A stretch of DNA of 64,000 nucleotides from Kineococcus rhizosphaerae (GTDB lineage Bacteria; Actinomycetota; Actinomycetes; Actinomycetales; Kineococcaceae). Position numbers and translations under genes: made by a program. Below the pieces are notes generated by a model. That model did not search any database and was not told the DNA's origin. It saw only the letters and a list, made by a program, of their open reading frames with translations. This document shows positions 1-64,000 of this stretch, one piece after another (position 1 is the stretch's first letter; each line of letters starts with the position of its first letter). The DNA lies in the NCBI RefSeq assembly GCF_003002055.1, contig NZ_PVZF01000007.1, forward strand, positions 124,001 to 188,000, in the 5' to 3' direction.

Positions 1-514
1 CCGGTTCGGCCGCCCCCGCGGCGGCGACCTCGGTCCAGTTCGAGACCTCGCCGTCGGCGTAGGTCTGCACGGTCGGCAGGGTGACGCGGGTGCCCGCCGC
101 GGGCAGCGGGCCGACCTGGGCCTCGAACTCCTGGAACTGGTGGACGGGGATGCCCGGGGTCCCGGGGTCGGCGGTCCAGGTGATCGTCAGCGGCGCCTTC
201 GTGACGGTCGCGCCGGCCACGTCCACCGGCTCCGGCAGGGCCCCCTCGATGACCTGGGCGGTCCACCCGGTGAGGGGTTTCGTCGCGACGTAGGTGAGCG
301 GGTGGTCGGTCGGCAGGGACACGACGATCGACGTCGTGGCGGCCGCGTCGGACTCGTTGGGGACGCGGAACGTCACGACGCTGTACCCGTCGGCGGCCGT
401 CGCGTCGGGGGTGGCGTGGACGTGCGCGGAGGCGGGGACGGCGGCGAGCAGGACTGCGGCGCAGGCGGTCGCGGACACGGCCAAGGCGCGGGTGGGCAGG
501 GTGGAACGGTTCAC
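1..514 (-). CDS. YcnI-family (DUF1775) copper-binding protein, partial
   Basis: The reading frame starts at a GTG at 514, preceded by a GAAGGA ribosome-binding site, and runs off the left edge, so the C-terminus is missing. Residues 1-30 form a signal peptide ending in ASA. The predicted mature protein starts with His31 (HVHATPDATA). An N-terminal histidine directly after cleavage is the hallmark of the YcnI family, where it binds Cu(II) at the cell surface (family knowledge). The remaining 140 visible residues look like the YcnI beta-sandwich, with a PNES segment near residue 50 and a GWTAQV segment. It lies 22 nt downstream of a membrane protein gene, so the two are probably co-transcribed. 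The copper role is inferred from the family. Confidence 0.8.
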   Translation of the reverse strand, partial: MNRSTLPTRALAVSATACAAVLLAAVPASAHVHATPDATAADGYSVVTFRVPNESDAAATTSIVVSLPTDHPLTYVATKPLTGWTAQVIEGALPEPVDVAGATVTKAPLTITWTADPGTPGIPVHQFQEFEAQVGPLPAAGTRVTLPTVQTYADGEVSNWTEVAAAGAAEP

Positions 515-536
515 GGTGGGTCCTTCAGGGGTGTCG

Positions 537-1133
537 TCAGAACGTGGTGGCGAGGGCGGGGACCCTCGGCGGACCACGTCGGCGGACCCGGCGCGCGACG
601 ACCGCGCGCGGCCGCGGGACGACCGGCACCGGCGCGGGGACGACCCGCGCACGGACGAAGCGCACGAGCGCGAGCAGCACCCGGACGACGGGGCGCAGCC
701 ACGCCCACAGCGACCACACCAGGGACTCGCCGTGCTGCAGGGCGACCACCGCCAGGACCGTCGCCAGCAGGTGGGCACCCGTCATCACCGGCGACGGCGT
801 CATCGGGTCGGCCGTCCCGGACAGGACCAGCGTCTGGTGGTGCCCGGAGGTGACGACCGTCGCCATCGGCCCCGAGCAGGCGTCGAAGACCTCGTGCAGC
901 GCGAGCTGCCCGCCGCCCAGGACGGCCGACAGCACGGGCCAGGACAGCCGCCGGCCCGCCAGCAGCAGGCACACCGCGCTCACCACGACCGCGACGGCCG
1001 TGAACAGGAACGGGCCCGGCAAGCGGCCGCCGGCCGCGACGTGGGCCCCCGCGGCCAGGCCCAGGACTGTGGCCGACACCGCCCCGGCCCGCCACCGGCG
1101 CAGGACGCCGGTCGTGGGGGCGGGGGTCAGCAC
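537..1133 (-). CDS. Multi-pass membrane protein next to ycnI-like gene
   Basis: This 198-residue protein starts at a GTG and has about five hydrophobic segments (roughly residues 15-35, 40-60, 63-80, 117-135 and 138-158), followed by a strongly basic Arg/Pro-rich tail. It contains His and Cys residues in the third and fourth segments (LALHEVFDAC, SGHHQTL). I do not recognise a named family. It lies 22 nt upstream of the YcnI-like gene and 25 nt downstream of the next gene, in a three-gene minus-strand run. By context it may take part in copper handling with the YcnI-like protein, but this is inference only. Confidence 0.7.
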   Translation of the reverse strand: MLTPAPTTGVLRRWRAGAVSATVLGLAAGAHVAAGGRLPGPFLFTAVAVVVSAVCLLLAGRRLSWPVLSAVLGGGQLALHEVFDACSGPMATVVTSGHHQTLVLSGTADPMTPSPVMTGAHLLATVLAVVALQHGESLVWSLWAWLRPVVRVLLALVRFVRARVVPAPVPVVPRPRAVVARRVRRRGPPRVPALATTF

Positions 1134-1158
1134 CCGCCCACGGTACCGGGGCGGTCGA

Positions 1159-2088
1159 TCACTCCGGGCCGAACGCGGCCTCCCACGGCCGCAGCAGGAC
1201 CGCGCGGGCGTCCGAGCTCAGCAGGTCGGCCACGACCTCGGCGTGCACGACGCCGCTGACGACGTTCCACAACCCGTTCGCCCCGTCCGCGGCGTCCAGC
1301 CCCCCGGCGCGGAACGCGCGCACGGCCAGCAGCTGCGCGGCGGCCGCGGTGCGGACGCGGTCGGACAAGTGCACCGCCCACGAGGCGTCGTGCACGGCGG
1401 AGGCCCACTCCCCCGCCGACGGACGGCCGCCGGCGGCGACGGCCCGCAGGCAGGCGCGGTCGGTGCCGTCGAGGCGGCGCAGGGTGTCCAGGACGCGCGC
1501 GACCCCGGCCTGCTCGGGTCCCAGGCCCGCCGGCTGCTCGGGCAGCGGCGCCAGGTCGCGGACGGCCTGCAGGTAGGGGTGGGCCAGGACGCGCCGGACG
1601 TGGTCGGGCAGCCGGTCGCCGAGGTAGGCGGACACGGCCGCGTCGGCCAGGACGTCCGCGGCCCGGCCGGCGTCCTCGGTGCGCAGCCGGGGACCACCGG
1701 CCAGCGGCGTCGACCACGTCCAGTCGAAGACGTCGTGGTGGACGAGCCGCACGAGGGCGTCGGCGTCGGCGATGGTGCTGGTCTGCAGGACGCGCACGAC
1801 GCCGTCCTCCACGCGGGCGCCGGAGACCTCGTCGGCGAAGTCGTCGTGCTTGAGCCCGTTGGCGACCTGGTGCAGGACGTCGGTGATCTGCGGCAGGTTG
1901 TCCACCGCGCGGCGGACCGTCTCCCACGCCGACGCGCGGGCCTGCGGGTCGTGGCGGGCGGCGAGGACCGCGATCTCGCGCGGGCCGCACTCCAGCGCGC
2001 GCAGCAGGACCTCCGCCGCGGAGTCGCCGTCGCGGAGCCGGACGAGGTCGAAACCCAGGACGGGGGAGCTCACGAGGGAGTAGTGCAC
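1159..2088 (-). CDS. Hypothetical protein, 309 aa
   Basis: I place the start at the GTG at 2088 (VHYSLVSSP), because GGAGG lies 7 nt upstream; the frame is open further upstream but that part looks like non-coding sequence. The product is soluble-looking, rich in Ala, Arg, Asp and Leu, with no signal peptide or membrane segment. A VFDWTWSTPL stretch near residue 118 is the most distinctive part. The C-terminal half is mostly helical in character. I recognise no family. It is the first gene of the run that continues into the membrane protein and the YcnI-like gene. Confidence 0.65.
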   Translation of the reverse strand: MHYSLVSSPVLGFDLVRLRDGDSAAEVLLRALECGPREIAVLAARHDPQARASAWETVRRAVDNLPQITDVLHQVANGLKHDDFADEVSGARVEDGVVRVLQTSTIADADALVRLVHHDVFDWTWSTPLAGGPRLRTEDAGRAADVLADAAVSAYLGDRLPDHVRRVLAHPYLQAVRDLAPLPEQPAGLGPEQAGVARVLDTLRRLDGTDRACLRAVAAGGRPSAGEWASAVHDASWAVHLSDRVRTAAAAQLLAVRAFRAGGLDAADGANGLWNVVSGVVHAEVVADLLSSDARAVLLRPWEAAFGPE

Positions 2089-2308
2089 GGTGTCGCCTCC
2101 GGTGCCGGGTCGGGCTCGGTACCGGTCGGGTACCGCTCCACCGGTCCGGCGGAGTGGCTCAACCCTGACACTGCGTGACCTCCCGGGCCAGGGGACGTCC
2201 TCCGTCCGGCCCCCTGGCGGGGTCCACGACCCCCCGTGCGGGTCACGGCGCGGCACCGCGTTGAGCCGTCCGGGCGACGGCGGACGGCCCCGGCCGTAAC
2301 GTCGGGTC

Positions 2309-3085
2309 GTGCAGCCGGAGGGGACCGCCGAGCCCGACCCGCCGCCGGAGGAGTCCCGGCACTGGTTGTCGTGGGTGCTCGTCGCGGGGTGCGCCGCCCC
2401 GGCCCTGCTGCTGGCCGAGGCCGCCCGCCGGGTCCTGCGCGGCGGGTACGACGCGCAGTACTTCGGCGGCTACCCCGCCGCCTACCTGGGCGACGCCGAC
2501 GCCACGGACCGCCTCGACGTCACGACCGCCGAGCGCTTCCAGGTCCTGTGGTCGCTGCTGTCCCTGCCCGGGCCGCTGCTCGGCGCGGCCGTGGTGGGGG
2601 TCCTCGTCGTCGCGGTCGTGCTGGCCGGGCGGCCGGCGTGGCTCGTGCCCGACCGGTGGGGCCGCCGCGTCGCCGCGCTCGCGCTGTGGCTGGCCGCCGC
2701 CGTCTCCGCGGGGGTCGTCGCCGGGGTGCTGCAGGGGTACTCCGCCCCGGTGGAGTCGCAGGCGGACTCCCTGCAGGTCTTCCTCGGCAACCGCAGCCCC
2801 GACGACTTCCCCGGGGTGGCCGGCGCGCTGGCGCTGCTGCTGCCCGCCGTCGTCGTGCCCGCGCTCGGCGGCGCGGTGCTGTGGCGCACGGGGGACGCGC
2901 CGCCGGTCGTCCCCGCCGGGGGCGTGGTTCCCGACGAGGACGAGGAGGACGGGGCGCAGGACCCCGGACCCCCCGGACCGGAAGGAGCCGCGGCGGCGCC
3001 GGTGCCGGAGCGCGAACCCGTCGCGCCGGTGTCCCCGCCCACCGTGCCCGAGGCCCAGCGCCACCTGTACCGGCGCCCCGGCTGA
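2309..3085 (+). CDS. Membrane protein with acidic Pro-rich tail
   Basis: This 258-residue protein starts at a GTG and is divergent from the minus-strand run, separated by 220 nt that must hold both promoters. Four hydrophobic segments are visible at about residues 18-38, 85-108, 120-145 and 168-188. Between the first two lies an extramembrane stretch with many Tyr and Asp residues. The last 65 residues are hydrophilic, acidic and Pro-rich (PDEDEEDGAQDP) and look disordered. I do not recognise a family and assign no function. Confidence 0.65.
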   Translation: MQPEGTAEPDPPPEESRHWLSWVLVAGCAAPALLLAEAARRVLRGGYDAQYFGGYPAAYLGDADATDRLDVTTAERFQVLWSLLSLPGPLLGAAVVGVLVVAVVLAGRPAWLVPDRWGRRVAALALWLAAAVSAGVVAGVLQGYSAPVESQADSLQVFLGNRSPDDFPGVAGALALLLPAVVVPALGGAVLWRTGDAPPVVPAGGVVPDEDEEDGAQDPGPPGPEGAAAAPVPEREPVAPVSPPTVPEAQRHLYRRPG

Positions 3086-3128
3086 CGTCCGGCTCGTGCG
3101 CGCGGCCCACCCCGGGGACGATCACCGG

Positions 3129-3485
3129 GTGAGCTGGTACGCGGGCAACGCCGACGTCGACGGCGCGCAGGACGGGGGGTGGTTCTTCGGGTCCTTCATG
3201 GCCGGTCGCGCACCGGCCCGGACCAGCGAGCACCTCGAGGTGAAGTGGGCGCAGCTGGACCCGGGGTCGCGGGACGAGGAGTGGACCGCGCCGGAGGCGG
3301 AGACGTCGCTGTGCGTCCTGGTGGCCGGGTCCCAGCGGCTGCGCTTCCGCGAGGGGGACGTGCTGCTGAGCACCCCCGGGGACTACGTCGTCTGGTTCCC
3401 CGGCGAGCAGCACACCTGGGAGTCCTCCCCCACCGAGGTGACCACGACCATCACCGTCCGCTGGCCCTCGCGGGCGGGCGGCTGA
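3129..3485 (+). CDS. Small cupin-like protein
   Basis: I chose the GTG at 3129 (VSWYAGNAD) over an upstream in-frame start at 3096, because recognisable protein sequence begins here. The 118 residues are largely beta-strand in character. A stretch reading GDVLLSTPGDYVVWFPGEQHTW resembles the second half of a cupin barrel, where a Gly-Asp turn, a Pro-Gly and a late His are typical. The full set of cupin metal ligands is not obvious, so it may be a non-metal cupin. Function is unknown. The preceding membrane protein gene is 43 nt upstream on the same strand. Confidence 0.55.
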   Translation: MSWYAGNADVDGAQDGGWFFGSFMAGRAPARTSEHLEVKWAQLDPGSRDEEWTAPEAETSLCVLVAGSQRLRFREGDVLLSTPGDYVVWFPGEQHTWESSPTEVTTTITVRWPSRAGG

Positions 3486-3560
3486 GGACGACGCGGGTGC
3501 CCGGACAGGTTGCGGCGCAGCACGTCTGACCGCCCGGGACCCGATCCGTCGGCGGTCCGG

Positions 3561-4523
3561 TCAGCCGTTGCCGCCGACGCGGAACTCGATCCAGGCGTCG
3601 TTCATCCGCTGGGCCTGGCCCGGGGTGAACGTGTCCATGCAACCGTCGTCGGAGTAGTCCATGAAGTTGTGGACCGGGTCCAGCCCGGGCGCGGCGCAGG
3701 TGTCGGCGCCGACGGGGCACCCGAACTGCGGGACCGCCTCGCGCGGGGTGTCGGCGACCCCGTCACCGCTGGCGGAGCAGGCGCTGGCGAAGGTGTGCTC
3801 CAGACCCATCCAGTGGCCCACCTCGTGGGTCAACGTGTCGCCCCGGTTGTACGGGGCCGCCGTGCCGCCCGGCATGGACTCGTCGAGCATCACGACCCCG
3901 TCGACGTAGTCACGGCCGTTGTTGTACCCCTTGGGGAAGTAGGCGTAGCCGAGCAGCCCACCGCCGAGGTCGCCGACGTAGACGTTGAGGGTCTCCGAGT
4001 CACCCTCGTGCAGCGCCCGCTTCACGTCCCGTTCCGCCTTGCCCGGCGCCAGCGACGCCCAGGCGGCGTTCACCGTGTACGTCGTGCGCTCGAGCGCGAA
4101 CCGGAACGGGGACGCAGCCGCGTCGGGCGAGGTCCTGCCGGCGTAGGCGTCGTTGAGCACCTTCACCTGCGCCGCGATCAGGGTTGCGTAGCGCGACCTC
4201 TCGGCCGGGGTCGTCGGCCGGCCGGTCACGACGTGGAAGACCGTCTCGACCGTCACCGACCCCGCGGGCAGCATCGGGTGGGGTTTGATGACGCCGTACT
4301 TCCCGGCGTCCTTCGCCGCGTAGAGCGCCGGTTCCGCGGCGGCACCGCCCTTGGCGACGCGCGCCGCGGAGCCGGACCCGGCGCACCCGGCGGTGGACGC
4401 CGGAGCCGCGGCCGACGACGACGTGACCGCCCCGGAGACCGTCACGGCGCTGAGCGTCGCGGCGGCGACGACGGGGGCCAGCCTGCGGGTGAGGTGCCGG
4501 ACACGGGAGACGCGAACCGTCAT
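3561..4523 (-). CDS. Secreted M43-type zinc metalloprotease
   Basis: The start is the ATG at 4523, which gives a clean N-terminal export signal (basic MTVRVSRVRHLTRR, then a hydrophobic Ala/Val run to about residue 40). The zinc site HEVGHWMGLEH (HExxHxxGxxH) lies near residue 224. A Met-turn segment NFMDYSDD follows about 60 residues later, the order seen in metzincins of the pappalysin (M43) family. Several Cys pairs flank the site, as expected for a secreted protein. The family cleaves extracellular proteins; the substrate here is unknown. The gene stands alone between unrelated neighbours. Confidence 0.85.
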   Translation of the reverse strand: MTVRVSRVRHLTRRLAPVVAAATLSAVTVSGAVTSSSAAAPASTAGCAGSGSAARVAKGGAAAEPALYAAKDAGKYGVIKPHPMLPAGSVTVETVFHVVTGRPTTPAERSRYATLIAAQVKVLNDAYAGRTSPDAAASPFRFALERTTYTVNAAWASLAPGKAERDVKRALHEGDSETLNVYVGDLGGGLLGYAYFPKGYNNGRDYVDGVVMLDESMPGGTAAPYNRGDTLTHEVGHWMGLEHTFASACSASGDGVADTPREAVPQFGCPVGADTCAAPGLDPVHNFMDYSDDGCMDTFTPGQAQRMNDAWIEFRVGGNG

Positions 4524-4674
4524 GGCGGGATCCAGTCGTCGCGGGGTGAGGTGGCGACCACCCTGGCACACCGCAGGGTCTGCGGGCAGGGGGTTCCCAG
4601 GATCCGTCCAGCCGTCGTGCCGCACCGGCGCACGCGGGGTCCCGCCTCGTCCGTCCCGCCCGGACGCGGACGCG

Positions 4675-4708
4675 GAACGGGGTGGGACCCGAAGGTCCCA
4701 CCCCGTTC
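4675..4708 (-). terminator. Rho-independent-type hairpin after cheW
   Basis: A perfect 15-nt inverted repeat (GAACGGGGTGGGACC and its complement) with a 4-nt loop lies 24 nt past the cheW stop codon. There is no clear T-run, as is common in high-G+C actinobacteria. Two and a half copies of an 11-nt direct repeat (CGTCACCCGTG) fill the space between the hairpin and the stop codon. Confidence 0.75.
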
Positions 4709-4731
4709 GTCACCCGTGCGTCACCCGTGCG

Positions 4732-5172
4732 TCAGGCCGCGTGCTCGGCCCCCTCGATCTCGAGCGCCTTGTCGACGTCGAGGACGAGCAGCAGCGCACC
4801 GTCGAGCTTGTAGGCGCCGCGGATGAGTTCGCGGATCGGCCCGGACAGCGTGTCCGGCGGCGGTTCGAAGGTCGAGTCGGTGACCTCGATGACGCCCCCG
4901 ATGGAGTCGACGAGCAGGCTCCAGACCTCCTCGGCGGCCCGGACGACGACGTTCATCGCGACCTTGCCCTCCTCGCGGTCGGGCATGTTCAGCCGCCGGC
5001 GCAGGTCCAGGGCCGTGACGACCTGACCGCGCAGGTTGATGAGGCCGGCGACCGCGTACGGCGCCAGCGGCGCGGGCGTGCGGGGCTGCTCGGTGAGCAC
5101 CTCCTGCACGCGCCGGACCTCGACACCGAACAGGTGCCCGGCCAGGTGGAACGTGGCGTACTGCGTGGACAC
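4732..5172 (-). CDS. cheW: CheW-type chemosensory coupling protein
   Basis: This 146-residue protein is a single CheW domain. It starts MSTQYATFHLAGHLFGVEV, contains the NLRGQVVTALDLRRRL strand-turn typical of CheW, and ends in the MLDVDKAL-like strand (LLLVLDVDKALE). CheW links chemoreceptors to the CheA kinase in signalling arrays (established knowledge). It begins 1 nt after the cheA stop codon, so the two are co-transcribed and probably translationally coupled. No receptor, CheY, CheB or CheR gene is present in this window, so the receptor partner must be encoded elsewhere or be something else, such as the conservon sensor. Confidence 0.93.
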   Translation of the reverse strand: MSTQYATFHLAGHLFGVEVRRVQEVLTEQPRTPAPLAPYAVAGLINLRGQVVTALDLRRRLNMPDREEGKVAMNVVVRAAEEVWSLLVDSIGGVIEVTDSTFEPPPDTLSGPIRELIRGAYKLDGALLLVLDVDKALEIEGAEHAA

Positions 5173-5173
5173 G

Positions 5174-7561
5174 TCAGACCCCCAGTCGCTTGGACGCTTC
5201 GGCGAGCTCGTTCTGAGCCTGCTCGGTGAAGAAGTGCGGGTCGGCCGCCAGGATCGCGGACCGGACGTCGAGGAGCTCGGTCACGCGGTCGCGGATGACC
5301 GCGGAACCGACCAGACCGGCGTCGTCGATGTCGGAGTGCGCGTCCTGACCGGCGACGATGTCGACGATCTCGTCGACGACGATCGCGACCGACCGGCCGC
5401 GCGCGGAGTACACGACGCCCGGGAGCGAGGTGACCTCCTGCGCGCCGTAGGTGGCCCGGGAACCGCCACCGAGGTGGTTGGACAGGCGGACCAGCGGCAG
5501 GATCTCGCCGCGGTAGCGGACGACCTCGCGGCGCCCGACCCGCTCGATGGAGTCCGTCTTGAACTCCTCCAGGCGGGTGACGACGTCCAGCGGGATCGCG
5601 ACCCGGCGGTTGTCGCCGAGGCCGACGACCAGCAGGCGCTGCCCGTCGCCGGTGGCGGTCTGGGTCTCGGCCGCGGTGTCGGTGGCGTGCTCGATGCCGT
5701 CGGCGCGCATGGTGCGACGGGCCAGGGACTGCACGTCGAGGATCAGCGAGACCCGGCCGTCGCCCAGGATCGTGGCCCCGGCGTAGGCGCCGATGGCCTT
5801 CAGGGCCCCGGACAGGGGCTTGACGACGATCTCCTCGGTGTCCAGGACGCGGTCGACCAGCAGGCCGAACCGGCGTCCGTCGCACTCCAGGACCGCGATG
5901 ACGAGGTTCGTCGGCAGCTCCACGTCGGCGGGGCGCTTGAGCTCCAGCGCCTCCTCGAGGCGGATCAGCGGCAGCAGGGCCCCGCGCAGGCGGTAGACCT
6001 TCGCGCCGCCGACGTCCTCGATGGCCTTGCTCATCTTCTCGGTGTCCAGGCTGACGAGCTCGAGCAGGTTCACCTGCGGCATCGCGTAGCGCTGGCCCGC
6101 GCACTCGACCGTCAGGGCCGGGACGATCGCCAGCGTCAGCGGGATCCGCAGGCGCCAGACGGTGCCCTGGCCGGTGACGGACTCGACGTCGACGGACCCG
6201 CCGATGCGTTCGATGTTCGTCTTCACGACGTCCATGCCGACCCCGCGGCCGGAGACGTTCGTGACCTTCGCCGCGGTCGAGAACCCCGGCAGGAACAAGA
6301 ACTGCAGGATGTCGTTCGGGGTGAGCGACTCCAGCTTGGCCGCGGAGACCAGGCCCTTCTCGACGGCCTTGGCGCCGATGACGACCGGGTCGATGCCCTT
6401 GCCGTCGTCCTTGATCTCGACGACGACCTGGCCGCCCTCGTGCGCGGCGCGCAGCTTCAGGGTGCCGACCTCGTTCTTGCCCGCGGCGCGGCGCGTCTCG
6501 GGGGACTCGATGCCGTGGTCGACGGCGTTGCGGACGATGTGGGTCAACGGGTCCTTGACCGCTTCGAGCAGGGTGCGGTCGAGTTCGGTCTCGCCGCCCT
6601 CCATCTCGAGCTTGATCTTGCGGCCCAGCATGTTCCCGAGGTCGCGGACGACGCGGGGCAGCTTCGACCACAGGTGGTCGATGGCCTGCATGCGGGTGCG
6701 CATGACGGTTTCCTGCATCTCGCTCGCGACGAGGTTCAGGCGGTGGCAGGCGCGGGTCAGGTCCTCGTCGCGCAGCGCGCCGGCGCGCTGGAGGATCTGG
6801 TTGCGGGCCAGGACGAGCTCACCGGCCTGACGGACGAGGGACTCCAGGAGCTCGACGTCGACGCGGATGGTGGCGTCGGCGGCCGAGGCCTTCTCGCCAC
6901 CGGCCGCGGGGGCGGCGGGGGCCGGAGCGGCGGCGGGCGCCGGGGCGGCCACGGGGGCCACGGGGGCCGGCGCCGGGGCGGCCACGGGAGCGGGGCCCTC
7001 GACGACCGGTTCGGGCTCGGGCTCGACGACCGGTTCGGGCTCGACCTCGGCGACCGGCTCGGGCTCCACGACCGGCTCCGGCTCGGGAGCGGCCTCGACG
7101 ACGGGGGCGGGGGCGGTCTCGACGAGCGGCGCGACCGCGGCGACCTCGACACCGGCGCCGTCGGCCGGCGGCAGGTCCGGGGTCTCCCCGTCGAGCACGG
7201 CGCGGATGGCCGCGACGACCTGCGCGACCTCGACACCACCCTCGGAGTGGGTCTCCTCGATGGAGGCCAGCAGCGCGCGGATCGTGTCGACCATGCGCAG
7301 CAGGACGTCGGTCGTCGTCGGGGTCATGACCAGCTGACCGTCGCGCAGACGGGCCAGCAGGTTCTCCCCGACGTGGGCGACGGACTCCAGCTTGGAGAAG
7401 GCCAGGAAGCCGGAGGTGCCCTTGATCGTGTGGATGGTGCGGAAGACGCTCGCGAGCAGCTCGCGCGAGCCGGGCTGCTGCTCCAGCGCGACGAGGTCGG
7501 AGTCCAGCTGGTCCAGGTTCTCGTAGCTCTCGACGAGGAACTCTTGGACGATCTCGTCCAT
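5174..7561 (-). CDS. cheA: CheA histidine kinase with two CheW domains and no P2 domain
   Basis: I use the ATG at 7561 (MDEIVQEFLVESYENLDQ); in-frame GTGs at 7570 and 7582 are alternatives, the first with GGGAG 5 nt upstream. Order: an HPt domain with phospho-acceptor His44 (IHTIKGTSGFLAF); a long Pro/Glu/Val then Ala/Pro linker at about residues 150-235 where P2 would be; the P3 dimerisation helices (LVRQAGELVLARNQ); an HATPase with N-box HIVRNAVDHGIE, DDGKGID and GRGVGMD; then a CheW-like P5 domain and a second CheW-like domain (about residues 650-795). Tandem CheW domains and the missing P2 distinguish it from the standard enterobacterial form. It sits downstream of the conservon, separated by 182 nt with a hairpin. 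Confidence 0.93.
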   Translation of the reverse strand: MDEIVQEFLVESYENLDQLDSDLVALEQQPGSRELLASVFRTIHTIKGTSGFLAFSKLESVAHVGENLLARLRDGQLVMTPTTTDVLLRMVDTIRALLASIEETHSEGGVEVAQVVAAIRAVLDGETPDLPPADGAGVEVAAVAPLVETAPAPVVEAAPEPEPVVEPEPVAEVEPEPVVEPEPEPVVEGPAPVAAPAPAPVAPVAAPAPAAAPAPAAPAAGGEKASAADATIRVDVELLESLVRQAGELVLARNQILQRAGALRDEDLTRACHRLNLVASEMQETVMRTRMQAIDHLWSKLPRVVRDLGNMLGRKIKLEMEGGETELDRTLLEAVKDPLTHIVRNAVDHGIESPETRRAAGKNEVGTLKLRAAHEGGQVVVEIKDDGKGIDPVVIGAKAVEKGLVSAAKLESLTPNDILQFLFLPGFSTAAKVTNVSGRGVGMDVVKTNIERIGGSVDVESVTGQGTVWRLRIPLTLAIVPALTVECAGQRYAMPQVNLLELVSLDTEKMSKAIEDVGGAKVYRLRGALLPLIRLEEALELKRPADVELPTNLVIAVLECDGRRFGLLVDRVLDTEEIVVKPLSGALKAIGAYAGATILGDGRVSLILDVQSLARRTMRADGIEHATDTAAETQTATGDGQRLLVVGLGDNRRVAIPLDVVTRLEEFKTDSIERVGRREVVRYRGEILPLVRLSNHLGGGSRATYGAQEVTSLPGVVYSARGRSVAIVVDEIVDIVAGQDAHSDIDDAGLVGSAVIRDRVTELLDVRSAILAADPHFFTEQAQNELAEASKRLGV

Positions 7562-7693
7562 GTCGTCCACGTGGACTCCCACTTCTCGCGTCGGGGCGAC
7601 CCGGCGGGCCGCTGTTCTTCTAGGTGCTCATCGGCAGCGGAGGCCGGGAGCTGAAACGCCCCCGGGCCCGGCCACCGGGGCGGGGACGCCGAA

Positions 7694-7726
7694 GAGGCCG
7701 GCCCCCGGGGAACGGGGACCGGCCTC
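7694..7726 (-). terminator. Hairpin between conservon GTPase gene and cheA
   Basis: A G+C-rich imperfect inverted repeat (GAGGCCGG-CCCC against GGGGACCGGCCTC) lies 18 nt after the cvnD stop codon. It may end or attenuate the conservon transcript, with cheA read through or started from its own promoter in the remaining gap. No T-run is present. Confidence 0.5.
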
Positions 7727-7743
7727 GAGGGGCGGTGCGGGGC

Positions 7744-8367
7744 TCAGGCGCCGGCGTTCAGGCGCGCGAGGGCGGTCTGGACCAGCGTGATGAGGCTGTG
7801 CTTCGTGGCGGCCTTGGAGCGCGCGTCGGTGTAGACGAGCGGCACGTGGTCGGGGACCGCGAGCGCCTCGCGGACGGAGTCGAGCTCGTGCTGGGCGACG
7901 CCGTCGAAGCAGTTGACGGCGACGACGAAGGGGATGCCGCGGGACTCGAAGTAGTCCACGGCGGGGAAGCACTGGTCGAGGCGGTCGGTGTCGACCAGCA
8001 CGACCGCGCCGATGGCGCCCTTGACCAGGTCGTCCCACATGAAGAGGAACCGGTCCTGGCCGGGGGTGCCGAACAGGTACAGCCAGAGGTTGCCGGGCAG
8101 CGCGATGCGCCCGAAGTCCATGGCGACCGTGGTCGACGTCTTGCGCTCGGAGTTGAGGCCCGCGTCGTCGACGCCGACCGAGTGCTCGGTCATGGCGGCT
8201 TCGGTGCGCAGCGGCTCGATGTCGGAGATCGAGCCGATGAAGGTCGTCTTGCCGACGGCGAAGCCGCCGGCGACGACGATCTTGACGACGGTGGGCGGGG
8301 CCTGAGTGTCGGTTCCCGCGGGCGCTCCGGCTCCGGCGGGGCTGACGTCAGAGCGAGGAAATGCCAT
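7744..8367 (-). CDS. Conservon GTPase CvnD (MglA-like)
   Basis: The start is the ATG at 8367, which has GGAGAG 8 nt upstream; a GTG at 8376 is also in frame but lies too close to that site. The 207-residue product has a P-loop GGFAVGKTT near residue 36, a switch region with GVDD, a WLYLFGTPGQDRF Walker-B/G3 segment, and VAVNCFD in place of NKxD. This matches the conservon (cvnD) subfamily of small Ras-like GTPases. In Streptomyces and Myxococcus relatives such GTPases work with roadblock partners. The gene overlaps the end of the DUF742 gene by 20 nt, the usual conservon order. Confidence 0.9.
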   Translation of the reverse strand: MAFPRSDVSPAGAGAPAGTDTQAPPTVVKIVVAGGFAVGKTTFIGSISDIEPLRTEAAMTEHSVGVDDAGLNSERKTSTTVAMDFGRIALPGNLWLYLFGTPGQDRFLFMWDDLVKGAIGAVVLVDTDRLDQCFPAVDYFESRGIPFVVAVNCFDGVAQHELDSVREALAVPDHVPLVYTDARSKAATKHSLITLVQTALARLNAGA

Positions 8368-8743
8368 TGAGAACACTCTCCAGGACGCTGATGGTGGTCG
8401 CGGGTTGGGGGGCGGAGGTCATGGTGAGGCCGTGGATGCGGACCTTCCCGGACTGGGACAGGTCGCTGACCACGACGCGCACGACGCCGACCGGCAGGTG
8501 GACGTGGGCGGACAGTTCGGCGATCGACAGGTAGGACTTCTTGGTGAGTTCGAGGATCTTGCGCCGTTCGGGCGTCATCCCGATCTCGGGTTCGGCCGTG
8601 GCCTCCACGAGCGCCTCGACGGGGAGGTCGGCGTTGCTCGGGCGGGTCCGTCCACCGGTGACGGTGTACGGGCGGACGGTGAACTCCTCGACGTCCTGGT
8701 CGTCGTCGTCGGACCAGAGGTCCGCGCTACCAGGTGCTGTCAC
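8348..8743 (-). CDS. Conservon DUF742 protein CvnC
   Basis: This 131-residue protein has an acidic N-terminus, a VRPYTVTGGRTRPSN motif typical of DUF742, and a winged-helix-like segment (SIAELSAHVHLPVGVVRVVVSDL). These proteins are the third component of conservons. The biochemical role of the family is poorly understood; the winged-helix pattern hints at nucleic-acid or protein binding. The gene begins 6 nt after cvnB and overlaps cvnD, so all three are probably translated as one unit. Confidence 0.9.
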   Translation of the reverse strand: MTAPGSADLWSDDDDQDVEEFTVRPYTVTGGRTRPSNADLPVEALVEATAEPEIGMTPERRKILELTKKSYLSIAELSAHVHLPVGVVRVVVSDLSQSGKVRIHGLTMTSAPQPATTISVLESVLNGISSL

Positions 8744-8749
8744 CGGGCG

Positions 8750-9196
8750 TCACCGCCGCGCCGCGAGCGGCGCGGAGGTGGGCAGGGCGGCCCGCATCTC
8801 CGAGACGAGCTGCGGCGTCAGGACGGTCTCGGCGCGCTGGACGAGCATGGCCATCTCGTAGCCGATGAGGCCGACGTCGCAGCCGGCTTCGGCGGCGACG
8901 GCCAGGACCGAGCCGTCGGAGATGTTGACCAGGAAGAAGAACGCGTCGTCCATCTCGATGATGGCCTGGCGCACCTCGCCGGACTGGAGCTGGTTGGCGG
9001 CCCCGCGGGCCAGGCTCGACACGCCGGAGACGATGGCGGAGAGCTGGTCCCCGGCCTCGCGGTGGAGCTTGTCGGACATGGCCATCAGCAGGCCGTCGGC
9101 GGAGACGACGACGGTGTGGGTGACGCCGGGGACGCTCTTGACGAAGTTGTCGAGGAGCCAGCTGAAGTCGGCGGCCTCGGAGCTAAGCGCGGTCAC
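8750..9196 (-). CDS. Conservon roadblock/LC7 protein CvnB
   Basis: This 148-residue protein is a single roadblock/LC7 domain. It shows the family's opening helix (FSWLLDNFVKSVPGV), the VVVSADGLLMAMSD strand pair and a C-terminal helix. Relatives include MglB, the GTPase-activating partner of MglA, so it probably regulates the adjacent CvnD GTPase (inference from the family). It lies 81 nt downstream of the sensor kinase gene and 6 nt upstream of the DUF742 gene. Confidence 0.92.
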   Translation of the reverse strand: MTALSSEAADFSWLLDNFVKSVPGVTHTVVVSADGLLMAMSDKLHREAGDQLSAIVSGVSSLARGAANQLQSGEVRQAIIEMDDAFFFLVNISDGSVLAVAAEAGCDVGLIGYEMAMLVQRAETVLTPQLVSEMRAALPTSAPLAARR

Positions 9197-9277
9197 AGTG
9201 GGTTTCCTCTTCTCGGGGCGTTCTTCTGGTCAGGGGTGGTGGGTACGGCGACCCGGAGGGTTCTCCGGGGGGTCTGG

Positions 9278-12200
9278 TCAGGCCTGGTCATCGGCCCCGC
9301 CCTCGGTGGGGGCGGCCGGTGCGTCGGCCGAGCGACCGCGGGACACGCCGGCCTGGAAGCCGGAGAGCATCGAGCGGACGTCCGCGGGGGCGCGTCGCTG
9401 CCGGTTGGCGGCGGCGGCGCGGGCCGGGGCGGGCTTGGCCGCGGCCGCCGTGGCGCCCGCCTGACGGCGGACCAGCGGAGCGGAGCCGGTGCCCCGGGAG
9501 GGGGTGAAGTTCTGGCCCTCGGTGAGGGCGTTGAGCGCTTCGGCCGCGAGGGCGTTGCGCTGGCGCAGGGCCTCGCCGACGGTGGCCCGGCCGGCGGGGG
9601 CCGCCGGGGTCTCGGGGGCCAGGCCGATCGGGGCGACGGGCGCCGGGGCCGGGTCGACGACCGGAGCCGGGGCGACCGGCGCCGCGACCACGGGGGCCGG
9701 GGCGGCCGGCGCCGCGAGCACGGGCGCCGCGAGCACGGGCGTCTCGACGACGGGGGCCGGCGCGGCGGGTGCCTCGACCACGGGCGTCTCGACCACGGGG
9801 ATCTCGACGGGCGCCTCGACCACGGCGGGGGCCTGTGCCACCGGCGTCTCGACCACGGGGTCGGGGGTGCCGTTCTGCGCCGCGCGGTCGGCCTCGAGGG
9901 CGTCGAGCGCGGAACCCTTCAGCTCCGGTTCGGCCGCCTTCTTGCGGGAGGTCCAGAAGGCCTCGGCCGCGGTCTTGGGCGGGGTGGCGGACTCGCGGAC
10001 CTGGCGGGGCTTCTTGCCCGCCTTCGGCAGGATGTCCTGCGCCGCGGCCAGAGCCGTCGGGGTCTCGACCTTGCGCTCGCGCTTGGGCATGGCCGCCGCG
10101 CCGGCGGCACCGGGGGCCGCGACGGGCTTCCAGTCCTGCTCGGGCTCGGCGACCGGGGCCGCAGCGACCGGGGCCGCAGCCGGGGCGGCGTCGACCTTGG
10201 CCTGGGCCTGGGCGGTGCGCTTGCGGGTCGGCAGCTGCCGGCCCTCGACCTTGGCCTTGGGGGCGGTGACCCCGACGTCGGAGCTGGCCGCGGCCTCGGC
10301 CGCGGACTTCGACAGCGTCTCGGACAGGGCGTCGCCCAGACCGCTGGCGGCGAGCGGGTTGCTGACGATCGTGTTCACGCCACCGGTGCCGGCGGCGGGG
10401 GTGCGGCTCGGCAGGGCACCGGGCTGGGCCGGCGGGACGTCGGGCAGGGCCGAGGCCGCGGTGTCGGGCAGCGCCGACGGCGCGGCGGGCAGCGCGGAGG
10501 CGCCCGCGGCACCGGCGCCGTCCCCGAGGGCGGGCAGACCGGAGTCCAGGGCGGCCAGCTCGGGCTCGCCGACCGTGACGCTGCCCGGGGTGAAGAGGGC
10601 GGCGGGCAGGACGAGCGTGACGGTGGTGCCCTGTCCCTCGGCGGTGACGAACTCGACCTCGACGTCCAGGCGGCCGGCGAGGCGACCCACGACGTAGAAC
10701 CCGAGGCGCTGGGCGCCGACGAACTCGGAGGCGCGACCACCGGAGATGCGCTGGTGGGCGGTCTCGACCTCCTCGGCGTTCATGCCGAGGCCGGAGTCCT
10801 TGATGGTGACCTCGACGCCGCGGTCGGTCTCGGCGGTGCCGACGACGACGCGGCTGCCGGGGTCGGAGAAGTTCGTCGCGTTCTCGAGCAGTTCGGCGAT
10901 CATGTGCGAGGCCGACAGCGCGAGGTGACCGACGACGGGCGGGTCGACCTGCAGGGCGAGGTCGACGCGGTCGTAGTGCTCGATCTCGCCGGCGGCGGTG
11001 CGGACGACGTCCGACAGCGGCAGCGGGCGGCGCAGACGGCGGCCGGTGTTGATGCCGGCCAGGACGAGCAGGGACTCGGCGTTGCGCCGCATCCGGGTCG
11101 CGAGGTGGTCGAGGGTGAACAGGTCCTCGAGGGTGTCCGGGTTCTCCTCGGTGCGCTCGAGCTGGTCCAGGAAGGCCAGCTGGCGGGCGAGCAGCGTCTG
11201 GTCGCGGCGGGCGACGTTGACGAACATCTCGGCGATGGAGGCGCGCAGGGCGGCCTGCTCGCCGGCGATGCGGAAGGTCGTCTCGTTGAGGTCGTTGATG
11301 ACCTTGGTGACCTCGCCGATCTCGTCACCGGAGCTGACCTCGAGCGGGGTGAACTCCACGCCCGGGCCCTCGCCGGGGGTCTGCATGCGCTCGACCATGC
11401 GGGGCAGCTCGTCGCGGACCTCGGTCGCGGAGGCGGCCAGGTCGCGCAGGCGGGCGCCGATGCCGCGGACGGTGCGGGCACCGAACCAGACGACGGCGGC
11501 GAAGATCAGCAGGGTGACGACGATGAGGACGACGGTGCCGGTGGTGGCGCGCGCGGCCTCGGCGTCCGCCTCGTCGGCGACGTTGACGGCGCGCTCGGTG
11601 ATGGCCTGCTGGTAGGCCGCGATGACCTGCCCGGAGGTCTTCTCCCAGTCGGCCTGCGCCAGCGACGGGGTGCTGCTGCCCGCGAAGAGGTTGCGGTCCT
11701 GGTTGAGGAAGGCGAGCGCGGAGTTCGTCGCGCCGTCGTTCAGCGCGGCGTCGAACTGCGCGACGTCGTCGGCGTGCAGGCGGAAGCGGGCCTGCTGCTC
11801 GAAGTACGCACCGCGCTCGATGGAGGTGTCGCGCAGGGCCTCGACGGAGCTGGATGACTTGCCCTGCAGGATGAGGGAGCCGGCGGTCTGCTCGACGGCC
11901 AGCGCGTCGACGCGCTTGAGCAGGTACCCGAAGGCCCCGACCTCCTGCGCCATCTCGCGGTCACCGGCCTCCTCGGCCACGGCGACGGTCAGGTCGGTCG
12001 CGGTGGAGCTGATGTCGCTGTAGGCGCTGAGCGCGGCGACGGGCGTGGTGGTGCCCCCGTCGACGGCCGCGCGCGTCTGCGGCAGCGTCTGGCCCAGGGC
12101 CTGCGTGACGGCGGCGTTGACCGCACCCGCGCTGCCGCTGGTGACGTCGAGGCCGCTGTCGACGACGGCCTGGCGGACGGCGGCGATCGCCGCGTCGGTC

Positions 12201-12463
12201 CGGGCCCGGTCCTTCGCCAGCTGCGCCTTGCCGGCGTCGCCGGGCGTCACCAGGTACTGGACGCTGTCCTTGCGCTCTCCCTGCAGCGCGCTGAAGAACT
12301 CGTTGATCTTGTCCGTCGACTTCGCGTAGGCGGCGAGGTGACGGCGCTCCGAGGTCGAGACCGCGTTCTGGGCGGCCGTGGCGACGACGGCGACGAGCAA
12401 CAGCACGAGGGGAACGACGAGGAGGACCGCGAGCTTGGCTCGGATGCTCAGGTTCCGCAGCAT
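9278..12463 (-). CDS. Conservon NIT-domain sensor histidine kinase CvnA
   Basis: This 1061-residue membrane sensor has a transmembrane helix at about residues 10-30, a nitrate/nitrite-sensing-type (NIT) extracellular helical domain to about 305, a second helix at about 308-328, a HAMP linker, and a coiled region with DHLATRMRRNAESLL, the form of the His-box usual in conservons. The HATPase domain has N-box ELLENATNFSDP and DSGLGM. The last 400 residues are Ala/Pro/Val-rich and disordered, with repeated VVETPV-like units, and end in the conserved MLSGFQAGVSRGR segment. It heads the cvnA-B-C-D-cheA-cheW run. The ligand is unknown; NIT domains are not proven nitrate sensors in every case. Confidence 0.92.
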   Translation of the reverse strand: MLRNLSIRAKLAVLLVVPLVLLLVAVVATAAQNAVSTSERRHLAAYAKSTDKINEFFSALQGERKDSVQYLVTPGDAGKAQLAKDRARTDAAIAAVRQAVVDSGLDVTSGSAGAVNAAVTQALGQTLPQTRAAVDGGTTTPVAALSAYSDISSTATDLTVAVAEEAGDREMAQEVGAFGYLLKRVDALAVEQTAGSLILQGKSSSSVEALRDTSIERGAYFEQQARFRLHADDVAQFDAALNDGATNSALAFLNQDRNLFAGSSTPSLAQADWEKTSGQVIAAYQQAITERAVNVADEADAEAARATTGTVVLIVVTLLIFAAVVWFGARTVRGIGARLRDLAASATEVRDELPRMVERMQTPGEGPGVEFTPLEVSSGDEIGEVTKVINDLNETTFRIAGEQAALRASIAEMFVNVARRDQTLLARQLAFLDQLERTEENPDTLEDLFTLDHLATRMRRNAESLLVLAGINTGRRLRRPLPLSDVVRTAAGEIEHYDRVDLALQVDPPVVGHLALSASHMIAELLENATNFSDPGSRVVVGTAETDRGVEVTIKDSGLGMNAEEVETAHQRISGGRASEFVGAQRLGFYVVGRLAGRLDVEVEFVTAEGQGTTVTLVLPAALFTPGSVTVGEPELAALDSGLPALGDGAGAAGASALPAAPSALPDTAASALPDVPPAQPGALPSRTPAAGTGGVNTIVSNPLAASGLGDALSETLSKSAAEAAASSDVGVTAPKAKVEGRQLPTRKRTAQAQAKVDAAPAAAPVAAAPVAEPEQDWKPVAAPGAAGAAAMPKRERKVETPTALAAAQDILPKAGKKPRQVRESATPPKTAAEAFWTSRKKAAEPELKGSALDALEADRAAQNGTPDPVVETPVAQAPAVVEAPVEIPVVETPVVEAPAAPAPVVETPVLAAPVLAAPAAPAPVVAAPVAPAPVVDPAPAPVAPIGLAPETPAAPAGRATVGEALRQRNALAAEALNALTEGQNFTPSRGTGSAPLVRRQAGATAAAAKPAPARAAAANRQRRAPADVRSMLSGFQAGVSRGRSADAPAAPTEGGADDQA

Positions 12464-12644
12464 GTCAACCTTCCGTACGCGGTGGTGGGCGGGCGGGACG
12501 TGCCCACCGTTGGTCGAGCAGACTCAGAGGTCTTCGGGACGCGGGACCGCGGAGTGAACCCCGCGGGCCCGAGAACCCTCGTTCGGACCATCGGCAGTCC
12601 GGCGCGCCGCTTGACCGGTTCCGGGGAACGTGCAATCCAGAGGG

Positions 12645-13253
12645 GTGAGCGGATCGGTGGAGGACGTCGGGGTCGTGGTCGTCGCCGGGGGCTCGGGCAC
12701 CCGGTTCTCGGCCCGTTCGCACCCGGACGCGGACAAGCTCGCCGCGCCCCTGGGGTCATCGACCGTCCGGGGCACCCTGCTGGAGGGGCTGGACGGGTGG
12801 CCGGTCGTGGTCGTCGGTCCCGGCGGGGTGCGCGAGGACCCGCCCGGGGGCGGGCCGCTGGCGGGTTTCGCGGCCGGGCTGGCGGCCGTCCCGGGCGAGC
12901 TGGTGGTGCTGCTGGGCGGGGACGAGCCGTTCGCGGCGAGCGCCGTCCCGCGCCTGGTCGCGGCCCTGCGCGCCGATCCCGGGCTCGACGCGGTCGTGGG
13001 GGTGGACCCGTCCGGGCGGCGCCAGCCGCTGCTGTCGGCGCACCGGCGGCGGGCGGTGGTCCGGGTGCTGGACGGGTTGCCGGCGGTGGCCGGCCAGCCG
13101 TTGCGCGAGCTGTTCCGCGGCCGGGTGGGCGAGGTGCCGGTCTCGGCGCGCGAGGCCCTCGACGTCGACGTCCCCGAGGACCTCGACCGGGCGCGGGGGC
13201 TGGCGGCGGGGGACGGGGCGGGACCGGAGGCGGGCCCGGACGCCGGGTCGTAG
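12645..13253 (+). CDS. MobA-like nucleotidyltransferase
   Basis: The product is a 202-residue GT-A fold protein with the N-terminal nucleotide-binding loop VVVAGGSGTRF and a conserved Lys shortly after (DADKLAAPLG). The LLGGDEPFAAS segment replaces the DMPF motif of MobA. MobA attaches GMP to molybdopterin; CTP- and other NTP-using relatives share the fold, so the substrate is not fixed. The GTG at 12645 is chosen; GTGs at 12630 and 12657 are in frame. It is divergent from the conservon, 181 nt away, and is followed after 10 nt by the oxidoreductase gene. Confidence 0.75.
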   Translation: MSGSVEDVGVVVVAGGSGTRFSARSHPDADKLAAPLGSSTVRGTLLEGLDGWPVVVVGPGGVREDPPGGGPLAGFAAGLAAVPGELVVLLGGDEPFAASAVPRLVAALRADPGLDAVVGVDPSGRRQPLLSAHRRRAVVRVLDGLPAVAGQPLRELFRGRVGEVPVSAREALDVDVPEDLDRARGLAAGDGAGPEAGPDAGS

Positions 13254-13263
13254 TGTCCCCAGG

Positions 13264-14250
13264 GTGCGCGCGGTGATCGTCGACCCTCCTGGTTCCCTCC
13301 GGCTGTCAGAGCTGCCCGATCCGGTGGCCGGTCCCGGTGAGGTGGTGGTCCGGGTCGCGGCGGCGGGGGTGAACCGCGCCGACGTCGCGCAGCGGCAGGG
13401 GAAGTACCCGCCGCCGCCGGGGGCTCCGGGGCACCCGGGGCTGGAGGTGTCGGGGTGGATCTCGGCGCTGGGGCCGGACGTGCAGGGCTGGCGCGTCGGC
13501 GAGGCCGTCTGCGCGCTGCTCGCCGGGGGCGGGTACGCCGAGGCCGTCGCGGTGCCGGTGGGTCAGGTGCTGCCGGTCCCGCAGGGTGTGACGGTCGAGG
13601 ACGCGGCGGCGCTGCCGGAGGTGACGGCCACGGTGTGGAGCAACGTCTTCACCCTGGCGGGGCTGCGCCCGGGCGAGCTGCTGCTCGTGCACGGAGGGTC
13701 GAGCGGGATCGGGACGATGGCGATCCAGCTGGCCCGGCAGGTGGGCGCGCGGGTGGCGGTGACGGCCGGCTCGGCCGACAAGCTGCGCGCGTGCGAGGCG
13801 CTGGGGGCCCAGCTCGCCGTCGACTACCGCGAGGACGACTTCGTCGCGCGGGTGCGGGAGTTCGAGCCGGCGGGCGCGGACGTCGTCCTCGACGTGGTGG
13901 GCGCGCCCTACCTGTCCCGGAACCTGGACGTGCTGGCCACGGACGGCCGCCTGGTGGTGATCGCCACCCAGGGCGGGACGAAGGCGGAGCTGGACCTGGG
14001 GGCGATGATGCGCAAGCGCGTCTCGCTGCACGCCACGACGCTGCGGGCCCGCCCGGCGGAGGAGAAGGCCGCGATCGTGGCGAGCGTGCGCGACCACGTG
14101 TGGCCGCTCGTCGTCGACGGCGGGGTGCGGCCCGTGGTCCACGAGCGGTTCGCCCTGGCCGACGCCGCCCGGGCCCACGAGGTGATGGAGGCCTCCTCGC
14201 ACGTCGGCAAGCTGGTCCTGCTCACCGGCGCGCAGCCCCCCGCCCCCTGA
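13264..14250 (+). CDS. NAD(P)H quinone oxidoreductase, PIG3-like
   Basis: This 328-residue protein of the zinc-independent medium-chain dehydrogenase group has the N-terminal GroES-like domain (AAGVNRADVAQRQGKYPPPPG, characteristic of PIG3/QOR) and a Rossmann domain with HGGSSGIGTMAIQLA. Members reduce quinones or other electrophilic carbonyls with NADPH. It begins at a GTG 10 nt after the nucleotidyltransferase gene, so the pair is probably one transcript. A palindrome at 14316-14368 follows. Confidence 0.88.
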   Translation: MRAVIVDPPGSLRLSELPDPVAGPGEVVVRVAAAGVNRADVAQRQGKYPPPPGAPGHPGLEVSGWISALGPDVQGWRVGEAVCALLAGGGYAEAVAVPVGQVLPVPQGVTVEDAAALPEVTATVWSNVFTLAGLRPGELLLVHGGSSGIGTMAIQLARQVGARVAVTAGSADKLRACEALGAQLAVDYREDDFVARVREFEPAGADVVLDVVGAPYLSRNLDVLATDGRLVVIATQGGTKAELDLGAMMRKRVSLHATTLRARPAEEKAAIVASVRDHVWPLVVDGGVRPVVHERFALADAARAHEVMEASSHVGKLVLLTGAQPPAP

Positions 14251-14315
14251 CCGCCGCCCCGGACCACCCCGCGCACCGCACGCTCTGGACCCCGCGAACC
14301 CTCTCCTCGGGGCCC

Positions 14316-14368
14316 GAAGCACACCTCGGACCCTTCGAGACGGGGATCTCGGGTCCGAGGTGTGCTTC
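14316..14368. terminator. Long palindrome between convergent genes
   Basis: Perfect 18-nt arms (GAAGCACACCTCGGACCC and its complement) enclose a 17-nt loop. It lies between the ends of the oxidoreductase and Hsp20 genes, which converge, so it can end transcription from both sides. The right arm plus flank (AGGTGTGCTTCGCGCGG) recurs exactly at 54441-54457, so it belongs to a small repeat family. Confidence 0.8.
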
Positions 14369-14376
14369 GCGCGGGG

Positions 14377-14817
14377 TCAGGCCCCGGTGGTGACGGCGAT
14401 CCGCGTCGGCTGGGCCGCGGCGTGGGCGCCGGCGACCCGGACCGTCAGGACCCCCGCGTCGCTGCTCGCGCTGACGGCCTCGGCCGTCACCGTGCTCGGC
14501 AGGGAGAAGCTGCGCCGGAAGGTGCCGTAGCGGCGCTCGGTGCGGCCCCGCGCGTCCTCGGCGCGGGGGTCCTTGCGCTCGCCGCGCACGACGAGCCGGT
14601 TCTGCTCGACCTCCACGGTGACGTCGTCGGCCGCGACGCCCGGCAGGTCGAGGGTCACGACGGCGTCGTCCCCGTCGCGGGTGATCTCGGCGGCCGGGGT
14701 GAACCCGGCGCCGGTCCCGGAGCCGACGCCGAAGCCGGCGCGGACCAGGGCGTCGAACTGCTGCTCGAAGCGGGCGTCGAAGGGACTGCGGCGCCACACG
14801 GACGACTGCTGGGACAC
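14377..14817 (-). CDS. Hsp20/alpha-crystallin small heat-shock protein
   Basis: This 146-residue protein has the alpha-crystallin domain. It shows VTLDLPGVAADDVTVEVEQN in the first half, VVRGERK, an RSFSLPSTV strand and the late AGVLTVRV segment that matches the family's GVLxVxxP motif. Small heat-shock proteins bind unfolding proteins without ATP. The N-terminal region resembles the actinobacterial Hsp18 type (FDARFEQQFDALVRAGF). I see no HspR (HAIR) or CIRCE site in the 112 nt upstream. Confidence 0.9.
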   Translation of the reverse strand: MSQQSSVWRRSPFDARFEQQFDALVRAGFGVGSGTGAGFTPAAEITRDGDDAVVTLDLPGVAADDVTVEVEQNRLVVRGERKDPRAEDARGRTERRYGTFRRSFSLPSTVTAEAVSASSDAGVLTVRVAGAHAAAQPTRIAVTTGA

Positions 14818-14929
14818 GGGTCCTCCTCAGGACTCCTCGGTGGCTCCCGGTGCGGGTGCCTTCGGGGGTCACAACGGGGGTCCTGTCCCCGCCATGCCCG
14901 TGTTCGCCTGCGGCGCAAGACCCCAGCGA

Positions 14930-16600
14930 TCAGGGAGCGGCGGTCGTGGTCCCCGCCTTCTGCAGCGCGTCCTGGTACTCGGTGCGCATGGCGTCACCGA
15001 CGGAGTTCTTCCAGGTGGACACGAGCGTCTTGAGCTCGGAGAACGGGCGGCGTTCCTGGATGACGTCGTTGATGCCGTCGTTGAACGCCTTGTCGGCCGT
15101 GGCGTTCTTGCTCGAGGCCGTGTTGGAGTACAGGCCGGTGACGGGGTTCTGGATGCCGGTGGGGACCTCCTTGGACTGGTAGTCGTGCTGGACGTCGGCG
15201 TCCTGGGGCCGGCCGGGGACGTAGACGTTGTAGGGGCTGTCGGCGAGGTAGCGGATCGGGATGACGGTGTTCGCGGCCCCGGTCTTGGTGAGGACGGGGT
15301 TCCCGCCGGAGTCGACGGTGTGGTCGACGCCCTCCTGGCCGAAGAGGCGGTACTTGTACTCCTCGGTGCCGAACGGGGCGGCGAGCCAGTTCAGGACGCG
15401 CAGCGCCAGCTTGATCTTCTCCGGGTCGTCCTGCTTCTTCAGCAGCGTCGTGGAGAAGAACCCGCTGCCCAGGTTCCACTGGGCCAGCTCCCCGCCGTCG
15501 CGGGTGTAGACGGGCATGAGGCCGAGCTTGAAGTCGGGGTTGGAGGCGTTGTCGAGCTGGTACTGCACCCAGCCGGGGTACCCGTCGGCGGCGTTGATGG
15601 CGACGGTGCCGGCGTTGAACAGCTGCTTGAAGGGGGTCGCGGTGTTGAAGGAGTCGGGGTGCATGACGCCCGACTTCCACATCGCGATGAGGTCGGTGAC
15701 GGTCTGGGCGTAGGCGTCCGTCTCGTACATGTGGGTGAGCTTGCCGCCGTCCTCGGCCCAGATGTTGGGTTCGCCGTTCATCCGGCCCAGGAGCTGGCGC
15801 GGCTGGTTGACCAGGGAGAACGCCCAGCGCCGCTGCTTGGGGTCGGTGAGGGCCTTGGTGGCGTCGACGAACTCGTCGTAGCTCTTGGGCTCGGGCGACA
15901 CCCCGGCCTTCTCGAACAGGTCCTGCCGAATGAAGTGGTAGTTGCCGATGGCCCCGCGCGGGATGGGGATGCCGTAGATCCCGGAGTTGTAGACCGTGGA
16001 GAGCCAGTGCCGGGTCGGGATGTTCGCGAGGTTCGGGTAGTCCTTGACGGCGTCGCCGGACAGGTGCTCGGACAGGTTCGCGAACCGCTTCTCCAGCAGC
16101 TGCGGCATGTTCGGCACCGGCGGCGGGGAGCCGTTGGGGACCTGCAGGAGGTCGGGCAGCTCGTTGCCGGCGATGACGGTGGGGAACTTCTGCGGGTAGT
16201 CGGCGTTGCCGACCATCTGCAGCTTGAAGTCGACGCCCAGCCGGTCGTTGAGGCCCGCCCAGTACGTGTTGCTGTCCGGGCCCGGCGGCACGGCGTAGTA
16301 GATGTTCGCCATCCCGGTCAGGGTCTCCCCGTGGCCGGGGATGTCCTCGACCGACTTGGGGTTGTCGGACGGGAAGGTCCGCCACGCGGGGTCGACGCCC
16401 TGCTCGGTGCCGGGCAGGTCGGGGGTCAGCCCGGTGTAGGGGACGTACGTGGGCAGGGTGGCCGTGTTCTCCTTCGAGTCGCCGGAGCCGCCCCCGCTGG
16501 AGCCGCTGGAGCACCCCGCGAGCCCACCGGCCGCGACCAGGGCCGCGGTCCCCCCGGCACCGGCGATCAGGGAACGTCGGGTGAAGGCACTGCTGGACAT
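14930..16600 (-). CDS. ABC transporter sugar-binding lipoprotein (LplA-like)
   Basis: This 556-residue extracellular solute-binding protein has a twin-arginine-type lipoprotein signal (FTRRSLIAG, lipobox LAGC with Cys30), followed by a Gly/Ser linker. Its length and motifs (VIAGNELPDLLQ, YGIPIPRGAIGN) fit the large binding proteins of LplABC/YtcQ-type carbohydrate importers, which take oligosaccharides or uronides. It lies 39 nt downstream of two permease genes. No ATPase gene is in the cluster. The substrate is not deducible from sequence alone; the upstream catabolic genes suggest a sugar acid or polyol. Confidence 0.88.
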   Translation of the reverse strand: MSSSAFTRRSLIAGAGGTAALVAAGGLAGCSSGSSGGGSGDSKENTATLPTYVPYTGLTPDLPGTEQGVDPAWRTFPSDNPKSVEDIPGHGETLTGMANIYYAVPPGPDSNTYWAGLNDRLGVDFKLQMVGNADYPQKFPTVIAGNELPDLLQVPNGSPPPVPNMPQLLEKRFANLSEHLSGDAVKDYPNLANIPTRHWLSTVYNSGIYGIPIPRGAIGNYHFIRQDLFEKAGVSPEPKSYDEFVDATKALTDPKQRRWAFSLVNQPRQLLGRMNGEPNIWAEDGGKLTHMYETDAYAQTVTDLIAMWKSGVMHPDSFNTATPFKQLFNAGTVAINAADGYPGWVQYQLDNASNPDFKLGLMPVYTRDGGELAQWNLGSGFFSTTLLKKQDDPEKIKLALRVLNWLAAPFGTEEYKYRLFGQEGVDHTVDSGGNPVLTKTGAANTVIPIRYLADSPYNVYVPGRPQDADVQHDYQSKEVPTGIQNPVTGLYSNTASSKNATADKAFNDGINDVIQERRPFSELKTLVSTWKNSVGDAMRTEYQDALQKAGTTTAAP

Positions 16601-16639
16601 GGATCCTCCTCGATCCGTGGGAACAGGTGGTCGGGGTGC

Positions 16640-17590
16640 TCAGCCCTTGACGGCGCCGATCATGACGCCCTTGGCGAAGTGCCGCTGCAGGAACGGGTAC
16701 ACGAGCAGGATGGGGACGATCGCGATGACGAGGATGGCCATCTGCAGGGGCAGCTGGGGCGGCAGCGCCTCGGCGCCGCCGACCTGGTCACCGCCGATCG
16801 TGGTCTGGTTGACGACGTAGGTCCGCAGCACGAGGGCCATGGGCCACTTGTCGCTGGACTGGATGTAGAGCAGGGCGTTGAAGAACGCGTTCCAGTAGGC
16901 CACGGCGTAGAACAGGCCGATGACGGCGAGCACGGCCTTGGACAGCGGCAGCACGATCCGCAGCAGGATCGTCCCCGCCCCCACCCCGTCGATGGCGGCG
17001 GACTCGAACAGCTCCTTGGGCAGTTCCTGGAAGAACGCGCGCATGACGATGACGTTGAAGGCGTTCACCAGGACGGGCAGGATCAGCGACCACCACGAGT
17101 CCAGGAGGTGGAACTCCTTGACCACGAGGTAGCTGGGGATGAGGCCCGGGGAGAACAGCACGGCGCCCAGCACGAGCATCAGGACGGGTTTGGCGCCCCG
17201 GGCCCCGGGCCGCGACAGCCAGTACGCCAGACCGGCCGTGGCGGCCAGCGACAGCAGGGTCCCCACGACGGTGACGGCGATGGAGACGACGACCGCGCGG
17301 GTCACGACCCCGCCGGACAGGACGGCCGCGTAGGAGTCGAGGTTGGCCCCGGACCCGGGCCACATGACCATCCCGCCGCCGGCGTCGTTGATCGTCTTCT
17401 GGTCGGCGAGCGAGGTGGCGACGACCGACCAGAACGGGATGAGCACGACGGCCACGGCGAAGGCCAGGACGACGAACTTCAGCCCCTGGGTGACGGGACC
17501 CGGTTTCTCCATCCACGGCGGCCGGCGGCCGTCCTTGGTGAACGTGCGGACGGTGTCGTCGCCGATGGTCGCGTTCTCGAGCGTGGTCAC
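16640..17590 (-). CDS. Carbohydrate ABC permease (LplC/YtcP-like)
   Basis: I place the start at the GTG at 17590, which overlaps the stop of the upstream permease gene in a GTGA arrangement. The 316-residue product has six membrane helices and the permease loop EAAIDGVGAGTILLRIVLPLSKA (starting ESAAIDG), which contacts the ATPase. The C-terminus QRHFAKGVMIGAVKG is typical of CUT1 second permeases. With the partner permease it forms the membrane channel for the binding protein encoded downstream. The ATPase must come from elsewhere. Confidence 0.9.
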   Translation of the reverse strand: MTTLENATIGDDTVRTFTKDGRRPPWMEKPGPVTQGLKFVVLAFAVAVVLIPFWSVVATSLADQKTINDAGGGMVMWPGSGANLDSYAAVLSGGVVTRAVVVSIAVTVVGTLLSLAATAGLAYWLSRPGARGAKPVLMLVLGAVLFSPGLIPSYLVVKEFHLLDSWWSLILPVLVNAFNVIVMRAFFQELPKELFESAAIDGVGAGTILLRIVLPLSKAVLAVIGLFYAVAYWNAFFNALLYIQSSDKWPMALVLRTYVVNQTTIGGDQVGGAEALPPQLPLQMAILVIAIVPILLVYPFLQRHFAKGVMIGAVKG

Positions 17591-18582
17591 TTCTCGTACA
17601 CCCCTCTCTCGCCGAAGACGTGCGCCAGCTTGTTGGCCCCGATCACGAGCAGGACACCCACGAGGCCCTTGACGAGGCCCGCGGCGGCGGAGGTGCCCCA
17701 GTTCCCGCCGAGGATGCCGTTGTTGTAGACCCAGGTGTCGAGCACCTCGCTGGCCTGCAGCCCGACCGGGCCCTGCTGCAGGAGGATCTGCTCGAACCCC
17801 ACCGACAGGCTGCTGCCGAGGCGCAGGATGAGCAGCAGGACGATGAGCCCCTTCAGGGCCGGCAGCGTGATGTGCCACAGGCGCTGGCGGGAGTTCGCGC
17901 CGTCGACGGCGGCCGCCTCGTACTGCTCCTGGTCGATGCGGGAGATCGCGGCGAGGAACAGGATCGTGCCCCACCCGGCGTCCTTCCAGATCGCCTGGCT
18001 CGTCACGAGCGCCTTGAACAGCTCCGGGGCGCCGATGATGTGCAGGACGGGGAAGTCGTGCTGGACGAGGAACGTGTTCAGCATCCCGGCGTTGCCGAGC
18101 ATCTGCTGGAACAGCGCGACGACGATGACCCACGACAGGAAGTGCGGCAGGTAGAGGATCGACTGCAGCGTCCGCTTGAGCCGCTCCCCCGCCAGGCTGT
18201 TGAGCACCAGGGCCAGGGCCAGCGGGACGGGGAAGATCAGCACGGTCTGGATGACCGTGAGGACGATCGTGTTCCACAGCGCGTTGCGGAACTCGGGGTT
18301 GCCGTCCCACAGGAAGGAGAAGTTCTGCCAGCCGACCCAGTCGGACTCGGTGAGCCCGAGGTAGGGCTGGTAGTCCTGCCAGGCGATGACGTTGCCCAGG
18401 AGCGGAACGTAGTGGAACACGATCAGCGCGAGCGCGCCGGGCAGGCCGATGGCGACGAGCAGCGCCTGGTCGCGCGTGAGCCGGGGCCGGCGCCGGGTGG
18501 ACGTCGTGACCGTCACGGGGGTCGTCCGCGAACCCGTGGTCGCGGCGCTGTTCTTCTCACGGGTCGAGTTCGTTCTCACCAT
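17587..18582 (-). CDS. Carbohydrate ABC permease (LplB-like)
   Basis: This 331-residue protein has a basic Thr/Ser-rich N-terminus, six membrane helices beginning near residue 40, and the contact loop EAAAVDGANSRQRLWHITLPAL (starting YEAAAVDGA). The start ATG at 18582 has CAGGAG 4 nt upstream. It is the first gene of the transport unit; a LacI-type palindrome lies 61 nt upstream. It pairs with the next permease. Confidence 0.9.
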   Translation of the reverse strand: MVRTNSTREKNSAATTGSRTTPVTVTTSTRRRPRLTRDQALLVAIGLPGALALIVFHYVPLLGNVIAWQDYQPYLGLTESDWVGWQNFSFLWDGNPEFRNALWNTIVLTVIQTVLIFPVPLALALVLNSLAGERLKRTLQSILYLPHFLSWVIVVALFQQMLGNAGMLNTFLVQHDFPVLHIIGAPELFKALVTSQAIWKDAGWGTILFLAAISRIDQEQYEAAAVDGANSRQRLWHITLPALKGLIVLLLILRLGSSLSVGFEQILLQQGPVGLQASEVLDTWVYNNGILGGNWGTSAAAGLVKGLVGVLLVIGANKLAHVFGERGVYEK

Positions 18583-18642
18583 TGAGCTCCTGACAGAACA
18601 CCTGCACGGTCACCTGGACGGTGGGGCGCCGGGACCCGGATC

Positions 18643-18660
18643 GGGGTAAACGCTTACCCC
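18643..18660. promoter_or_regulatory. LacI-family-type operator palindrome
   Basis: An 18-nt palindrome GGGGTAAACGCTTACCCC with the central CG and A/T-rich half-sites typical of LacI-family operators lies 61-78 nt upstream of the first permease gene. It probably controls the transport operon in response to the imported sugar. No lacI-type gene is in the window. Confidence 0.75.
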
Positions 18661-18752
18661 CGGAGTTCCCCGACGCTAGCACGGCGGTTGCGGGGACGGA
18701 AGGGTTTCCCCGGCCCGATCCCGCGCTGCCGCAACGCTTCACCGGAACGCCG

Positions 18753-19625
18753 TCACGAGACGGTCACGGCTCCGAGCACCTCCTTCGCCCACGCGAACGA
18801 GAGGCGGTGCGACTCGGCGACGGAGGAGACGCTGGGGTGGTCGACCTCGATCATGTAGTCACCGTCGTAGTCGTCCGGGAGCGCCTCGAGCACCGCACCG
18901 AGGTCGAGGACCCCCCGTCCCGGCTCGGCCCACAACCGGCCGCTGTCGGAGATCTCGCGGTAGCTCCCCCGGGCTTCCCGCGCCGGCAGGTGGTCGGCGT
19001 ACACGTCCTTGAGGTGGATCCCCCCGATCCGGTCGGCGTACCGCCGGATCAGCGCCACGGGGTCGGCCCCGGCCCAGAACAGGTGCCCCGTGTCCGGCCC
19101 GAAGCCGAGGAGGTCCGGGCCGAGGGTGTCGAGCAACGTCGTCACCTCGTGCTCGGTCTCGAACACGCCCCCGACGTGCGAGTGGTGCAGCGGGCGGATC
19201 CCCTCCGAGACCAGCACCTCGCACACCTTCCCGGCGTTCTCCACGGCCCGGTCCAGGCGGCCCTGGTCGAACCCGGCCCCCACCGCCGGCCGCTCCATCC
19301 GGGCGGGCACGGCCATCGAGGACAGCATGGCGCGGTCGAGCCCGAGCTCGGCCTGCGTCGCCGCGAAGCCGCGCGCCCGCTCCAGCACCTCCCCCATCTC
19401 GACGGTCTCGTCGAGCGGGCTGGAGAACAGGCTCAGCGACGGGCTCAGCCCGAACCCGTCGATCCAGCGCGCGTACTCGGCGGCGGACATGCCGTCGAGG
19501 ACGTCGGCCTTGACGGCGGTGAACCCGATCTCGGCGAGGTCGGTGAACGCGCGCTCGAAGACCTCCCTCGTCTTGCCGGCCTTGGCCCAGTACGGGATGG
19601 GGTTCGCGGCGATCCTGCGGGTCAT
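18753..19625 (-). CDS. Sugar phosphate isomerase/epimerase (xylose-isomerase-like TIM barrel)
   Basis: This 290-residue protein belongs to the AP-endonuclease-2-type TIM-barrel family that includes IolE, IolI and hydroxypyruvate isomerase. Visible metal-site features are HHSHVG near residue 146, GFGPDTGHLFWAG, GGIHLKDVY and MIEVDHPS, which supply the His, Asp and Glu ligands. It follows the Gfo/Idh gene by 11 nt. Together they look like two successive steps of a polyol or sugar-acid pathway. The exact substrate is unknown. Confidence 0.82.
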   Translation of the reverse strand: MTRRIAANPIPYWAKAGKTREVFERAFTDLAEIGFTAVKADVLDGMSAAEYARWIDGFGLSPSLSLFSSPLDETVEMGEVLERARGFAATQAELGLDRAMLSSMAVPARMERPAVGAGFDQGRLDRAVENAGKVCEVLVSEGIRPLHHSHVGGVFETEHEVTTLLDTLGPDLLGFGPDTGHLFWAGADPVALIRRYADRIGGIHLKDVYADHLPAREARGSYREISDSGRLWAEPGRGVLDLGAVLEALPDDYDGDYMIEVDHPSVSSVAESHRLSFAWAKEVLGAVTVS

Positions 19626-19636
19626 CGGCGTTCCTC

Positions 19637-20731
19637 TCAGGCGACGGGGACGGGGGTCAGGGACACCGGGCGCCCGGTGCGCTGGGACTCGTACAACCCG
19701 GTGATGACGGCGACGGCCTGCCGGTTCTCCTCCAGCCCGACGAGCACGGGTCCCTCCCCGCGCACGGCGGCGAGGAAGTCGCGGTACTGGTCCAGGTGCG
19801 CGTCGGGCATGGCCCCCTCGACCGAGACGGTCGGGGCCGGCAGCGAACCGTCGGGTCCGGCGAACCGCTGCACCTGGTTGTCCCGGCCCCGTCCCCCCAT
19901 GAACGCCTCGGCGGGTTCCTGCCCGACGGGTGTGCCGTGGAAGAACACGAGGCGGTCATCCTCGATGACGGCGGCGCCGCGGTCGCCGTGGACCTGCAGG
20001 CGCGTGCTGAGCCCCGGGTAGACCGCGGTCGACCCGTGGACGGTGGCCAGCGCACCGGAGGCGAACCGGACGACGCCGACCGCGACGTCCTCGACCTCGA
20101 TGCGCTCGTGCGCGAGGGTCCCGGTGAACCCGAACACCTCGACGGGTTCGCCCAGGGCCGCGACCAGCAGGTCGACGGTGTGGACGCCCTGGTTCATCAG
20201 CGCGCCCCCGCCGTCGAGGGCCCACGTCCCGCGCCACTGGCCGGAGTCGTAGTAGGTCTGGCCCCGCCACCAGTCGACGTTCGCCACGGCGGAGGTGATC
20301 CGGCCGAACTCCCCGGCGCGCACCGCGTCGAGCACGATCCGCGACGACGGGTCGAACCGGTGCTGGGAGACGACCCCGACGAGGGTCCCCGCGCGGTCGC
20401 GGGCGGCGATGAGCTCGTCGATGCGTTCCACGGTCGTCTCGGCGGGTTTCTCGACGAGGACGTGCTTGCCCGCGGCGAGGGCCTGCCGGGCGAGGTCGCC
20501 GTGCAGGCCGGTGGGGGTGCAGACGACGACGACGTCGATCTCGACCTCGCGCAGCGCCTCCTCCAGCGAGGCGAACGCGCGGCCGCCGCGTTCGTCGGCC
20601 AGCGCCTGCGCGCGGTCGACGAGGACGTCCACGACGGCGACGAGCTCGGCCTCGTCGGCGAGCTGGTGCAGGACGACGCCGTGCTGGCGGGCGATGACGC
20701 CGCCGCCGACGATCGCGAAACGGGTTCTCAT
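19637..20731 (-). CDS. Gfo/Idh/MocA-family oxidoreductase
   Basis: The start is the ATG at 20731, which overlaps the upstream stop codon (ATGA). The 364-residue protein has the Rossmann loop IVGGGVIARQH, then VVCTPTGLHGDLA and the catalytic Lys in VEKPAET. A GGGALMNQGVHTVDLL segment gives the Asp/His pair of the family active site. Members oxidise sugars, inositols or sugar derivatives with NAD(P). It is translationally coupled to the 2-hydroxyacid dehydrogenase gene. Confidence 0.88.
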   Translation of the reverse strand: MRTRFAIVGGGVIARQHGVVLHQLADEAELVAVVDVLVDRAQALADERGGRAFASLEEALREVEIDVVVVCTPTGLHGDLARQALAAGKHVLVEKPAETTVERIDELIAARDRAGTLVGVVSQHRFDPSSRIVLDAVRAGEFGRITSAVANVDWWRGQTYYDSGQWRGTWALDGGGALMNQGVHTVDLLVAALGEPVEVFGFTGTLAHERIEVEDVAVGVVRFASGALATVHGSTAVYPGLSTRLQVHGDRGAAVIEDDRLVFFHGTPVGQEPAEAFMGGRGRDNQVQRFAGPDGSLPAPTVSVEGAMPDAHLDQYRDFLAAVRGEGPVLVGLEENRQAVAVITGLYESQRTGRPVSLTPVPVA

Positions 20732-21726
20732 GCGGAGTGCTCCAGGGTCGTGACGGTGACTTCGTGGGCGAAGGGCTGCCCGGCGGCGAAGCGCCCGACC
20801 TCGTCGGCCGCCGACGCCGTCAGCCGGCGCAGCTCGTTGCCGAGCGAGCCCGCGACGTGCGGGGTGAGCAGGACGTTCGGGCGGTCCCACAGCGGGTGGT
20901 CCGCGGGCAGGGGTTCGGGGTCGGTGACGTCCAGGACGCCGTGCAGGCGACCGGAGACGAGCTCGGCGGTGAGGGCCCAGGGGTCCACCACGGCCCCGCG
21001 GGCGGTGTTCACGACCGTCGCGCCGTCGCGCAGCCGGGCCAGGAGCTCGGCGCCGACCAGGCCCCGGGTCTCGGGCAGCAGCGGGGTGTGGACGGACAGG
21101 ACGTCGGAGCGGTCGAACAGCTCGGTGAGCCCGACGGGTTCGGCGCCCAGGGCGCGGACCTCGGCGTCAGGCACGTAGGGGTCGTGCAGCAGGACGTGCA
21201 GGTCGTGGGGGCGCAGCAGGTCGACGACCCGCCGGCCCACCCGCGAGGCCGACAGGATCCCGACCGTCGCGCCGAGGTTGCCGCCGGCGTCGCGCACGAG
21301 CGGCCGGCCCCGGGTCAGCGCGAACTCGTGCGCCGCCTCCAGGACCCGCTTGCCGGCGAGCAGGACGACCGCGAGCGTGAACTCGGCGACGGGCACCGCG
21401 TTCGCCGCCGCCGCCGAGGAGACCCCGATGCCGGCCTCCCAGACGGCGGGGGTCACGTGGTCGCGCACCGTCCCGGCGGTGTGGACGACGGCGCGCAGCC
21501 GCGGGGCGTCCGCCACGACGGAGGCCGTCAGCGGCGGGCAGCCCCAGCCCGTCACGAGCACTTGCGTGCCGGCGAGCGCCGCGCGGGCGGCCGGGGAGGA
21601 GAACTCCTCCAGCACCCCGGGGCGGACGTCGGCGACCTCGCCGAGGCGGTCGAGGAACTCGAGGTCGACGACGCGGTCGAAGGTGGCGGCGGCCATGGCC
21701 AGGGTGACCGCGGGCCTGTTCGTCAC
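20728..21726 (-). CDS. NAD-dependent D-2-hydroxyacid dehydrogenase
   Basis: The start is the GTG at 21726, with GGGAG 6 nt upstream; open frame further upstream is not used. The 332-residue product has the family catalytic set: Arg in NTARGAVVD, Glu in VTDPEP and His in TPHVAGS. The NAD-binding region is unusual, with VGILSASRVGRRV in place of GxGxxG. It is the first gene of the catabolic run. Likely substrates are glyoxylate/hydroxypyruvate or a longer 2-keto acid produced by the pathway. Confidence 0.85.
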   Translation of the reverse strand: MTNRPAVTLAMAAATFDRVVDLEFLDRLGEVADVRPGVLEEFSSPAARAALAGTQVLVTGWGCPPLTASVVADAPRLRAVVHTAGTVRDHVTPAVWEAGIGVSSAAAANAVPVAEFTLAVVLLAGKRVLEAAHEFALTRGRPLVRDAGGNLGATVGILSASRVGRRVVDLLRPHDLHVLLHDPYVPDAEVRALGAEPVGLTELFDRSDVLSVHTPLLPETRGLVGAELLARLRDGATVVNTARGAVVDPWALTAELVSGRLHGVLDVTDPEPLPADHPLWDRPNVLLTPHVAGSLGNELRRLTASAADEVGRFAAGQPFAHEVTVTTLEHSA

Positions 21727-21890
21727 GCGCGCTCCCGGTGGTTCACGGGCTCCTCGTCGTCGAGGTGCCCTGGGGCCGTCACCGTGTCGTGCGTGAGCGA
21801 GCACGGTCAAGGTCGTTCGATCAGGGCCGATCGATCGATCCGACGCTCTCCGGACGCGCTGGTCGTGGGCCGGTCGGGCAAGCTGGCCCC

Positions 21891-22859
21891 GTGGACTACG
21901 TGAAACTCGGCCGTACCGGCCTCGAGGTCTCGAAGCTCGTCCTGGGCTGCATGAGCTACGGGGACCCCCACCGGGGCAACCACGCCTGGACGCTGCCGGA
22001 GGCCGACAGCGTCCCCTTCCTGCACCGCGCCCTCGACGCCGGAGTGAACTTCTTCGACACGGCCAACGTCTACTCCGACGGGTCCAGCGAGGAGATCGTC
22101 GGCAAGGCGCTGCTGGCGAAGGTCCCCCGCGACCAGGTCGTCATCGCCACCAAGGTGAACGGCCGGATGCGCCCGGGCCCCAACGGCGCGGGGCTGTCGC
22201 GGCACGCGATCCTCACCGAGATCGACAACTCCCTGCGCCGCCTCGGCACCGACCACGTCGACCTCTACCAGATCCACCGGTTCGACACCACGGTGCCGCT
22301 GGAGGAGACGCTGCAGGCGCTGCACGACGTCGTCGTGGCCGGCAAGGTCCGCTACCTGGGGGCGAGTTCCATGTGGGCGTGGCAGTTCGCCAAGGCCCTG
22401 CACCTGCAGGAGCTCCACGGCTGGACGCGGTTCTCGACGATGCAGAACCACTACAACCTGCTCTACCGCGAGGAGGAGCGGGAGATGCTGCCGCTGTGCG
22501 CCGACGAGGGGATCGGCGTCATCCCGTGGAGCCCGCTGGCACGCGGGAAGCTGACGCGCGACTGGGACGCCGAGACCACCCGCTCGGAGACCGACGAGTT
22601 CGGCAAGACCCTGTACCGCGACTCCGACGCCGAGGTCGTGGCGGCGGTGGCCCGGGTCGCCGAGCGCCGCGGGGTGCCGCGGGCCCAGGTGGCGCTGGCG
22701 TGGGTGGCGCGCAACCCGGTGGTGACCGCGCCGATCGTGGGGGCGACGAAGCCGCAGCACCTCGAGGACGCGATCGCCGCGGTGGACCTGGAACTGACGG
22801 ACGACGAGGTCGCCGAGCTCGAGGCGCCCTACGAGCCGCACTCGGTCGCGGGGTTCTGA
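21891..22859 (+). CDS. Aldo/keto reductase
   Basis: The start is the GTG at 21891 (VDYVKLGRTGLEVSKL), where typical family sequence begins. The 322-residue protein has the catalytic tetrad: Asp and Tyr in FFDTANVYSDG, Lys in VIATKVNG and His in LYQIHRFD. The C-terminal WVARNPVVTAPIVGATK binds the NADPH phosphate. It is divergent from the 2-hydroxyacid dehydrogenase gene across a 164-nt gap holding a CGATCGATCG palindrome, and may belong to the same sugar pathway. Confidence 0.9.
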   Translation: MDYVKLGRTGLEVSKLVLGCMSYGDPHRGNHAWTLPEADSVPFLHRALDAGVNFFDTANVYSDGSSEEIVGKALLAKVPRDQVVIATKVNGRMRPGPNGAGLSRHAILTEIDNSLRRLGTDHVDLYQIHRFDTTVPLEETLQALHDVVVAGKVRYLGASSMWAWQFAKALHLQELHGWTRFSTMQNHYNLLYREEEREMLPLCADEGIGVIPWSPLARGKLTRDWDAETTRSETDEFGKTLYRDSDAEVVAAVARVAERRGVPRAQVALAWVARNPVVTAPIVGATKPQHLEDAIAAVDLELTDDEVAELEAPYEPHSVAGF

Positions 22860-22862
22860 GAC

Positions 22863-22904
22863 CCGTCCCACCGCGACCGGGCGCGCCCGGTCGCGGTGGG
22901 ACGG
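22863..22904. terminator. 42-nt perfect palindrome without loop
   Basis: Two 21-nt arms (CCGTCCCACCGCGACCGGGCG and complement, given here in full length of one arm minus none) meet with no spacer. It lies between the convergent aldo/keto reductase and GGDEF-EAL genes, 3 nt from one stop codon and 3 nt from the other. A two-way terminator is the simplest reading. Confidence 0.8.
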
Positions 22905-22907
22905 CCG

Positions 22908-25184
22908 TCAGTCCGTCGGCCGCCACGGGTCGGGGGTGGACGGGACGGGGCGTCCCAGGTGGTGACCCTGACCGTGGGAGACCCCCAGGTCGCGCAGGCA
23001 CTGCAGCTCGTGGACGTCCTCGATGCCTTCGGCGACGACCCGGGCGCCCGTCTGGTGGGCGAAGGTCGTCAAGGACGCCGCCAGCGCCCGCCGGGTGGCG
23101 TCGAGGTGGATGCCGCGGATCAGGCTCACGTCCAGCTTGATGAAGTCCGGTTGCAGGGCCAGCACGTGGCGCAGGCTGGCGAACCCGGCCCCGGCGTCGT
23201 CGACGGCGACGCGCAGGCCGTCCTCGCGCAACGGCGCCAGGTGCCGCAGCAGCCCGGGGTAGTCGTCGACCGCCTCGTGCTCGGTGATCTCCAGCACGAG
23301 GTCCTCGCGCGACCACCCGTCCAGCGCGCGGGCCAGGGCGGGCAAGGCGGCCAGGGCGGGACTGACGTTCAGCGACAGGAAACCGTCCCCGGCGGGACGC
23401 TGCCGCAGCGCTGCGCGCACCGCGGCGAGTTCCAGCTCCTGTCCCGCCCCCACCCGCGCGGCGTCGGCGAACCAGGTGTCGGGGGCACCGGCGGGGAAGC
23501 GGCTCAGCGCCTCGTGGCCCACCGGACGCAGACCGGCCAGCTCGACGACGGGCTGGTAGACCGGGCGCGGCCCCCCGTCGCGGTGCAGCGCGTCCAGCCG
23601 GGCCAGCACCGAGCGGCGTTCACGGACCCGGTGCTGCTCGTGGGTGAGCAGCTCCCCCAGCGCTTCGGCGATGATCTCCAGCACCCCGGCGTCACGTTCG
23701 CGCAGACCCGGCTGCGCGGTGGTCGACAGCGCGCACAGCGTCCCGTAGAGGCTGCCGTCGTCCAGGCGCACCGGGACGCCCACGTAGGCGCCGATGCCCA
23801 CGGCGGTGGTGATGGGCAGGGTCGAGGTGAGCGGGTGCGCGTCGGCGTCCGCGACGACGGGTTCGAGGGAACCGTCCAGCACCCGCTGGCAGTAGGTCGC
23901 GCTGCGGTGGGTGTCGAACCCGCGCAGGTCGAGGGTGCCGGGAGCGCCGGCGGTGTTCCGCAACGTCCAGGTGTCACCGGAGAACTGCCCCAGGACGGCG
24001 GCGTCCATGCCCAGCTGACGACGCGCCACGTCGAGCAGCCGGTCGATGCGCGCGTTGAGCGCGGCACCGCCCACCGGCTGCGGGGTGGTCTCCAGCAGGT
24101 CCACCGGGAAGGGGCCCGCACCGGCCGCCGGGAACCGTTGCGCGGCGGCGGTGGCCACCTGCCCGGCCCGCGCGCTCTTGTCGGCGTACATGGCGGCGTC
24201 GGCCTCCCGCCACGCCGCGGCCAGGCCCGTCGCCGCGCGCCGGGTCGCCGCTCCCAGCGAGGCGTGCACCCCCGCCGCCCCCAGTCCCTCCCGCAGCCGG
24301 GCGAGCAGCGCGTCGGCCGTCGCGCGGTCCGCCGTGGGCAGCAGGGCCGCGAACTCGTCCCCACCGAGGCGGGCGAGCACGTCACCGGGGCGCAGGTGGG
24401 CGCGCACGACCTGGGCGGTCTGCACGAGGAGGGCGTCACCGGCGTCGTGCCCCTGCGTGTCGTTGAGCGTCTTGAGACCGTCCAGGTCCACCACGAGCAC
24501 CGAGGCGGTGGACCCCAGCCGCTGGGCGCGGGCCTCCTCGGCGGTCAGGGCGCCGTCCCAGGCGCGGCGGTTGCCCACGCCGGTGAGGGCGTCGCGCTCG
24601 GCGACGGCCTCGGCCTGCTCCGCGCGGCGGGCCTCGTGCTCCAGGCGCAGCTCGTAGGACAGCACGGTGGCGAGCAGGTCCGCGGCCAGCTCGACCTCGG
24701 GCAGGTGCTGCTCCAGGGCCGGGTCCACCGCTTCGCGCCCACCCGCGCACAACGTGCCCAGCACGGTGCCGTCGGGACTGGTCAGCGGCACCGACAGGTA
24801 GGAGCGCCAGGGGAAGCCGGTGGCCCGCAGGGCGCGGGCCCACCCGGACTCCTGCTCCACCGCGACGGAGAAGCGCGGTGCCTGCCCCGCGTCCACCGCG
24901 CCGCAGAACGTGTCCTGCCAGAGCAGGACGTCGCCGGCGCGCAGACCGACGTCGGCGGCGTCGAGGGCGGACAGGACGACGTAGTCCTCCCCGTCGCGGC
25001 GCGCCACGGCCCAGGTCTCCAGGCCGACCCGCTCGTGCAGGTGCCGGAGGGTGGCCGCGGCCGCCGTGGCGAAGTCGTCCACGGCCACCGCGGTCGGCGC
25101 GACGAGCCCGGCGGGAGCGGACGACGGCGCGGGCGCGGGACGTGGTGGTGCCGCGCCGTCCGCGTCCTGCGCGTCCGTTCTCAT
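22908..25184 (-). CDS. GAF-GGDEF-GAF-EAL cyclic-di-GMP enzyme
   Basis: The ATG at 25184 is chosen; a GTG 9 nt upstream is possible and neither has a clear ribosome-binding site. Domain order in about 758 residues: GAF (30-180), GGDEF (190-345), GAF (375-510), EAL (520-750). The RLGGDEFAALL signature is intact and RPGD, an inhibitory I-site, lies five residues before it. The EAL half keeps HEALSRF, SLNVSP, LEITEHE, DDAGAG (usually DDFGTG), IKLDVS, AEGIE and GQGHHLGRP. Both synthesis and hydrolysis of c-di-GMP are therefore possible, controlled by two cytosolic GAF sensors. There is no membrane segment. Confidence 0.93.
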   Translation of the reverse strand: MRTDAQDADGAAPPRPAPAPSSAPAGLVAPTAVAVDDFATAAAATLRHLHERVGLETWAVARRDGEDYVVLSALDAADVGLRAGDVLLWQDTFCGAVDAGQAPRFSVAVEQESGWARALRATGFPWRSYLSVPLTSPDGTVLGTLCAGGREAVDPALEQHLPEVELAADLLATVLSYELRLEHEARRAEQAEAVAERDALTGVGNRRAWDGALTAEEARAQRLGSTASVLVVDLDGLKTLNDTQGHDAGDALLVQTAQVVRAHLRPGDVLARLGGDEFAALLPTADRATADALLARLREGLGAAGVHASLGAATRRAATGLAAAWREADAAMYADKSARAGQVATAAAQRFPAAGAGPFPVDLLETTPQPVGGAALNARIDRLLDVARRQLGMDAAVLGQFSGDTWTLRNTAGAPGTLDLRGFDTHRSATYCQRVLDGSLEPVVADADAHPLTSTLPITTAVGIGAYVGVPVRLDDGSLYGTLCALSTTAQPGLRERDAGVLEIIAEALGELLTHEQHRVRERRSVLARLDALHRDGGPRPVYQPVVELAGLRPVGHEALSRFPAGAPDTWFADAARVGAGQELELAAVRAALRQRPAGDGFLSLNVSPALAALPALARALDGWSREDLVLEITEHEAVDDYPGLLRHLAPLREDGLRVAVDDAGAGFASLRHVLALQPDFIKLDVSLIRGIHLDATRRALAASLTTFAHQTGARVVAEGIEDVHELQCLRDLGVSHGQGHHLGRPVPSTPDPWRPTD

Positions 25185-25258
25185 CAGCAGCACCCGGGGT
25201 CGAGGTTCGCAGGGCGGAAGAAGGTGGCGGGGCCGCCCCCGGCGGGAGCGGCGGCGCC

Positions 25259-25501
25259 TCAGATGTCGCGGCGGGTGGTCTCGTGGCGGGTGGTGCCCGA
25301 GACGGGGTCGGCCGTCGTGACGCTCGTGGTCCGGCGGGTGCGGGGCCGGAAGAGGGCGAACTCGAGGATGAGCCCGAGCACGCCGACGAGCATGAGGATG
25401 ACGCCGACGGTCCGGATGTCGATCCCGGAGACGGAGAAGGTCACCGCGAAGGTCAGGATCGCCCCGACGGCGAGCAGGAAGATGCTGGTGCCGAGTCGCA
25501 T
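25259..25501 (-). CDS. Small two-helix membrane protein (DUF6458-like)
   Basis: This 80-residue protein has two hydrophobic helices (about residues 4-25 and 30-50) followed by a Thr/Arg-rich tail. MRLGTSIFLLAVGAILTFAV and GIDIRTVGVILMLVG match a small actinobacterial family (DUF6458). Function is unknown. The start ATG at 25501 is the natural beginning of the first helix. Confidence 0.75.
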   Translation of the reverse strand: MRLGTSIFLLAVGAILTFAVTFSVSGIDIRTVGVILMLVGVLGLILEFALFRPRTRRTTSVTTADPVSGTTRHETTRRDI

Positions 25502-25563
25502 CCTCAGAGAGTGGCGCGCCTCGGCGTGATCCGCGCGCGGAAGGCGTGTCGCACGGGCGGGGC

Positions 25564-26535
25564 TCAGGTCGTCGCGAGCACGGAGCGCGCCAGGGAGTCG
25601 TGGGTGACGAGCGTGGAGACGAGGCCGCTGCGCAGGACGGTGGCGGTGGCCTCGGCGCGCAGGTCGCCGCAGGCCATGGCGATCACGTCGGGGGTGGCGT
25701 GCAGCTGGGGCCCGGTGACGCCGATGACCCGGTCGCTGAGGGCGTCGATCTCCTTGCCGCCCGGTCCGACGAGGACGCCGGTGACCTCCGCGACGACACC
25801 GGCGGCGGTCAGGGCCTCGCGATCGCCGTCCCCGAGGGCGTCGAGCGCCGTGGACTCCCCCGGCCGCCAGGCGCCGACGGACACGACGGCCTTGGTGAGC
25901 CGGTCGAGCTCGGCGAGGGCCTCGCTGATGCCGGACTGGGACCGCAGCGCGTCGGCGGTGGCGGCGTCGGGGACGGCGAGGGGGGCGTAGAAGGTGGTGG
26001 CCGACGAGCCGGTGGCCTCGGCGGCGCGGCGGACGAGCTCGACGGCGCTCTCCTCGACGTCGGGCCGGGGCAGGGCGCCGGAGAGCTGGACGAAGCGGCA
26101 GCCGAGGGTGGCCGAGAGGGTGGCCGCGAGCTGGGAGATGGAGCGCCCCCACGCGAGGCCGACGACGTCCTCGGCGGTGACGCTCTCCTCCAGCAGGCCG
26201 GCGGTGAACGCGGCGACGGCGCGGCGCTGGCCCTGGATCGAGTCGTCCTCGGGGCGCACGACGTAGACGGCCCGGATGCCGAAGCGTTCGCGCAGCGCGT
26301 CGGCGAGGTCCCCGTCGAGGGAGCTGGGCACGACGACCTGGATCTGCACGAGGCCGGCCTCCTGGGCGTCCGCCAGCAGGCGCGCGACCTTGAACCGGCT
26401 GACCCCGAGCTGCCGGGCGATCTCGACCTTCGTCAGGCCCTCGACGTAGAAGCGCCGGGCGGCCGCGGCGGCCAGGGCGAGGGCGCTGGTCGACAGGCGT
26501 CGGGACGCGGCACCACGGGCAGGCGTCTTCGCCAT
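25564..26535 (-). CDS. SorC/DeoR-family sugar-binding regulator
   Basis: The start is the ATG at 26535, preceded by GAGGAGG. The 323-residue protein has an N-terminal helix-turn-helix (LTKVEIARQLGVSRFKVARLL) and a C-terminal SorC-type effector domain (VVGLAWGRSISQLA, VVSVGAW, GVTGPQL). SorC-type regulators bind a phosphorylated or free sugar and control a nearby uptake operon. It is divergent from the polyol transport operon, 199 nt away, which contains two palindromes that may be its operators. Confidence 0.9.
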   Translation of the reverse strand: MAKTPARGAASRRLSTSALALAAAAARRFYVEGLTKVEIARQLGVSRFKVARLLADAQEAGLVQIQVVVPSSLDGDLADALRERFGIRAVYVVRPEDDSIQGQRRAVAAFTAGLLEESVTAEDVVGLAWGRSISQLAATLSATLGCRFVQLSGALPRPDVEESAVELVRRAAEATGSSATTFYAPLAVPDAATADALRSQSGISEALAELDRLTKAVVSVGAWRPGESTALDALGDGDREALTAAGVVAEVTGVLVGPGGKEIDALSDRVIGVTGPQLHATPDVIAMACGDLRAEATATVLRSGLVSTLVTHDSLARSVLATT

Positions 26536-26592
26536 GGGCACCTCCTCGGGAGGACGGACTCGGGGACGGGGAGCGGCGTACGGAGTTGACAG

Positions 26593-26611
26593 TGACCCGG
26601 GCAGCGGGTCA
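26593..26611. promoter_or_regulatory. Inverted repeat in SorC/transport intergenic region
   Basis: TGACCCG and CGGGTCA flank a 5-nt spacer. A TTGACA at 26586-26591 lies directly beside it and could be a -35 element reading toward the transport operon, although no good -10 is seen. It is a candidate operator for the SorC-type regulator. Confidence 0.5.
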
Positions 26612-26635
26612 CGATCAGCACAGCTGAGACTAGCC

Positions 26636-26649
26636 CGCTCAGATGAGCG
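26636..26649. promoter_or_regulatory. Second inverted repeat, CGCTCA-GA-TGAGCG
   Basis: Six-nt half-sites with a 2-nt spacer lie 86-99 nt upstream of the binding-protein gene and 25 nt from the previous palindrome. A paired arrangement suits a tetrameric SorC-type repressor or activator. Which one is used is not decidable here. Confidence 0.4.
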
Positions 26650-26734
26650 CTTGCAACGGTCGCAGACCGGGAGCACCACCGAGACGGCGACCCGGAACTC
26701 GGACCTTGTCGACGAAGACACTGGAGGGGACACG

Positions 26735-28165
26735 ATGGCTGGACGTCAGAGCCCGCACCTCGGACCGAACGGGGCCGGCTCGACCTCGCGCATCAGCCGG
26801 AGGGCCGCCCTCGGCGGCACCGCCGGCCTGGGTGGCGCGGCGTTCCTGAGCGCCTGCGCCGGTGCGGGCGGCGGCGGGGGCGCGGGCGGCGGGGGCGGTG
26901 GCGGTGGCGACGACAAGAGCGTCAACGTGATCATGGTGAACAACCCGCAGATGGTCGACCTGCAGAAGTTGACGGCGGACAACTTCACCAAGGACACCGG
27001 CATCAAGGTCAACTACACCGTGCTGCCCGAGAACGACGTGCGCGACAAGATCAGCCAGGAGTTCTCCAGCCAGGCCGGCCAGTACGACGTCGCCTCCATC
27101 TCGAACTACGAGGTGCCGTTCTACTCCAAGAACGGCTGGCTCGCGCCCCTGGACGACTACATCTCCAAGGACTCCGAGTTCAACCAGGACGACATCCTCA
27201 AACCCCTCGCGACCGCCCTGACCGGCGACGACGGCAAGGTCTACGCCGAACCGTTCTACGGCGAGAGCTCGTTCCTGATGTACCGCAAGGACATCTTCGA
27301 GTCCAAGGGCCTGACCATGCCGGACAAGCCGACCTGGCAGGAGGTCGCGGACTTCGCCGCCCAGCTCGACGGCGCCGCCCCGGGCATGAAGGGCATCGCC
27401 CTGCGCGGCCAGCCCGGCTGGGGGCAGGTCTTCGCCCCGCTGACGACGGTCGTCAACACCTTCGGCGGCACCTGGTTCAACGAGGACTGGACCGCGCAGG
27501 TCAACGCGCCGGAGTTCGTCGAGGCCGTGAAGTTCTACGTCGACCTCGTCCGGGCCCACGGCGAGGCCGGTGCCCCGCAGGCCGGGTTCACCGAGTGCCT
27601 CAACGGCATGACCCAGTCGCAGGTCGCCATGTGGTACGACGCGACGTCGGCCGCCGGCTCCCTCGACGCCGCCGGTTCCCCGGTGGCCGGGAAGATGGGC
27701 TACGTCGCCGCCCCGGTCAACAAGACCGACTCCTCGGGGTGGCTGTACACGTGGGCGTGGGGCGTGCAGAAGGCGTCCAAGCGTCAGGAGAACGCCTGGA
27801 AGTTCATCTCCTGGGCCTCCAGCCAGAAGTACGAGGAGCTCGTCGGGTCGAAGGTCGGCTGGGCCTCGGTCCCCGCCGGCAAGCGCAACTCGACCTACGA
27901 GAACGCCGACTACCAGAAGTCCGCGGCCCCGTTCTACAAGGCGACCCAGGACGCCATCAACGCGGCGAACCCGAGCGACCCCGGCGTGCAGAAGCGCCCG
28001 GCGCCCGGCATCCAGTTCGTCGCGATCCCCGAGTTCGCCGACCTCGGGACGCAGGTCTCGCAGTTCATCTCCTCGGCCATCGCCGGCCAGACGAGCGTCG
28101 AGGACGCCTGCGACCAGGGCCAGGAGCTCGCGACGAAGCTGGTCACCGACAAGTACAAGAAGTGA
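26735..28165 (+). CDS. Polyol-type ABC solute-binding lipoprotein
   Basis: The start ATG at 26735 has GGAGGGG 5 nt upstream. The 476-residue protein has a twin-arginine lipoprotein signal (ISRRAALGG, lipobox LSAC with Cys41) followed by an unusual Gly-rich linker. The body is a family-1 extracellular binding protein of the SmoE/MtlE sorbitol/mannitol type (YRKDIFESKG, VAMWYDATSAAGSLD). The mannitol dehydrogenase gene in the same operon supports a polyol substrate. A hairpin at 28172-28205 separates it from the permease genes. Confidence 0.88.
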   Translation: MAGRQSPHLGPNGAGSTSRISRRAALGGTAGLGGAAFLSACAGAGGGGGAGGGGGGGGDDKSVNVIMVNNPQMVDLQKLTADNFTKDTGIKVNYTVLPENDVRDKISQEFSSQAGQYDVASISNYEVPFYSKNGWLAPLDDYISKDSEFNQDDILKPLATALTGDDGKVYAEPFYGESSFLMYRKDIFESKGLTMPDKPTWQEVADFAAQLDGAAPGMKGIALRGQPGWGQVFAPLTTVVNTFGGTWFNEDWTAQVNAPEFVEAVKFYVDLVRAHGEAGAPQAGFTECLNGMTQSQVAMWYDATSAAGSLDAAGSPVAGKMGYVAAPVNKTDSSGWLYTWAWGVQKASKRQENAWKFISWASSQKYEELVGSKVGWASVPAGKRNSTYENADYQKSAAPFYKATQDAINAANPSDPGVQKRPAPGIQFVAIPEFADLGTQVSQFISSAIAGQTSVEDACDQGQELATKLVTDKYKK

Positions 28166-28171
28166 TCCCCG

Positions 28172-28205
28172 CCGCGGGTCCCCGGGCCGTCCCGGGGGCC
28201 CGCGG
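28172..28205 (+). terminator. Intercistronic hairpin after binding-protein gene
   Basis: CCGCGGGTCCCCGGG and CCCGGGGGCCCGCGG pair with one mismatch around a 4-nt loop, 6 nt after the binding-protein stop codon. Such hairpins between binding-protein and permease genes usually stabilise the upstream message or attenuate read-through, giving more binding protein than permease. Confidence 0.65.
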
Positions 28206-28259
28206 TCTTCCCGTCACCGGTCCCTGCAGTTCCCGCGGAAGCCTGAAGGACGTCCTTCC

Positions 28260-29225
28260 ATGAGCGCAAGCACCGCCTCCAGCCACTCCAAGGTGGGCCC
28301 CGACCGGCCCCAGGTCCACGCGGGTTCGGCGCGCAAGGCCGCCGACTGGGCCCGCCGTGCTCCCCTGCTGCCCGCCCTGATCTTCACGATCGTCGTCACC
28401 CAGCTCCCGTTCGTGGCGACCATCGTCATCTCGTTCATGAACTGGAACTCGTACTACCCGCAGGACCGGGGCTTCGGCGGGGTCAGCAACTACGTCTCGG
28501 TCTTCACCAACGCCCAGCTCCGCTCGGCCGTGGTGAACACCGTGATCCTCACCGTCACGGTCGTGCTGGTCAGCCTCGTGCTGGGCATGCTCATCGCGCT
28601 GCTGCTGGACCGGAAGTTCGCCGGTCGCGGCGCCGTGCGCACCATGATGATCGCGCCGTTCCTCGTCGTCCCGATCGCCGCGGCCCTGCTGTGGAAGCAC
28701 GCCCTGTTCAACCCGAACTACGGCCTGCTGAACGGCACGCTCAACGCGATCTGGAAGCTGTTCGGCTCGGACTCCGCCCCGCAGGTCGACTGGCTGTCCA
28801 CCGCCCCGAAGATCGCCATCGAGGTGTCCCTCGTCTGGCAGTGGACGCCGTTCATGATGCTGATCCTGCTGGCCGGGCTGCAGTCCAAGCCCGCCGACGC
28901 CGAGGAGGCCGCCCGCATGGACGGCGCCACGAGCTTCCAGATCTTCCGCTACCTGACGTTCCCGCACCTGCGGCAGTACCTCGAGCTCGGCGGTCTGCTG
29001 GGCGCCATCTACATCGTCCAGAACTTCGACGCCGTGTTCACCATCACCGCCGGCGGCCTGGGGACGGCGAACCTGCCGTACACGATCTACCAGACCGTGT
29101 TCTCGGCCCACGACTACGGCCTCGCCTCCGCCATGGGCGTCGTCGTCGTCATCGCCACCATCGTCGTCGCGACCTTCGCCCTGCGCGTCGTGTCGAGCAT
29201 GTTCAAGCAGGAGGCCGGTCGATGA
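28260..29225 (+). CDS. Polyol-type ABC permease 1
   Basis: This 321-residue protein has a hydrophilic N-terminus, six membrane helices from about residue 36, and the ATPase-contact loop EEAARMDGATSFQIFRYLTF (EAARMDGA core). It resembles SmoF/MtlF. It begins 94 nt after the binding-protein gene and its end overlaps the next permease start (ATGA), so the two are coupled. No ATPase gene is nearby. Confidence 0.9.
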   Translation: MSASTASSHSKVGPDRPQVHAGSARKAADWARRAPLLPALIFTIVVTQLPFVATIVISFMNWNSYYPQDRGFGGVSNYVSVFTNAQLRSAVVNTVILTVTVVLVSLVLGMLIALLLDRKFAGRGAVRTMMIAPFLVVPIAAALLWKHALFNPNYGLLNGTLNAIWKLFGSDSAPQVDWLSTAPKIAIEVSLVWQWTPFMMLILLAGLQSKPADAEEAARMDGATSFQIFRYLTFPHLRQYLELGGLLGAIYIVQNFDAVFTITAGGLGTANLPYTIYQTVFSAHDYGLASAMGVVVVIATIVVATFALRVVSSMFKQEAGR

Positions 29226-30103
29226 GCACCCTCACCGCGACCATCCCCGGGACCAACGTCTCCACGTCGCGCCGGGACCAGAAGGCCCGCTCGATGAACC
29301 GCAGCAAGCCGCTGTGGAGCGTGCTGGCCTGGATCGTGGGCGTCCTGTTCGTCCTGCCCGTGCTGTGGATGGTCCTGACCTCCCTGCACTCCGAGCCCGA
29401 CGCCGCGACCAACCCGCCGTCGATCGCGGCCGCCCTCACCCTCGACGGGTACCGCTCGTTCTTCTCCGCCCAGCCCGCCGCACCGCTGATCAACTCGGCG
29501 ATGGCCTCGATCGTCTCCACGCTCCTCGTCCTGTGCCTGGCGATCCCGGCCGCCTTCGCCCTGTCGATCCGCCCGGTCCAGAAGTGGACCGACGTCATGT
29601 TCTTCTTCCTGTCGACGAAGTTCATGCCGCTGGTCGCCGGGCTGCTGCCGCTGTACCTGTTCGCCACCAAGACCGGCACGCTGGACAACATCTGGCTGCT
29701 CATCGTCCTGTACACGTCGATGAACCTGCCGATCGCGGTGTGGATGATGCAGTCCTTCCTGGCCGAGGTGCCCGGCGAGATGCTGGAGGCCGCCTCCATC
29801 GACGGTGCCGGGCTCATCCGGATGCTGTGGTCGATCGTGCGCCCGGTCGCGATGCCGGGCGTCGCGGCCACCGCGCTCATCTGCTTCATCTTCAGCTGGA
29901 ACGAGCTGCTGCTGGCCCGCACCCTGACCAACACCGTCGCCAGCACCGCCCCGGTGTTCCTCACCGGGTTCGTCACCAGCCAGGGCCTGTTCCTGGCCCA
30001 GCTGTGCGCCGCCGCCACGGTGATCTCGCTGCCCGTGCTCGTCGCCGGGTTCGCCGCCCAGGACAAGCTCGTGCAGGGTCTGTCCATGGGTGCCGTCAAG
30101 TGA
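29222..30103 (+). CDS. Polyol-type ABC permease 2
   Basis: This 293-residue protein starts at the ATG at 29222, overlapping the previous stop. It has six membrane helices and the loop EAASIDGAGLIRMLWSIV. The sequence FLSTKFMPLVAGLLPLYL and the C-terminus GLSMGAVK match SmoG/MtlG-type second permeases. It completes the membrane part of the importer. Confidence 0.9.
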   Translation: MSTLTATIPGTNVSTSRRDQKARSMNRSKPLWSVLAWIVGVLFVLPVLWMVLTSLHSEPDAATNPPSIAAALTLDGYRSFFSAQPAAPLINSAMASIVSTLLVLCLAIPAAFALSIRPVQKWTDVMFFFLSTKFMPLVAGLLPLYLFATKTGTLDNIWLLIVLYTSMNLPIAVWMMQSFLAEVPGEMLEAASIDGAGLIRMLWSIVRPVAMPGVAATALICFIFSWNELLLARTLTNTVASTAPVFLTGFVTSQGLFLAQLCAAATVISLPVLVAGFAAQDKLVQGLSMGAVK

Positions 30104-30144
30104 CCGCCGGCGAAGTGACCGTACCGAACCACGGGAGTCCTGCT

Positions 30145-31623
30145 GTGAGCCTGCCCCTGACCACGGAGAACCTCGCCGCGATCGGCGCAGAGGTCCCCGT
30201 CCCGAGCTACGACCGTTCGCAGGTCACACCCGGGATCGTCCACCTCGGCGTCGGCGGGTTCCACCGCGCCCACCAGGCCATGTACCTCGACCGCCTGATG
30301 AACGACGGTGAGGCCCTGGACTGGGGCATCCGCGGGATCGGCGTCCTGCCGCACGACGCGCGGATGAAGGAGGTCATGGACGCGCAGGACGGGCTCTACA
30401 CCCTCGTCCTGAAGGACCCCGACGGGTCGCGCGAACCGCGCGTGATCGGCTCGATACTGGACTTCCTGCACGCGCCGGCCGACCCCGACGCCGCGATCGA
30501 GGCCATGGCCGACCCGCGCATCCGGATCGTGTCCCTCACCGTGACCGAGGGCGGCTACAACATCGACGCGGTGACGGGCGAGTTCGTCCTCGACGAGCCC
30601 GGGGTGGCCGCCGACCTCACCGACGGCGCGGTCCCCCGGACGTCGTTCGGCCTGGTCACCGAAGCGCTGCGCCGTCGCCGCGACCGCGGCGTCCCGGCGT
30701 TCACCGTGATGTCCTGCGACAACATCCAGGGCAACGGGCACGTCGCGCGCAAGGTGTTCACCACGTTCGCCACCGCCAAGGACGCCGAGCTCGGCGCGTG
30801 GATCTCCGAGAACGTGCGGTTCCCGAACTGCATGGTCGACCGGATCACCCCCGGCACCACCGACGACGACCGGGCCGAGGTGACCGACCGGTTCGGGATC
30901 GAGGACGCCTGGCCCGTCGTGTGCGAGCCGTTCGTGCAGTGGGTCCTCGAGGACGACTTCGGCCTCGGCCGGCCCCCCTACGAGGACGCCGGCGTCCAGG
31001 TGGTCGACGACGTCGAACCGTACGAGCTCATGAAGCTGCGGCTGCTGAACGCCAGCCACCAGGCCCTGTGCTACTTCGGCTACCTCGCCGGGTACCGCCT
31101 CGTCCACGACGTCGCCCAGGACCCGCTGTTCGCGACGTTCCTGCTCGCCTACATGGAACGCGAGGGCACCCCGACCCTGGCGCCCGTCCCGGGCATCGAC
31201 CTCGACGCCTACCGGCGCGAGCTCATCAGCCGCTTCTCCAACGGCGAGGTGCGCGACACCGTCGCCCGGCTGTGCAACGAGAGCTCGGACCGGATCCCGA
31301 AGTGGCTCATCCCCGTGATCAAGGAGCAGATCGCCTCCGGCGGGGAGTTCTTCCGCGCTGCGGCCGTCGTCGCGAGCTGGGCCCGCTACGCCGAGGGCGT
31401 CGACGAGCAGGGCGAGCCGATCGAGGTGTCCGACCGGATCGCCGAGCGGCTCGTCGCCACCGCGCAGAAGAACCGGACCGACCCGACGGCCTTCATCGCC
31501 GACCGGTCCCTGTTCGGCGACCTCGCCGACGACGAGGGGTTCGTCGCGGAGTACACCGCGACGCTCGCGTCCCTGCACGCCAAGGGCGCCCGGGCGACGC
31601 TGGAGGACCTCGTCGCCCGCTGA
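30145..31623 (+). CDS. Mannitol 2-dehydrogenase family protein
   Basis: The GTG at 30145 is chosen because GGGAG lies 7 nt upstream; a GTG at 30115 is also in frame. The 492-residue length equals that of polyol-specific long-chain dehydrogenases. Visible features are the nucleotide loop VHLGVGGFHRAHQ, DNIQGNG, VDRITPGT and the catalytic KLRLLNASH (KxxxxNxxH). The family oxidises mannitol, or related hexitols, to the ketose with NAD. It ends the SorC-controlled operon. Confidence 0.92.
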   Translation: MSLPLTTENLAAIGAEVPVPSYDRSQVTPGIVHLGVGGFHRAHQAMYLDRLMNDGEALDWGIRGIGVLPHDARMKEVMDAQDGLYTLVLKDPDGSREPRVIGSILDFLHAPADPDAAIEAMADPRIRIVSLTVTEGGYNIDAVTGEFVLDEPGVAADLTDGAVPRTSFGLVTEALRRRRDRGVPAFTVMSCDNIQGNGHVARKVFTTFATAKDAELGAWISENVRFPNCMVDRITPGTTDDDRAEVTDRFGIEDAWPVVCEPFVQWVLEDDFGLGRPPYEDAGVQVVDDVEPYELMKLRLLNASHQALCYFGYLAGYRLVHDVAQDPLFATFLLAYMEREGTPTLAPVPGIDLDAYRRELISRFSNGEVRDTVARLCNESSDRIPKWLIPVIKEQIASGGEFFRAAAVVASWARYAEGVDEQGEPIEVSDRIAERLVATAQKNRTDPTAFIADRSLFGDLADDEGFVAEYTATLASLHAKGARATLEDLVAR

Positions 31624-31637
31624 GGGCGCGGCCCCAG

Positions 31638-31698
31638 GAATCGGCACGTTGCCTCCACGGTCCCGTTCATCGAGACCGCGGAGTCAACGTGCCGATTC
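31638..31698. repeat. 61-nt palindromic element, copy 1
   Basis: Outer perfect arms GAATCGGCACGTTG / CAACGTGCCGATTC and inner arms CTCCACGGTC / GACCGCGGAG (one mismatch) form a nearly full-length hairpin between the convergent mannitol dehydrogenase and PucR genes. The right arm contains the PucR stop codon. It is closely related to the element at 37935-37987 and probably acts as a terminator. Confidence 0.8.
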
Positions 31699-32808
31699 GC
31701 TGCCGCCGTGCAACTGCCACAGCAGCAACGCGGTCCGGGCCCGGTACCGCCCCTGCGGCGTCCGGACCTCGAAACCGAGCACGGCCTCGACGCCGTCGAG
31801 CCGGTAGGCCGCGCTGGAGTGGTGCAGGTGCACCGCGGCCGCCGCCTCCCGCACCGACTTCAGGTGGCAGGCCGCTTCCAGCAGCTGCAGGTCCAGGTCG
31901 CCGCCGCGGCGCGCGGCCAGGGCGTCCACCGCCTGCACGTCGGGCTGGGCCTGGACGACCTCCTCCGGCACGTCGGCCAGCACGACGACGGCGCCGAGCG
32001 CGCTCAGCCGCTGCCAGGGTGACCACTGACCACCCAGCGCCGCGAACCGCACGCCCCGGCGCACCGCCGTCCAGGGGGCGGCGCAGCGCTCGACGGGCAC
32101 CGCGTCCCCGACGCAGGCCACCACGCCGGGGGGCAGCGCGGGCTCCGGCGTCGTCCCGGCGCTGAGCAGCAGCACGGCCAACCGGTCGCTGAGCGCCGTC
32201 CCGACCACCCGCCGGCCGGTCTGGTCCACCAACGCGGTGCGGACCGCGGCCAGCGCCTCCTCCACGCCGGAGGCGGCGGCGAGGGCGATGGGCACCACCA
32301 ACTGGCCGGGGGCGAACCCGAGCAGCCGCACCGCGCGGGAGACCTCCGCCTCCCCCGCGCCGCCACCACCGCGCAGGAGGACCTGCAGGACCGCGGGGTC
32401 GGCCAGTCCGAGGTGCGCCGGGGGCGCCTCGGCGGCGGCCCGGCCGCTGACCGCGGCCATCGTCAGCGCCATCCGGGCCAGGATGAGGTCGTCCCAGTCC
32501 GCCGAACCGGCGCACCGGTCCAGCCACACCCGGCCGACCCCGCTGCCGTCGACGACGACGTCGTGCACCGAGGCGTGGTCGGAGGGGCCCGTGGCGCCCA
32601 GTGCGCGCCCGTCCTGGGTGATGCTCACCGCGATGCCGAGCCGGTCGTCGACGGCGCCGGCGGTGGCCTCGGCCAGGACCGCGGTGGCCCGGACCACGGC
32701 TTCGAGGTCGGCCCGGTGCATGACCAGCTGGTCGAAGAACTCGATGAGGCGCAGGCCGCGTTCGGCGTCGGAGTCCAGGCTGGCGAGCTTGCGCAGCAGT
32801 CCCTGCAT
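31684..32808 (-). CDS. PucR-type helix-turn-helix regulator
   Basis: The ATG at 32808 gives 374 residues. The C-terminal helix-turn-helix (LKSVREAAAAVHLHHSSAAYRLDGVEAVLGF region, core VHLHHSSAAYRLD) and the R-T-ALLLW end are typical of PucR/CdaR-type regulators. The N-terminal 130 residues resemble a GAF-like sensing part and the middle a GGDEF-like, non-catalytic part. The gene is divergent from the esterase-transporter cluster by 105 nt and is a good candidate for its regulator. The stop codon lies inside the palindromic element. Confidence 0.82.
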   Translation of the reverse strand: MQGLLRKLASLDSDAERGLRLIEFFDQLVMHRADLEAVVRATAVLAEATAGAVDDRLGIAVSITQDGRALGATGPSDHASVHDVVVDGSGVGRVWLDRCAGSADWDDLILARMALTMAAVSGRAAAEAPPAHLGLADPAVLQVLLRGGGGAGEAEVSRAVRLLGFAPGQLVVPIALAAASGVEEALAAVRTALVDQTGRRVVGTALSDRLAVLLLSAGTTPEPALPPGVVACVGDAVPVERCAAPWTAVRRGVRFAALGGQWSPWQRLSALGAVVVLADVPEEVVQAQPDVQAVDALAARRGGDLDLQLLEAACHLKSVREAAAAVHLHHSSAAYRLDGVEAVLGFEVRTPQGRYRARTALLLWQLHGGSESAR

Positions 32809-32913
32809 CAGCGGAGCGTAGACCCGGGGCCCGTCGGCTCCAGCCGCCACGTGGCGGACGCGGGACGGGCAGCGTGCGCCGCGCGGCGGTCGCCGCGGAC
32901 CGGCCCGGTGAGG

Positions 32914-33939
32914 ATGCTGACCGGGGTGAACGGCACGCGCACCCTGGACCCCGAGCTGGCCGCCCTGGCCACGCTCATCCCCCTGATCGACCTGCACGAC
33001 ATGGAGCAGGCCCGGCGGATCGAACGCACCGTGGTCGAGGAGATGCACCGCGGCTCCCACCCCGGCCCCGTCGAGCACCACAGCGCCCCCCGTCCGGACG
33101 GGAGCGGCGTCGCGCTGACCCTGCGTCGCCCCCGGCCGGCCTCCCGGCGCATCCCCGGCGCGGTCCCGCGCGCCAGCCTGCCCGTCCTGGTGTTCCTGCA
33201 CGGCGGCAGCTTCGTGACCGGTGGCCTGCACACCGAGGAGGAGCGGTGCGGGTACTACGCCGACGCGACGGGTTGCGCGGTGCTGTCCGTCGACTACCGC
33301 CTCTCGCCCGAGCACCCCTACCCGGCGGCGCTGGACGACTGCGGGTGGGTCCTGGACTGGCTGGCGGACAACGCGGCGGGTCTGGGACTGGACCCCACCC
33401 GGGTCGCGATGGGGGGCCTGTCGGCCGGTGGTGCGCTGGCGGCCGGGACGGCGTTGAGGTGGCGCGACGCCCGGCGCACCGCAGCCGGTGGTGGAGCCCG
33501 CCTGCAGGTGGTGCTCCAGCTGCTGCTGCACCCGGTGCTGGACGGGACGCTGGGCACGGCGTCGGTGAGGCTGTTCGAGGACACGCCCATCATCACCGGG
33601 CAGCACCTGCGCGACTGCTGGGCGATGTACCTCGGGGTGGGGCTCGGCGACGACGAGGGGTTGCAGGCCGCGGTCCGTGCGCCGTCGGCGCGCTACGCCT
33701 CCCCGGGCCGGGTGGACGACCTGGCCGGGCTGCCACCCGTCTTCCTGTCGACCGCCGAGTTCGACCCGTTGCGCGACGAGGGACTGTCGTTCGCCCTCGG
33801 CCTGCTGGCGGCGGGGATCCCGGTGGAGCTGCACCACTACGCCCGCGCGTTCCACTCCTTCGACTCCTTCAGCGCCACCCGCATGGGGCGCACCGCCCTG
33901 GCCGCGCACGTCGACGCCCTGCACGCGGCGTTCCGGTAG
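32914..33939 (+). CDS. HSL-family alpha/beta hydrolase (esterase) 1
   Basis: The ATG at 32914 gives 341 residues; GTGs at 32908 and 32926 are alternatives. The oxyanion motif HGGSF (usually HGGGF), the nucleophile GLSAGG (usually GDSAGG), the acid in EFDPLRDEG and the His in RAFHSF identify the hormone-sensitive-lipase family. These enzymes cleave short acyl or acetyl esters in the cytoplasm. The gene is 139 nt upstream of the transporter's binding-protein gene on the same strand. Its Asp-to-Leu change beside the nucleophile Ser is unusual. Confidence 0.88.
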   Translation: MLTGVNGTRTLDPELAALATLIPLIDLHDMEQARRIERTVVEEMHRGSHPGPVEHHSAPRPDGSGVALTLRRPRPASRRIPGAVPRASLPVLVFLHGGSFVTGGLHTEEERCGYYADATGCAVLSVDYRLSPEHPYPAALDDCGWVLDWLADNAAGLGLDPTRVAMGGLSAGGALAAGTALRWRDARRTAAGGGARLQVVLQLLLHPVLDGTLGTASVRLFEDTPIITGQHLRDCWAMYLGVGLGDDEGLQAAVRAPSARYASPGRVDDLAGLPPVFLSTAEFDPLRDEGLSFALGLLAAGIPVELHHYARAFHSFDSFSATRMGRTALAAHVDALHAAFR

Positions 33940-34078
33940 CGCGCGGAACCACCGCCGACTGACGGAAGAGCACCGCGGTTTCTCCGCCGCCTGGACCTGG
34001 GAGGCGCAGGTGGCGGTTCCTACTCTCGACGACGTACAGCACCGGAGGGCGACGACGCCCGGGAAAGGACCTTCGACG

Positions 34079-35122
34079 ATGAAGCGCTCACGTCCGACCA
34101 CCACGTCCACGACGGGAACCACCGCACGAGTTCTCACCGCGGTCGCCGCCACCTCCTCGGCGCTGCTCCTGCTCGCCGGGTGCGGGAACGGCACCGCACC
34201 GGCGAGTTCGACCGGTGCCGGCGGTTCCGCCCCGGCCGCGCTGAACGGCAACCGCAGCGTGCAGTTCGTGAACCCCCTCCCGAACTACCCCGCCTGGCGC
34301 GCCGCCGGGGACTGCATGGCGGCGGAGGCGAAGGCCAAGGGGGTGGAGTTCACCGAGACCGGCCCGACCGGCCAGGCCATCGACGCCACCACGATGATCG
34401 AGCAGGTGCAGTCGGCCATCGCGAACCGGAAGGGCGCGATCATCACCCTGCCCGCCTCCGACGCCTTCACCCCGCTGCTGCAGCAGGCGCAGAACGCGGG
34501 GATCGTCACCGAGACCTTCTACGGCACCGGTGCCGCGCACACCGGCGCCGACATCAACGTCGGCCTGGACTGGAACGAGCTCGGGGAGCTGTACGTCGGG
34601 GAGATCGCGAAACTGCCCGGTGAGCAGAAGCTCGGTCTGATCGCCTCCGCCGACACCGGACTGGGCAAGGCGTGGCTGGACGGGATGGAGCAGGCCGCGG
34701 CGAAGACGGAGAACGTCGAGGTGGTCGGCGAGGTCTACACCGGCGACGACTCCGCCAAGGCCCTGGCCCAGACCAACGCCCTGCTCACCGCCCACGGCGA
34801 CCTCACCGCCATCGCCACCCACATGGGCACCGTGACGCAGGGCGCCGTCAGTGCGCTCACGGCCAAGGGCCTGGCGGGGAAGCTCGCCTACCTCGGCAAC
34901 GGACCGGACAACGGCGGGCGCGAGGCGCTGGCCGACGGGTCGGCCTACCGGCTGCTCCTGCAGGACCTCTGCACCGCGGGCAAGGACGGTCTGGACGCGG
35001 CCCTGGCCAGGATCGACGCCGGTCGCACCGCCACCGACGGGGCGGCGCAGTTCATCCAGGTCGGTACGGCCATGGGCACGAAGGACGACCTGCAGCAGTA
35101 CCTCGACGAGGGGTGGCACTGA
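34079..35122 (+). CDS. Ribose-type ABC sugar-binding lipoprotein
   Basis: The ATG at 34079 has AAGGA 9 nt upstream. The 347-residue protein has a lipoprotein signal (LLLLAGC, Cys35) and a periplasmic-binding-protein fold of the RbsB type (FVNPLPNYPAWRAAGDC, MIEQVQSAI, ITLPASD, GLIASADTGLGKAWLDGM). Substrate is unknown. Its stop codon overlaps the ATPase start, so binding protein, ATPase, permease and esterase 2 form one tightly coupled operon. Confidence 0.88.
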   Translation: MKRSRPTTTSTTGTTARVLTAVAATSSALLLLAGCGNGTAPASSTGAGGSAPAALNGNRSVQFVNPLPNYPAWRAAGDCMAAEAKAKGVEFTETGPTGQAIDATTMIEQVQSAIANRKGAIITLPASDAFTPLLQQAQNAGIVTETFYGTGAAHTGADINVGLDWNELGELYVGEIAKLPGEQKLGLIASADTGLGKAWLDGMEQAAAKTENVEVVGEVYTGDDSAKALAQTNALLTAHGDLTAIATHMGTVTQGAVSALTAKGLAGKLAYLGNGPDNGGREALADGSAYRLLLQDLCTAGKDGLDAALARIDAGRTATDGAAQFIQVGTAMGTKDDLQQYLDEGWH

Positions 35123-35925
35123 TGGCCCGCCAGGCCGGTGCACCGGGCCCGGCCTCCCCCACCGGGACCCCCGGCCTCGTCCCGACCCTGGAACTGCGGG
35201 GCATCGCCAAGTCCTTCGGATCCGTCCGCGCCCTGGAACGGGTCGACTTCTCCGCCCACGCCGGCGAGGTGCACGCCATCGTCGGTGACAACGGCGCCGG
35301 CAAGTCCACCACCATCAAGATCGTGACCGGCCTGCACCGCGGCGACGAAGGAACCATCCACGTCGCCGGGGAACGGCTCGACCTCGCCCACGACGCCTCC
35401 GACGCCCGCAGCCGGGGCATCGCCGTCGTCCACCAGGACCTGGCCCTGGTGGAGTGCCTCGACATCTCCACGAACATGGCCCTGGGGAACCTCCCCCGCC
35501 GCTTCGGGGTCCTGGACCGGCGCCGCATGGACCGCGAGGCGGCTCAGGTGCTGCGGGACCTGCAGGTGCGCGTCGGGGACGTCAGGACACCGGTGGGGTT
35601 GCTCTCCGGCGGTCAGCGGCAGGTCGTCGCCATCGCCCGGGCCGTGCGCATGGACACGCCGATCGTGCTGCTCGACGAACCCACCGCGGCGCTCGGGGTG
35701 CAGGAGTCCGCGCGCGTCGGGACCATCCTCGACAACCTCAAGGCCGCGGGCAAGGCCGTCATCTGCATCAGCCACGACCTGGAGTTCGTCTTCCGGCACG
35801 CCGACCGCATCACCGTGCTGCGGCTCGGACGCACCGTCGGCACGCGCGAGGTGGCCCGCACCACCCGCGACGAGGTCATCTCCCTGATCACCGGACTCGC
35901 CCACGACGAAGGCAGCGCAGCGTGA
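35122..35925 (+). CDS. ABC transporter ATPase, single-domain (CUT2 type)
   Basis: This 267-residue protein has Walker A GDNGAGKST, signature LSGGQRQ, Walker B PIVLLDEPT and the switch His in ISHDLE. Classical ribose-type ATPases have two fused nucleotide-binding domains; this one has a single domain, like FrcA of the fructose importer. It probably acts as a homodimer. Start and stop overlap both neighbours (TGATG and GTGA). Confidence 0.93.
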   Translation: MARQAGAPGPASPTGTPGLVPTLELRGIAKSFGSVRALERVDFSAHAGEVHAIVGDNGAGKSTTIKIVTGLHRGDEGTIHVAGERLDLAHDASDARSRGIAVVHQDLALVECLDISTNMALGNLPRRFGVLDRRRMDREAAQVLRDLQVRVGDVRTPVGLLSGGQRQVVAIARAVRMDTPIVLLDEPTAALGVQESARVGTILDNLKAAGKAVICISHDLEFVFRHADRITVLRLGRTVGTREVARTTRDEVISLITGLAHDEGSAA

Positions 35926-36974
35926 ACAGCACCCCGGCCCCCGGTCCGACCACCACCGCACCCGCCCCCACCCCGCCGGTGACCGGCCCCGAGGAGGGAG
36001 GAACCCGACGCACGGCGGGGACCACCGCCCGCGGGATCCTGCTGCGTCAGGAGACCACGCTGCTGGCGGTCGTCGTCGTGATCGGCGCCGTCACCGCGGC
36101 GAAGAACCCGGCGTTCCTCTCTGCGGACAACCTGCTGGAGGTGCTGCGCAGTTCCGTCGTGTACTTCGTCATGGGCTGCGGCGCGGCGCTGCTGGTCATC
36201 GGCGGTGGCCTCGACTTCTCCGTCGGGGCGGGTTTCACGCTGGGGGCGCTGACCTCCACCAGCCTCATGAGCCACGGGCTGTGGTGGCCGCTGGCGGTGC
36301 TCGCCGGCCTGGCGGCCGGAGCCGCGCTGGGAACCGTCAACCACCTGGTCATCTCCCGGCTGCACGTGCCACCGATCATCGCCACGCTGGGGACGTTCTT
36401 CGTCTGCCTGGGACTGAACACCCAGATGACCGGCGGGGTCGACGTGCTCCCCCTCCCCCAGCCCTTCCTCGTCTTCGGGCAGGGCACCTTCGCCGGTCTG
36501 CCGAACGTCATCTGGTTCGCCCTGCTCACCGGGATCGTGTTCTGGTTCCTGCTCGAGCACACCCGGTTCGGCGTCGACGTCCGCGCCCTCGGCGGGAACC
36601 GGCAGGCCGCCGTCGGGAACGGGCTGCGGACCACCCGCATCGACCTGGCCCTGTACGTCGTCGCGGGCGTCACGGCGGCGTTCGCCGGCGTCGTCTACTC
36701 CGCCCGGGTGGGTGCCGGTCAGGTCGAGGCCGGCGGGTCGTCCACCACCCTCGTCGTCGTCACCGCGGTCCTCATCGGGGGAGTCTCGCTGCTCGGCGGC
36801 CTGGGGTCGATCACCGGTGTCGCCGTCGGGGCGGTCCTGCTGTCGGTCATCGACAACGCGCTGATCGTCGCGGCCGTCCCGCCGCAGTACAACAACATCG
36901 TGGTCGGGACCATCCTCATCGCCGCCGTCGCGGTCGACCACCTGCGCCGCCGCCGGCTGTACGACCGGCGATGA
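35922..36974 (+). CDS. Ribose-type ABC permease
   Basis: The GTG at 35922 overlaps the ATPase stop. The 350-residue protein has a Pro/Thr-rich N-terminus of about 45 residues and then the helices of the RbsC/AraH family (GGGLDFSVGAGFTLGAL, STLGTFF-like IATLGTFFVCLG, and ALGGNRQAAVGNGL). It probably dimerises to form the channel. The ATG of esterase 2 overlaps its stop codon. Confidence 0.9.
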   Translation: MNSTPAPGPTTTAPAPTPPVTGPEEGGTRRTAGTTARGILLRQETTLLAVVVVIGAVTAAKNPAFLSADNLLEVLRSSVVYFVMGCGAALLVIGGGLDFSVGAGFTLGALTSTSLMSHGLWWPLAVLAGLAAGAALGTVNHLVISRLHVPPIIATLGTFFVCLGLNTQMTGGVDVLPLPQPFLVFGQGTFAGLPNVIWFALLTGIVFWFLLEHTRFGVDVRALGGNRQAAVGNGLRTTRIDLALYVVAGVTAAFAGVVYSARVGAGQVEAGGSSTTLVVVTAVLIGGVSLLGGLGSITGVAVGAVLLSVIDNALIVAAVPPQYNNIVVGTILIAAVAVDHLRRRRLYDRR

Positions 36975-37945
36975 CGACCCTCGACCCCGACGTGGCCGCC
37001 GCCCTGCGCGACCTGGACGGTCTGCTGCCGCGCACCGCGCCCGACAGCCCACCGGCGGCGGTGCGCGAGCAGTACCGGCTCGTGCTGAGCCACCTGCGCA
37101 CCGGCACCCCGGCGGAGTTCAGCGGTTCCAGCGTGGACGCCGCCGTTCCGGGCCCGCACGGTCCCGTGCCGGTGCGCCGGTACACCCCGCACGGCTGGCG
37201 AGCCGGCGGACCCGTCGTCGTGTGGATCCACGGCGGCGGCTGGGTGGTGGGGGACCTGGACTCCGCCGAACCCTCCGCGCAGACCCTGGCCGCGGCGACC
37301 GGAGCCCACGTGGTGTCCGTCGGCTACCGCCTGGCCCCGGAGAACCGCTTCCCCGCCGCCCTGCAGGACTGCCTGGCCGTGGTGCGTTGCGAAGCCGGGA
37401 GAACCTCCCGGCTGGGGGTCGGCGGGGATTCCACGGGCGGGAACCTCGCCGCCGCGGCCGCGCTCGCCGCCCGCTCGGCGGGTGCCGCCGTCGACGCCGT
37501 GCTGCTGGTGTACCCCGCCCTCGACGCGCGCACGGGCAGCGACTCCTACCGGACCTTCGCCGACGGCCCCTTCCTGACCCGGGCCGCCATGGAGTACTAC
37601 TGGGCCGCCTACGGCGGCGGGGCCGAGAGCGCCGACCCCGCGGACCCGCACCTGCAGCCGTCCCGCGCGGGCGACCTGCAGCGCTTCCCCCCCACCGTCC
37701 TGACGACCGCGGGTTTCGACCCGCTGCAGGACGAGGGCACGGCCTTCGCGGGCCGGCTCGCGGCCACCGGGACCCCGGTCCTCCACCTGCACGCTCCCGC
37801 GCTGCCGCACGGGTGGCTGGAGATGACCGACCGGTCGCCCGCCGCGCTGGCCGAACGCACCCGGACCTGGCGGGCGTTCGGCGCTCTCCTGCGGCGGCCC
37901 GACCCGTCCACCGCGCGGGAGGTGCTCCGGGAACCGGCACGTTGA
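36971..37945 (+). CDS. HSL-family alpha/beta hydrolase (esterase) 2
   Basis: The 324-residue protein has HGGGW, the nucleophile GGDSTGGN, the acid in TAGFDPLQDEG and the His in ALPHGW. It is therefore an active-looking member of the acetyl-esterase/lipase family. Translational coupling to the permease shows that its substrate is probably what the transporter brings in. It is clearly different in sequence from esterase 1 upstream. Its stop codon and last residues (EPAR) lie inside the palindromic element at 37935-37987. Confidence 0.9.
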   Translation: MTTLDPDVAAALRDLDGLLPRTAPDSPPAAVREQYRLVLSHLRTGTPAEFSGSSVDAAVPGPHGPVPVRRYTPHGWRAGGPVVVWIHGGGWVVGDLDSAEPSAQTLAAATGAHVVSVGYRLAPENRFPAALQDCLAVVRCEAGRTSRLGVGGDSTGGNLAAAAALAARSAGAAVDAVLLVYPALDARTGSDSYRTFADGPFLTRAAMEYYWAAYGGGAESADPADPHLQPSRAGDLQRFPPTVLTTAGFDPLQDEGTAFAGRLAATGTPVLHLHAPALPHGWLEMTDRSPAALAERTRTWRAFGALLRRPDPSTAREVLREPAR

Positions 37946-37987
37946 CTCCACGGTCCCTTTCACCGGGACCGGGGAGGCAACGTGCCG
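37935..37987. repeat. 53-nt palindromic element, copy 2
   Basis: Outer arms CGGCACGTTG / CAACGTGCCG and inner arms CTCCACGGTCCC / GGGACCGGGGAG (one mismatch) match the element at 31638-31698 in both arms and spacing. The left arm supplies the esterase 2 stop codon. It lies 27 nt before hisS and so probably terminates the transporter operon. Confidence 0.8.
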
Positions 37988-38013
37988 TCCCGACGCGCCC
38001 CTACCATGGCCCC

Positions 38014-39282
38014 ATGGCTTCCAAGGTGGTCCCCGCACGGGGCATGCGCGACGTCCTGCCGGTCGAGAAGGCTCGCCGGGAGCACGCGCTGCACGTGATC
38101 CGGGAGGTCTACCGCTCGTTCGGCTTCGACGAGGTCGAGACGCCGGTCGTCGAGGAGCTGTCCCGGCTGGAGTCGGGGCAGGGCGGCGAGAACGAGAAGA
38201 TGCTGTTCAAGGTCATGCGCCGGGGCCTGGCGGCCGACGAGCCGCTGCTGCCCGCCGACGCCGCCGACCTGGGCCTGCGCTTCGACCTCACCGTGCCCCT
38301 GACCAGGTACGTCGCGACGAACGCGGCGACGCTGCGGATGCCGTTCAAGGCGGTCCAGATCGGTCCGGTGTTCCGGGCCGAGCGACCGCAGAAGGGCCGC
38401 TACCGCCAGTTCGTCCAGTGCGACATCGACATCGTCGGTGAGGCCGGGACGCTGGCCGAGGTGGAACTCGTCACCGCGACCCACACGGCGCTCAGCCGGC
38501 TCGGGCTGACGGGGACGACGCTGCGCCTCAACGACCGCGGCGTCCTCACGGGCCTGCTGAACGGGTGCGGTTTCGCCGAGACCGACCACGGCAGCGTCCT
38601 CATCACGGTCGACAAGCTCGACAAGATCGCCCTCGACGGGGTCCTCGCGGAACTGCGCGCCAAGGGTTTCGGCGAGGAGCAGGTCGCTGCGCTGGAGAAG
38701 GCGCTGACCGACCTCCTGCCGCTGCGCGACGTCGCCCGGATCGGCGACGGCGCCCTGCCGTCCACCGTCCCCGCGACCTCGATCGCGAACCTGCAGGAGA
38801 TCGCGGCCGCGCTGGCCGTCTCGGCGCCGGACCTGAACGTCGAGTTCGACGTGACGCTGGTGCGCGGGATGGGCTACTACACGGGGCCGATCTTCGAGAT
38901 GTCGCTCGCGACCGGCGGTTCCTCGATCGCCGGGGGCGGGCGCTACGACAACATGGTCGGCCGGTTCTCCGGCCGGGACCTGCCCGCGGCGGGTTTCTCG
39001 ATCGGGTTCGAGCGCATCGTCGACGAGATCGCGCTGCCCACCGACCCCGCCGGGGCCGTCGCCCTCGTCCACCCCGCGGGTGCCGACGCCGGTGCCCTGC
39101 TGCGCAAGCAGCAGGAACTGCGCGCCGGCGGGGCCCGTGTGGCCCTCGTCCGGCAGGCCAAGCGGATGCAGCCGCTGTTCGACGCGCTCGTCGCCGAGGG
39201 CTACACGCGGGTCGTGCGGGCCCGCACGAACGACGAGGGCGTGCTGGAGTTCTCCGAGCCGTCGGAGCTCAGCGCGAGCTGA
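38014..39282 (+). CDS. hisS: Histidyl-tRNA synthetase
   Basis: This 422-residue class II synthetase charges tRNA-His. It shows the motif 1 helix, motif 2 FRAERPQKGRYRQFVQCD, histidine-binding VRGMGYYTGPIFE and GGGRYDNM, motif 3 AAGFSIGFERI and a C-terminal anticodon-binding domain (RVALVRQAKR region). The ATG at 38014 gives MASKVVPARGMRDVLP; an ATG 8 nt upstream is out of frame. The gene stands alone here, away from relA or aspS. Confidence 0.97.
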   Translation: MASKVVPARGMRDVLPVEKARREHALHVIREVYRSFGFDEVETPVVEELSRLESGQGGENEKMLFKVMRRGLAADEPLLPADAADLGLRFDLTVPLTRYVATNAATLRMPFKAVQIGPVFRAERPQKGRYRQFVQCDIDIVGEAGTLAEVELVTATHTALSRLGLTGTTLRLNDRGVLTGLLNGCGFAETDHGSVLITVDKLDKIALDGVLAELRAKGFGEEQVAALEKALTDLLPLRDVARIGDGALPSTVPATSIANLQEIAAALAVSAPDLNVEFDVTLVRGMGYYTGPIFEMSLATGGSSIAGGGRYDNMVGRFSGRDLPAAGFSIGFERIVDEIALPTDPAGAVALVHPAGADAGALLRKQQELRAGGARVALVRQAKRMQPLFDALVAEGYTRVVRARTNDEGVLEFSEPSELSAS

Positions 39283-40276
39283 CGGGTGCCTGCAGGTGCT
39301 GGCTGAAGAACGCGAACACCTGCGGCATCGCCGCTTTGAAGGACGTCGTGAGGTGCTTGCCGCCGTCCTGCAGCGCGACCTGCGCGCTCGAGGGCGCCGT
39401 GACGAGGGCTGAGAACCGCTGCGCCTGCGTCACGTCCTCGGGGCTGTCGGTACCGGCGACGAGCAGCCACGCGAGGGTCCCGCCGAACCCGGGCGCCAGC
39501 GCCGAGGGGTACAGGGCCTGCACCGCGGGCGCCTTGTGCGGCAGGTTCGTCTCCATGTCGAAGTAGCCGGCGATGCTCACGACGGCGCCGTACTCCCCGG
39601 GGTGGCGCAGGGCGATGGCGGCGGCGCAGTAGGCCCCCGACGAGGCCCCCGCCGTCCCCCAGCCCTTCCCGGGCGGCAGGACGCGGAAGTCGTGCTGGAC
39701 CATCGCCGGGACGTCGGTGTCGAGGAACGTGCCGACGGCGGGCTGCCCGGGCAGGTCGGTGCACTCGGTGTCGACGTCCTTGGAGACCTGCATCTCGGGC
39801 ATGACGAACACGAACGGCAGCACCGAACCGTCGCGCGAGCCCTGGTCGACGACCTCCTGCGCCGAGTACGACCGGTCGGTCCAGTTGTTGTAGGTGGCCC
39901 CGTCGCCGCCGGGGTAGAGGAACAGCACGGGGAACTCGGTGTGCGCGTACCGCGGGTCGTCGTACTGCGGCGGCGTCCAGACCCACACCTTCATGCTGAC
40001 GCCGGACGTCGCGCCGTGCAGCGTCGTCTCCCGGACGTCCTCGGCGCCGAAGTTCACGGTCGTGAACCGCTGGCCGTCGGGGGTCCGCGACGGGCTGGGC
40101 GAGGCCGACGCGGTGGTCGAGGTGGTGCTCGAGGTGGTGCTCGTGGTGGTGCTCGGAGAGCTGCCGGCGGAGGGGGAACGGCGGTGCTCGGGCATCGTGC
40201 GGTGCGACGGCGGCGCCGAGCACCCCACGACGAGCAGGGCCACACCGACGACAACGGGGAGTGCGCGCAACCTCAC
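39269..40276 (-). CDS. Secreted esterase lipoprotein (enterochelin-esterase/Fes-like fold)
   Basis: I choose the GTG at 40276 (VRLRALPVVVG) because it gives a clean lipoprotein signal with lipobox VVGC (Cys near 20). A Ser/Thr/Pro linker of about 35 residues follows, then an alpha/beta hydrolase domain with nucleophile GASSGAY and a C-terminal His in DGGKHL. The pattern matches the esterase D/Fes-type family, which includes mycolyltransferase-like enzymes. The substrate is unknown. The last 14 nt overlap the 3' end of hisS on the other strand. Confidence 0.82.
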   Translation of the reverse strand: MRLRALPVVVGVALLVVGCSAPPSHRTMPEHRRSPSAGSSPSTTTSTTSSTTSTTASASPSPSRTPDGQRFTTVNFGAEDVRETTLHGATSGVSMKVWVWTPPQYDDPRYAHTEFPVLFLYPGGDGATYNNWTDRSYSAQEVVDQGSRDGSVLPFVFVMPEMQVSKDVDTECTDLPGQPAVGTFLDTDVPAMVQHDFRVLPPGKGWGTAGASSGAYCAAAIALRHPGEYGAVVSIAGYFDMETNLPHKAPAVQALYPSALAPGFGGTLAWLLVAGTDSPEDVTQAQRFSALVTAPSSAQVALQDGGKHLTTSFKAAMPQVFAFFSQHLQAPVSSR

Positions 40277-40331
40277 GCCCGGATCGTGCCGCACACCCCG
40301 CCCGGCCACGCCCTCCTGCACCGTTCCGACA

Positions 40332-40382
40332 CCGGTCCCCCGCGAGATCCGGCACACGGCTCGCGCGGAGGACCGGGACCGG
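40332..40382 (-). terminator. Candidate terminator after GDPD gene
   Basis: CCGGTCCC / GGGACCGG outer arms and CGCGAG / CTCGCG inner arms form a two-part stem directly after the GDPD stop codon, before the esterase gene starts. Confidence 0.45.
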
Positions 40383-41306
40383 TCAGGCGGAGGTGAGCCG
40401 CGCGGTCGCGTGCCCCTGCCGGGTGGCGGCCAGCGTCAGTTCCTGCCGGTCCTCGAGGGCCCTGTCCTGCGTGGAGCGGACCTCGCGCGCGTCGAGGAAA
40501 CCCCGGAGCCGCCCGGGGTCGTTCGTGATGATCCCGTCGACCCCGTGGCGCAGCAGGTCCGCCCACAACCGGGGCTCGTCGACGGTGTAGGGGTACGTCG
40601 CGACCCCCGCCGCGTGGTACTCGGCGACGACGTGCGGGCTGGCGACGAGAGCGGCGGCGTACGGGTTCACGGCGACGACCCCGAGCTCGGCCACGGCCCG
40701 GGCGGCCTGCTCGCGCGCCACCCCGGCCGGGGTGGACAGCGCCGTGAACGGGTCGCCCGCCAGGTCCTGGAACGACTGCTCGAGCTCGTCGGGGTCGACG
40801 GGGCCCGGGTGCAGCACCAGCAGCGCCCGGCGGACGTCCGGGGCGACGTCGCGCAGGGCGGCGACGGTCGTGCGGTCGAAGCTCTGGACGACGCTGCGCC
40901 CGGCCACCCCGGCCGTCCGCAGGGTCGCGACGGCCCCGGCCGCCTCGGCCGGTGTCCACGCGCCCTTGAACTCCACCAGCAGGCCGGCGGCGGGGAAGCG
41001 CGCCACGACGTCGACGACCTCGCGCAGCGTCGGGACGCGCTGCCCGGCGAACGCCGGGGCGAACCACGCCCCGGCGTCGGCGGTGCGCACGGCGGCGCTG
41101 GGCAGGTCCCCGACCGCACCCGGGGCGTCGGTGGTGCGGTCCAGGGTGGCGTCGTGCAGGACGACCGGGACCCCGTCGGCGTCGAGCCGGACGTCGAGCT
41201 CGAGGAGGTCCGCGCCGGCGCGCAGGGCCGCCTCGAACGCGGCGAGGGTGTTCTCGGGGGCCGCGGCGGAGTAGCCGCGGTGGGCGATCACGAGCGGTCG
41301 GGTCAC
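40383..41306 (-). CDS. Glycerophosphodiester phosphodiesterase
   Basis: The GTG at 41306 has GGGAG 9 nt upstream. The 307-residue protein opens with VIAHRGYSAAAPENTLAAF, the catalytic HRG-ENT motif, then LELDVRLDADGVPVVLHD with the metal ligands. A typical C-terminal TVDEPRLWADLLRHGVDGIITND follows. It releases glycerol-3-phosphate from glycerophosphodiesters. It has no signal peptide, so it acts on imported substrate, as UgpQ does. It follows the binding-protein gene by 32 nt. Confidence 0.93.
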   Translation of the reverse strand: MTRPLVIAHRGYSAAAPENTLAAFEAALRAGADLLELDVRLDADGVPVVLHDATLDRTTDAPGAVGDLPSAAVRTADAGAWFAPAFAGQRVPTLREVVDVVARFPAAGLLVEFKGAWTPAEAAGAVATLRTAGVAGRSVVQSFDRTTVAALRDVAPDVRRALLVLHPGPVDPDELEQSFQDLAGDPFTALSTPAGVAREQAARAVAELGVVAVNPYAAALVASPHVVAEYHAAGVATYPYTVDEPRLWADLLRHGVDGIITNDPGRLRGFLDAREVRSTQDRALEDRQELTLAATRQGHATARLTSA

Positions 41307-41338
41307 GGGTCCAGGCTCCCAGGTGTCCGGGCGTCCGG

Positions 41339-42706
41339 TCAGGACTTCAGCAGCGGCTCGACGTCCGCCTCGTAGGACTGCTGGACCTCCTGCTGCGCGG
41401 TGCCCCACGCGTCCTTGGACGCGGTGCCCTGCAGCATGACCTTCTCCCAGGCCGTCACCGTGGACTGGTCCCCACCGGGGACGAAGACGCGCGCGTTGTC
41501 CTGCTTGCGGACGTTCTTCAGCTGGTCGACGGCGGTCTTGAACAGCGGCGTCTGCGCGTAGACCTCCTGCATCGGGCCGGAGTCCACGGCGCCGGTGGTG
41601 ACGGGCATGTAGCCGGTGTTCTGCGAGAAGTACGCGGTGTTGTCGTCCTCGGCGAGGAACGCCAGGAACTTCGCGGCCGCGAGCTGCTGCTCGGGCGTGC
41701 GCTTGGCGGGGATCGCGAACCCGGCGCCCCCGGTGGGCGTGAACTGCCCGGCCGTGCCGCCGGGCAGGAACGCGTTGCCGACCTCGAAGTTCGCGGCCTT
41801 GAGGATGCCCGACAGCGACCCGGTCGAGCCGATGACGGAGGAGTACAGGCCCGCGCCGAAGTCGGAGGCCTGGTCGGAGGAGGAGACCGCGGCCCAGCCC
41901 TGCGTGATGTAGCCGCGCAGGTAGTCGCTGGCGGCGAGGACCTTCTCGCTGTCGACGGTCATCGTCCAGTCCTTCGACAGCGCCCCGCCCATGCCCCAGA
42001 TGAGGTTCTGGTGGATCCAGGTCGCGTTGCCGGTGCCCTTGCCGAGGCCGTAGGGGGCCTGCGCGCCCGTGCCCGCCGCCTTCAGCTTCGGCAGCCACGT
42101 CGCGAACTCGTCCCAGGTGTCCGGGCCGCGGTCGGGCAGGCCGGCCGCGGACCAGTGGGCCTTGTTGTAGTAGAACACCGGCGTCGAGCGGCAGTAGGGG
42201 ACGGCCCACTGCTCGTCCTGGTACTGGTAGTCGGCGTACAGGCCCTTCTGGTAGTTCTCGGTCTTCACCCCGGCGGCGGGCAGCAGCTCCTTCAGCGGGG
42301 CGAGCTGGTCGTTGAGGGCGTAGCGGAACCACCAGACGTCGCTGAGCAGCACCAGGTCCGGCAGGTCCGACCCCGTGAGCGCGGCCTGGAACTTCTGCGA
42401 GATCTCGTCGTAGTTCGACCCGGCGGTGACGAACTCGACCTTGATGTCGGCGTTCTCCTTCGCCCAGCGGGTCAGGAACTCCGCCTCGACTGCCTGGGAG
42501 GACCCGGGGTGGTTCGTCCAGATCGTGACGGTGTCGGCGGGGGTGACCTTCGACCAGTCCGTCGAGGAGGCCGAGGCGGTGCTGTCGTCGGACGCGGCCG
42601 TCGACGGGCCGGAGCAGGCGGCCAGGCCCAGGCCGGCGGCACCCAGGCCGACCAGGCCGAGGACCCCGCGGCGGGGCACGGCCACGTCGTTCAGCAGGTT
42701 GTTCAC
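41339..42706 (-). CDS. Ugp-type ABC solute-binding lipoprotein
   Basis: This 455-residue protein has a lipoprotein signal (VPRRGVLGLVG, lipobox LAAC with Cys31) and the family-1 binding-protein fold. The segments VTIWTNHPG, VEFVTAGSNYDEISQKFQAAL, LPDLVLLSDVWWFRY and GGAGFAIPAKR resemble UgpB. With the GDPD gene downstream, glycerol-3-phosphate or glycerophosphodiesters are the likely cargo. Confidence 0.86.
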   Translation of the reverse strand: MNNLLNDVAVPRRGVLGLVGLGAAGLGLAACSGPSTAASDDSTASASSTDWSKVTPADTVTIWTNHPGSSQAVEAEFLTRWAKENADIKVEFVTAGSNYDEISQKFQAALTGSDLPDLVLLSDVWWFRYALNDQLAPLKELLPAAGVKTENYQKGLYADYQYQDEQWAVPYCRSTPVFYYNKAHWSAAGLPDRGPDTWDEFATWLPKLKAAGTGAQAPYGLGKGTGNATWIHQNLIWGMGGALSKDWTMTVDSEKVLAASDYLRGYITQGWAAVSSSDQASDFGAGLYSSVIGSTGSLSGILKAANFEVGNAFLPGGTAGQFTPTGGAGFAIPAKRTPEQQLAAAKFLAFLAEDDNTAYFSQNTGYMPVTTGAVDSGPMQEVYAQTPLFKTAVDQLKNVRKQDNARVFVPGGDQSTVTAWEKVMLQGTASKDAWGTAQQEVQQSYEADVEPLLKS

Positions 42707-42730
42707 GGGACTCTCCAGGGTTTCGGTGGG

Positions 42731-43630
42731 TCAGTTCGCGAGGGCACCCGCGGCGAGACCCGCCACGAGACGCCGCTGGAAGAAGAGGAAGACGAGCAGG
42801 ATCGGGAGCATGACCAGCACGGTCCCGGCCATGAGGACGCCCCAGTTGGTGATCCCGTCGTTGTTCTGCAGCAACGTCAGGCCCACGGGCAGGGTCATCA
42901 TGGTCGAGCGGTCGGTGACGAGCAGCGGCCAGAGGTACTGGTTCCACTCGCCGACGACGGAGACGAGGGCGACGGCCGAGACGGTCGGCGCGGACAGCGG
43001 CACGACGAACTGCCACAGGCGCCGCCAGTGGCCCGCCCCGTCGAGGGTCGCGGCCTCCAGGACCGAGACGGGCAGGGTCTGGAAGTGCTGGCGGAACAGG
43101 AAGGTGCCGAGCGAGCTCGCGAGCCCGGGCACGACGATCCCCTGGTAGGTGTTCAGCCAGCCGGTCTGCGCGATGAGCGTGTAGTTCGGGATGAGCGTCA
43201 CCTGCGGGGGGACCATGAGCGCCGCGAGCACGACGAGGAAGACGATCCGCTTGCCGGGGAACTCCACGAACACGAGCGCGTACGCGCACGTGAGGCCGAG
43301 GACGACCTTGAACCCCGCACCCAGCACGGTGGTGATGACGCTGTTCAGCAGGAAGTGCGCGAAGGGGACGGTCGCGAAGACGTCGGCGTAGTTCTGCCAC
43401 TGCAGGGCGTGCGGCAGCCAGCGCGCGGGGATCGTGTAGATCTCGTTGCGCTGCTTGAGGGAGGCCAGCAGCATCCACAGCATCGGGACGACCATGACCA
43501 GAGCGGCGACCACGAGGCCGGCGTACCCGAGCACGTCGACGCGGCGCTTCGGTTCCCGCAGTTCCCGGCCGGACGACCGGGGGGCGGGGATGCGCCCCGA
43601 GCCCGACGTGGTCCTCTGCTCCACGCTCAC
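42731..43630 (-). CDS. Ugp-type ABC permease 2 (UgpE-like)
   Basis: The GTG at 43630 overlaps the UgpA-like stop codon (GTGA). The 299-residue protein has six membrane helices and the loop LEAATLDGAGHWRRLWQFVV, and ends LAAGALAN. VPPQVTLIPNYTLI is typical of the UgpE family. It lies 24 nt upstream of the binding-protein gene. Confidence 0.88.
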   Translation of the reverse strand: MSVEQRTTSGSGRIPAPRSSGRELREPKRRVDVLGYAGLVVAALVMVVPMLWMLLASLKQRNEIYTIPARWLPHALQWQNYADVFATVPFAHFLLNSVITTVLGAGFKVVLGLTCAYALVFVEFPGKRIVFLVVLAALMVPPQVTLIPNYTLIAQTGWLNTYQGIVVPGLASSLGTFLFRQHFQTLPVSVLEAATLDGAGHWRRLWQFVVPLSAPTVSAVALVSVVGEWNQYLWPLLVTDRSTMMTLPVGLTLLQNNDGITNWGVLMAGTVLVMLPILLVFLFFQRRLVAGLAAGALAN

Positions 43631-44547
43631 CGGTAGTGCACCTTCCGTTCCACGACGACCATCTGGACGATCGTCACGACGAGCAGGGCGAGGAACAGCA
43701 GGGTCGCGATGGCCGAAGCGTACCCGGCGGAACCGTTCACGAACGCCTCCTGGTAGACCTGGTAGACCATCGTCGTCGTGCCCTCCAGCGGGCCGCCCTT
43801 GGTCATCGCGCGGATGATGTCGAAGGACCCGCCGGCGTTGGACTCGATGAACACCGTGACGCCCAGGAAGAACGTCGTGGGCGACAGCAGCGGGAAGACG
43901 ATCGACCAGAACTGCCGCAGGGGGGACGCGCCGTCGATCTGGGCGGCCTCGAGGAGGTCGGCGGGAACCGACTGCAGCGCCGCCAGGTAGATGATGGCGA
44001 CGTACCCGACGTACTTCCACAGGTAGACGACGCAGACCATGGCCAGCGCCCAGTCCGGGTCGTTGTACCAGTTCGGCGAGCCCAGGCCGACGGCGCGCAG
44101 CAGGCCGGAGACCAGGCCGTACTGCGGGTCGAAGACGAACAGCCAGCACATGCCGACGGCGACCCCGGACAGCACGTAGGGGGCGAACACGACGGCGCGG
44201 ACGAACGTCCGGCCGCGCAGCCTCCGGTCCAGGAGGCGGGCCATCGCCAGCCCCAGGGCCATGCAGCCGCCGACGGTGACGACCGCGAACACCAGCGTCG
44301 TCAGCAGGACCGTCGGGGTCTTCGGGTCGTGGAAGTAGTTCACGTAGTTCTGCAGCCCGACGAACGTCGCGCGGTCGGACCCCAGGTTCCAGTGCAGCAG
44401 CGAGTACTGCACGTTCTGGACGAGGGGTTTGTAGACGAAGAGGACGAGGAGCGCGACGTTGGGCCCCGCCAGGAGCAGGAAGGTTCCCCACGACTTCCAC
44501 GGGATGGTCCGGTGGCGTGTTGCGGGAACCTGGTGGAGGGTCGTCAA
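43627..44547 (-). CDS. Ugp-type ABC permease 1 (UgpA-like), TTG start
   Basis: The frame begins at a TTG at 44547 (MTTLHQVPATRHR), supported by GGAGGAGG a few nt upstream; no ATG or GTG near it would fit. The 306-residue protein has six membrane helices and the contact loop LLEAAQIDGASPLRQFWSIV. FAPYVLSGVAVGMCW resembles UgpA. It is the first gene of the permease-permease-binding-protein-GDPD operon. No ATPase gene is present. A paired 11-nt repeat lies 96 nt upstream. Confidence 0.86.
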   Translation of the reverse strand: MTTLHQVPATRHRTIPWKSWGTFLLLAGPNVALLVLFVYKPLVQNVQYSLLHWNLGSDRATFVGLQNYVNYFHDPKTPTVLLTTLVFAVVTVGGCMALGLAMARLLDRRLRGRTFVRAVVFAPYVLSGVAVGMCWLFVFDPQYGLVSGLLRAVGLGSPNWYNDPDWALAMVCVVYLWKYVGYVAIIYLAALQSVPADLLEAAQIDGASPLRQFWSIVFPLLSPTTFFLGVTVFIESNAGGSFDIIRAMTKGGPLEGTTTMVYQVYQEAFVNGSAGYASAIATLLFLALLVVTIVQMVVVERKVHYR

Positions 44548-44642
44548 CGCGACCTCCTCCCAGGACGGAGTGGGCTGGACGCAGGGAACAGTAGTTCGGG
44601 TTCCCCACCCCTCCCGACCACTCCCGCACCCGGAGCCGCAAC

Positions 44643-44664
44643 GGTCACCAGGTGTTCACCTGGC
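44643..44664. promoter_or_regulatory. Candidate PHO box or palindromic operator upstream of ugp-like operon
   Basis: Two adjoining 11-nt units, GGTCACCAGGT and GTTCACCTGGC, match the GTTCACC-type direct repeats bound by actinobacterial PhoP. The same bases also form the palindrome CCAGGTG-TT-CACCTGG (44648-44663). A further GTTCACCCGGC unit lies at 44696-44706. Phosphate control would suit glycerophosphodiester uptake, but the site could equally serve a dimeric repressor. Confidence 0.5.
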
Positions 44665-44681
44665 GGGGTCCGGCGGCGGGT

Positions 44682-45527
44682 TCAGGTCACCGCGCGTTCA
44701 CCCGGCGGGGATCCCGGGGGCTGGCAGTGGGGGCACCACCAGGTCCGGCGCCGTTCGGCGTCCCCGGGCACCTCGGCCTCCACGAGGATCGTCGTGCCGC
44801 ACCGCAGGCACGGTTTCCCGGCCCGCCCCGAGACCCAGTGCTGGCGTCCGGGCCGGGTGTCGCCCGTGGTGACCTGCGGCGCCCCGGACGGCCCCACGGA
44901 GAACGTCAGGAGCTTCACGGCGAGGCGCACGAGCGGTTCGAGCTCGACCTCGCCCACGGGCGTCCGCGGGGAGCGACCGCGCAGGAAGCAGAGCTCGTCG
45001 GCCCACAGGTTCCCGAGGCCCGCGAGGTTGCGCTGGTCGAGCAGGGCCGCCTTGAGCCCGCGCTCCGGACGGCGGGCCAGGTTCGCCACGGCGGCCGCGA
45101 CCCGGTCGTCCACGGACCGGTCCCCGTCGAGGAGGTCGGGGCCGAGGTGCCCGACGACGTCGGCCTCCCGGGCCGTCGGCAGGAGCTCGACGACGGGCAT
45201 CCGCAGCGCCACCGCGGTGGGGCCGTCGGTGGCGAGCAGCACCCGCACGTCGGGCCACAGCCGGTGCGGCAGCCGCTTGCCGGGCCCCAGGACGGTCCAC
45301 TCGCCGTCCATCCGCAGGTGGGTGTGCAGGGTCGTGGGCTCGGCCCCGGGACCGGCGAAGCGGGTCAGCAGGTGCTTGCCGCGGGAGGCGACGCCGAGGA
45401 TCCGCGCACCGCGCAGGTCGGCCGTCGCGAACCGGGGGACCCGCAGGTCGCTGCGCTCGACGGTGCGCCCGGCCAGCCGGGCGTTCAGCCGCCGGGCCAG
45501 CAGGAAGACCGTGTCACCTTCGGGCAC
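44682..45527 (-). CDS. Fpg/Nei-family DNA glycosylase
   Basis: The GTG at 45527 gives MPEGDTVFLLARRLN, the N-terminus of the Nei/endonuclease VIII branch, with catalytic Pro2 and Glu3. The 281-residue protein also has the Lys in SRGKHLL, the helix-two-turn-helix region (DQRNLAGLGNLWADELCF) and a C-terminal zinc finger CLRCGT...CPHC. It removes oxidised pyrimidines and nicks the strand. It is 89 nt from the divergent beta-propeller gene. Confidence 0.92.
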   Translation of the reverse strand: MPEGDTVFLLARRLNARLAGRTVERSDLRVPRFATADLRGARILGVASRGKHLLTRFAGPGAEPTTLHTHLRMDGEWTVLGPGKRLPHRLWPDVRVLLATDGPTAVALRMPVVELLPTAREADVVGHLGPDLLDGDRSVDDRVAAAVANLARRPERGLKAALLDQRNLAGLGNLWADELCFLRGRSPRTPVGEVELEPLVRLAVKLLTFSVGPSGAPQVTTGDTRPGRQHWVSGRAGKPCLRCGTTILVEAEVPGDAERRRTWWCPHCQPPGSPPGERAVT

Positions 45528-45616
45528 GGGCCCACCGTGCCCGACGGCGGCGGCGCCTGCACCACGAGTCCCGCGCGATGAGTGGCTGGGTGCGCCGCGG
45601 GGGGTGAAGCTGAGGC

Positions 45617-46831
45617 ATGAGCTCGCGACGGCTGCCCCTCCTCGTGGCGTTCTGCGTCCTGGTGGTCGGGGTCCTGACCGTCCTGGCCGTGGCCGCGGTG
45701 CCGACCCACCGCCGGGTGCCCACCCGGACCACCGTGCCGCAGCAGTTCCCCGGCCCCAGCCGGCTGACCGCCTCGCTGGCCACGAACCCCGTGGGCCGGG
45801 CCGTGGCCCTCTACCGGCAGGGCACGGGCCTGGCCCTCGCCGGCTCGACGCAGACCCTCGTCCTCGGCAGCGACGGCGGCACGGTCCGCCGGCTGGACGG
45901 CGGGCGCGGTGGCACCGGGGCCGCGGGGGCGGACACGGCGTCGTTGTCGCCGGACGGGCGGACGGTGGCGGTGGGCAGCCACCGCCTGAGCGGTGGCGCG
46001 GACGTCACCCTCGTCGACCTGGCCAGCGGGCAGACGCGCTCCTACGTGGTCCCCCGCGTCCTGGGCGTCGTCCCGGTGGCCTGGAGCGCCGACGCCTCCC
46101 GGCTGGCCTACCTCGGGACCGCCGGGCCCTCGGCGCACCCGGCCGGGCAGCTGTTCGTGTTCGACGTGGCCTCCCACCGGGCCGTCCCCGTCCCGGGGGC
46201 CGACGTGGTGACGTCGGCGGCGTTCTCCCCCGACGGGACGCGGCTGGCGATCCAGTCCCCCGGTGCGTCGGCGGTGCGGGTCGTGGACCCGCGCACGGGC
46301 ACGGGCACGGCACTGCCCGTGCCGGACGGCGAGCACCTCGCCGGCGGTGCCGCGTGGTCGCCGGACGGGGACCTGATCGCCGTCTCCGACGGTGACCGGC
46401 GCCTCGACTTCGTCCCCACGCAGCCCGGGCGCCCGGCGCCCGCCCCGCTCACCTCCGCCGGTGACGTGCTGGGCTGGTCCTCCGGGTCCACCGTCGTCCA
46501 CGCGCGTCCGGCGGCGACGGGCGCCGGGGAGTTCCGCGTCGAGCGGACCGACGTGCGCACGGGGACGACCACCGCGTTCTGGTCCGTCCCCACCCCCGCC
46601 GGCCTCGACGTCAGCGGGGTGTCGCTGGCCACGGCGCTGCTGCCGGGGGCGACGCCGGTGCCGTCCGTCCCGGCGGACCGCGGACCGTGGCCGGTCGGCC
46701 TGCGGGTGGTGCTGGTCGTCGGCGCGGCGCTGCTGTCGGTGCCCGCGGTGGTCGGTCTGCGGCGGCGCTACGACGAGTTCCGCCGCATCGACGCCGCGCC
46801 GGAGTGGGCCCGCGACGTCAGCCGGGGGTGA
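45617..46831 (+). CDS. Membrane-anchored TolB/WD40-like beta-propeller protein
   Basis: This 404-residue protein has an N-terminal membrane helix (residues 7-28), several beta-propeller repeats marked by SPDGRTVAVGS, SADASRLAYLG, SPDGTRLAIQS and SPDGDLIAVSD, and a C-terminal membrane helix at about 357-380 followed by a short charged tail. The propeller lies outside the membrane. Function is unknown; such domains usually bind other proteins. A 27-nt-armed palindrome follows. Confidence 0.75.
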   Translation: MSSRRLPLLVAFCVLVVGVLTVLAVAAVPTHRRVPTRTTVPQQFPGPSRLTASLATNPVGRAVALYRQGTGLALAGSTQTLVLGSDGGTVRRLDGGRGGTGAAGADTASLSPDGRTVAVGSHRLSGGADVTLVDLASGQTRSYVVPRVLGVVPVAWSADASRLAYLGTAGPSAHPAGQLFVFDVASHRAVPVPGADVVTSAAFSPDGTRLAIQSPGASAVRVVDPRTGTGTALPVPDGEHLAGGAAWSPDGDLIAVSDGDRRLDFVPTQPGRPAPAPLTSAGDVLGWSSGSTVVHARPAATGAGEFRVERTDVRTGTTTAFWSVPTPAGLDVSGVSLATALLPGATPVPSVPADRGPWPVGLRVVLVVGAALLSVPAVVGLRRRYDEFRRIDAAPEWARDVSRG

Positions 46832-46858
46832 GTCCGCCGACTCGCCTCCCCTCGGTGC

Positions 46859-46929
46859 TCCCGCGCCTCGCACACGTGGGACCCCGTCCCGCGTCCGGGG
46901 AGGGGGTCCCACGTGTGCGAGGCGCGGGA
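46859..46929. terminator. Long palindrome with 27-nt perfect arms
   Basis: Arms beginning TCCCGCGCCTCGCACACGTG (27 nt, perfect) enclose a 17-nt loop. It fills the gap between the convergent beta-propeller and galM genes and ends 3 nt before the galM stop codon. It probably terminates both transcripts. Confidence 0.85.
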
Positions 46930-46932
46930 ACT

Positions 46933-48006
46933 TCAGGAGGCGGAGAAGCGGAGTTCGGTGACGGACCGGAACTCCTCCCCGGCCAGCAGCACCGTCGTCG
47001 GGAACCCGGGGTGGTGGGGGGCGTCGGGGAAACCCTGCGTCTCCAGTGCCAGGCCGGCGCGCGGCCCGTACGTCGCGCCCGCCTTGCCGACGAGCGTCCC
47101 GGCCAGCGAGCCCCCCGTGAAGAACTGCACGCCCGGCTGGTCGGTCCACACCTCCAGGGTGCGGCCGGAGACGGGTTCGGTGACGACGGCGGCCAGGCTC
47201 GGCTCGCGGGTCCCGCCGGGGGTGGTGGCCAGGACGTAGCAGTGGTCGAACCCCTGGCCGAGGGCGAGCTGCGGGTCGTCCAGCTCGACGCGGTAGCCGA
47301 CGGGGACGGCCTCGCGCAGGTCGAACGGCGTGCCCTCGACCGGGCGGAACTCCCCCGTCGGCAGTCCCGTCCCCTCCAGCGGCAGGAACGTGTCGGCCAG
47401 GACCCGGACGAGGTGCGGGTCGACCGTTCCGGACCCGTCGCCCGCGAGGTTCCAGTAGGCGTGGTTGGTGAGGTTCACGACGGTCGTGGCGTCCGTCGTG
47501 GCGACGTACTCGGTCGTCAGCCGGCCCTCGTGCAGCCGGTACGTGACGTGGACGGACAGCGCGCCCGGGAACCCGTTGTCCCCGTCGGGGCTGAGCAGCG
47601 AGAACCGGACGCCGCAGGCGCCGTCGAGGGTGTGGGCGCTCCACACCTTCTCCGAGAACGGGTGCGGACCGCCGTGGATCGCGTTGCCCCGGTCGGTGGG
47701 GGGGACCGTGACGGTCCGGCCGTCGAGGTCGAACGTGCCGCCGGCGATGCGGTTGGCGAACCGCCCGATCGTGGCGCCGAAGGACCGTCCCTTCCCCGTG
47801 TAGGGGGCCAGGTCGGCGAACCCCAGCGCGACGTCGGCGCGGACGCCGTCGCGGTCGGGGGCCAGGACGGACTGGATGCGCGCGCCGTGCTCGACGAGCC
47901 CGACCTGCAGCACGCCGTCGTCCAGGACCCAGCGCCCGACGGGGGTCCCGTCCTCGAGCTCGCCCCACCGCGCGTCGACCGTCACCGCACCCTCGGAGTT
48001 CTCCAC
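46933..48006 (-). CDS. galM: Aldose 1-epimerase (mutarotase)
   Basis: This 357-residue protein interconverts alpha and beta anomers of aldoses. It shows the family landmarks GRFANRIAGGTF, NAIHGGPHPFSEK with the first His, NLTNHAYWNLAG with the catalytic His, and GVQFFTGGSL. The GTG at 48006 is the most upstream reasonable start; the ribosome-binding site is weak. There is no signal peptide, so it is cytoplasmic. Confidence 0.93.
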   Translation of the reverse strand: MENSEGAVTVDARWGELEDGTPVGRWVLDDGVLQVGLVEHGARIQSVLAPDRDGVRADVALGFADLAPYTGKGRSFGATIGRFANRIAGGTFDLDGRTVTVPPTDRGNAIHGGPHPFSEKVWSAHTLDGACGVRFSLLSPDGDNGFPGALSVHVTYRLHEGRLTTEYVATTDATTVVNLTNHAYWNLAGDGSGTVDPHLVRVLADTFLPLEGTGLPTGEFRPVEGTPFDLREAVPVGYRVELDDPQLALGQGFDHCYVLATTPGGTREPSLAAVVTEPVSGRTLEVWTDQPGVQFFTGGSLAGTLVGKAGATYGPRAGLALETQGFPDAPHHPGFPTTVLLAGEEFRSVTELRFSAS

Positions 48007-48016
48007 GGACGGGACG

Positions 48017-48250
48017 CTACCGGTGACCGCCGCACGCAGCCGCCCGGACCACCGAGCTCACGACGACCCCGAACCCGCCGAGGACGAGGACACCCGCGGC
48101 CCAGTACCTCCAGTCGAACGCGAGACCGAACAGCTCGTGGAGACCGACGGCCGCGCCGACCGCCACGAGGACGAGGCCGGCGAGGACGGCGCCGAGGTTC
48201 GGGCCCGACGGCGGGGTGGGCGGCGGGACGGGGGTGGGCACGTCGTTCAC
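48017..48250 (-). CDS. Small two-helix membrane protein
   Basis: The GTG at 48250 overlaps the stop of the PspC-type gene (GTGA). The 77-residue product has a Pro-rich N-terminus and two hydrophobic helices (about 20-40 and 48-66). It is the last gene of the PspC operon, so it probably takes part in the same envelope-stress function. It resembles the hydrophobic strands of PspC-associated proteins, but no family is certain. Confidence 0.65.
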   Translation of the reverse strand: MNDVPTPVPPPTPPSGPNLGAVLAGLVLVAVGAAVGLHELFGLAFDWRYWAAGVLVLGGFGVVVSSVVRAAACGGHR

Positions 48251-49653
48251 GGCTGCTCCAGGGTGCTCGAGCCGGCGGTACCGAGCCGGACCTCGCCGGC
48301 CCACGCCGCGGCGTGCAGTTCGGGCGTCCTGGCCGGGACGGTCCAGTCGTCGGGGTCGTCACCGCGGACCTGGACCGAGCCCGCGAGCCGCGCGGCGTCC
48401 GGTCCGACGGCGAAGACGGACCGCAGGTGCACGCCACCGGCCGCCGCCGCGGCGGCCGTCTCGCCGGGGCCGACCTCTACCACGGCGCCCTCCTGCCAGC
48501 GCAGGCTCCCGGCCAGGACCGTCACGTCGACGAGGACGGTCGCGTCGGCGGGGACGAGGACGTCGAGCCGGCCCGCCGCGATCGTCGCGGTCGCGGAGGT
48601 CGCCGGGGACGCGAGGCGGGACGGGTCGACCGTGAGGTACCCGACGGCGGAACTCAACCCCGTCGACCCCGCGGTGGGGGCCCAGGTGCGCTCGACCTGC
48701 CACGTCCAGTTCGACGACGGCGGCACGAGGGCGGCGGCGACGGCGCAGAACGCGGCCGGCCAGGCCAGGCCCACGAGGGCCGTGCGGCGCCCGCGGAGCC
48801 CGGCGACGACGGCGCCCAGCCCCAGGACGACGACGAACGCGGACAGCGCCAGCGGCAGCGCGCGCCCCTCGAGACCGGTGACGAGCCCGGTGACGACGAC
48901 GGCCCCGGCGGCCAGCAGCGCCAGGCCGAAGACCGCGGCGCCGAGCAGCGGCGAGCCGGGACGACGGCGGGCCTGGGCGCGGGCGGCCTGCTCCTGCGCC
49001 TTCTCCCGGGCCCGGTCGCCGGCCTCGCGCGCCTTCTCCCGCGCGCGCTCGGCGGCCTCGCGGGCCTTCTCCTGCGCCTGCTCGCGAGCCTCCTGACGGG
49101 CGGCGGCACGGCGTTCGGTGGGCGACCCGAAACCCGCCTGGGGCCCGGGGACCGGTTCCGGCGCGGGCGTCTCCTTCACCAGCGAGACGGGCCGGGCGGG
49201 CCGTTCGAGCGCCGGGACGGCGAAACCCCGCAGGAGCCACCAGCCGAGGAGGCCGACCAGACCGGTGATGAGGAAACCCCAGCCGGGCCCGCGCCAGTCC
49301 CCGTTGAAGACCCCGAGCAGGGCGCGGGGCAGGACGAGGTCGGCGACGATCAGCAGCCCGGACAGCCACGCGGCGCCCGACAGCTCACCGCGCAGGGCCG
49401 CTTCGACCTCGATCCGGCCGTCCGGTTCCCGGTCCGGCAGGAGCAGCCAGCAGGCCCCGTACAGCGCGAGCCCGAGACCGCCGACGACGGTCAGCGCGAC
49501 GAGGACCCCGCGGACCAGCAACGGGTCGATCCCCAGCCGTTCGGCCAGGCCCCCGCAGACGCCCGCGAACCAGCGGTCCGGCGACCGGCGGACGCCGGTG
49601 GACCGGACGGCCGCGAAGAACTTCGCGTCCTGGCGGACGGGGGTGGTGCTCAC
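48247..49653 (-). CDS. PspC-domain membrane protein with charged coiled coil
   Basis: The GTG at 49653 has GGGAGGG 7 nt upstream. The 468-residue protein has an N-terminal PspC domain (DRWFAGVCGGLAERLGIDPL, then GLALYGACWLLLPD), more membrane helices, an Ala/Arg/Glu/Lys coiled coil at about residues 178-230, further helices and a beta-rich C-terminal part. The C-terminal part (TIAAGRLDVLVPADATVLVDV) resembles the LiaF/DUF2154-type beta-helix. This is the layout of LiaF/EsrI-like inhibitors of envelope stress sensors. Confidence 0.85.
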   Translation of the reverse strand: MSTTPVRQDAKFFAAVRSTGVRRSPDRWFAGVCGGLAERLGIDPLLVRGVLVALTVVGGLGLALYGACWLLLPDREPDGRIEVEAALRGELSGAAWLSGLLIVADLVLPRALLGVFNGDWRGPGWGFLITGLVGLLGWWLLRGFAVPALERPARPVSLVKETPAPEPVPGPQAGFGSPTERRAAARQEAREQAQEKAREAAERAREKAREAGDRAREKAQEQAARAQARRRPGSPLLGAAVFGLALLAAGAVVVTGLVTGLEGRALPLALSAFVVVLGLGAVVAGLRGRRTALVGLAWPAAFCAVAAALVPPSSNWTWQVERTWAPTAGSTGLSSAVGYLTVDPSRLASPATSATATIAAGRLDVLVPADATVLVDVTVLAGSLRWQEGAVVEVGPGETAAAAAAGGVHLRSVFAVGPDAARLAGSVQVRGDDPDDWTVPARTPELHAAAWAGEVRLGTAGSSTLEQP

Positions 49654-49682
49654 GGGTCGACCCTCCCACTCCGGGCCGCGGG

Positions 49683-50051
49683 TCAGAACACCCAGCCGAG
49701 GCCGAGGAGGCCGTTGCCGAACACGAGGTCGAGCACGACGAGGCCGATGGCCAGGACGAGCGGGGCGGAGACGTCGCCGCGCAGCGCGGCCTGGGCCTCG
49801 ATGCGGCCGGTCGCGTCGGGCAGCAGGGCCCACGCCAGGCCGTACAGGCCCAGCCCGATGCCGCCGAAGAGGGACAGCACGACGAAGGCGACGCGGACGA
49901 CGTTGACGTTGACGCCGGCCCGGTCGGCGAGGCCGCCGGCGACGCCCGCGACCCAGCGGTCGCGGCTGCGGACGAGGCGGGTGCGGCGGACGCCGGTGAA
50001 GAAGCGGTCGGCGGCGGTGCGGGCGGCGGGTTCGTGGACGGTCTCGCTCAT
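49683..50051 (-). CDS. PspC-domain membrane protein
   Basis: The ATG at 50051 is chosen because AGGAG lies 6 nt upstream; an upstream ATG at 50114 is in frame but lacks this. The 122-residue protein is a PspC domain (DRWVAGVAGGLADRAGVNVN, GIGLGLYGLAWALLPD) with two to three membrane helices. It heads the PspC operon and is divergent from the sensor kinase gene. PspC proteins respond to membrane damage. Confidence 0.88.
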   Translation of the reverse strand: MSETVHEPAARTAADRFFTGVRRTRLVRSRDRWVAGVAGGLADRAGVNVNVVRVAFVVLSLFGGIGLGLYGLAWALLPDATGRIEAQAALRGDVSAPLVLAIGLVVLDLVFGNGLLGLGWVF

Positions 50052-50157
50052 CGGGATCTCCTGCTGGTCGTGTCCGGGGGTCTTGTCGAAGCTGAGGTGC
50101 TCGGTCGAGGTCATGGCTCAACCCTGGCCGCCGGGGACCCCCGGGCACATCGGGGAC

Positions 50158-50200
50158 GACCCTGAGCGGACCCTGAACCCGCCCGTCGGGGGATCCCCCG
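50158..50200. promoter_or_regulatory. Repeats in PspC / sensor-kinase divergent promoter
   Basis: A GACCCTGA octamer occurs twice with an 11-nt period (50158-50165, 50169-50176), and a 14-nt palindrome CGGGGGATCCCCCG lies at 50187-50200, 27 nt before the kinase start. One of them may be bound by the LuxR-type regulator encoded downstream. The intergenic region is 176 nt. Confidence 0.4.
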
Positions 50201-50227
50201 GGGTCGGGCGCGTGCCACGATCGGGGC

Positions 50228-51472
50228 GTGAGCACGCAGACGACCCACGCGCCCGGGCGAGGGCAGGTGCAGCGGCCGCCCCTGCTGCGCCGCACCGAGC
50301 ACCGGCGGGTCGCGGGCGTGGCCGCCGGGATCGCCGCGCACACGCAGGTCCCGGTGACGAAGGTGCGCACGGCGTTCGCCGCAGCGGCCTTCCTCGGCGG
50401 CTTCGGCGTCGTCCTCTACGTCGTCCTGGGGCTGCTGCTGACGGACGAGCGCGAACTCGACCTGCCGCCCGAGCAGCGTTCCGACACGGCGGGATGGGTT
50501 CTCGCGCACCGCAACACCCTCACCGGCGTCGCGCTCGTCGTGGGCGTCGGGCTCGTGCCGGCCATGAACCTCGTGCACGGGTCGTCGCGGTTCGTCGTGC
50601 CGCTGGTCGTCGGGGGCGCGGGGGTCGTGCTCGCCTGGAGCCAGCTCGACGCGACGCGCCGGCGCCGGCTCGTGGAGGGTTCCGGCGACGGGCGCGGCGC
50701 GGTGCTGCGCGTCCTGGCCGGCGCCACGCTCGTCGTGGTCGGCGCGAGCCTGGTGTTCGTCCTGGTCGGCGACGTCGGGACGTTCTGGCAGTCGACCCTG
50801 GCCGGGGCGGTCGTGCTCGGCGGGGTGGGTCTCGTCGCCGCCCCCTGGGTCGTGCGGTTGTGGCAGGACCTCGGCGCCGAGCGTGCCGCCCTCGCCCGCG
50901 AGCAGCAGCGCGCCGAGTTCGCCGCCCACGTGCACGACTCCGTGCTGCAGACCCTGGCCCTCATCCAGAAGCGCGCGGGGGACCCGGGCGAGGTCGCGCG
51001 GCTGGCCCGCCGGCAGGAACGGGAACTGCGCCAGTGGCTGTACGGCGACCACGGCACGACCGCGGGGACCCTGGGGGCCGCGCTGCGGGCCGCGGCCAGC
51101 GAGGTCGAGGACGTCTCGGGGGCCGTCGTTGAGGTCGTCCTCGTGGGCGACCTCGACAACCGCGAGCTCGACCGGGGGCTGTCGGCGCTGGCCCAGGCCG
51201 CCCGTGAGGCGCTGCTGAACGCCGGCCGGCACGCGGGCGGGACGGTGTCGCTGTACGGCGAGACCGTCGGCGCCGGCCCGTCGTCGGCCATCGAGGTGTT
51301 CGTCCGCGACCGCGGGAAGGGTTTCGACCTCGACCAGATCCCCGGCGACCGGCTCGGCGTGCGGGAGTCCATCCTCGGGCGCATGCAGCGCGCCGGGGGT
51401 TCGGCCTCGATCCGGCGCCCCGCCGACGGGGGCACCGAGGTCACGTTGCGCGTCCCTGGAGGGGTTTCTTGA
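50228..51472 (+). CDS. PspC-domain sensor histidine kinase (EsrS-like)
   Basis: This 414-residue protein begins with a PspC domain (HRRVAGVAAGIAAHTQVPV), followed by four further membrane helices to about residue 215. The kinase part has the HisKA_3-type box AAHVHDSVLQTLALIQK, in which His phosphorylation occurs, and an HATPase (REALLNAGRHAG, RDRGKGFDLDQIPGDRLGV). It matches the EsrS/LiaS-like envelope-stress kinases of actinobacteria. Its stop overlaps the regulator start. Confidence 0.93.
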   Translation: MSTQTTHAPGRGQVQRPPLLRRTEHRRVAGVAAGIAAHTQVPVTKVRTAFAAAAFLGGFGVVLYVVLGLLLTDERELDLPPEQRSDTAGWVLAHRNTLTGVALVVGVGLVPAMNLVHGSSRFVVPLVVGGAGVVLAWSQLDATRRRRLVEGSGDGRGAVLRVLAGATLVVVGASLVFVLVGDVGTFWQSTLAGAVVLGGVGLVAAPWVVRLWQDLGAERAALAREQQRAEFAAHVHDSVLQTLALIQKRAGDPGEVARLARRQERELRQWLYGDHGTTAGTLGAALRAAASEVEDVSGAVVEVVLVGDLDNRELDRGLSALAQAAREALLNAGRHAGGTVSLYGETVGAGPSSAIEVFVRDRGKGFDLDQIPGDRLGVRESILGRMQRAGGSASIRRPADGGTEVTLRVPGGVS

Positions 51473-52155
51473 TCACCGTCCTCGTCGTCGACGACCACCG
51501 CATGGTGCGCTCGGGCGTCCGCGCGGAACTGTCCACGGCCGACGACCTCGAGGTCGTCGGCGAGGCCGCGGACGTCGCGGGCGCGGTCGCGGCCGTCGCC
51601 CGCTGGCGGCCGGACGTCGTGCTGCTCGACGTGCACCTGCCGCTGGGCCCGGACGAGAACCCCGCCCCGGGTGCCGGGTCCGGCGGCGCGCAGGTCCTCG
51701 CGCAGTGCGCCGAGTTCCTCACCGCCACTCCCCCGGTGCGCTTCCTCGCCCTGTCGGTCTCCGACGCGGCCGACGACGTGATCGCCGTGATCCGCCGCGG
51801 TGCACGGGGTTACGTGACGAAGACGATCAGCGGCGACGACCTCGCCGCGGCCGTGCGGCGCGTCGCCGACGGGGACGCGGTGTTCTCGCCCCGGCTGGCG
51901 GGTTTCGTCCTCGACGCGTTCGGCGCCGGGGCCGGGGAGGTCGCGGCGGCCGACGACGAGCTGGACCGGTTGTCGGCGCGCGAACGCGAGGTCATGCGCC
52001 TCATCGCGCGCGGCTACGCGTACAAGGAGGTCGCGAAGGAGTTGTTCATCTCCGTCAAGACCGTCGAGACGCACGTGTCGGCGGTGCTGCGCAAGCTGCA
52101 GCTGTCCAACCGCAACGAACTCACCCGGTGGGCGGCGGCGCGGCGACTCCTCTGA
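51469..52155 (+). CDS. LuxR/NarL-type response regulator (EsrR-like), TTG start
   Basis: The frame starts with TTG at 51469, with GGAGGGG 4 nt upstream, overlapping the kinase stop. The 228-residue protein has a receiver domain (VVDDHRM, phospho-Asp in VVLLDVHLP, Lys in YVTKTI) and a LuxR helix-turn-helix (LSAREREVMRLIARGYAYKEVA, then SVKTVETHVS). A Gly/Ala/Pro-rich insert after the phospho-Asp is unusual. It probably regulates the divergent PspC genes. Confidence 0.93.
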   Translation: MITVLVVDDHRMVRSGVRAELSTADDLEVVGEAADVAGAVAAVARWRPDVVLLDVHLPLGPDENPAPGAGSGGAQVLAQCAEFLTATPPVRFLALSVSDAADDVIAVIRRGARGYVTKTISGDDLAAAVRRVADGDAVFSPRLAGFVLDAFGAGAGEVAAADDELDRLSAREREVMRLIARGYAYKEVAKELFISVKTVETHVSAVLRKLQLSNRNELTRWAAARRLL

Positions 52156-52192
52156 ACGTGCGCGGTCCGTCCGGACCCTCCATGATCGTCGG

Positions 52193-53260
52193 GTGGGACG
52201 ACGTGTCGGGGTCGAGGAGGAGTTCCTGCTGGTCGACGCCGGGACCGGACGGGCCACGCTCGACGGTCCGGCCGTCGCCGCCGCGGCCGACGAGCAGACC
52301 GAGCTGCAACGCCAGCAGGTCGAGACCGGGACCGCCCCGCACACCGACCTCGCCGACGTCCGGGCCGACCTGACGGCCCGGCGGGCGCGGGTCGCGGCGC
52401 TCGCCGCGGACTCCGGGAGCCGGCTGCTCGCCCTGGCGACCCACCCGTTGCCGACCGAGCCCGTCGTCACCGAGGGGGACCGCTACCAGCGCCTGGTCGA
52501 GGCGTACGGGTTGCTGGCGCGCGAGCAGCTGACGTGCGGCTGCCACGTGCACGTCGAGGTGCCCGACCGCGACGAGGCCGTCGCCGTGCTGGACCGCGTC
52601 CGGCCCTGGACGGCCGTGCTCCTGGCGCTGTCGTCGAACTCCCCGTTCTGGCAGGGCGAGGAGTCCGGGTACGCCTCCTACCGCGCCCGGGTGTGGGACC
52701 GCTGGCCGACCGCCGGGCCGACGCCGGCCTTCGGCGACGCCGCCGGGTACGACCGGGCCGCGGAGCGGTTGCTGGCGACGGGGGTCCCCCTGGACCCGGG
52801 TCAGCTCTACTACGACGTGCGGGTCTCGGCGACGCAGCCGACGGTGGAGGTCCGGGTCGCCGACGTGTGCCTGCGGGCCGGGGACGCGGTGCTGCTGGCG
52901 GGCCTCGCCCGGGCCCTGGTCGAGACCGCGGCGCGCGAGGCCGCCGACGGGCGGGGCGTGCCGGACGTGTCGGTCGCCGAGCTGCGGGCCGCGTCGTGGC
53001 GGGCCTCGCACGACGGGCTGGGCGGGGTGCTCGTCTCCCCCCGCTCGGGCCGGCCCGCCTCCGCGGCCGAGGTGGTGCGCGAGCTGGTGGACCACGTCGC
53101 ACCGGTGCTGCGGGAGGACGGGGACGAGGGGTTCGTCACCGAGGGCCTGGCCGGGCTGGCCCGGCGCGGGACCGGTGCGGACTGGCAGCGCGCCGCCGCG
53201 GCCTCCTCCGGGCCGGCCGGGATGGTCGCGCGGGCGGTCGAGGTCACGCAGGAGGGGTGA
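52193..53260 (+). CDS. Carboxylate-amine ligase, YbdK/GCS2 type
   Basis: The GTG at 52193 gives VGRRVGVEEEFLLVD, the opening strand of the GCS2 family with its Glu-rich metal site. The 355-residue length and the GCHVHVEVPDRDEAV, LLALSSNSPFWQGEESGY and YYDVRVSATQPTVEVRVADV segments match YbdK-type gamma-glutamyl ligases. They join glutamate to an amine such as cysteine with weak activity. It follows the response regulator by 37 nt. Confidence 0.92.
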   Translation: MGRRVGVEEEFLLVDAGTGRATLDGPAVAAAADEQTELQRQQVETGTAPHTDLADVRADLTARRARVAALAADSGSRLLALATHPLPTEPVVTEGDRYQRLVEAYGLLAREQLTCGCHVHVEVPDRDEAVAVLDRVRPWTAVLLALSSNSPFWQGEESGYASYRARVWDRWPTAGPTPAFGDAAGYDRAAERLLATGVPLDPGQLYYDVRVSATQPTVEVRVADVCLRAGDAVLLAGLARALVETAAREAADGRGVPDVSVAELRAASWRASHDGLGGVLVSPRSGRPASAAEVVRELVDHVAPVLREDGDEGFVTEGLAGLARRGTGADWQRAAAASSGPAGMVARAVEVTQEG

Positions 53261-53331
53261 CCGGCGTTGACCGGGACGTGGGTGGTCCCTACCCTTTGGA
53301 CCGGTCCACCCGCCTCCCCGAAAGGACAGAG

Positions 53332-54348
53332 ATGTCCCAGCCCGTCCGCTTCGCGCTCCTCGGCACCGGCCGCATCGGCCAGGTCCACGCGGCGTCCATC
53401 CACCGCAGCGAGGACGCCGTCCTGACGGTGGCCGCCGACGCGGTCGTCGCCGGCGCGGAACGCACGGTCGCCCGGTACGGCGGGCGCGCCACGGCCGACC
53501 CGTTCGCGGCGATCGCCGCCGACGACGTCGACGCGGTCGTCATCGCCTCCCCCACGCCCACCCACGTGGACCTGCTCAGCGCGGCCCTCGACGCCGGCAA
53601 GGCCGTGCTGTGCGAGAAGCCGATCGACCTCGACATCACGCGCGTCGACGCGGTCCGCGAACGTGCGCGCGCCGCGCAGCAGCCCGTCGTCCTGGGGTTC
53701 AACCGGCGGTTCGACCCGCACTTCGCCGAACTGCGCCGCCGCGTGCGGGCCGGGGAGATCGGGCGCCTGGAGCACCTCGCGATCACCAGCCGCGACCCCG
53801 AGCCGCCGCCGGCGGAGTACGTCGCGGTCTCCGGCGGCATCTTCCGCGACATGACGATCCACGACTTCGACACGGCCCGTTCGTTCGTGCCGGAGATCGT
53901 GGCGGTGACGGCGGTCGGGTTGCGGCAGTTCAGCGAGCCGATCGCCGCCGCGGGCGACTTCGACGCGGCCGTCGTGACCCTCGTGGGCTCGGCGGGCGAG
54001 TCGGTCACCATCACGAACTCCCGGCACAGCGCCTACGGCTACGACCAGCGGATCGAGGCGTTCGGGCCCGGCGGGTCGCTGGAGGTCGGGAACGTGACGC
54101 CCACCCTCGTGCGTGCCTCGACCGGGGAGCGCAGTTCCACGGGTGAGCCGTACCGGCGGTTCTTCCTCGAGCGCTACCGCGAGGCGTACGAGCTGGAACT
54201 CGCGGCGTTCGTCGCGGCGGTGCGGGGCGAGGACACGTCCGCGAACCCGAGCCCCGGTTTCGAGGACGGCCGCGCCGCGCTGCTGCTGGCCGACGCCGCT
54301 GACCTGTCCGCCCGCGAGGGCCGGACGGTCCCCGTCGACCTGTCCTGA
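53332..54348 (+). CDS. Gfo/Idh/MocA oxidoreductase, inositol 2-dehydrogenase-like
   Basis: The ATG at 53332 has AAAGGA upstream. The 338-residue protein has the Rossmann loop LLGTGRIGQVHA, VIASPTPTHVDLL, the catalytic Lys in CEKPIDLD and the Asp/His in RDMTIHDFDTA. FNRRFDPHF and DFDAAVVTL are typical of IolG. myo-Inositol or a related cyclitol is the likely substrate. No other inositol gene is next to it. Confidence 0.88.
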   Translation: MSQPVRFALLGTGRIGQVHAASIHRSEDAVLTVAADAVVAGAERTVARYGGRATADPFAAIAADDVDAVVIASPTPTHVDLLSAALDAGKAVLCEKPIDLDITRVDAVRERARAAQQPVVLGFNRRFDPHFAELRRRVRAGEIGRLEHLAITSRDPEPPPAEYVAVSGGIFRDMTIHDFDTARSFVPEIVAVTAVGLRQFSEPIAAAGDFDAAVVTLVGSAGESVTITNSRHSAYGYDQRIEAFGPGGSLEVGNVTPTLVRASTGERSSTGEPYRRFFLERYREAYELELAAFVAAVRGEDTSANPSPGFEDGRAALLLADAADLSAREGRTVPVDLS

Positions 54349-54359
54349 CCCTCCGCCCG

Positions 54360-54410
54360 AGGCACACCTCGCGCCCGCACTGCGAGTTCCCCGGGGCGCG
54401 AGGTGTGCCT
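54360..54410. terminator. Palindrome of the GCACACCTCG family plus half copy
   Basis: Perfect 17-nt arms AGGCACACCTCGCGCCC / GGGCGCGAGGTGTGCCT with a 17-nt loop lie between the convergent oxidoreductase and small-protein genes. A separate half copy at 54436-54459 repeats AGGTGTGCTTCGCGCGG exactly as at 14359-14375. Confidence 0.8.
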
Positions 54411-54491
54411 TCGGCCGTCAGACGGGCACGTCGAGGGCGCAAGGTGTGCTTCGCGCGGAGACCCGGCCAGTGCAGGCCGTGTCCAGGACGG

Positions 54492-54815
54492 TCAGTCGGC
54501 GTCCTGGCCGGCGAACCAGTCGGCGTAGACGGTGGTGCGGGCCAGGTGCCGGGTCAGGTCCGGGGCGCCGTCGTCCCACCACACGGGGCCGCGCTCCCCC
54601 AGGGCGTGCTTGGCGCGGTCGACCCGTTCCCGGGCCGCCTCCCGCGCGTCGGCGTCGGCGGCGTCGCGCTTGGCCCGCCGCGCCGACATCAGTTCCGAGA
54701 CGAGCTCGGCGCGGCGCTCCTCGTCCAGCGAGGGGTCAGACCGCCGCCACAACCGGCCCCGGACGACGAGGTACCGGCCGTCGGGGGTGAGGAGGGGTCC
54801 GTCCGTGCGGCTCAG
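54492..54815 (-). CDS. Conserved small protein, apparent CTG start
   Basis: The frame from CTG at 54815 encodes about 107 residues: LSRTDGPLLTPDGRYLVVRG, then RLWRRSDPSLDEERRAELV and a helical region. The DGRYLVVRGRLWR stretch is a conserved N-terminal feature of a widespread family of unknown function, and it would be lost if the only downstream ordinary start (TTG at 54752) were used. The CTG overlaps the stop of the upstream small gene as CTGA, the same coupling seen elsewhere in this window as ATGA/GTGA. CTG initiation is inferred. Confidence 0.7.
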   Translation of the reverse strand: MSRTDGPLLTPDGRYLVVRGRLWRRSDPSLDEERRAELVSELMSARRAKRDAADADAREAARERVDRAKHALGERGPVWWDDGAPDLTRHLARTTVYADWFAGQDAD

Positions 54816-54955
54816 AGCCCGTCACCGGGCCGGGGCGCGGACTCGTCCGGGCCGGGGGTCTCGTCCAGCGCTGCGGCGTGACGACCGGACCGGAGCAGAC
54901 CCACCACGAGCAGGGCGCCGACCAGCACCTCCAGCACGATGACGACCTCGACCAC
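54812..54955 (-). CDS. Small single-helix membrane protein, 47 aa
   Basis: A GTG at 54955 opens a 47-residue frame with one hydrophobic helix (VVEVVIVLEVLVGALLVVGL) and an acidic Pro-rich tail (DETPGPDESAPRPGDGL). The ribosome-binding site is weak. The overlap of its stop with the CTG start of the following gene supports that both are real and coupled. Function unknown. Confidence 0.5.
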   Translation of the reverse strand: MVEVVIVLEVLVGALLVVGLLRSGRHAAALDETPGPDESAPRPGDGL

Positions 54956-54996
54956 CCGTCCAGGATGCGGGCCGGTCGCCCGCTGCGCCACCGGGT

Positions 54997-55644
54997 TCAG
55001 GCGCCGGTCACCGCCGCCGGGGCGGGAACCTCGACGGCGAGGTACCGGAAGGTCCCGCGAGGTGCGTCGAACCGGGAGAAGTCCCGCCAGTGGAGCGCGT
55101 AGGACCCGTCGAGCACGACGTCGTTCGACGCGCTGTCGCCGTCCCCCCGCACCAGCCGACCGGACAGCTCACGACCCTCGTGGAGGCGGAACGCCCGGTC
55201 ACGCGTCGACGGCTCGCTCGCGGGCGGCTGCCACAACCCCGCGACGTCGCTCAGCAGGAGGGCGATCCCGTTGCGCCCCGGCGCCGCCGAGAGTTCCAGA
55301 CGGCGGACGTCCTGGACGAAGCCCAGCCGGGCCAGGTCCGTCGCGGCGTGGTCCTTCAGGGCGTAGGTCTCCCCGTCCTGCTCGACGTCGAGACGACCCG
55401 TGGAGTACTTCAGCTCCACGGCCGTGCTCGCTCCCGCCGCGACGTCCGTCACGAGCAGGTCGAGGTACGTCGACCTCTCGGCCCGGGCGGGGACCTCCAG
55501 CCGGACCCGCAGGTCCGGGCCGCGCCGTGCGACCAGGGCGGCGAGCGCGTGCTGGAGGTCGGCCTCCGAGTGGTAGACCGCTCACTCCCGGGCCAGCTCG
55601 GCCAGGAGGTCGTCGAGGTCGAACCGGCCGGCGATCGTCGTCAC
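54997..55644 (-). pseudogene. SEAD-motif hypothetical protein gene with in-frame TGA
   Basis: A GTG at 55644, with GGAG upstream, starts VTTIAGRFDLDDLLAELARE and is then stopped by TGA at 55582-55584. The same frame continues for 195 codons: AVYHSEADLQHALAALVARR, then TAVELKYSTGRLDVEQDGE, FRLHEGRELSG and ALHWRDFSRF. These are landmarks of a conserved hypothetical family that normally reads through this point (xVFHSEADFQHAL). CGA to TGA is a single-base change. It is either a recent nonsense mutation, a sequencing error, or a downstream restart at the GTG at 55452, which would drop the conserved SEAD part. Confidence 0.75.
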
Positions 55645-55735
55645 GATCCCACTCCGGCGCGACAGGTGGCCGTTCGTCGCCCGGACGACGAAACGACCGG
55701 CCCCCTCGTGGGGACCGGCCGTCCGGTGGTGCGAG

Positions 55736-57235
55736 TCAGTGCGTCGGCGTGCGCGGTCCGGGCACCACGGCCGGGCGGCGGACGAGGAACGACAACCCGA
55801 GGGCGACGAGCGAGATGATCCCGCCCCACACGAAGGCGCCCCGGACCCCGTCGGCGACGGAGTGCAGCGCGTCCGACCCCCCGGCCAGGCTGGCGGCGGA
55901 GCGGGTGGACAGGACCGTGACGAACAGCGCCGTCCCGGCGGCGCCGGCGAGCTGCTGCACGGTGCCGACGACGGCCGACCCGTGCGGGTACAGCTCCGCC
56001 CGCAGCGACCCCAGCGCCGACGTGAACAGCGGGGTGAACATGAACGCGAGCCCGGCGCTCAGCAGCGTGTGGACGACGACGACCATGCCCGCGGGGGTCC
56101 CCGGGTGCAGGGTCGTCAGCAGCCACAAGGCGCCGCTGACCGCGACCGCGCCCGGCGTGACGAGCGGGCGGGGGCCGTACCGGTCGAACAGACGGCCGAC
56201 GAACGGCGACAGGACACCCATGACCGCCCCACCGGGCAGCAGCAGCAGGCCCGTCTCCAGCGACCCCAGCTGCAGCACCGTCTGCAGGAAGATCGGCAGC
56301 ACGATGAGCGTGCCGAACAGGCCCATGAAGCTCGTGACGAGCACGACGGTGGAGACCGTGAACGAGCGGTTCCCGAACACCCGCAGGTCCATGAGGGCGC
56401 TGCCCGTGCGGTTCAGCCGGAACTGCCGCGCGACGAACGTGGCGAGAGCCAGCACCCCGACGGCGACGGGGATCCACGGCGCCACCGGCGCGTGGCCGGA
56501 CGCCGACTCGCCGATGCTCGACAGGCCGTAGATCAGGCCGCCGAAACCGACCGCGGACAGCAGGAGGGAGAGCACGTCCAGGCGCGCGTCCCGCGGCGCC
56601 GTGACGTTGCGGACCTTCCACGCGCCCGCGGCCAGGGCCAGGAGCGCGATGGGCAGGACGATGATGAACATCCACCGCCAGGACAGCGAGTTCAGGATGA
56701 TCCCGGAGATCGTCGGCCCGATCGCGGGCGCCACCGAGATGACCACGGAGATCATCCCCATGGTCCTGCCGCGGCTGGCCGCCGGGACCAGGGTCATGGC
56801 CGTCGTCATGAGCAGCGGCATCATGACGGCCGTGCCGGTGGCCTGGACGACGCGGCCGACGAGCAGGAGCTCGAAACCGGGGGCGGCGGCGGCGATCGCG
56901 GTGCCGAGACTGAACAGCCCCATGGCCGCGACGAAGACCTGCCGCAGCCGGAACCGCTCCATGATGAACCCGGTGGCGGGGATGACGACGGCCATGGTGA
57001 GCATGAACCCGGTCGTCAGCCACTGGCCGGTGGCGGCCGTGATGCCGAGGTCGGCCATGAGCCGCGGCAGCGCCACACCCATGATCGTCTCGTTGAGGAT
57101 GACGACGAAGGCCGAGACGAGCAGGAGCCCGATGACGGTCGCGTCGCCGGGGGCGAGCCGGTCGCGCTCGGGCGCGGGGTCGAGGGCGGGGGCGGGCGCG
57201 ACGGGCTTCACGGTCGCGTCCTCGTTCGTGGACAT
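55736..57235 (-). CDS. MFS drug exporter, DHA2 (EmrB/QacA) family
   Basis: This 499-residue protein has 14 predicted membrane helices. It shows the family motifs NETIMGVALPRLMADL (helix 1), WLTTGFMLTMAVVIP, MERFRLRQVFVAA (motif A), GRVVQATGTAVMMPL and the motif C region SVAPAIGPTISGIIL. DHA2 transporters export drugs or metabolites with protons. The divergent TetR gene and the operator between them indicate drug- or metabolite-induced expression. Confidence 0.93.
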   Translation of the reverse strand: MSTNEDATVKPVAPAPALDPAPERDRLAPGDATVIGLLLVSAFVVILNETIMGVALPRLMADLGITAATGQWLTTGFMLTMAVVIPATGFIMERFRLRQVFVAAMGLFSLGTAIAAAAPGFELLLVGRVVQATGTAVMMPLLMTTAMTLVPAASRGRTMGMISVVISVAPAIGPTISGIILNSLSWRWMFIIVLPIALLALAAGAWKVRNVTAPRDARLDVLSLLLSAVGFGGLIYGLSSIGESASGHAPVAPWIPVAVGVLALATFVARQFRLNRTGSALMDLRVFGNRSFTVSTVVLVTSFMGLFGTLIVLPIFLQTVLQLGSLETGLLLLPGGAVMGVLSPFVGRLFDRYGPRPLVTPGAVAVSGALWLLTTLHPGTPAGMVVVVHTLLSAGLAFMFTPLFTSALGSLRAELYPHGSAVVGTVQQLAGAAGTALFVTVLSTRSAASLAGGSDALHSVADGVRGAFVWGGIISLVALGLSFLVRRPAVVPGPRTPTH

Positions 57236-57275
57236 GGGTGAGGACTCCTCGTGGTGGTGACCGTCGCCACCCTAG

Positions 57276-57290
57276 TGGCAGTCACTGCCA
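57276..57290. promoter_or_regulatory. TetR-type operator
   Basis: A perfect 15-nt inverted repeat TGGCAGT-C-ACTGCCA lies in the 80-nt gap between the divergent exporter and TetR genes, 25 nt upstream of the tetR start and 40 nt from the exporter start. It probably represses both. Confidence 0.8.
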
Positions 57291-57315
57291 ACTCGACAGC
57301 GGATATCGTCGATCC

Positions 57316-57927
57316 GTGACCGTCACCCCGGACCTGCGCGAGCGCCGCCGCCTCGCCACCCAGGCCGAGATCGAGGAGGTGGCCCTCGACCTGTTCGCCC
57401 GGCACGGCTCCGACCGCACGACGGTCGACGACATCGCCTCGGCCGCGGGGGTCTCCCCGCGCACCTTCTTCCGGTACTTCGCCACCAAGGAGGACGCCGC
57501 CCTCGGCGCGAGCCGGGCCTTCGACGCCGCCGTCGCCGCCCGGGTCGAGGCCCTCGTGGGCCGCGGCGCGGCCCTGCGCGACTTCGAGGACGTCATCGCC
57601 GAGGTCCTCGCCGAGATGGCCGCCGCCCCCGGGTCCATCGACCGCATGCTGCGCGTGCGCTGCCTCGTCATGGACGACGCCGGGCTGCGCAGCGCCCTGC
57701 TGCGCCTGGACGCCGAGCAGTCGCGGGCCTTCTTCCGCCGGATCGCCACCGCGACCGGGTCGCCGACGGTCGACCTGCGCACCCGCGTCATCGCCGAGAC
57801 CCTCGGCGCCGGGTTGCGCGCCGCCCTCGACGACTGGGCCTGGCGGCGCGAGGCCGGCGAGGACGCCGACGTCGTCGCGATCTACCGCCAGACCTGCGCG
57901 GCGCTGCGGGAGGTCGCGGCGGGCTGA
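57316..57927 (+). CDS. TetR-family transcriptional repressor
   Basis: The GTG at 57316 gives 203 residues. The helix-turn-helix is clear: ATQAEIEEVALDLFARHGSD, then TTVDDIASAAGVSPRTFFRYFATKEDA. The C-terminal ligand domain is of the MftR/MSMEG type (DRMLRVRCLVMDD). It is divergent from the DHA2 exporter and its operator lies between. Confidence 0.93.
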   Translation: MTVTPDLRERRRLATQAEIEEVALDLFARHGSDRTTVDDIASAAGVSPRTFFRYFATKEDAALGASRAFDAAVAARVEALVGRGAALRDFEDVIAEVLAEMAAAPGSIDRMLRVRCLVMDDAGLRSALLRLDAEQSRAFFRRIATATGSPTVDLRTRVIAETLGAGLRAALDDWAWRREAGEDADVVAIYRQTCAALREVAAG

Positions 57928-57969
57928 GGCCGCGCCCCCGTCAGCGCGCGCCGGCCCCCGGCACCGCGC

Positions 57970-58899
57970 TCACGACGGGACCACCGGTCCGCTGACGCTC
58001 TGGTCCACGAGCGCCCCGAGCGCGGGGCTCCACTCGATGAACCCGTGCTGGAAGTCCACCCGCCGGCCCCCGGGGACGTCGAACTCGCCGGACGTCGGGT
58101 ACCCGAGCACGCCGTCCTCCGCGCCCGCCCGGCGGTAGCGGTCGAGGATCGGGCCCTGCAGGGCCCGGGCCCCGGTCTGCGGCGACCAGAACAGCGCGCC
58201 GCCCTGGTAGTCCTGGTGGACACCGCCGGCCCGCCCCGCGACCTCCTGCGTGGTCGGGTACCCCAGGTAGCCGTTCTCGTAGCCCGTCGTCGCGTACAGG
58301 CGCAGGAACTCCCCGGACACGCTGTGGGCGCCCGTGGTGGGCGACCAGTAGGCGACACCGCCCTGGAACACCTGGTAGACGCCCCCGGCCCGGATGTCCG
58401 CCTCCTGCGACAGCGGGTAGCCGAGCAGGCCGTTCTCCCAGCCCGTCGCGCCGAACAGGTCGCGGAAGGACCCCGAGACCGAGTGGGCGCCCGACGCCGG
58501 TGACCAGTACAGCGTCCCGCCCTGGAACACCTGGTAGACACCCCCGGAGCGGATCGGGTTCTCCGTCGACGTCGGGTAGCGCAAGAACCCGTTCTCCCAC
58601 CCGGTCCACGACCAGAGGTTCAAGAACTCCCCGGACACGTCCCAGGCCCCGCTGGCCGGGCTCCAGTAGATGACGCCGCGCTCGAAGACGTCGTACGCAC
58701 CCCCCGTGGCGGTGGCCGTCTGGCACACGACCGGGCGGCCGAGGATCGAGGCCTCGCCCCCCATCACGACGTAGCGGATCGCGATGTTCCCGCGCACGCA
58801 CGCGTCGGCCGACACCGCGGCTGAGGCCGGGGCCGCGGCGACCGGCCCGGCGGCCAGCAGGCCCGCGGACGCCAGCAGGGAGGCAGCCACTCGCTTCAC
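57970..58899 (-). CDS. Secreted LGFP-repeat protein
   Basis: The GTG at 58899 has AGGAG 5 nt upstream. A signal peptide ending APASA (about residue 27) is followed by five LGFP-type repeats, each of about 54 residues, with the pattern Tyr/Phe-QGG-x-YWSP-x-(S/T)GA-x-x-V and (L/R)GYP. LGFP repeats are found on the surface of actinobacteria and help anchor proteins or bind wall glycans. No catalytic domain is present, so this is probably a surface-binding protein. Confidence 0.9.
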   Translation of the reverse strand: MKRVAASLLASAGLLAAGPVAAAPASAAVSADACVRGNIAIRYVVMGGEASILGRPVVCQTATATGGAYDVFERGVIYWSPASGAWDVSGEFLNLWSWTGWENGFLRYPTSTENPIRSGGVYQVFQGGTLYWSPASGAHSVSGSFRDLFGATGWENGLLGYPLSQEADIRAGGVYQVFQGGVAYWSPTTGAHSVSGEFLRLYATTGYENGYLGYPTTQEVAGRAGGVHQDYQGGALFWSPQTGARALQGPILDRYRRAGAEDGVLGYPTSGEFDVPGGRRVDFQHGFIEWSPALGALVDQSVSGPVVPS

Positions 58900-59014
58900 G
58901 TCGTCTCCTGTCGCGCCCCGATCGGTCGCCGGGTCGCGCGGGCAGCATACGGCGCACCCGGCCCGCGCACAGGCCCTTCGACTGATCGGCGGCACCGCCT
59001 GCCGCGCAGCGGGT

Positions 59015-59518
59015 TCAGCCCGTGGGCACCCAGAACCGCGCCTCCTGGCCGCGCTGGTCCTGGAACAGCCCGCCGTTCCTCTCGATCGTCCGCCGGGACG
59101 CGACGTTGCCGACGTCGCACGTCACGAGGGCGCACTCGATACCGAGGTCGCGCACGACGGGCAGCACCGCGGCGAGCATCGCGGTGGCGTGGCCGCGGCG
59201 GCGGTGCTGCGGGACGACCCAGTACCCGACGTGACCGCCGAGGTCGCGCAACCGGGGCGTGAGGCGGTGCCGGACCTGGACGCGCCCCAGGTACTCCCGG
59301 CCCCGCACCCACCACAGGTTCGTCGACGGCACGAAACCCTCCGGCCGCGGCGTCCCCTCCCGGGTGTCGGCGAGCAGCCCGCCGACCCAGCCCTCGAAAC
59401 CCTCGTCGTCCAGGTGCGCTACCCCGGCGTAGGCGGGGTGGGCGTCCCAGTCCGGGCGCGCCGCCGCGGCCCGCACGGAGTCCGCGACGGACGCGCGCGG
59501 GACGACGAGCTCGGGCAT
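59015..59518 (-). CDS. GNAT-family N-acetyltransferase
   Basis: The ATG at 59518 shares one base with the stop codon of the TerD-vWA gene (TGATG). The 167-residue protein has the acetyl-CoA-binding motif VVPQHRRRGHATAMLAAVLP and the following strand CALVTCDVGN with ASRRTIERNGG. The acceptor substrate is unknown. Coupling to the TerD-vWA gene suggests related use. Confidence 0.88.
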   Translation of the reverse strand: MPELVVPRASVADSVRAAAARPDWDAHPAYAGVAHLDDEGFEGWVGGLLADTREGTPRPEGFVPSTNLWWVRGREYLGRVQVRHRLTPRLRDLGGHVGYWVVPQHRRRGHATAMLAAVLPVVRDLGIECALVTCDVGNVASRRTIERNGGLFQDQRGQEARFWVPTG

Positions 59519-60789
59519 CAGCTCAGACCCTGCAGCGCAGGGGCTCCCGGCGGGTAGTAGGAGCGCATCCAGCTCGGGAACTCCTGCAGGATCCGGTCGT
59601 ACAGCTCCGCGTCGTCGACGGCGTCGAGGTCGTCGAGCGCGAAGAACCCCGTGTTGTCGAACTCCCGGCCCGACAGCGTGTCGAGCTTCTCCAGGATCCC
59701 GTAGTTCGACCGGCCGATCCCGATGAACTGCCAGAACACGGGGGCGCGCTCGACGGCCCGCAGCGCCTTCTCGGTGCCCCTGTTGTCGGTGACCCCGCCG
59801 TCGTGGAAGAACAGCACGAGCGTGGGGATGTCGAGGGGTTCGCGGACGACGTAGCGGGCGACGTCCTCGATGACGGCCTTCTCGTTGTTCCAGCCCTCGG
59901 CCTCGGTGTAGCGCTTGGCGGTGTACGTCGCCAGCCACCGCGGGAGGTCACCGATGGTGATGTCCTCCAGCCGCTTCGCGCGGCCCCCCATCGCCCACGC
60001 CTGCATCTCGGCGCCGTCGTCGACCTGCGCGGCGACGGGCGCGACGCGTTCGACGGCCCGGGAGAACACCCCCTTGCGGTACAGGGAGCTCGTGCTGCCG
60101 GAGACGTCGAGGACGACGATCACCCGGCAGCGCAGACCCGTCAGGCGGTGCTTGGTCAGGACCACCGCGACCTGCTGCTTGCGCAGGTTCAGCTTCTCGC
60201 GCATGTCGGCGGGCAGCTTCTCCTCGCCCTTGGTGAAGGACACCCGCGGGGGCGCGGGCTGGGCGCTGGGCTGGGTGGCGGGCTGGGTGGCGGGCTGGGT
60301 GGCGGGCTGGGCGGCGGGCTCGTCGTCCACGACCACGCCGAAGTCGGTCGCCAGGCCGCCCAGGCCGTTGTCGTAGCCCTGCCCCACCGCCCGGACCTTC
60401 CACGCCCCGGACCGCTGGTAGACCTCCGCGAGGACGGCGACGGTCTCGGTGCCCAGCCGGGACGGGGTGAACTCGACCGCGTCGCCCCCGTGCTCCACGG
60501 TGAGCCGCACGGTGGTCCCCGCGAACGTGGAACCCTCCCGCTCGGGGCTGGCGACCACGACGACCCGGTCCGCCCCCGGCCGCAGCGCCGTCAGGTCCAG
60601 GGCCAGCGTCCGGCCCTCCAGCCGCACCCCCGGGGCGGTGGGCTGGTTGAAGAACACCATGTCGGCGTCGCCGCCGACCTTGCCGTCCGGGTTCACGACG
60701 AGGGCCGTGACGTCGACGGGGCCGTCGACGCGGACGCGGACGGAGGGTGCGGACAGGGGCGCGTTGCCGCCTTCGGTGAGCGTGGCCAC
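59518..60789 (-). CDS. TerD-vWA fusion protein (TerF-like)
   Basis: This 423-residue protein joins an N-terminal TerD domain (DADMVFFNQP, TALRPGADRVVVVAS) to a C-terminal von Willebrand A domain with the MIDAS motif VLDVSGSTS and FFHDGGVTDN. The two are linked by QPAT tetrapeptide repeats, coded by five 12-nt units at 60259-60318. TerD/TerF proteins belong to tellurite/stress systems that bind Ca2+. No other ter gene is nearby. The GNAT gene follows immediately. Confidence 0.9.
   Translation of the reverse strand: MATLTEGGNAPLSAPSVRVRVDGPVDVTALVVNPDGKVGGDADMVFFNQPTAPGVRLEGRTLALDLTALRPGADRVVVVASPEREGSTFAGTTVRLTVEHGGDAVEFTPSRLGTETVAVLAEVYQRSGAWKVRAVGQGYDNGLGGLATDFGVVVDDEPAAQPATQPATQPATQPSAQPAPPRVSFTKGEEKLPADMREKLNLRKQQVAVVLTKHRLTGLRCRVIVVLDVSGSTSSLYRKGVFSRAVERVAPVAAQVDDGAEMQAWAMGGRAKRLEDITIGDLPRWLATYTAKRYTEAEGWNNEKAVIEDVARYVVREPLDIPTLVLFFHDGGVTDNRGTEKALRAVERAPVFWQFIGIGRSNYGILEKLDTLSGREFDNTGFFALDDLDAVDDAELYDRILQEFPSWMRSYYPPGAPALQGLS
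60259..60318. repeat. Five 12-nt tandem units in the TerD-vWA linker
   Basis: CTGGGTGGCGGG and close variants repeat five times in frame, encoding Gln-Pro-Ala-Thr/Ser units on the minus strand. Twelve-nt units keep the frame if copy number changes. Confidence 0.85.
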
Positions 60790-60835
60790 AGGACCTGTCT
60801 ACCCGAGGGACGGGGGTCGGTGGCAGGGTCGGGGC

Positions 60836-61660
60836 ATGTCCACGTGGTTCATCACCGGTTGCTCGACGGGTCTGGGGCGCGCCCTGGCCCTCGCCGTCCT
60901 CGAACGCGGTCACTCCGCCGTCGTCACCGCCCGCGACGCCTCGCGCGTCGAGGACATCGCGCAGACCGCCCCCGACCGGGCCCTCGCGCTGTCCCTCGAC
61001 GTCACCTCCCCCACCCAGGTCGCCGAGGCCGTGGCCCGGGCCGAGGAGCGCTTCGGCGGGATCGACGTCGTCGTGAACAACGCCGGGTACGGCTACCGCG
61101 CGGCCGTGGAGGAGGGCGTCGACGAGGACGTGCAGACCCTGTTCGCCACGCACGTGTTCGGGGCCGCGTCGGTGCTGAAGGCCGCGTTGCCGGGGATGCG
61201 GGCCCGGCGCAGCGGCGCCGTGCTGAACGTGTCGTCGATCGGCGCGCACGTGTGCCCGCCGGGGTCGGGGTACTACGCGGCGGCCAAGGCGGCGCTGGAG
61301 GCGATGTCCCGGTCGCTGCGGCAGGAGCTCGCGCCGCTGGGGATCTCGGTGACGATCGTCGCGCCGGGCGGGTTCCGGACGGACTTCGCGGGGCGCTCGC
61401 TGACGCAGTCGCCCGAGCCCATCGCCGACTACGCCGGGACCGCCGGCCCGCGGCGCATCGAGAACGACACCGTGCACGGCACGCAGCCGGGCGACCCGGC
61501 GAAGGCGGCTGAGGCGATGATCGCCCTGGCCGAGGCGGAGAACCCGCCGTCGTCGATCTTCCTGGGCTCGGACGCGCTGGCCTCCATCGAGGCCGTCCTG
61601 AAGGAGCGCGTCGCGGAGGTCAACGTGTGGCGGGAGCTGAGCACCAGCACCGACTTCTGA
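60836..61660 (+). CDS. Short-chain dehydrogenase/reductase
   Basis: This 274-residue protein has the NAD(P) loop TGCSTGLG, NNAGYGY, the catalytic Ser in LNVSSIG and the YYAAAK motif (YxxxK). DVTSPTQVAEAV is typical of classical SDRs. The substrate is unknown. It is followed after 40 nt by an aldo/keto reductase, both on the plus strand. Confidence 0.92.
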   Translation: MSTWFITGCSTGLGRALALAVLERGHSAVVTARDASRVEDIAQTAPDRALALSLDVTSPTQVAEAVARAEERFGGIDVVVNNAGYGYRAAVEEGVDEDVQTLFATHVFGAASVLKAALPGMRARRSGAVLNVSSIGAHVCPPGSGYYAAAKAALEAMSRSLRQELAPLGISVTIVAPGGFRTDFAGRSLTQSPEPIADYAGTAGPRRIENDTVHGTQPGDPAKAAEAMIALAEAENPPSSIFLGSDALASIEAVLKERVAEVNVWRELSTSTDF

Positions 61661-61700
61661 TCCCCGTGCCGCCTCGGGGGACCTGTGGTTGCCTGACGCC

Positions 61701-62633
61701 ATGACACGCATCGGAACCTCGGACCTCGACGTGCGCCCGCTGAACCTGGGCGGGAACGTCTTCGGCTGGACCGCCGACGAAGCCACCTCGCACGCCGTCC
61801 TCGACGCCTTCGTCGAGGGCGGCGGCGACTTCATCGACACCGCCGACGTGTACTCGGCCTGGTCCGACGGCGGCGCCGGCATCTCCGAGACCATCATCGG
61901 CACCTGGCTGGCCAAGAGCGGCAAGCGCGACCAGGTCGTCATCGCCACCAAGGTCTGCAGCAAGGAGGACCGCAAGGGCCTGGCGGCGGACAACATCGTC
62001 AAGGCGGTCGACGAGTCCCTGCAGCGCCTGCAGACGGACCGGATCGACCTGTACTGGGCCCACCGGGACGACCAGAGCGTGGAGCTGGCCGAGACCCTGG
62101 GCGCGTTCGACGCGCTCGTGACGGCCGGCAAGGTCCGCGCGATCGGCGCCTCGAACTACACCGGCGCCCGCCTCACCGAGGCGCTGGAGACCTCCCGCCG
62201 GGAGGGTTTCGCCAGCTACGCCGCGGTGCAGAACCACTACAACCTCGTCGAGCGCGCGGAGTACGAGCAGGACGCGCTGCCCGTCGCCGAGGCCAACGGC
62301 CTGGCCTCGCTGCCCTACTACTCCCTCGCGTCGGGGTTCCTCACCGGCAAGTACCGTCCCGGCCGGCTGGCCGAGTCCCAGCGCCAGGCCGGGGCCGCCA
62401 AGTACCTCGACGACCCCCGCGGGCCGAAGGTCCTGGAGGCGCTGGACTCCGTCGCCGCCGCCCACGGCGTGCAGGTCGCCTCGGTGGCCCTGGCCTGGTT
62501 GCGCCAGCAGCCGACGGTCGTCGCACCGATCGCGAGCGCCCGCACGGTCGAGCAGCTCGCGCCGCTGCTGGCCTCGATGGACCTGGAGCTGAGCGGCGAG
62601 GAGCTGGCGACGCTGGACGCCGCCTCGCGCTGA
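61701..62633 (+). CDS. Aldo/keto reductase, YajO/PhdYdhF-like
   Basis: The ATG at 61701 (MTRIGTSDLDVRPLNLGGN) is chosen. The 310-residue protein has the tetrad: Asp and Tyr in FIDTADVYSAW, Lys in VIATKVCS and His in LYWAHRDD. The VVAPIASARTVEQL end binds NADPH. It resembles the stress-related AKR11/YajO group. A hairpin at 62669 follows. Confidence 0.92.
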   Translation: MTRIGTSDLDVRPLNLGGNVFGWTADEATSHAVLDAFVEGGGDFIDTADVYSAWSDGGAGISETIIGTWLAKSGKRDQVVIATKVCSKEDRKGLAADNIVKAVDESLQRLQTDRIDLYWAHRDDQSVELAETLGAFDALVTAGKVRAIGASNYTGARLTEALETSRREGFASYAAVQNHYNLVERAEYEQDALPVAEANGLASLPYYSLASGFLTGKYRPGRLAESQRQAGAAKYLDDPRGPKVLEALDSVAAAHGVQVASVALAWLRQQPTVVAPIASARTVEQLAPLLASMDLELSGEELATLDAASR

Positions 62634-62668
62634 ACGCACAGGAAGCTCACGTTCCCTGCACCCCCACG

Positions 62669-62693
62669 GGCACGCGCGGGCACCGCGCGTGCC
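62669..62693 (+). terminator. Hairpin terminator after aldo/keto reductase
   Basis: Perfect 11-nt arms GGCACGCGCGG / CCGCGCGTGCC with a 3-nt loop lie 36 nt after the reductase stop codon and 14 nt before the PAP2 gene. Confidence 0.7.
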
Positions 62694-62706
62694 GCACAGT
62701 GGAGGG

Positions 62707-63549
62707 GTGAGCACGACAGCCGCGCACCAGCCGTACACCCCGTCGCGCCCCCGGGGCGGGCGCAGGACCTGGTCCTGGGTCGCCCTGGGCGGGGCGTGGT
62801 GGCAGCTGGTGGCGCTGGGCGTCCTGTACTACGTGTGCGTGCGGACGGCGACGGGCCAGACGCACGAGAACCGGCTGCACGCGCAGGCCGTGGCGACGCG
62901 GGGTGCGGAGACGGGCTGGCTGCGGCGGGCGTTCGACCTGGTGGACCGGCTGGAGCCGCAGCACCTCGTGGTGGGGATCGTCCTCGTGGGGGCGGTGGCG
63001 CTGCTGCGGGGCCGTCCGGTGCGGGCGCTGCAGGCGGTCGTGGTGGCGGGCGGGACGCTCGGCCTGACGGAGCTGCTGAAGCTGGTGCTGCTGGAACGCC
63101 CGGACCTGCTGGACCACGGCTGGTCCTCGAACAGCCTGCCGTCCGGGCACACCGCCGCGGTCCTGGGGCTGGTGCTGGGGCTGCTGGTGGCCGCGCCGCG
63201 GTGGCTGCGGTTCCCGCTGGCGCTGGCGGGGGCGGCCGCGGCGGGGGCGATGGGGGCGTTCGTCATCGCCGACGGGTGGCACCGGGTGAGCGACGTGCTG
63301 GCCTCGGCGCTGGTGGGCTCGATCGTGTTCTGCCTGGTGCAGGTGCTGCCGAGCCGGGACCGCCGGTCGCGGGGCGCGCTGGTGTCGGTGTCGGTGCTCG
63401 TCCCGGTGGCCTGCGCCGCGGCGCTGGTGGTGGTCTACGCGGGGGGCGTGCCGCTGCGGACGGCCTACCTGGTGGCGGGCGCGGTCGTGGCGCTGACGGT
63501 CCTGGCGGCGGCCAGGGCCCTCCCGCGGGAGGTGCGGGCCGCGGCCTGA
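62707..63549 (+). CDS. PAP2-family membrane phosphatase
   Basis: The GTG at 62707 gives 280 residues with about six membrane helices. Motif 1 KLVLLERP and motif 2 NSLPSGHTA are clear. In motif 3 the His-Asp pair is present (GWHRVSD) but the usual preceding Ser-Arg is replaced by Ala-Asp, so activity may be altered. PAP2 enzymes dephosphorylate lipid phosphates or undecaprenyl-PP. It is 17 nt upstream of bpa. Confidence 0.85.
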   Translation: MSTTAAHQPYTPSRPRGGRRTWSWVALGGAWWQLVALGVLYYVCVRTATGQTHENRLHAQAVATRGAETGWLRRAFDLVDRLEPQHLVVGIVLVGAVALLRGRPVRALQAVVVAGGTLGLTELLKLVLLERPDLLDHGWSSNSLPSGHTAAVLGLVLGLLVAAPRWLRFPLALAGAAAAGAMGAFVIADGWHRVSDVLASALVGSIVFCLVQVLPSRDRRSRGALVSVSVLVPVACAAALVVVYAGGVPLRTAYLVAGAVVALTVLAAARALPREVRAAA

Positions 63550-63565
63550 GGGCAGGATGGTCCGC

Positions 63566-64000
63566 ATGCCGCAGCACTTCGACGAAGACCCGACCCCGCC
63601 CGACGCACCCCGCGAGACCCAGGACGGGCCCGAACCCCGCGTGGTCGTGGTGACCCCGCAGGGCATGGGCATCGCCGAGCCGCCCGAGGACGGCGAGCCG
63701 GGCCCGGCGGACCTGGTGTCGCAGCCGGCGAAGGTCATGCGGATCGGCAGCATGATCAAGCAGCTCCTGGAGGAGGTGCGGTCGGCGCCCCTGGACGAGG
63801 CGGGCCGCAACCGCCTGGCGGAGATCCACGAGCGGTCGCTGAACGAGCTGGAGGACGGTCTCTCGGCCGACCTGGTGGAGGAGCTGCGGCGCATCGCGCT
63901 GCCCTTCGCGGAGGGCCAGACGCCGTCGGAGAGCGAGTTGCGGATCGCGCAGGCCCAGCTCGTCGGGTGGCTGGAGGGTCTGTTCCACGGCATCCAGACG
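63566..64000 (+). CDS. bpa: Bacterial proteasome activator Bpa, partial
   Basis: The ATG at 63566 opens a frame that runs off the right edge after 145 codons. The visible part has a disordered Pro/Glu N-terminus, then AKVMRIGSMIKQLLEEVRSA, EIHERSLNELEDGL and ELRIAQAQLVGWLEGLFHGI, which match Bpa (Rv3780, DUF2587) of mycobacteria. Bpa forms a 12-mer ring that opens the 20S proteasome without ATP. The C-terminal GQYL that docks the proteasome would lie outside the window. Confidence 0.93.
   Translation, partial: MPQHFDEDPTPPDAPRETQDGPEPRVVVVTPQGMGIAEPPEDGEPGPADLVSQPAKVMRIGSMIKQLLEEVRSAPLDEAGRNRLAEIHERSLNELEDGLSADLVEELRRIALPFAEGQTPSESELRIAQAQLVGWLEGLFHGIQT

Follow-up and report, generated by a model that had tools for sequence, protein, structure and literature searches.

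Does the position of a conservon next to cheA and cheW mean that a small GTPase is wired into a chemosensory kinase? The question is raised by a Kineococcus genome in which the minus strand of the window (the whole 64,000-nucleotide stretch of DNA that was analysed) carries, from position 12463 to 4732, the genes cvnA, cvnB, cvnC and cvnD followed by cheA and cheW. A first-pass annotation had proposed this gene content, and Pfam matches placed all six genes on the minus strand as described. cvnA (9278..12463) encodes a sensor-kinase-like protein of 1061 aa with matches to NIT (81.6 bits) and HATPase_c (52.8 bits), and an LPTR (LPxR) motif was read from the translation of its C-terminal extension. 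The products of cvnB (8750..9196; 148 aa, roadblock/LC7 protein, Robl_LC7 77.7 bits) and cvnC (8348..8743; 131 aa, DUF742 103.1 bits) are followed by the small GTPase CvnD (7744..8367; 207 aa, ATP_bind_1 99.2 bits), whose gene overlaps cvnC by 20 bp and whose translation contains the P-loop GGFAVGKT; CvnD was placed in the conservon group of GTPases by operon type only. With the A-B-C-D order on one strand and a CvnA bearing both the HATPase domain and the C-terminal LPxR motif, cvnA-D is a canonical conservon with canonical components.

The same order and LPxR motif occur in the conservons of Streptomyces and Mycobacterium (Cvn9, Cvn8 and mfp), for which the sources report roles in aerial mycelium formation, specialised metabolism and fluoroquinolone resistance (PMC4316618, PMC13343842). 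The Kineococcus conservon resembles these systems in its kinase-like CvnA with HATPase domain, roadblock CvnB, DUF742 protein CvnC and GTPase CvnD, but differs in adjoining cheA and in carrying a flagellar-type promoter-like motif. The best matches of a literature search, which had most subscription papers outside its scope, described no conservon that adjoins che genes or carries a flagellar promoter. To our knowledge, little is known of conservon roles outside Streptomyces and Mycobacterium.

The chemosensory half of the locus is ordinary. cheA (5174..7570) encodes 798 aa with Hpt, dimerisation and HATPase_c domains and two CheW domains, and cheW (4732..5172; 146 aa, CheW 110.1 bits) starts 1 bp past it. 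CheA has one match in the genome, and all three CheW-domain matches fall in this CheA and CheW. The first-pass annotation had noted that CheY, CheB and CheR were missing, which proved to be due to where the window ends: 2-6 kb past its edge, and on the same strand, lie cheB (-3238..-1979 in window coordinates), cheR (-4070..-3240), cheY (-4450..-4067) and cheX (-4947..-4447), with cheB and cheY named from their translations, followed by a receiver protein gene (-5848..-4952). A che system without CheB, CheR and CheY is thereby ruled out, and the case shows that absence judged at a window edge can mislead. Between cheW and cheB, an uncharacterised gene of 309 aa (1159..2088, minus strand) gave no match in the Pfam search, yet it accompanies che clusters, as BLAST matches fall in the cheW-cheB interval of loci from other families and more such loci were recognised by reading. 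In its similar order of cheA-cheW, often an MCP gene, the 309-aa gene and cheB-cheR-cheY-cheX-receiver, the cluster is like those of Micromonosporaceae and of families of the same order; unlike other che clusters of Actinomycetota, it follows directly on a conservon and has cheW separated from cheB by additional genes. Elsewhere in the genome, the MCP receptor domain has 20 matches, two of them short, and the flagellar export gene flhA was found in all 12 Kineococcaceae genomes, the source genome included. The genome thus holds a full-domain CheA, CheW, receptors, CheY, CheB, CheR and a flagellar export gene, as a flagellar chemosensory system does. Given one CheA alongside flagellar genes and 20 matches to the receptor domain, nothing requires the NIT kinase to stand in for a receptor. 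The suggestion that it does so found no support in view of these features and the adjoining cheB, cheR, cheY and cheX, and a NIT kinase acting instead of receptors is rejected.

The six genes had also been taken for one gene run, a view that the cvnD-cheA junction speaks against. The 173-bp gap contains both a hairpin and a promoter-like motif of its own. The terminator-like hairpin (7694..7726, minus strand) lies directly 3' of cvnD and has a 14-bp stem without a long U run, so that read-through past cvnD is possible; the 71-nt stretch around it folds at a z-score of -3.0, equalled by none of 200 shuffles. A strong fold 3' of cvnD was obtained in six of the seven other Kineococcaceae loci that gave a result, for which no shuffles were run. 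The sigma-28-type promoter-like motif of cheA (7628..7656, minus strand; TTTCAGCT-N13-GCCGATGA, score 18.8) lies 57 nt before the GTG and recurs upstream of cheA in 10/10 Kineococcaceae loci. In two of the ten genomes a gene is inserted precisely between hairpin and motif, a minus-strand gene with a RecG-C-terminal-like ATPase domain in G002 and an MCP gene in G009, and in both the hairpin stays with cvnD and the motif with cheA. From these sequence features, a single operon from cvnA to cheW appears doubtful.

A sigma-28/WhiG-type motif, TTCAAG-N13/14-GCCGATG, was learned from the upstream regions of 16 MCP genes of the source genome, and 107 genes were then scored with the resulting matrix. 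Because the cheA motif was used in the MCP search that supplied its seeds, six of which were chosen by eye, the score of cheA cannot count as independent; cvnA was not used. The eight highest-scoring genes comprised a 763-aa flagellar-cluster gene, cheB, a flhF-like and a flbD-like gene, a receiver gene of the flagellar cluster, cvnA, an MCP gene belonging to the training set, and cheA. The cvnA motif (12588..12616, minus strand; GGTCAAGC-N13-GCCGATGG) lies 124 nt before the ATG and, at 19.2, is the top minus-strand site of the window, the second being that of cheA; 20 Markov resamplings of the window gave a mean of 0.05 sites per 64-kb strand at this score. PMC8325347 gives the FliA/WhiG flagellar consensus as TAAA at -35 and GCCGATAA at -10. 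The Kineococcus -10 element, GCCGAT(A/G), fits this consensus, whereas the -35 element is TTCAAG-like. A strict pattern, GTTTCA-N15-17-GCCGAT, had cheA as its sole match in the whole genome, a result that at first made a regulon seem unlikely; the looser matrix points to variation in the -35 element.

The cvnA site is conserved in the family. It scores 17.6-20.9 in six of eight Kineococcaceae loci (source included), 122-124 nt from the start, and is weak in the other two (13.1 and 14.1); among 23 control upstream regions in the same loci, for which a loose word pattern served to find the oxidoreductase genes, the maximum was 7.9. An alignment of cvnA upstream regions from six genomes, which left out the two weak-site loci, showed conservation rising at -35. 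Within the source genome, the second conservon has a middling site (14.1, top of 18 in its own locus), five of the 22 genes around the fliA-like and flagellin-like genes score at least 16, and the highest of 21 genes around a WhiG-like gene scores 11.7. At 189.1 bits, this fliA-like gene, a neighbour of the flagellin-like one, falls just below the family cut-off of 189.6. Among other families, for which f8, f11 and f16 were left out of the cvnA scores (start outside the DNA or uncalled), the cvnA motif ranks first in its own locus in three of three f5 loci, is weak in f15 (13.9 and 13.3, each first in its locus) and mixed in f10 (14.2, 10.4 and 10.4); the matrix gave no support at cvnA in f2 (8.7), f9 (11.9, 6.5 and 8.3) and the single f18 genome scored (8.3). 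A conserved motif is thus common to MCP and flagellar genes, cvnA and cheA, as in a sigma-28 regulon. Since cvnA and cheA hold the two top minus-strand sites of the window and six of eight loci have a strong cvnA site, the Kineococcus conservon is probably part of the flagellar/chemotaxis regulon.

We therefore favour, with moderate confidence, a reading in which the conservon and the 5' end of an ordinary flagellar che cluster are two adjoining transcription units, both started from sigma-28-type promoters and probably expressed together in motile cells, where CvnD would act. The main competing view, which we consider somewhat unlikely, sees in the conservon an ancient module of the order whose position beside the che cluster was inherited, with no functional tie. 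It draws on the wider neighbourhood of the module: an oxidoreductase gene lies beside or near cvnA in loci of seven families (f1, f2, f5, f9, f10, f15 and f18), compared with three families (f1, f8 and f18) in which cheA lies within about 10 kb, and the genes downstream of cvnD vary, read as cysK/cysE-like in certain families, as a sugar ABC operon in others. With CheW and CvnB searches as markers in 59 genomes of the order, the orthologous conservon and CheW occurred together in 13 genomes, CheW only in 5, the conservon only in 7 and neither in 34 (by family 7, 1, 3 and 9). The seven genomes without detected CheW, together with the oxidoreductase as the wider neighbour, mean that the conservon cannot be specific to chemotaxis everywhere. 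However, co-occurrence is above expectation in these counts, which are uncorrected for relatedness, and inherited position leaves the flagellar-type motif 5' of cvnA, both in Kineococcaceae and in f5, unexplained.

Direct binding of CvnD or CvnB to CheA, to CheW or to the receptor array, by analogy with Frz and MglA/MglB in Myxococcus, we regard as very unlikely. In its favour is linkage: among 12 Kineococcaceae genomes searched, the conservon genes lie upstream of cheA on the same strand in all 10 that were assessable, eight directly and two with one gene between, and linkage within 5-10 kb recurs in three of three examined f18 genomes and in G018 of f8; cvnA and cheA also have their promoter-type motif in common. 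However, of the 13 genomes of the order with both systems, one has them 153 kb apart and six on different contigs. Ten CheAs of other families align with the Kineococcus protein, their best segments being 53-61% identical, and their fetched flanks held no conservon match (locus L019 being without upstream DNA); as CheA thus aligns with CheAs lacking a flanking conservon match, no conservon-linked domain change is seen. A conservon-specific CheA domain is rejected by this alignment and by the Pfam make-up. The likeness to Myxococcus xanthus lies in the presence, within a single motile organism, of a chemosensory system and of a small GTPase with its roadblock partner. According to PMC4316618, mglA does not lie near the genes of its signalling partners and serves the polarity of gliding and pili; the Kineococcus GTPase differs in belonging to the conservon group, with a kinase-like CvnA and a DUF742 protein, in a host with flagellar genes.

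The grounds on which the first-pass annotation would have given up direct coupling were found in part: the sequence points to separate transcripts, and this CheA serves a standard che set, whereas the linkage is conserved. Its broader link between conservon and chemotaxis is supported by the common promoter-type motif and by the family-wide adjacency, which shows that the linkage is no chance feature of a single genome, but it bears no signs of a shared transcript.

Under the favoured reading of two co-expressed units, the conservon would adjoin the cheA-cheW ... cheB-cheR-cheY-cheX cluster on the same strand as a separate unit. Both units would start at working flagellar sigma-28 (FliA/WhiG)-type promoters, presumably read by FliA, and transcription of the first would end after cvnD, so that motile cells (zoospores) probably make conservon and che products together. 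CheA would receive input from MCPs via CheW and pass phosphate on to CheY and CheB, while the NIT domain of CvnA probably detects a cue of its own, and CvnA, together with CvnB and CvnC, would set the nucleotide state of CvnD, a predicted GTPase. CvnD would then act on some target in the motile cell, with motility as the likely output. A further-reaching version, which we offer tentatively and consider unlikely as it stands, makes the conservon a working part of the flagellar programme in motile Actinomycetales: controlled by FliA and responding to a NIT cue, an MglA-like CvnD would set the place, activity or building of flagella or receptor arrays, and Kineococcus would have kept the module next to cheA.

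The genome paper left flagellar gene regulation in Kineococcus open (PMC2587704). The promoter-like motifs described here hint that swimming cells are where this GTPase module, so far little understood, does its work. Lying next to cheA and bearing a flagellar-type promoter-like motif, the conservon offers one concrete, testable role for the module and one candidate regulator of motile dispersal.

Pfam agrees with the first-pass annotation for all six genes, which lie on the window's minus strand at the places given: cvnA (12463-9278; NIT and HATPase_c), cvnB (9196-8750; Robl_LC7), cvnC (8743-8348; DUF742), cvnD (8367-7744; ATP_bind_1, a P-loop family), cheA (7570-5174; Hpt, H-kinase_dim, HATPase_c and two CheW domains) and cheW (5172-4732; CheW). 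The block has close matches in Kineococcus species, which are the nearest named records by CheA. CheY, CheB and CheR, noted as absent from the window, are found in the genome sequence just left of the window, where CheB, CheR, CheY, CheX and a receiver protein are encoded at -5848 to -1979 on the same strand as cheA (CheR named by genome search, CheX and the receiver by Pfam, CheB and CheY by reading of the translations). The whole genome has one CheA match, three CheW-domain matches, all within the window's CheA and CheW, and 20 matches to the MCP signalling domain, of which two are short. With a single CheA and 20 MCP-domain matches, the proposed receptor-less CheA, with the NIT sensor perhaps replacing the receptor, falls.

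Several genes on both strands separate cheW from cheB, among them an M43-type metalloprotease gene and a gene for a 309-aa protein (1159-2088, minus strand). The latter gave no match in a Pfam search; several actinobacterial families have a homologue in their che clusters, placed between cheW and cheB. It is an uncharacterised chemotaxis-cluster protein. Outside the window, to its left, a receiver protein of 298 aa (L070:12152-13048, minus strand) corresponds in loci of other families to two adjoining separate genes, for a receiver of about 120 aa and a protein of about 160 aa, and is apparently a fusion in Kineococcus.

The neighbourhood of conservon and che genes is genuine. Both FlhA and CheR were found in 12 of 12 family genomes searched, ten of which were assessable for linkage (left out were G003, with no CheA match in 1060 contigs, and G007, with a cheA contig of 3380 bases). 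In all ten, conservon genes share the strand of cheA and lie upstream of it, directly in eight and with one gene between in two; in G006 and G010 cvnA is truncated or outside the sequence covered. The intervening gene is an MCP in G009, and in G002 it encodes a RecG-C-terminal-like ATPase domain with a schlafen AlbA_2 match below cut-off (L063:8320-9864, minus strand). One family genome also carries a second, distant CheA match (40%), one CheR and three CheW-like matches in one long frame (G005:C2:376621-383743, locus L069), probably a second chemosensory system.

The reading of cvnA to cheW as a single gene run is unlikely, given a hairpin after cvnD, a separate motif before cheA and inserts between the two. 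The cvnD-cheA gap measures 173 bp, and the hairpin (7726-7694) has a 14-bp stem without a long U run; the 71-nt stretch containing it folds at -40 kcal/mol (z -3.0, 0 of 200 shuffles as good). Eight family loci were folded, window included, as raw values without shuffles on G+C-rich stretches: the window's best fold after cvnD overlaps the hairpin, six loci (G002, G009, G001, G011, G006 and G010) have a strong fold there (-35.9 to -50.2), and G008 (L068), with Ns after cvnD, reaches only -24.9. For G005 and G004, inverted repeats after cvnD were recognised by eye alone. The motif [GT]TTCAG-N15-GCCGATG precedes cheA in all ten family loci (7628-7656 in the window), and in G002 and G009 the insert sits between the hairpin, kept with cvnD, and the motif, kept with cheA. 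The inserted MCP gene scores 22.3 for the motif; the gene inserted in G002 scores 6.6, the motif being absent.

The cheA motif was sought before the genome's own MCP genes, 16 of which were recognised in 18 regions of the 20 MCP places. A two-block matrix was trained on these 16 upstreams from six seed sites chosen by eye (consensus GTTCAAGT-N13/14-GCCGATGG) and applied to the 200 nt preceding each of 107 genes. A simple gene finder had called these genes in three places: the window, the adjoining sequence on its left, and some 36 kb of the flagellar cluster. Against a median of 6.4, the top scores belong to a 763-aa flagellar-cluster gene (23.3), cheB (22.3), an FlhF-like gene (21.9) and an FlbD-like gene (21.2), followed by a receiver gene of the flagellar cluster (19.4), cvnA (19.2; site 12588-12616), an MCP gene from the training set (19.2) and cheA (18.8); the names FlhF, FlbD and flagellin come from reading of N-termini, not family search. 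Ninth, with a score of 17.7, is a plus-strand site at 21805-21833; it precedes an aldo-keto-reductase-like gene (21891-22859) by 57 nt and may mark a further regulon member or be chance. In a scan of both strands of the whole window, only the sites of cvnA, cheA and 21805 score at least 17. In 20 Markov resamplings, a 64-kb strand had on average 0.05 positions reaching 19.2 and 0.1 reaching 18.8. Of 22 genes scored in the fliA-fliC region, five reach at least 16, including a flagellin-like gene (16.8); among 21 genes scored near the second sigma gene, the WhiG-like one, the maximum is 11.7. Two sigma genes of the FliA/WhiG family stand out, at C1:859730 (281.6 bits) and C1:500296 (189.1 bits, narrowly below the 189.6 cut-off); the one at C1:500296 adjoins this flagellin-like gene. 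The upstream sequence of cvnA suggests a promoter of the type that chemotaxis and flagellar genes have.

In eight family loci including the window, the cvnA site scores 19.2, 19.2, 19.5, 17.6, 19.2, 20.9, 13.1 and 14.1. Its distance to the ATG is 122-124 nt, except in the locus scoring 14.1, where it is 117 nt. Control upstreams from the same loci (oxidoreductase, with starts located by a loose word pattern, CvnB and the 309-aa gene) have a maximum of 7.9 among 23 of 24. In an alignment of the six genomes with a strong site, the two weak loci being left out, conservation climbs at -35 and continues through the leader. For other families of the order, labelled f2, f5 and so on, we scored 13 orthologous cvnA upstreams, and along with them the second conservon of the genome that holds the window (183 background upstreams, 95% quantile 13.1). 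Sites reach 18.2, 17.9 and 14.9 in f5, each the top of its own locus (one of the three genomes, G049, 73% complete, being without a CheW match), 13.9 and 13.3 in f15, also top of their loci, and 14.2, 10.4 and 10.4 in f10. The f2 site scores 8.7, the f9 sites 11.9 (first of 10), 6.5 and 8.3, and the one f18 genome scored of three 8.3; CheW was not found in f2 and f9. This pattern suggests, without proving it, that the cvnA site goes with motile lineages. The second conservon (G000:C10, locus L162:8716-12320, minus strand; site 14.1, first of 18 in its locus) is divergent, its CvnB 41% and CvnD 59% identical to the first; its CvnA matches HAMP, HATPase_c and, weakly, a four-helix-bundle receptor-like domain, with no NIT match in Pfam.

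In a set of 59 genomes of the order, 18 have a CheW match (that of G041 weak and partial) and 25 a CvnB match, in 20 of them at no less than 60% identity, the line, set after viewing the table, by which we define the orthologous conservon. Both are present in 13 genomes, CheW only in 5 (among them G007, a Kineococcus in 500 contigs), the conservon only in 7 and neither in 34 (Fisher p = 7e-5 by genome; 0.02 by family, 7/1/3/9; relatedness not corrected). Among the 13, the conservon adjoins cheA in the two Kineococcus. On one strand with cheA, it lies 5-10 kb away in three f18 genomes, where the genes between read as sugar ABC genes and a regulator of LacI type, and about 10 kb away in G018 (f8); in G020 the two are 153 kb apart on one contig. 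In the remaining six the two are on separate contigs and no labelled cheA lies close to the conservon, but G015 and G033 are uninformative on linkage, their che contigs being shorter than 4 kb. No conservon match turned up beside ten CheA loci from Micromonosporaceae, Nakamurella and an unplaced MAG, in flanks of up to 10 kb per side (6-8 kb in L018 and L023, no upstream DNA in L019). An oxidoreductase gene near cvnA was labelled by BLAST in 10 of 17 loci plus L166 and recognised by eye in three more, and lies about 4 kb from cvnA in L193; it is thus a wider neighbour of cvnA than cheA.

Published studies of conservons lead one to expect the GTPase as the output (PMC4316618, PMC13343842). Two processes of the motile cell are candidates for what it might act on: on the analogy of MglA, where flagella or receptor arrays are placed or how active they are; on the analogy of Streptomyces conservons, developmental control of zoospores. 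What is new in the evidence is the promoter type that cvnA would have in common with chemotaxis and flagellar genes.
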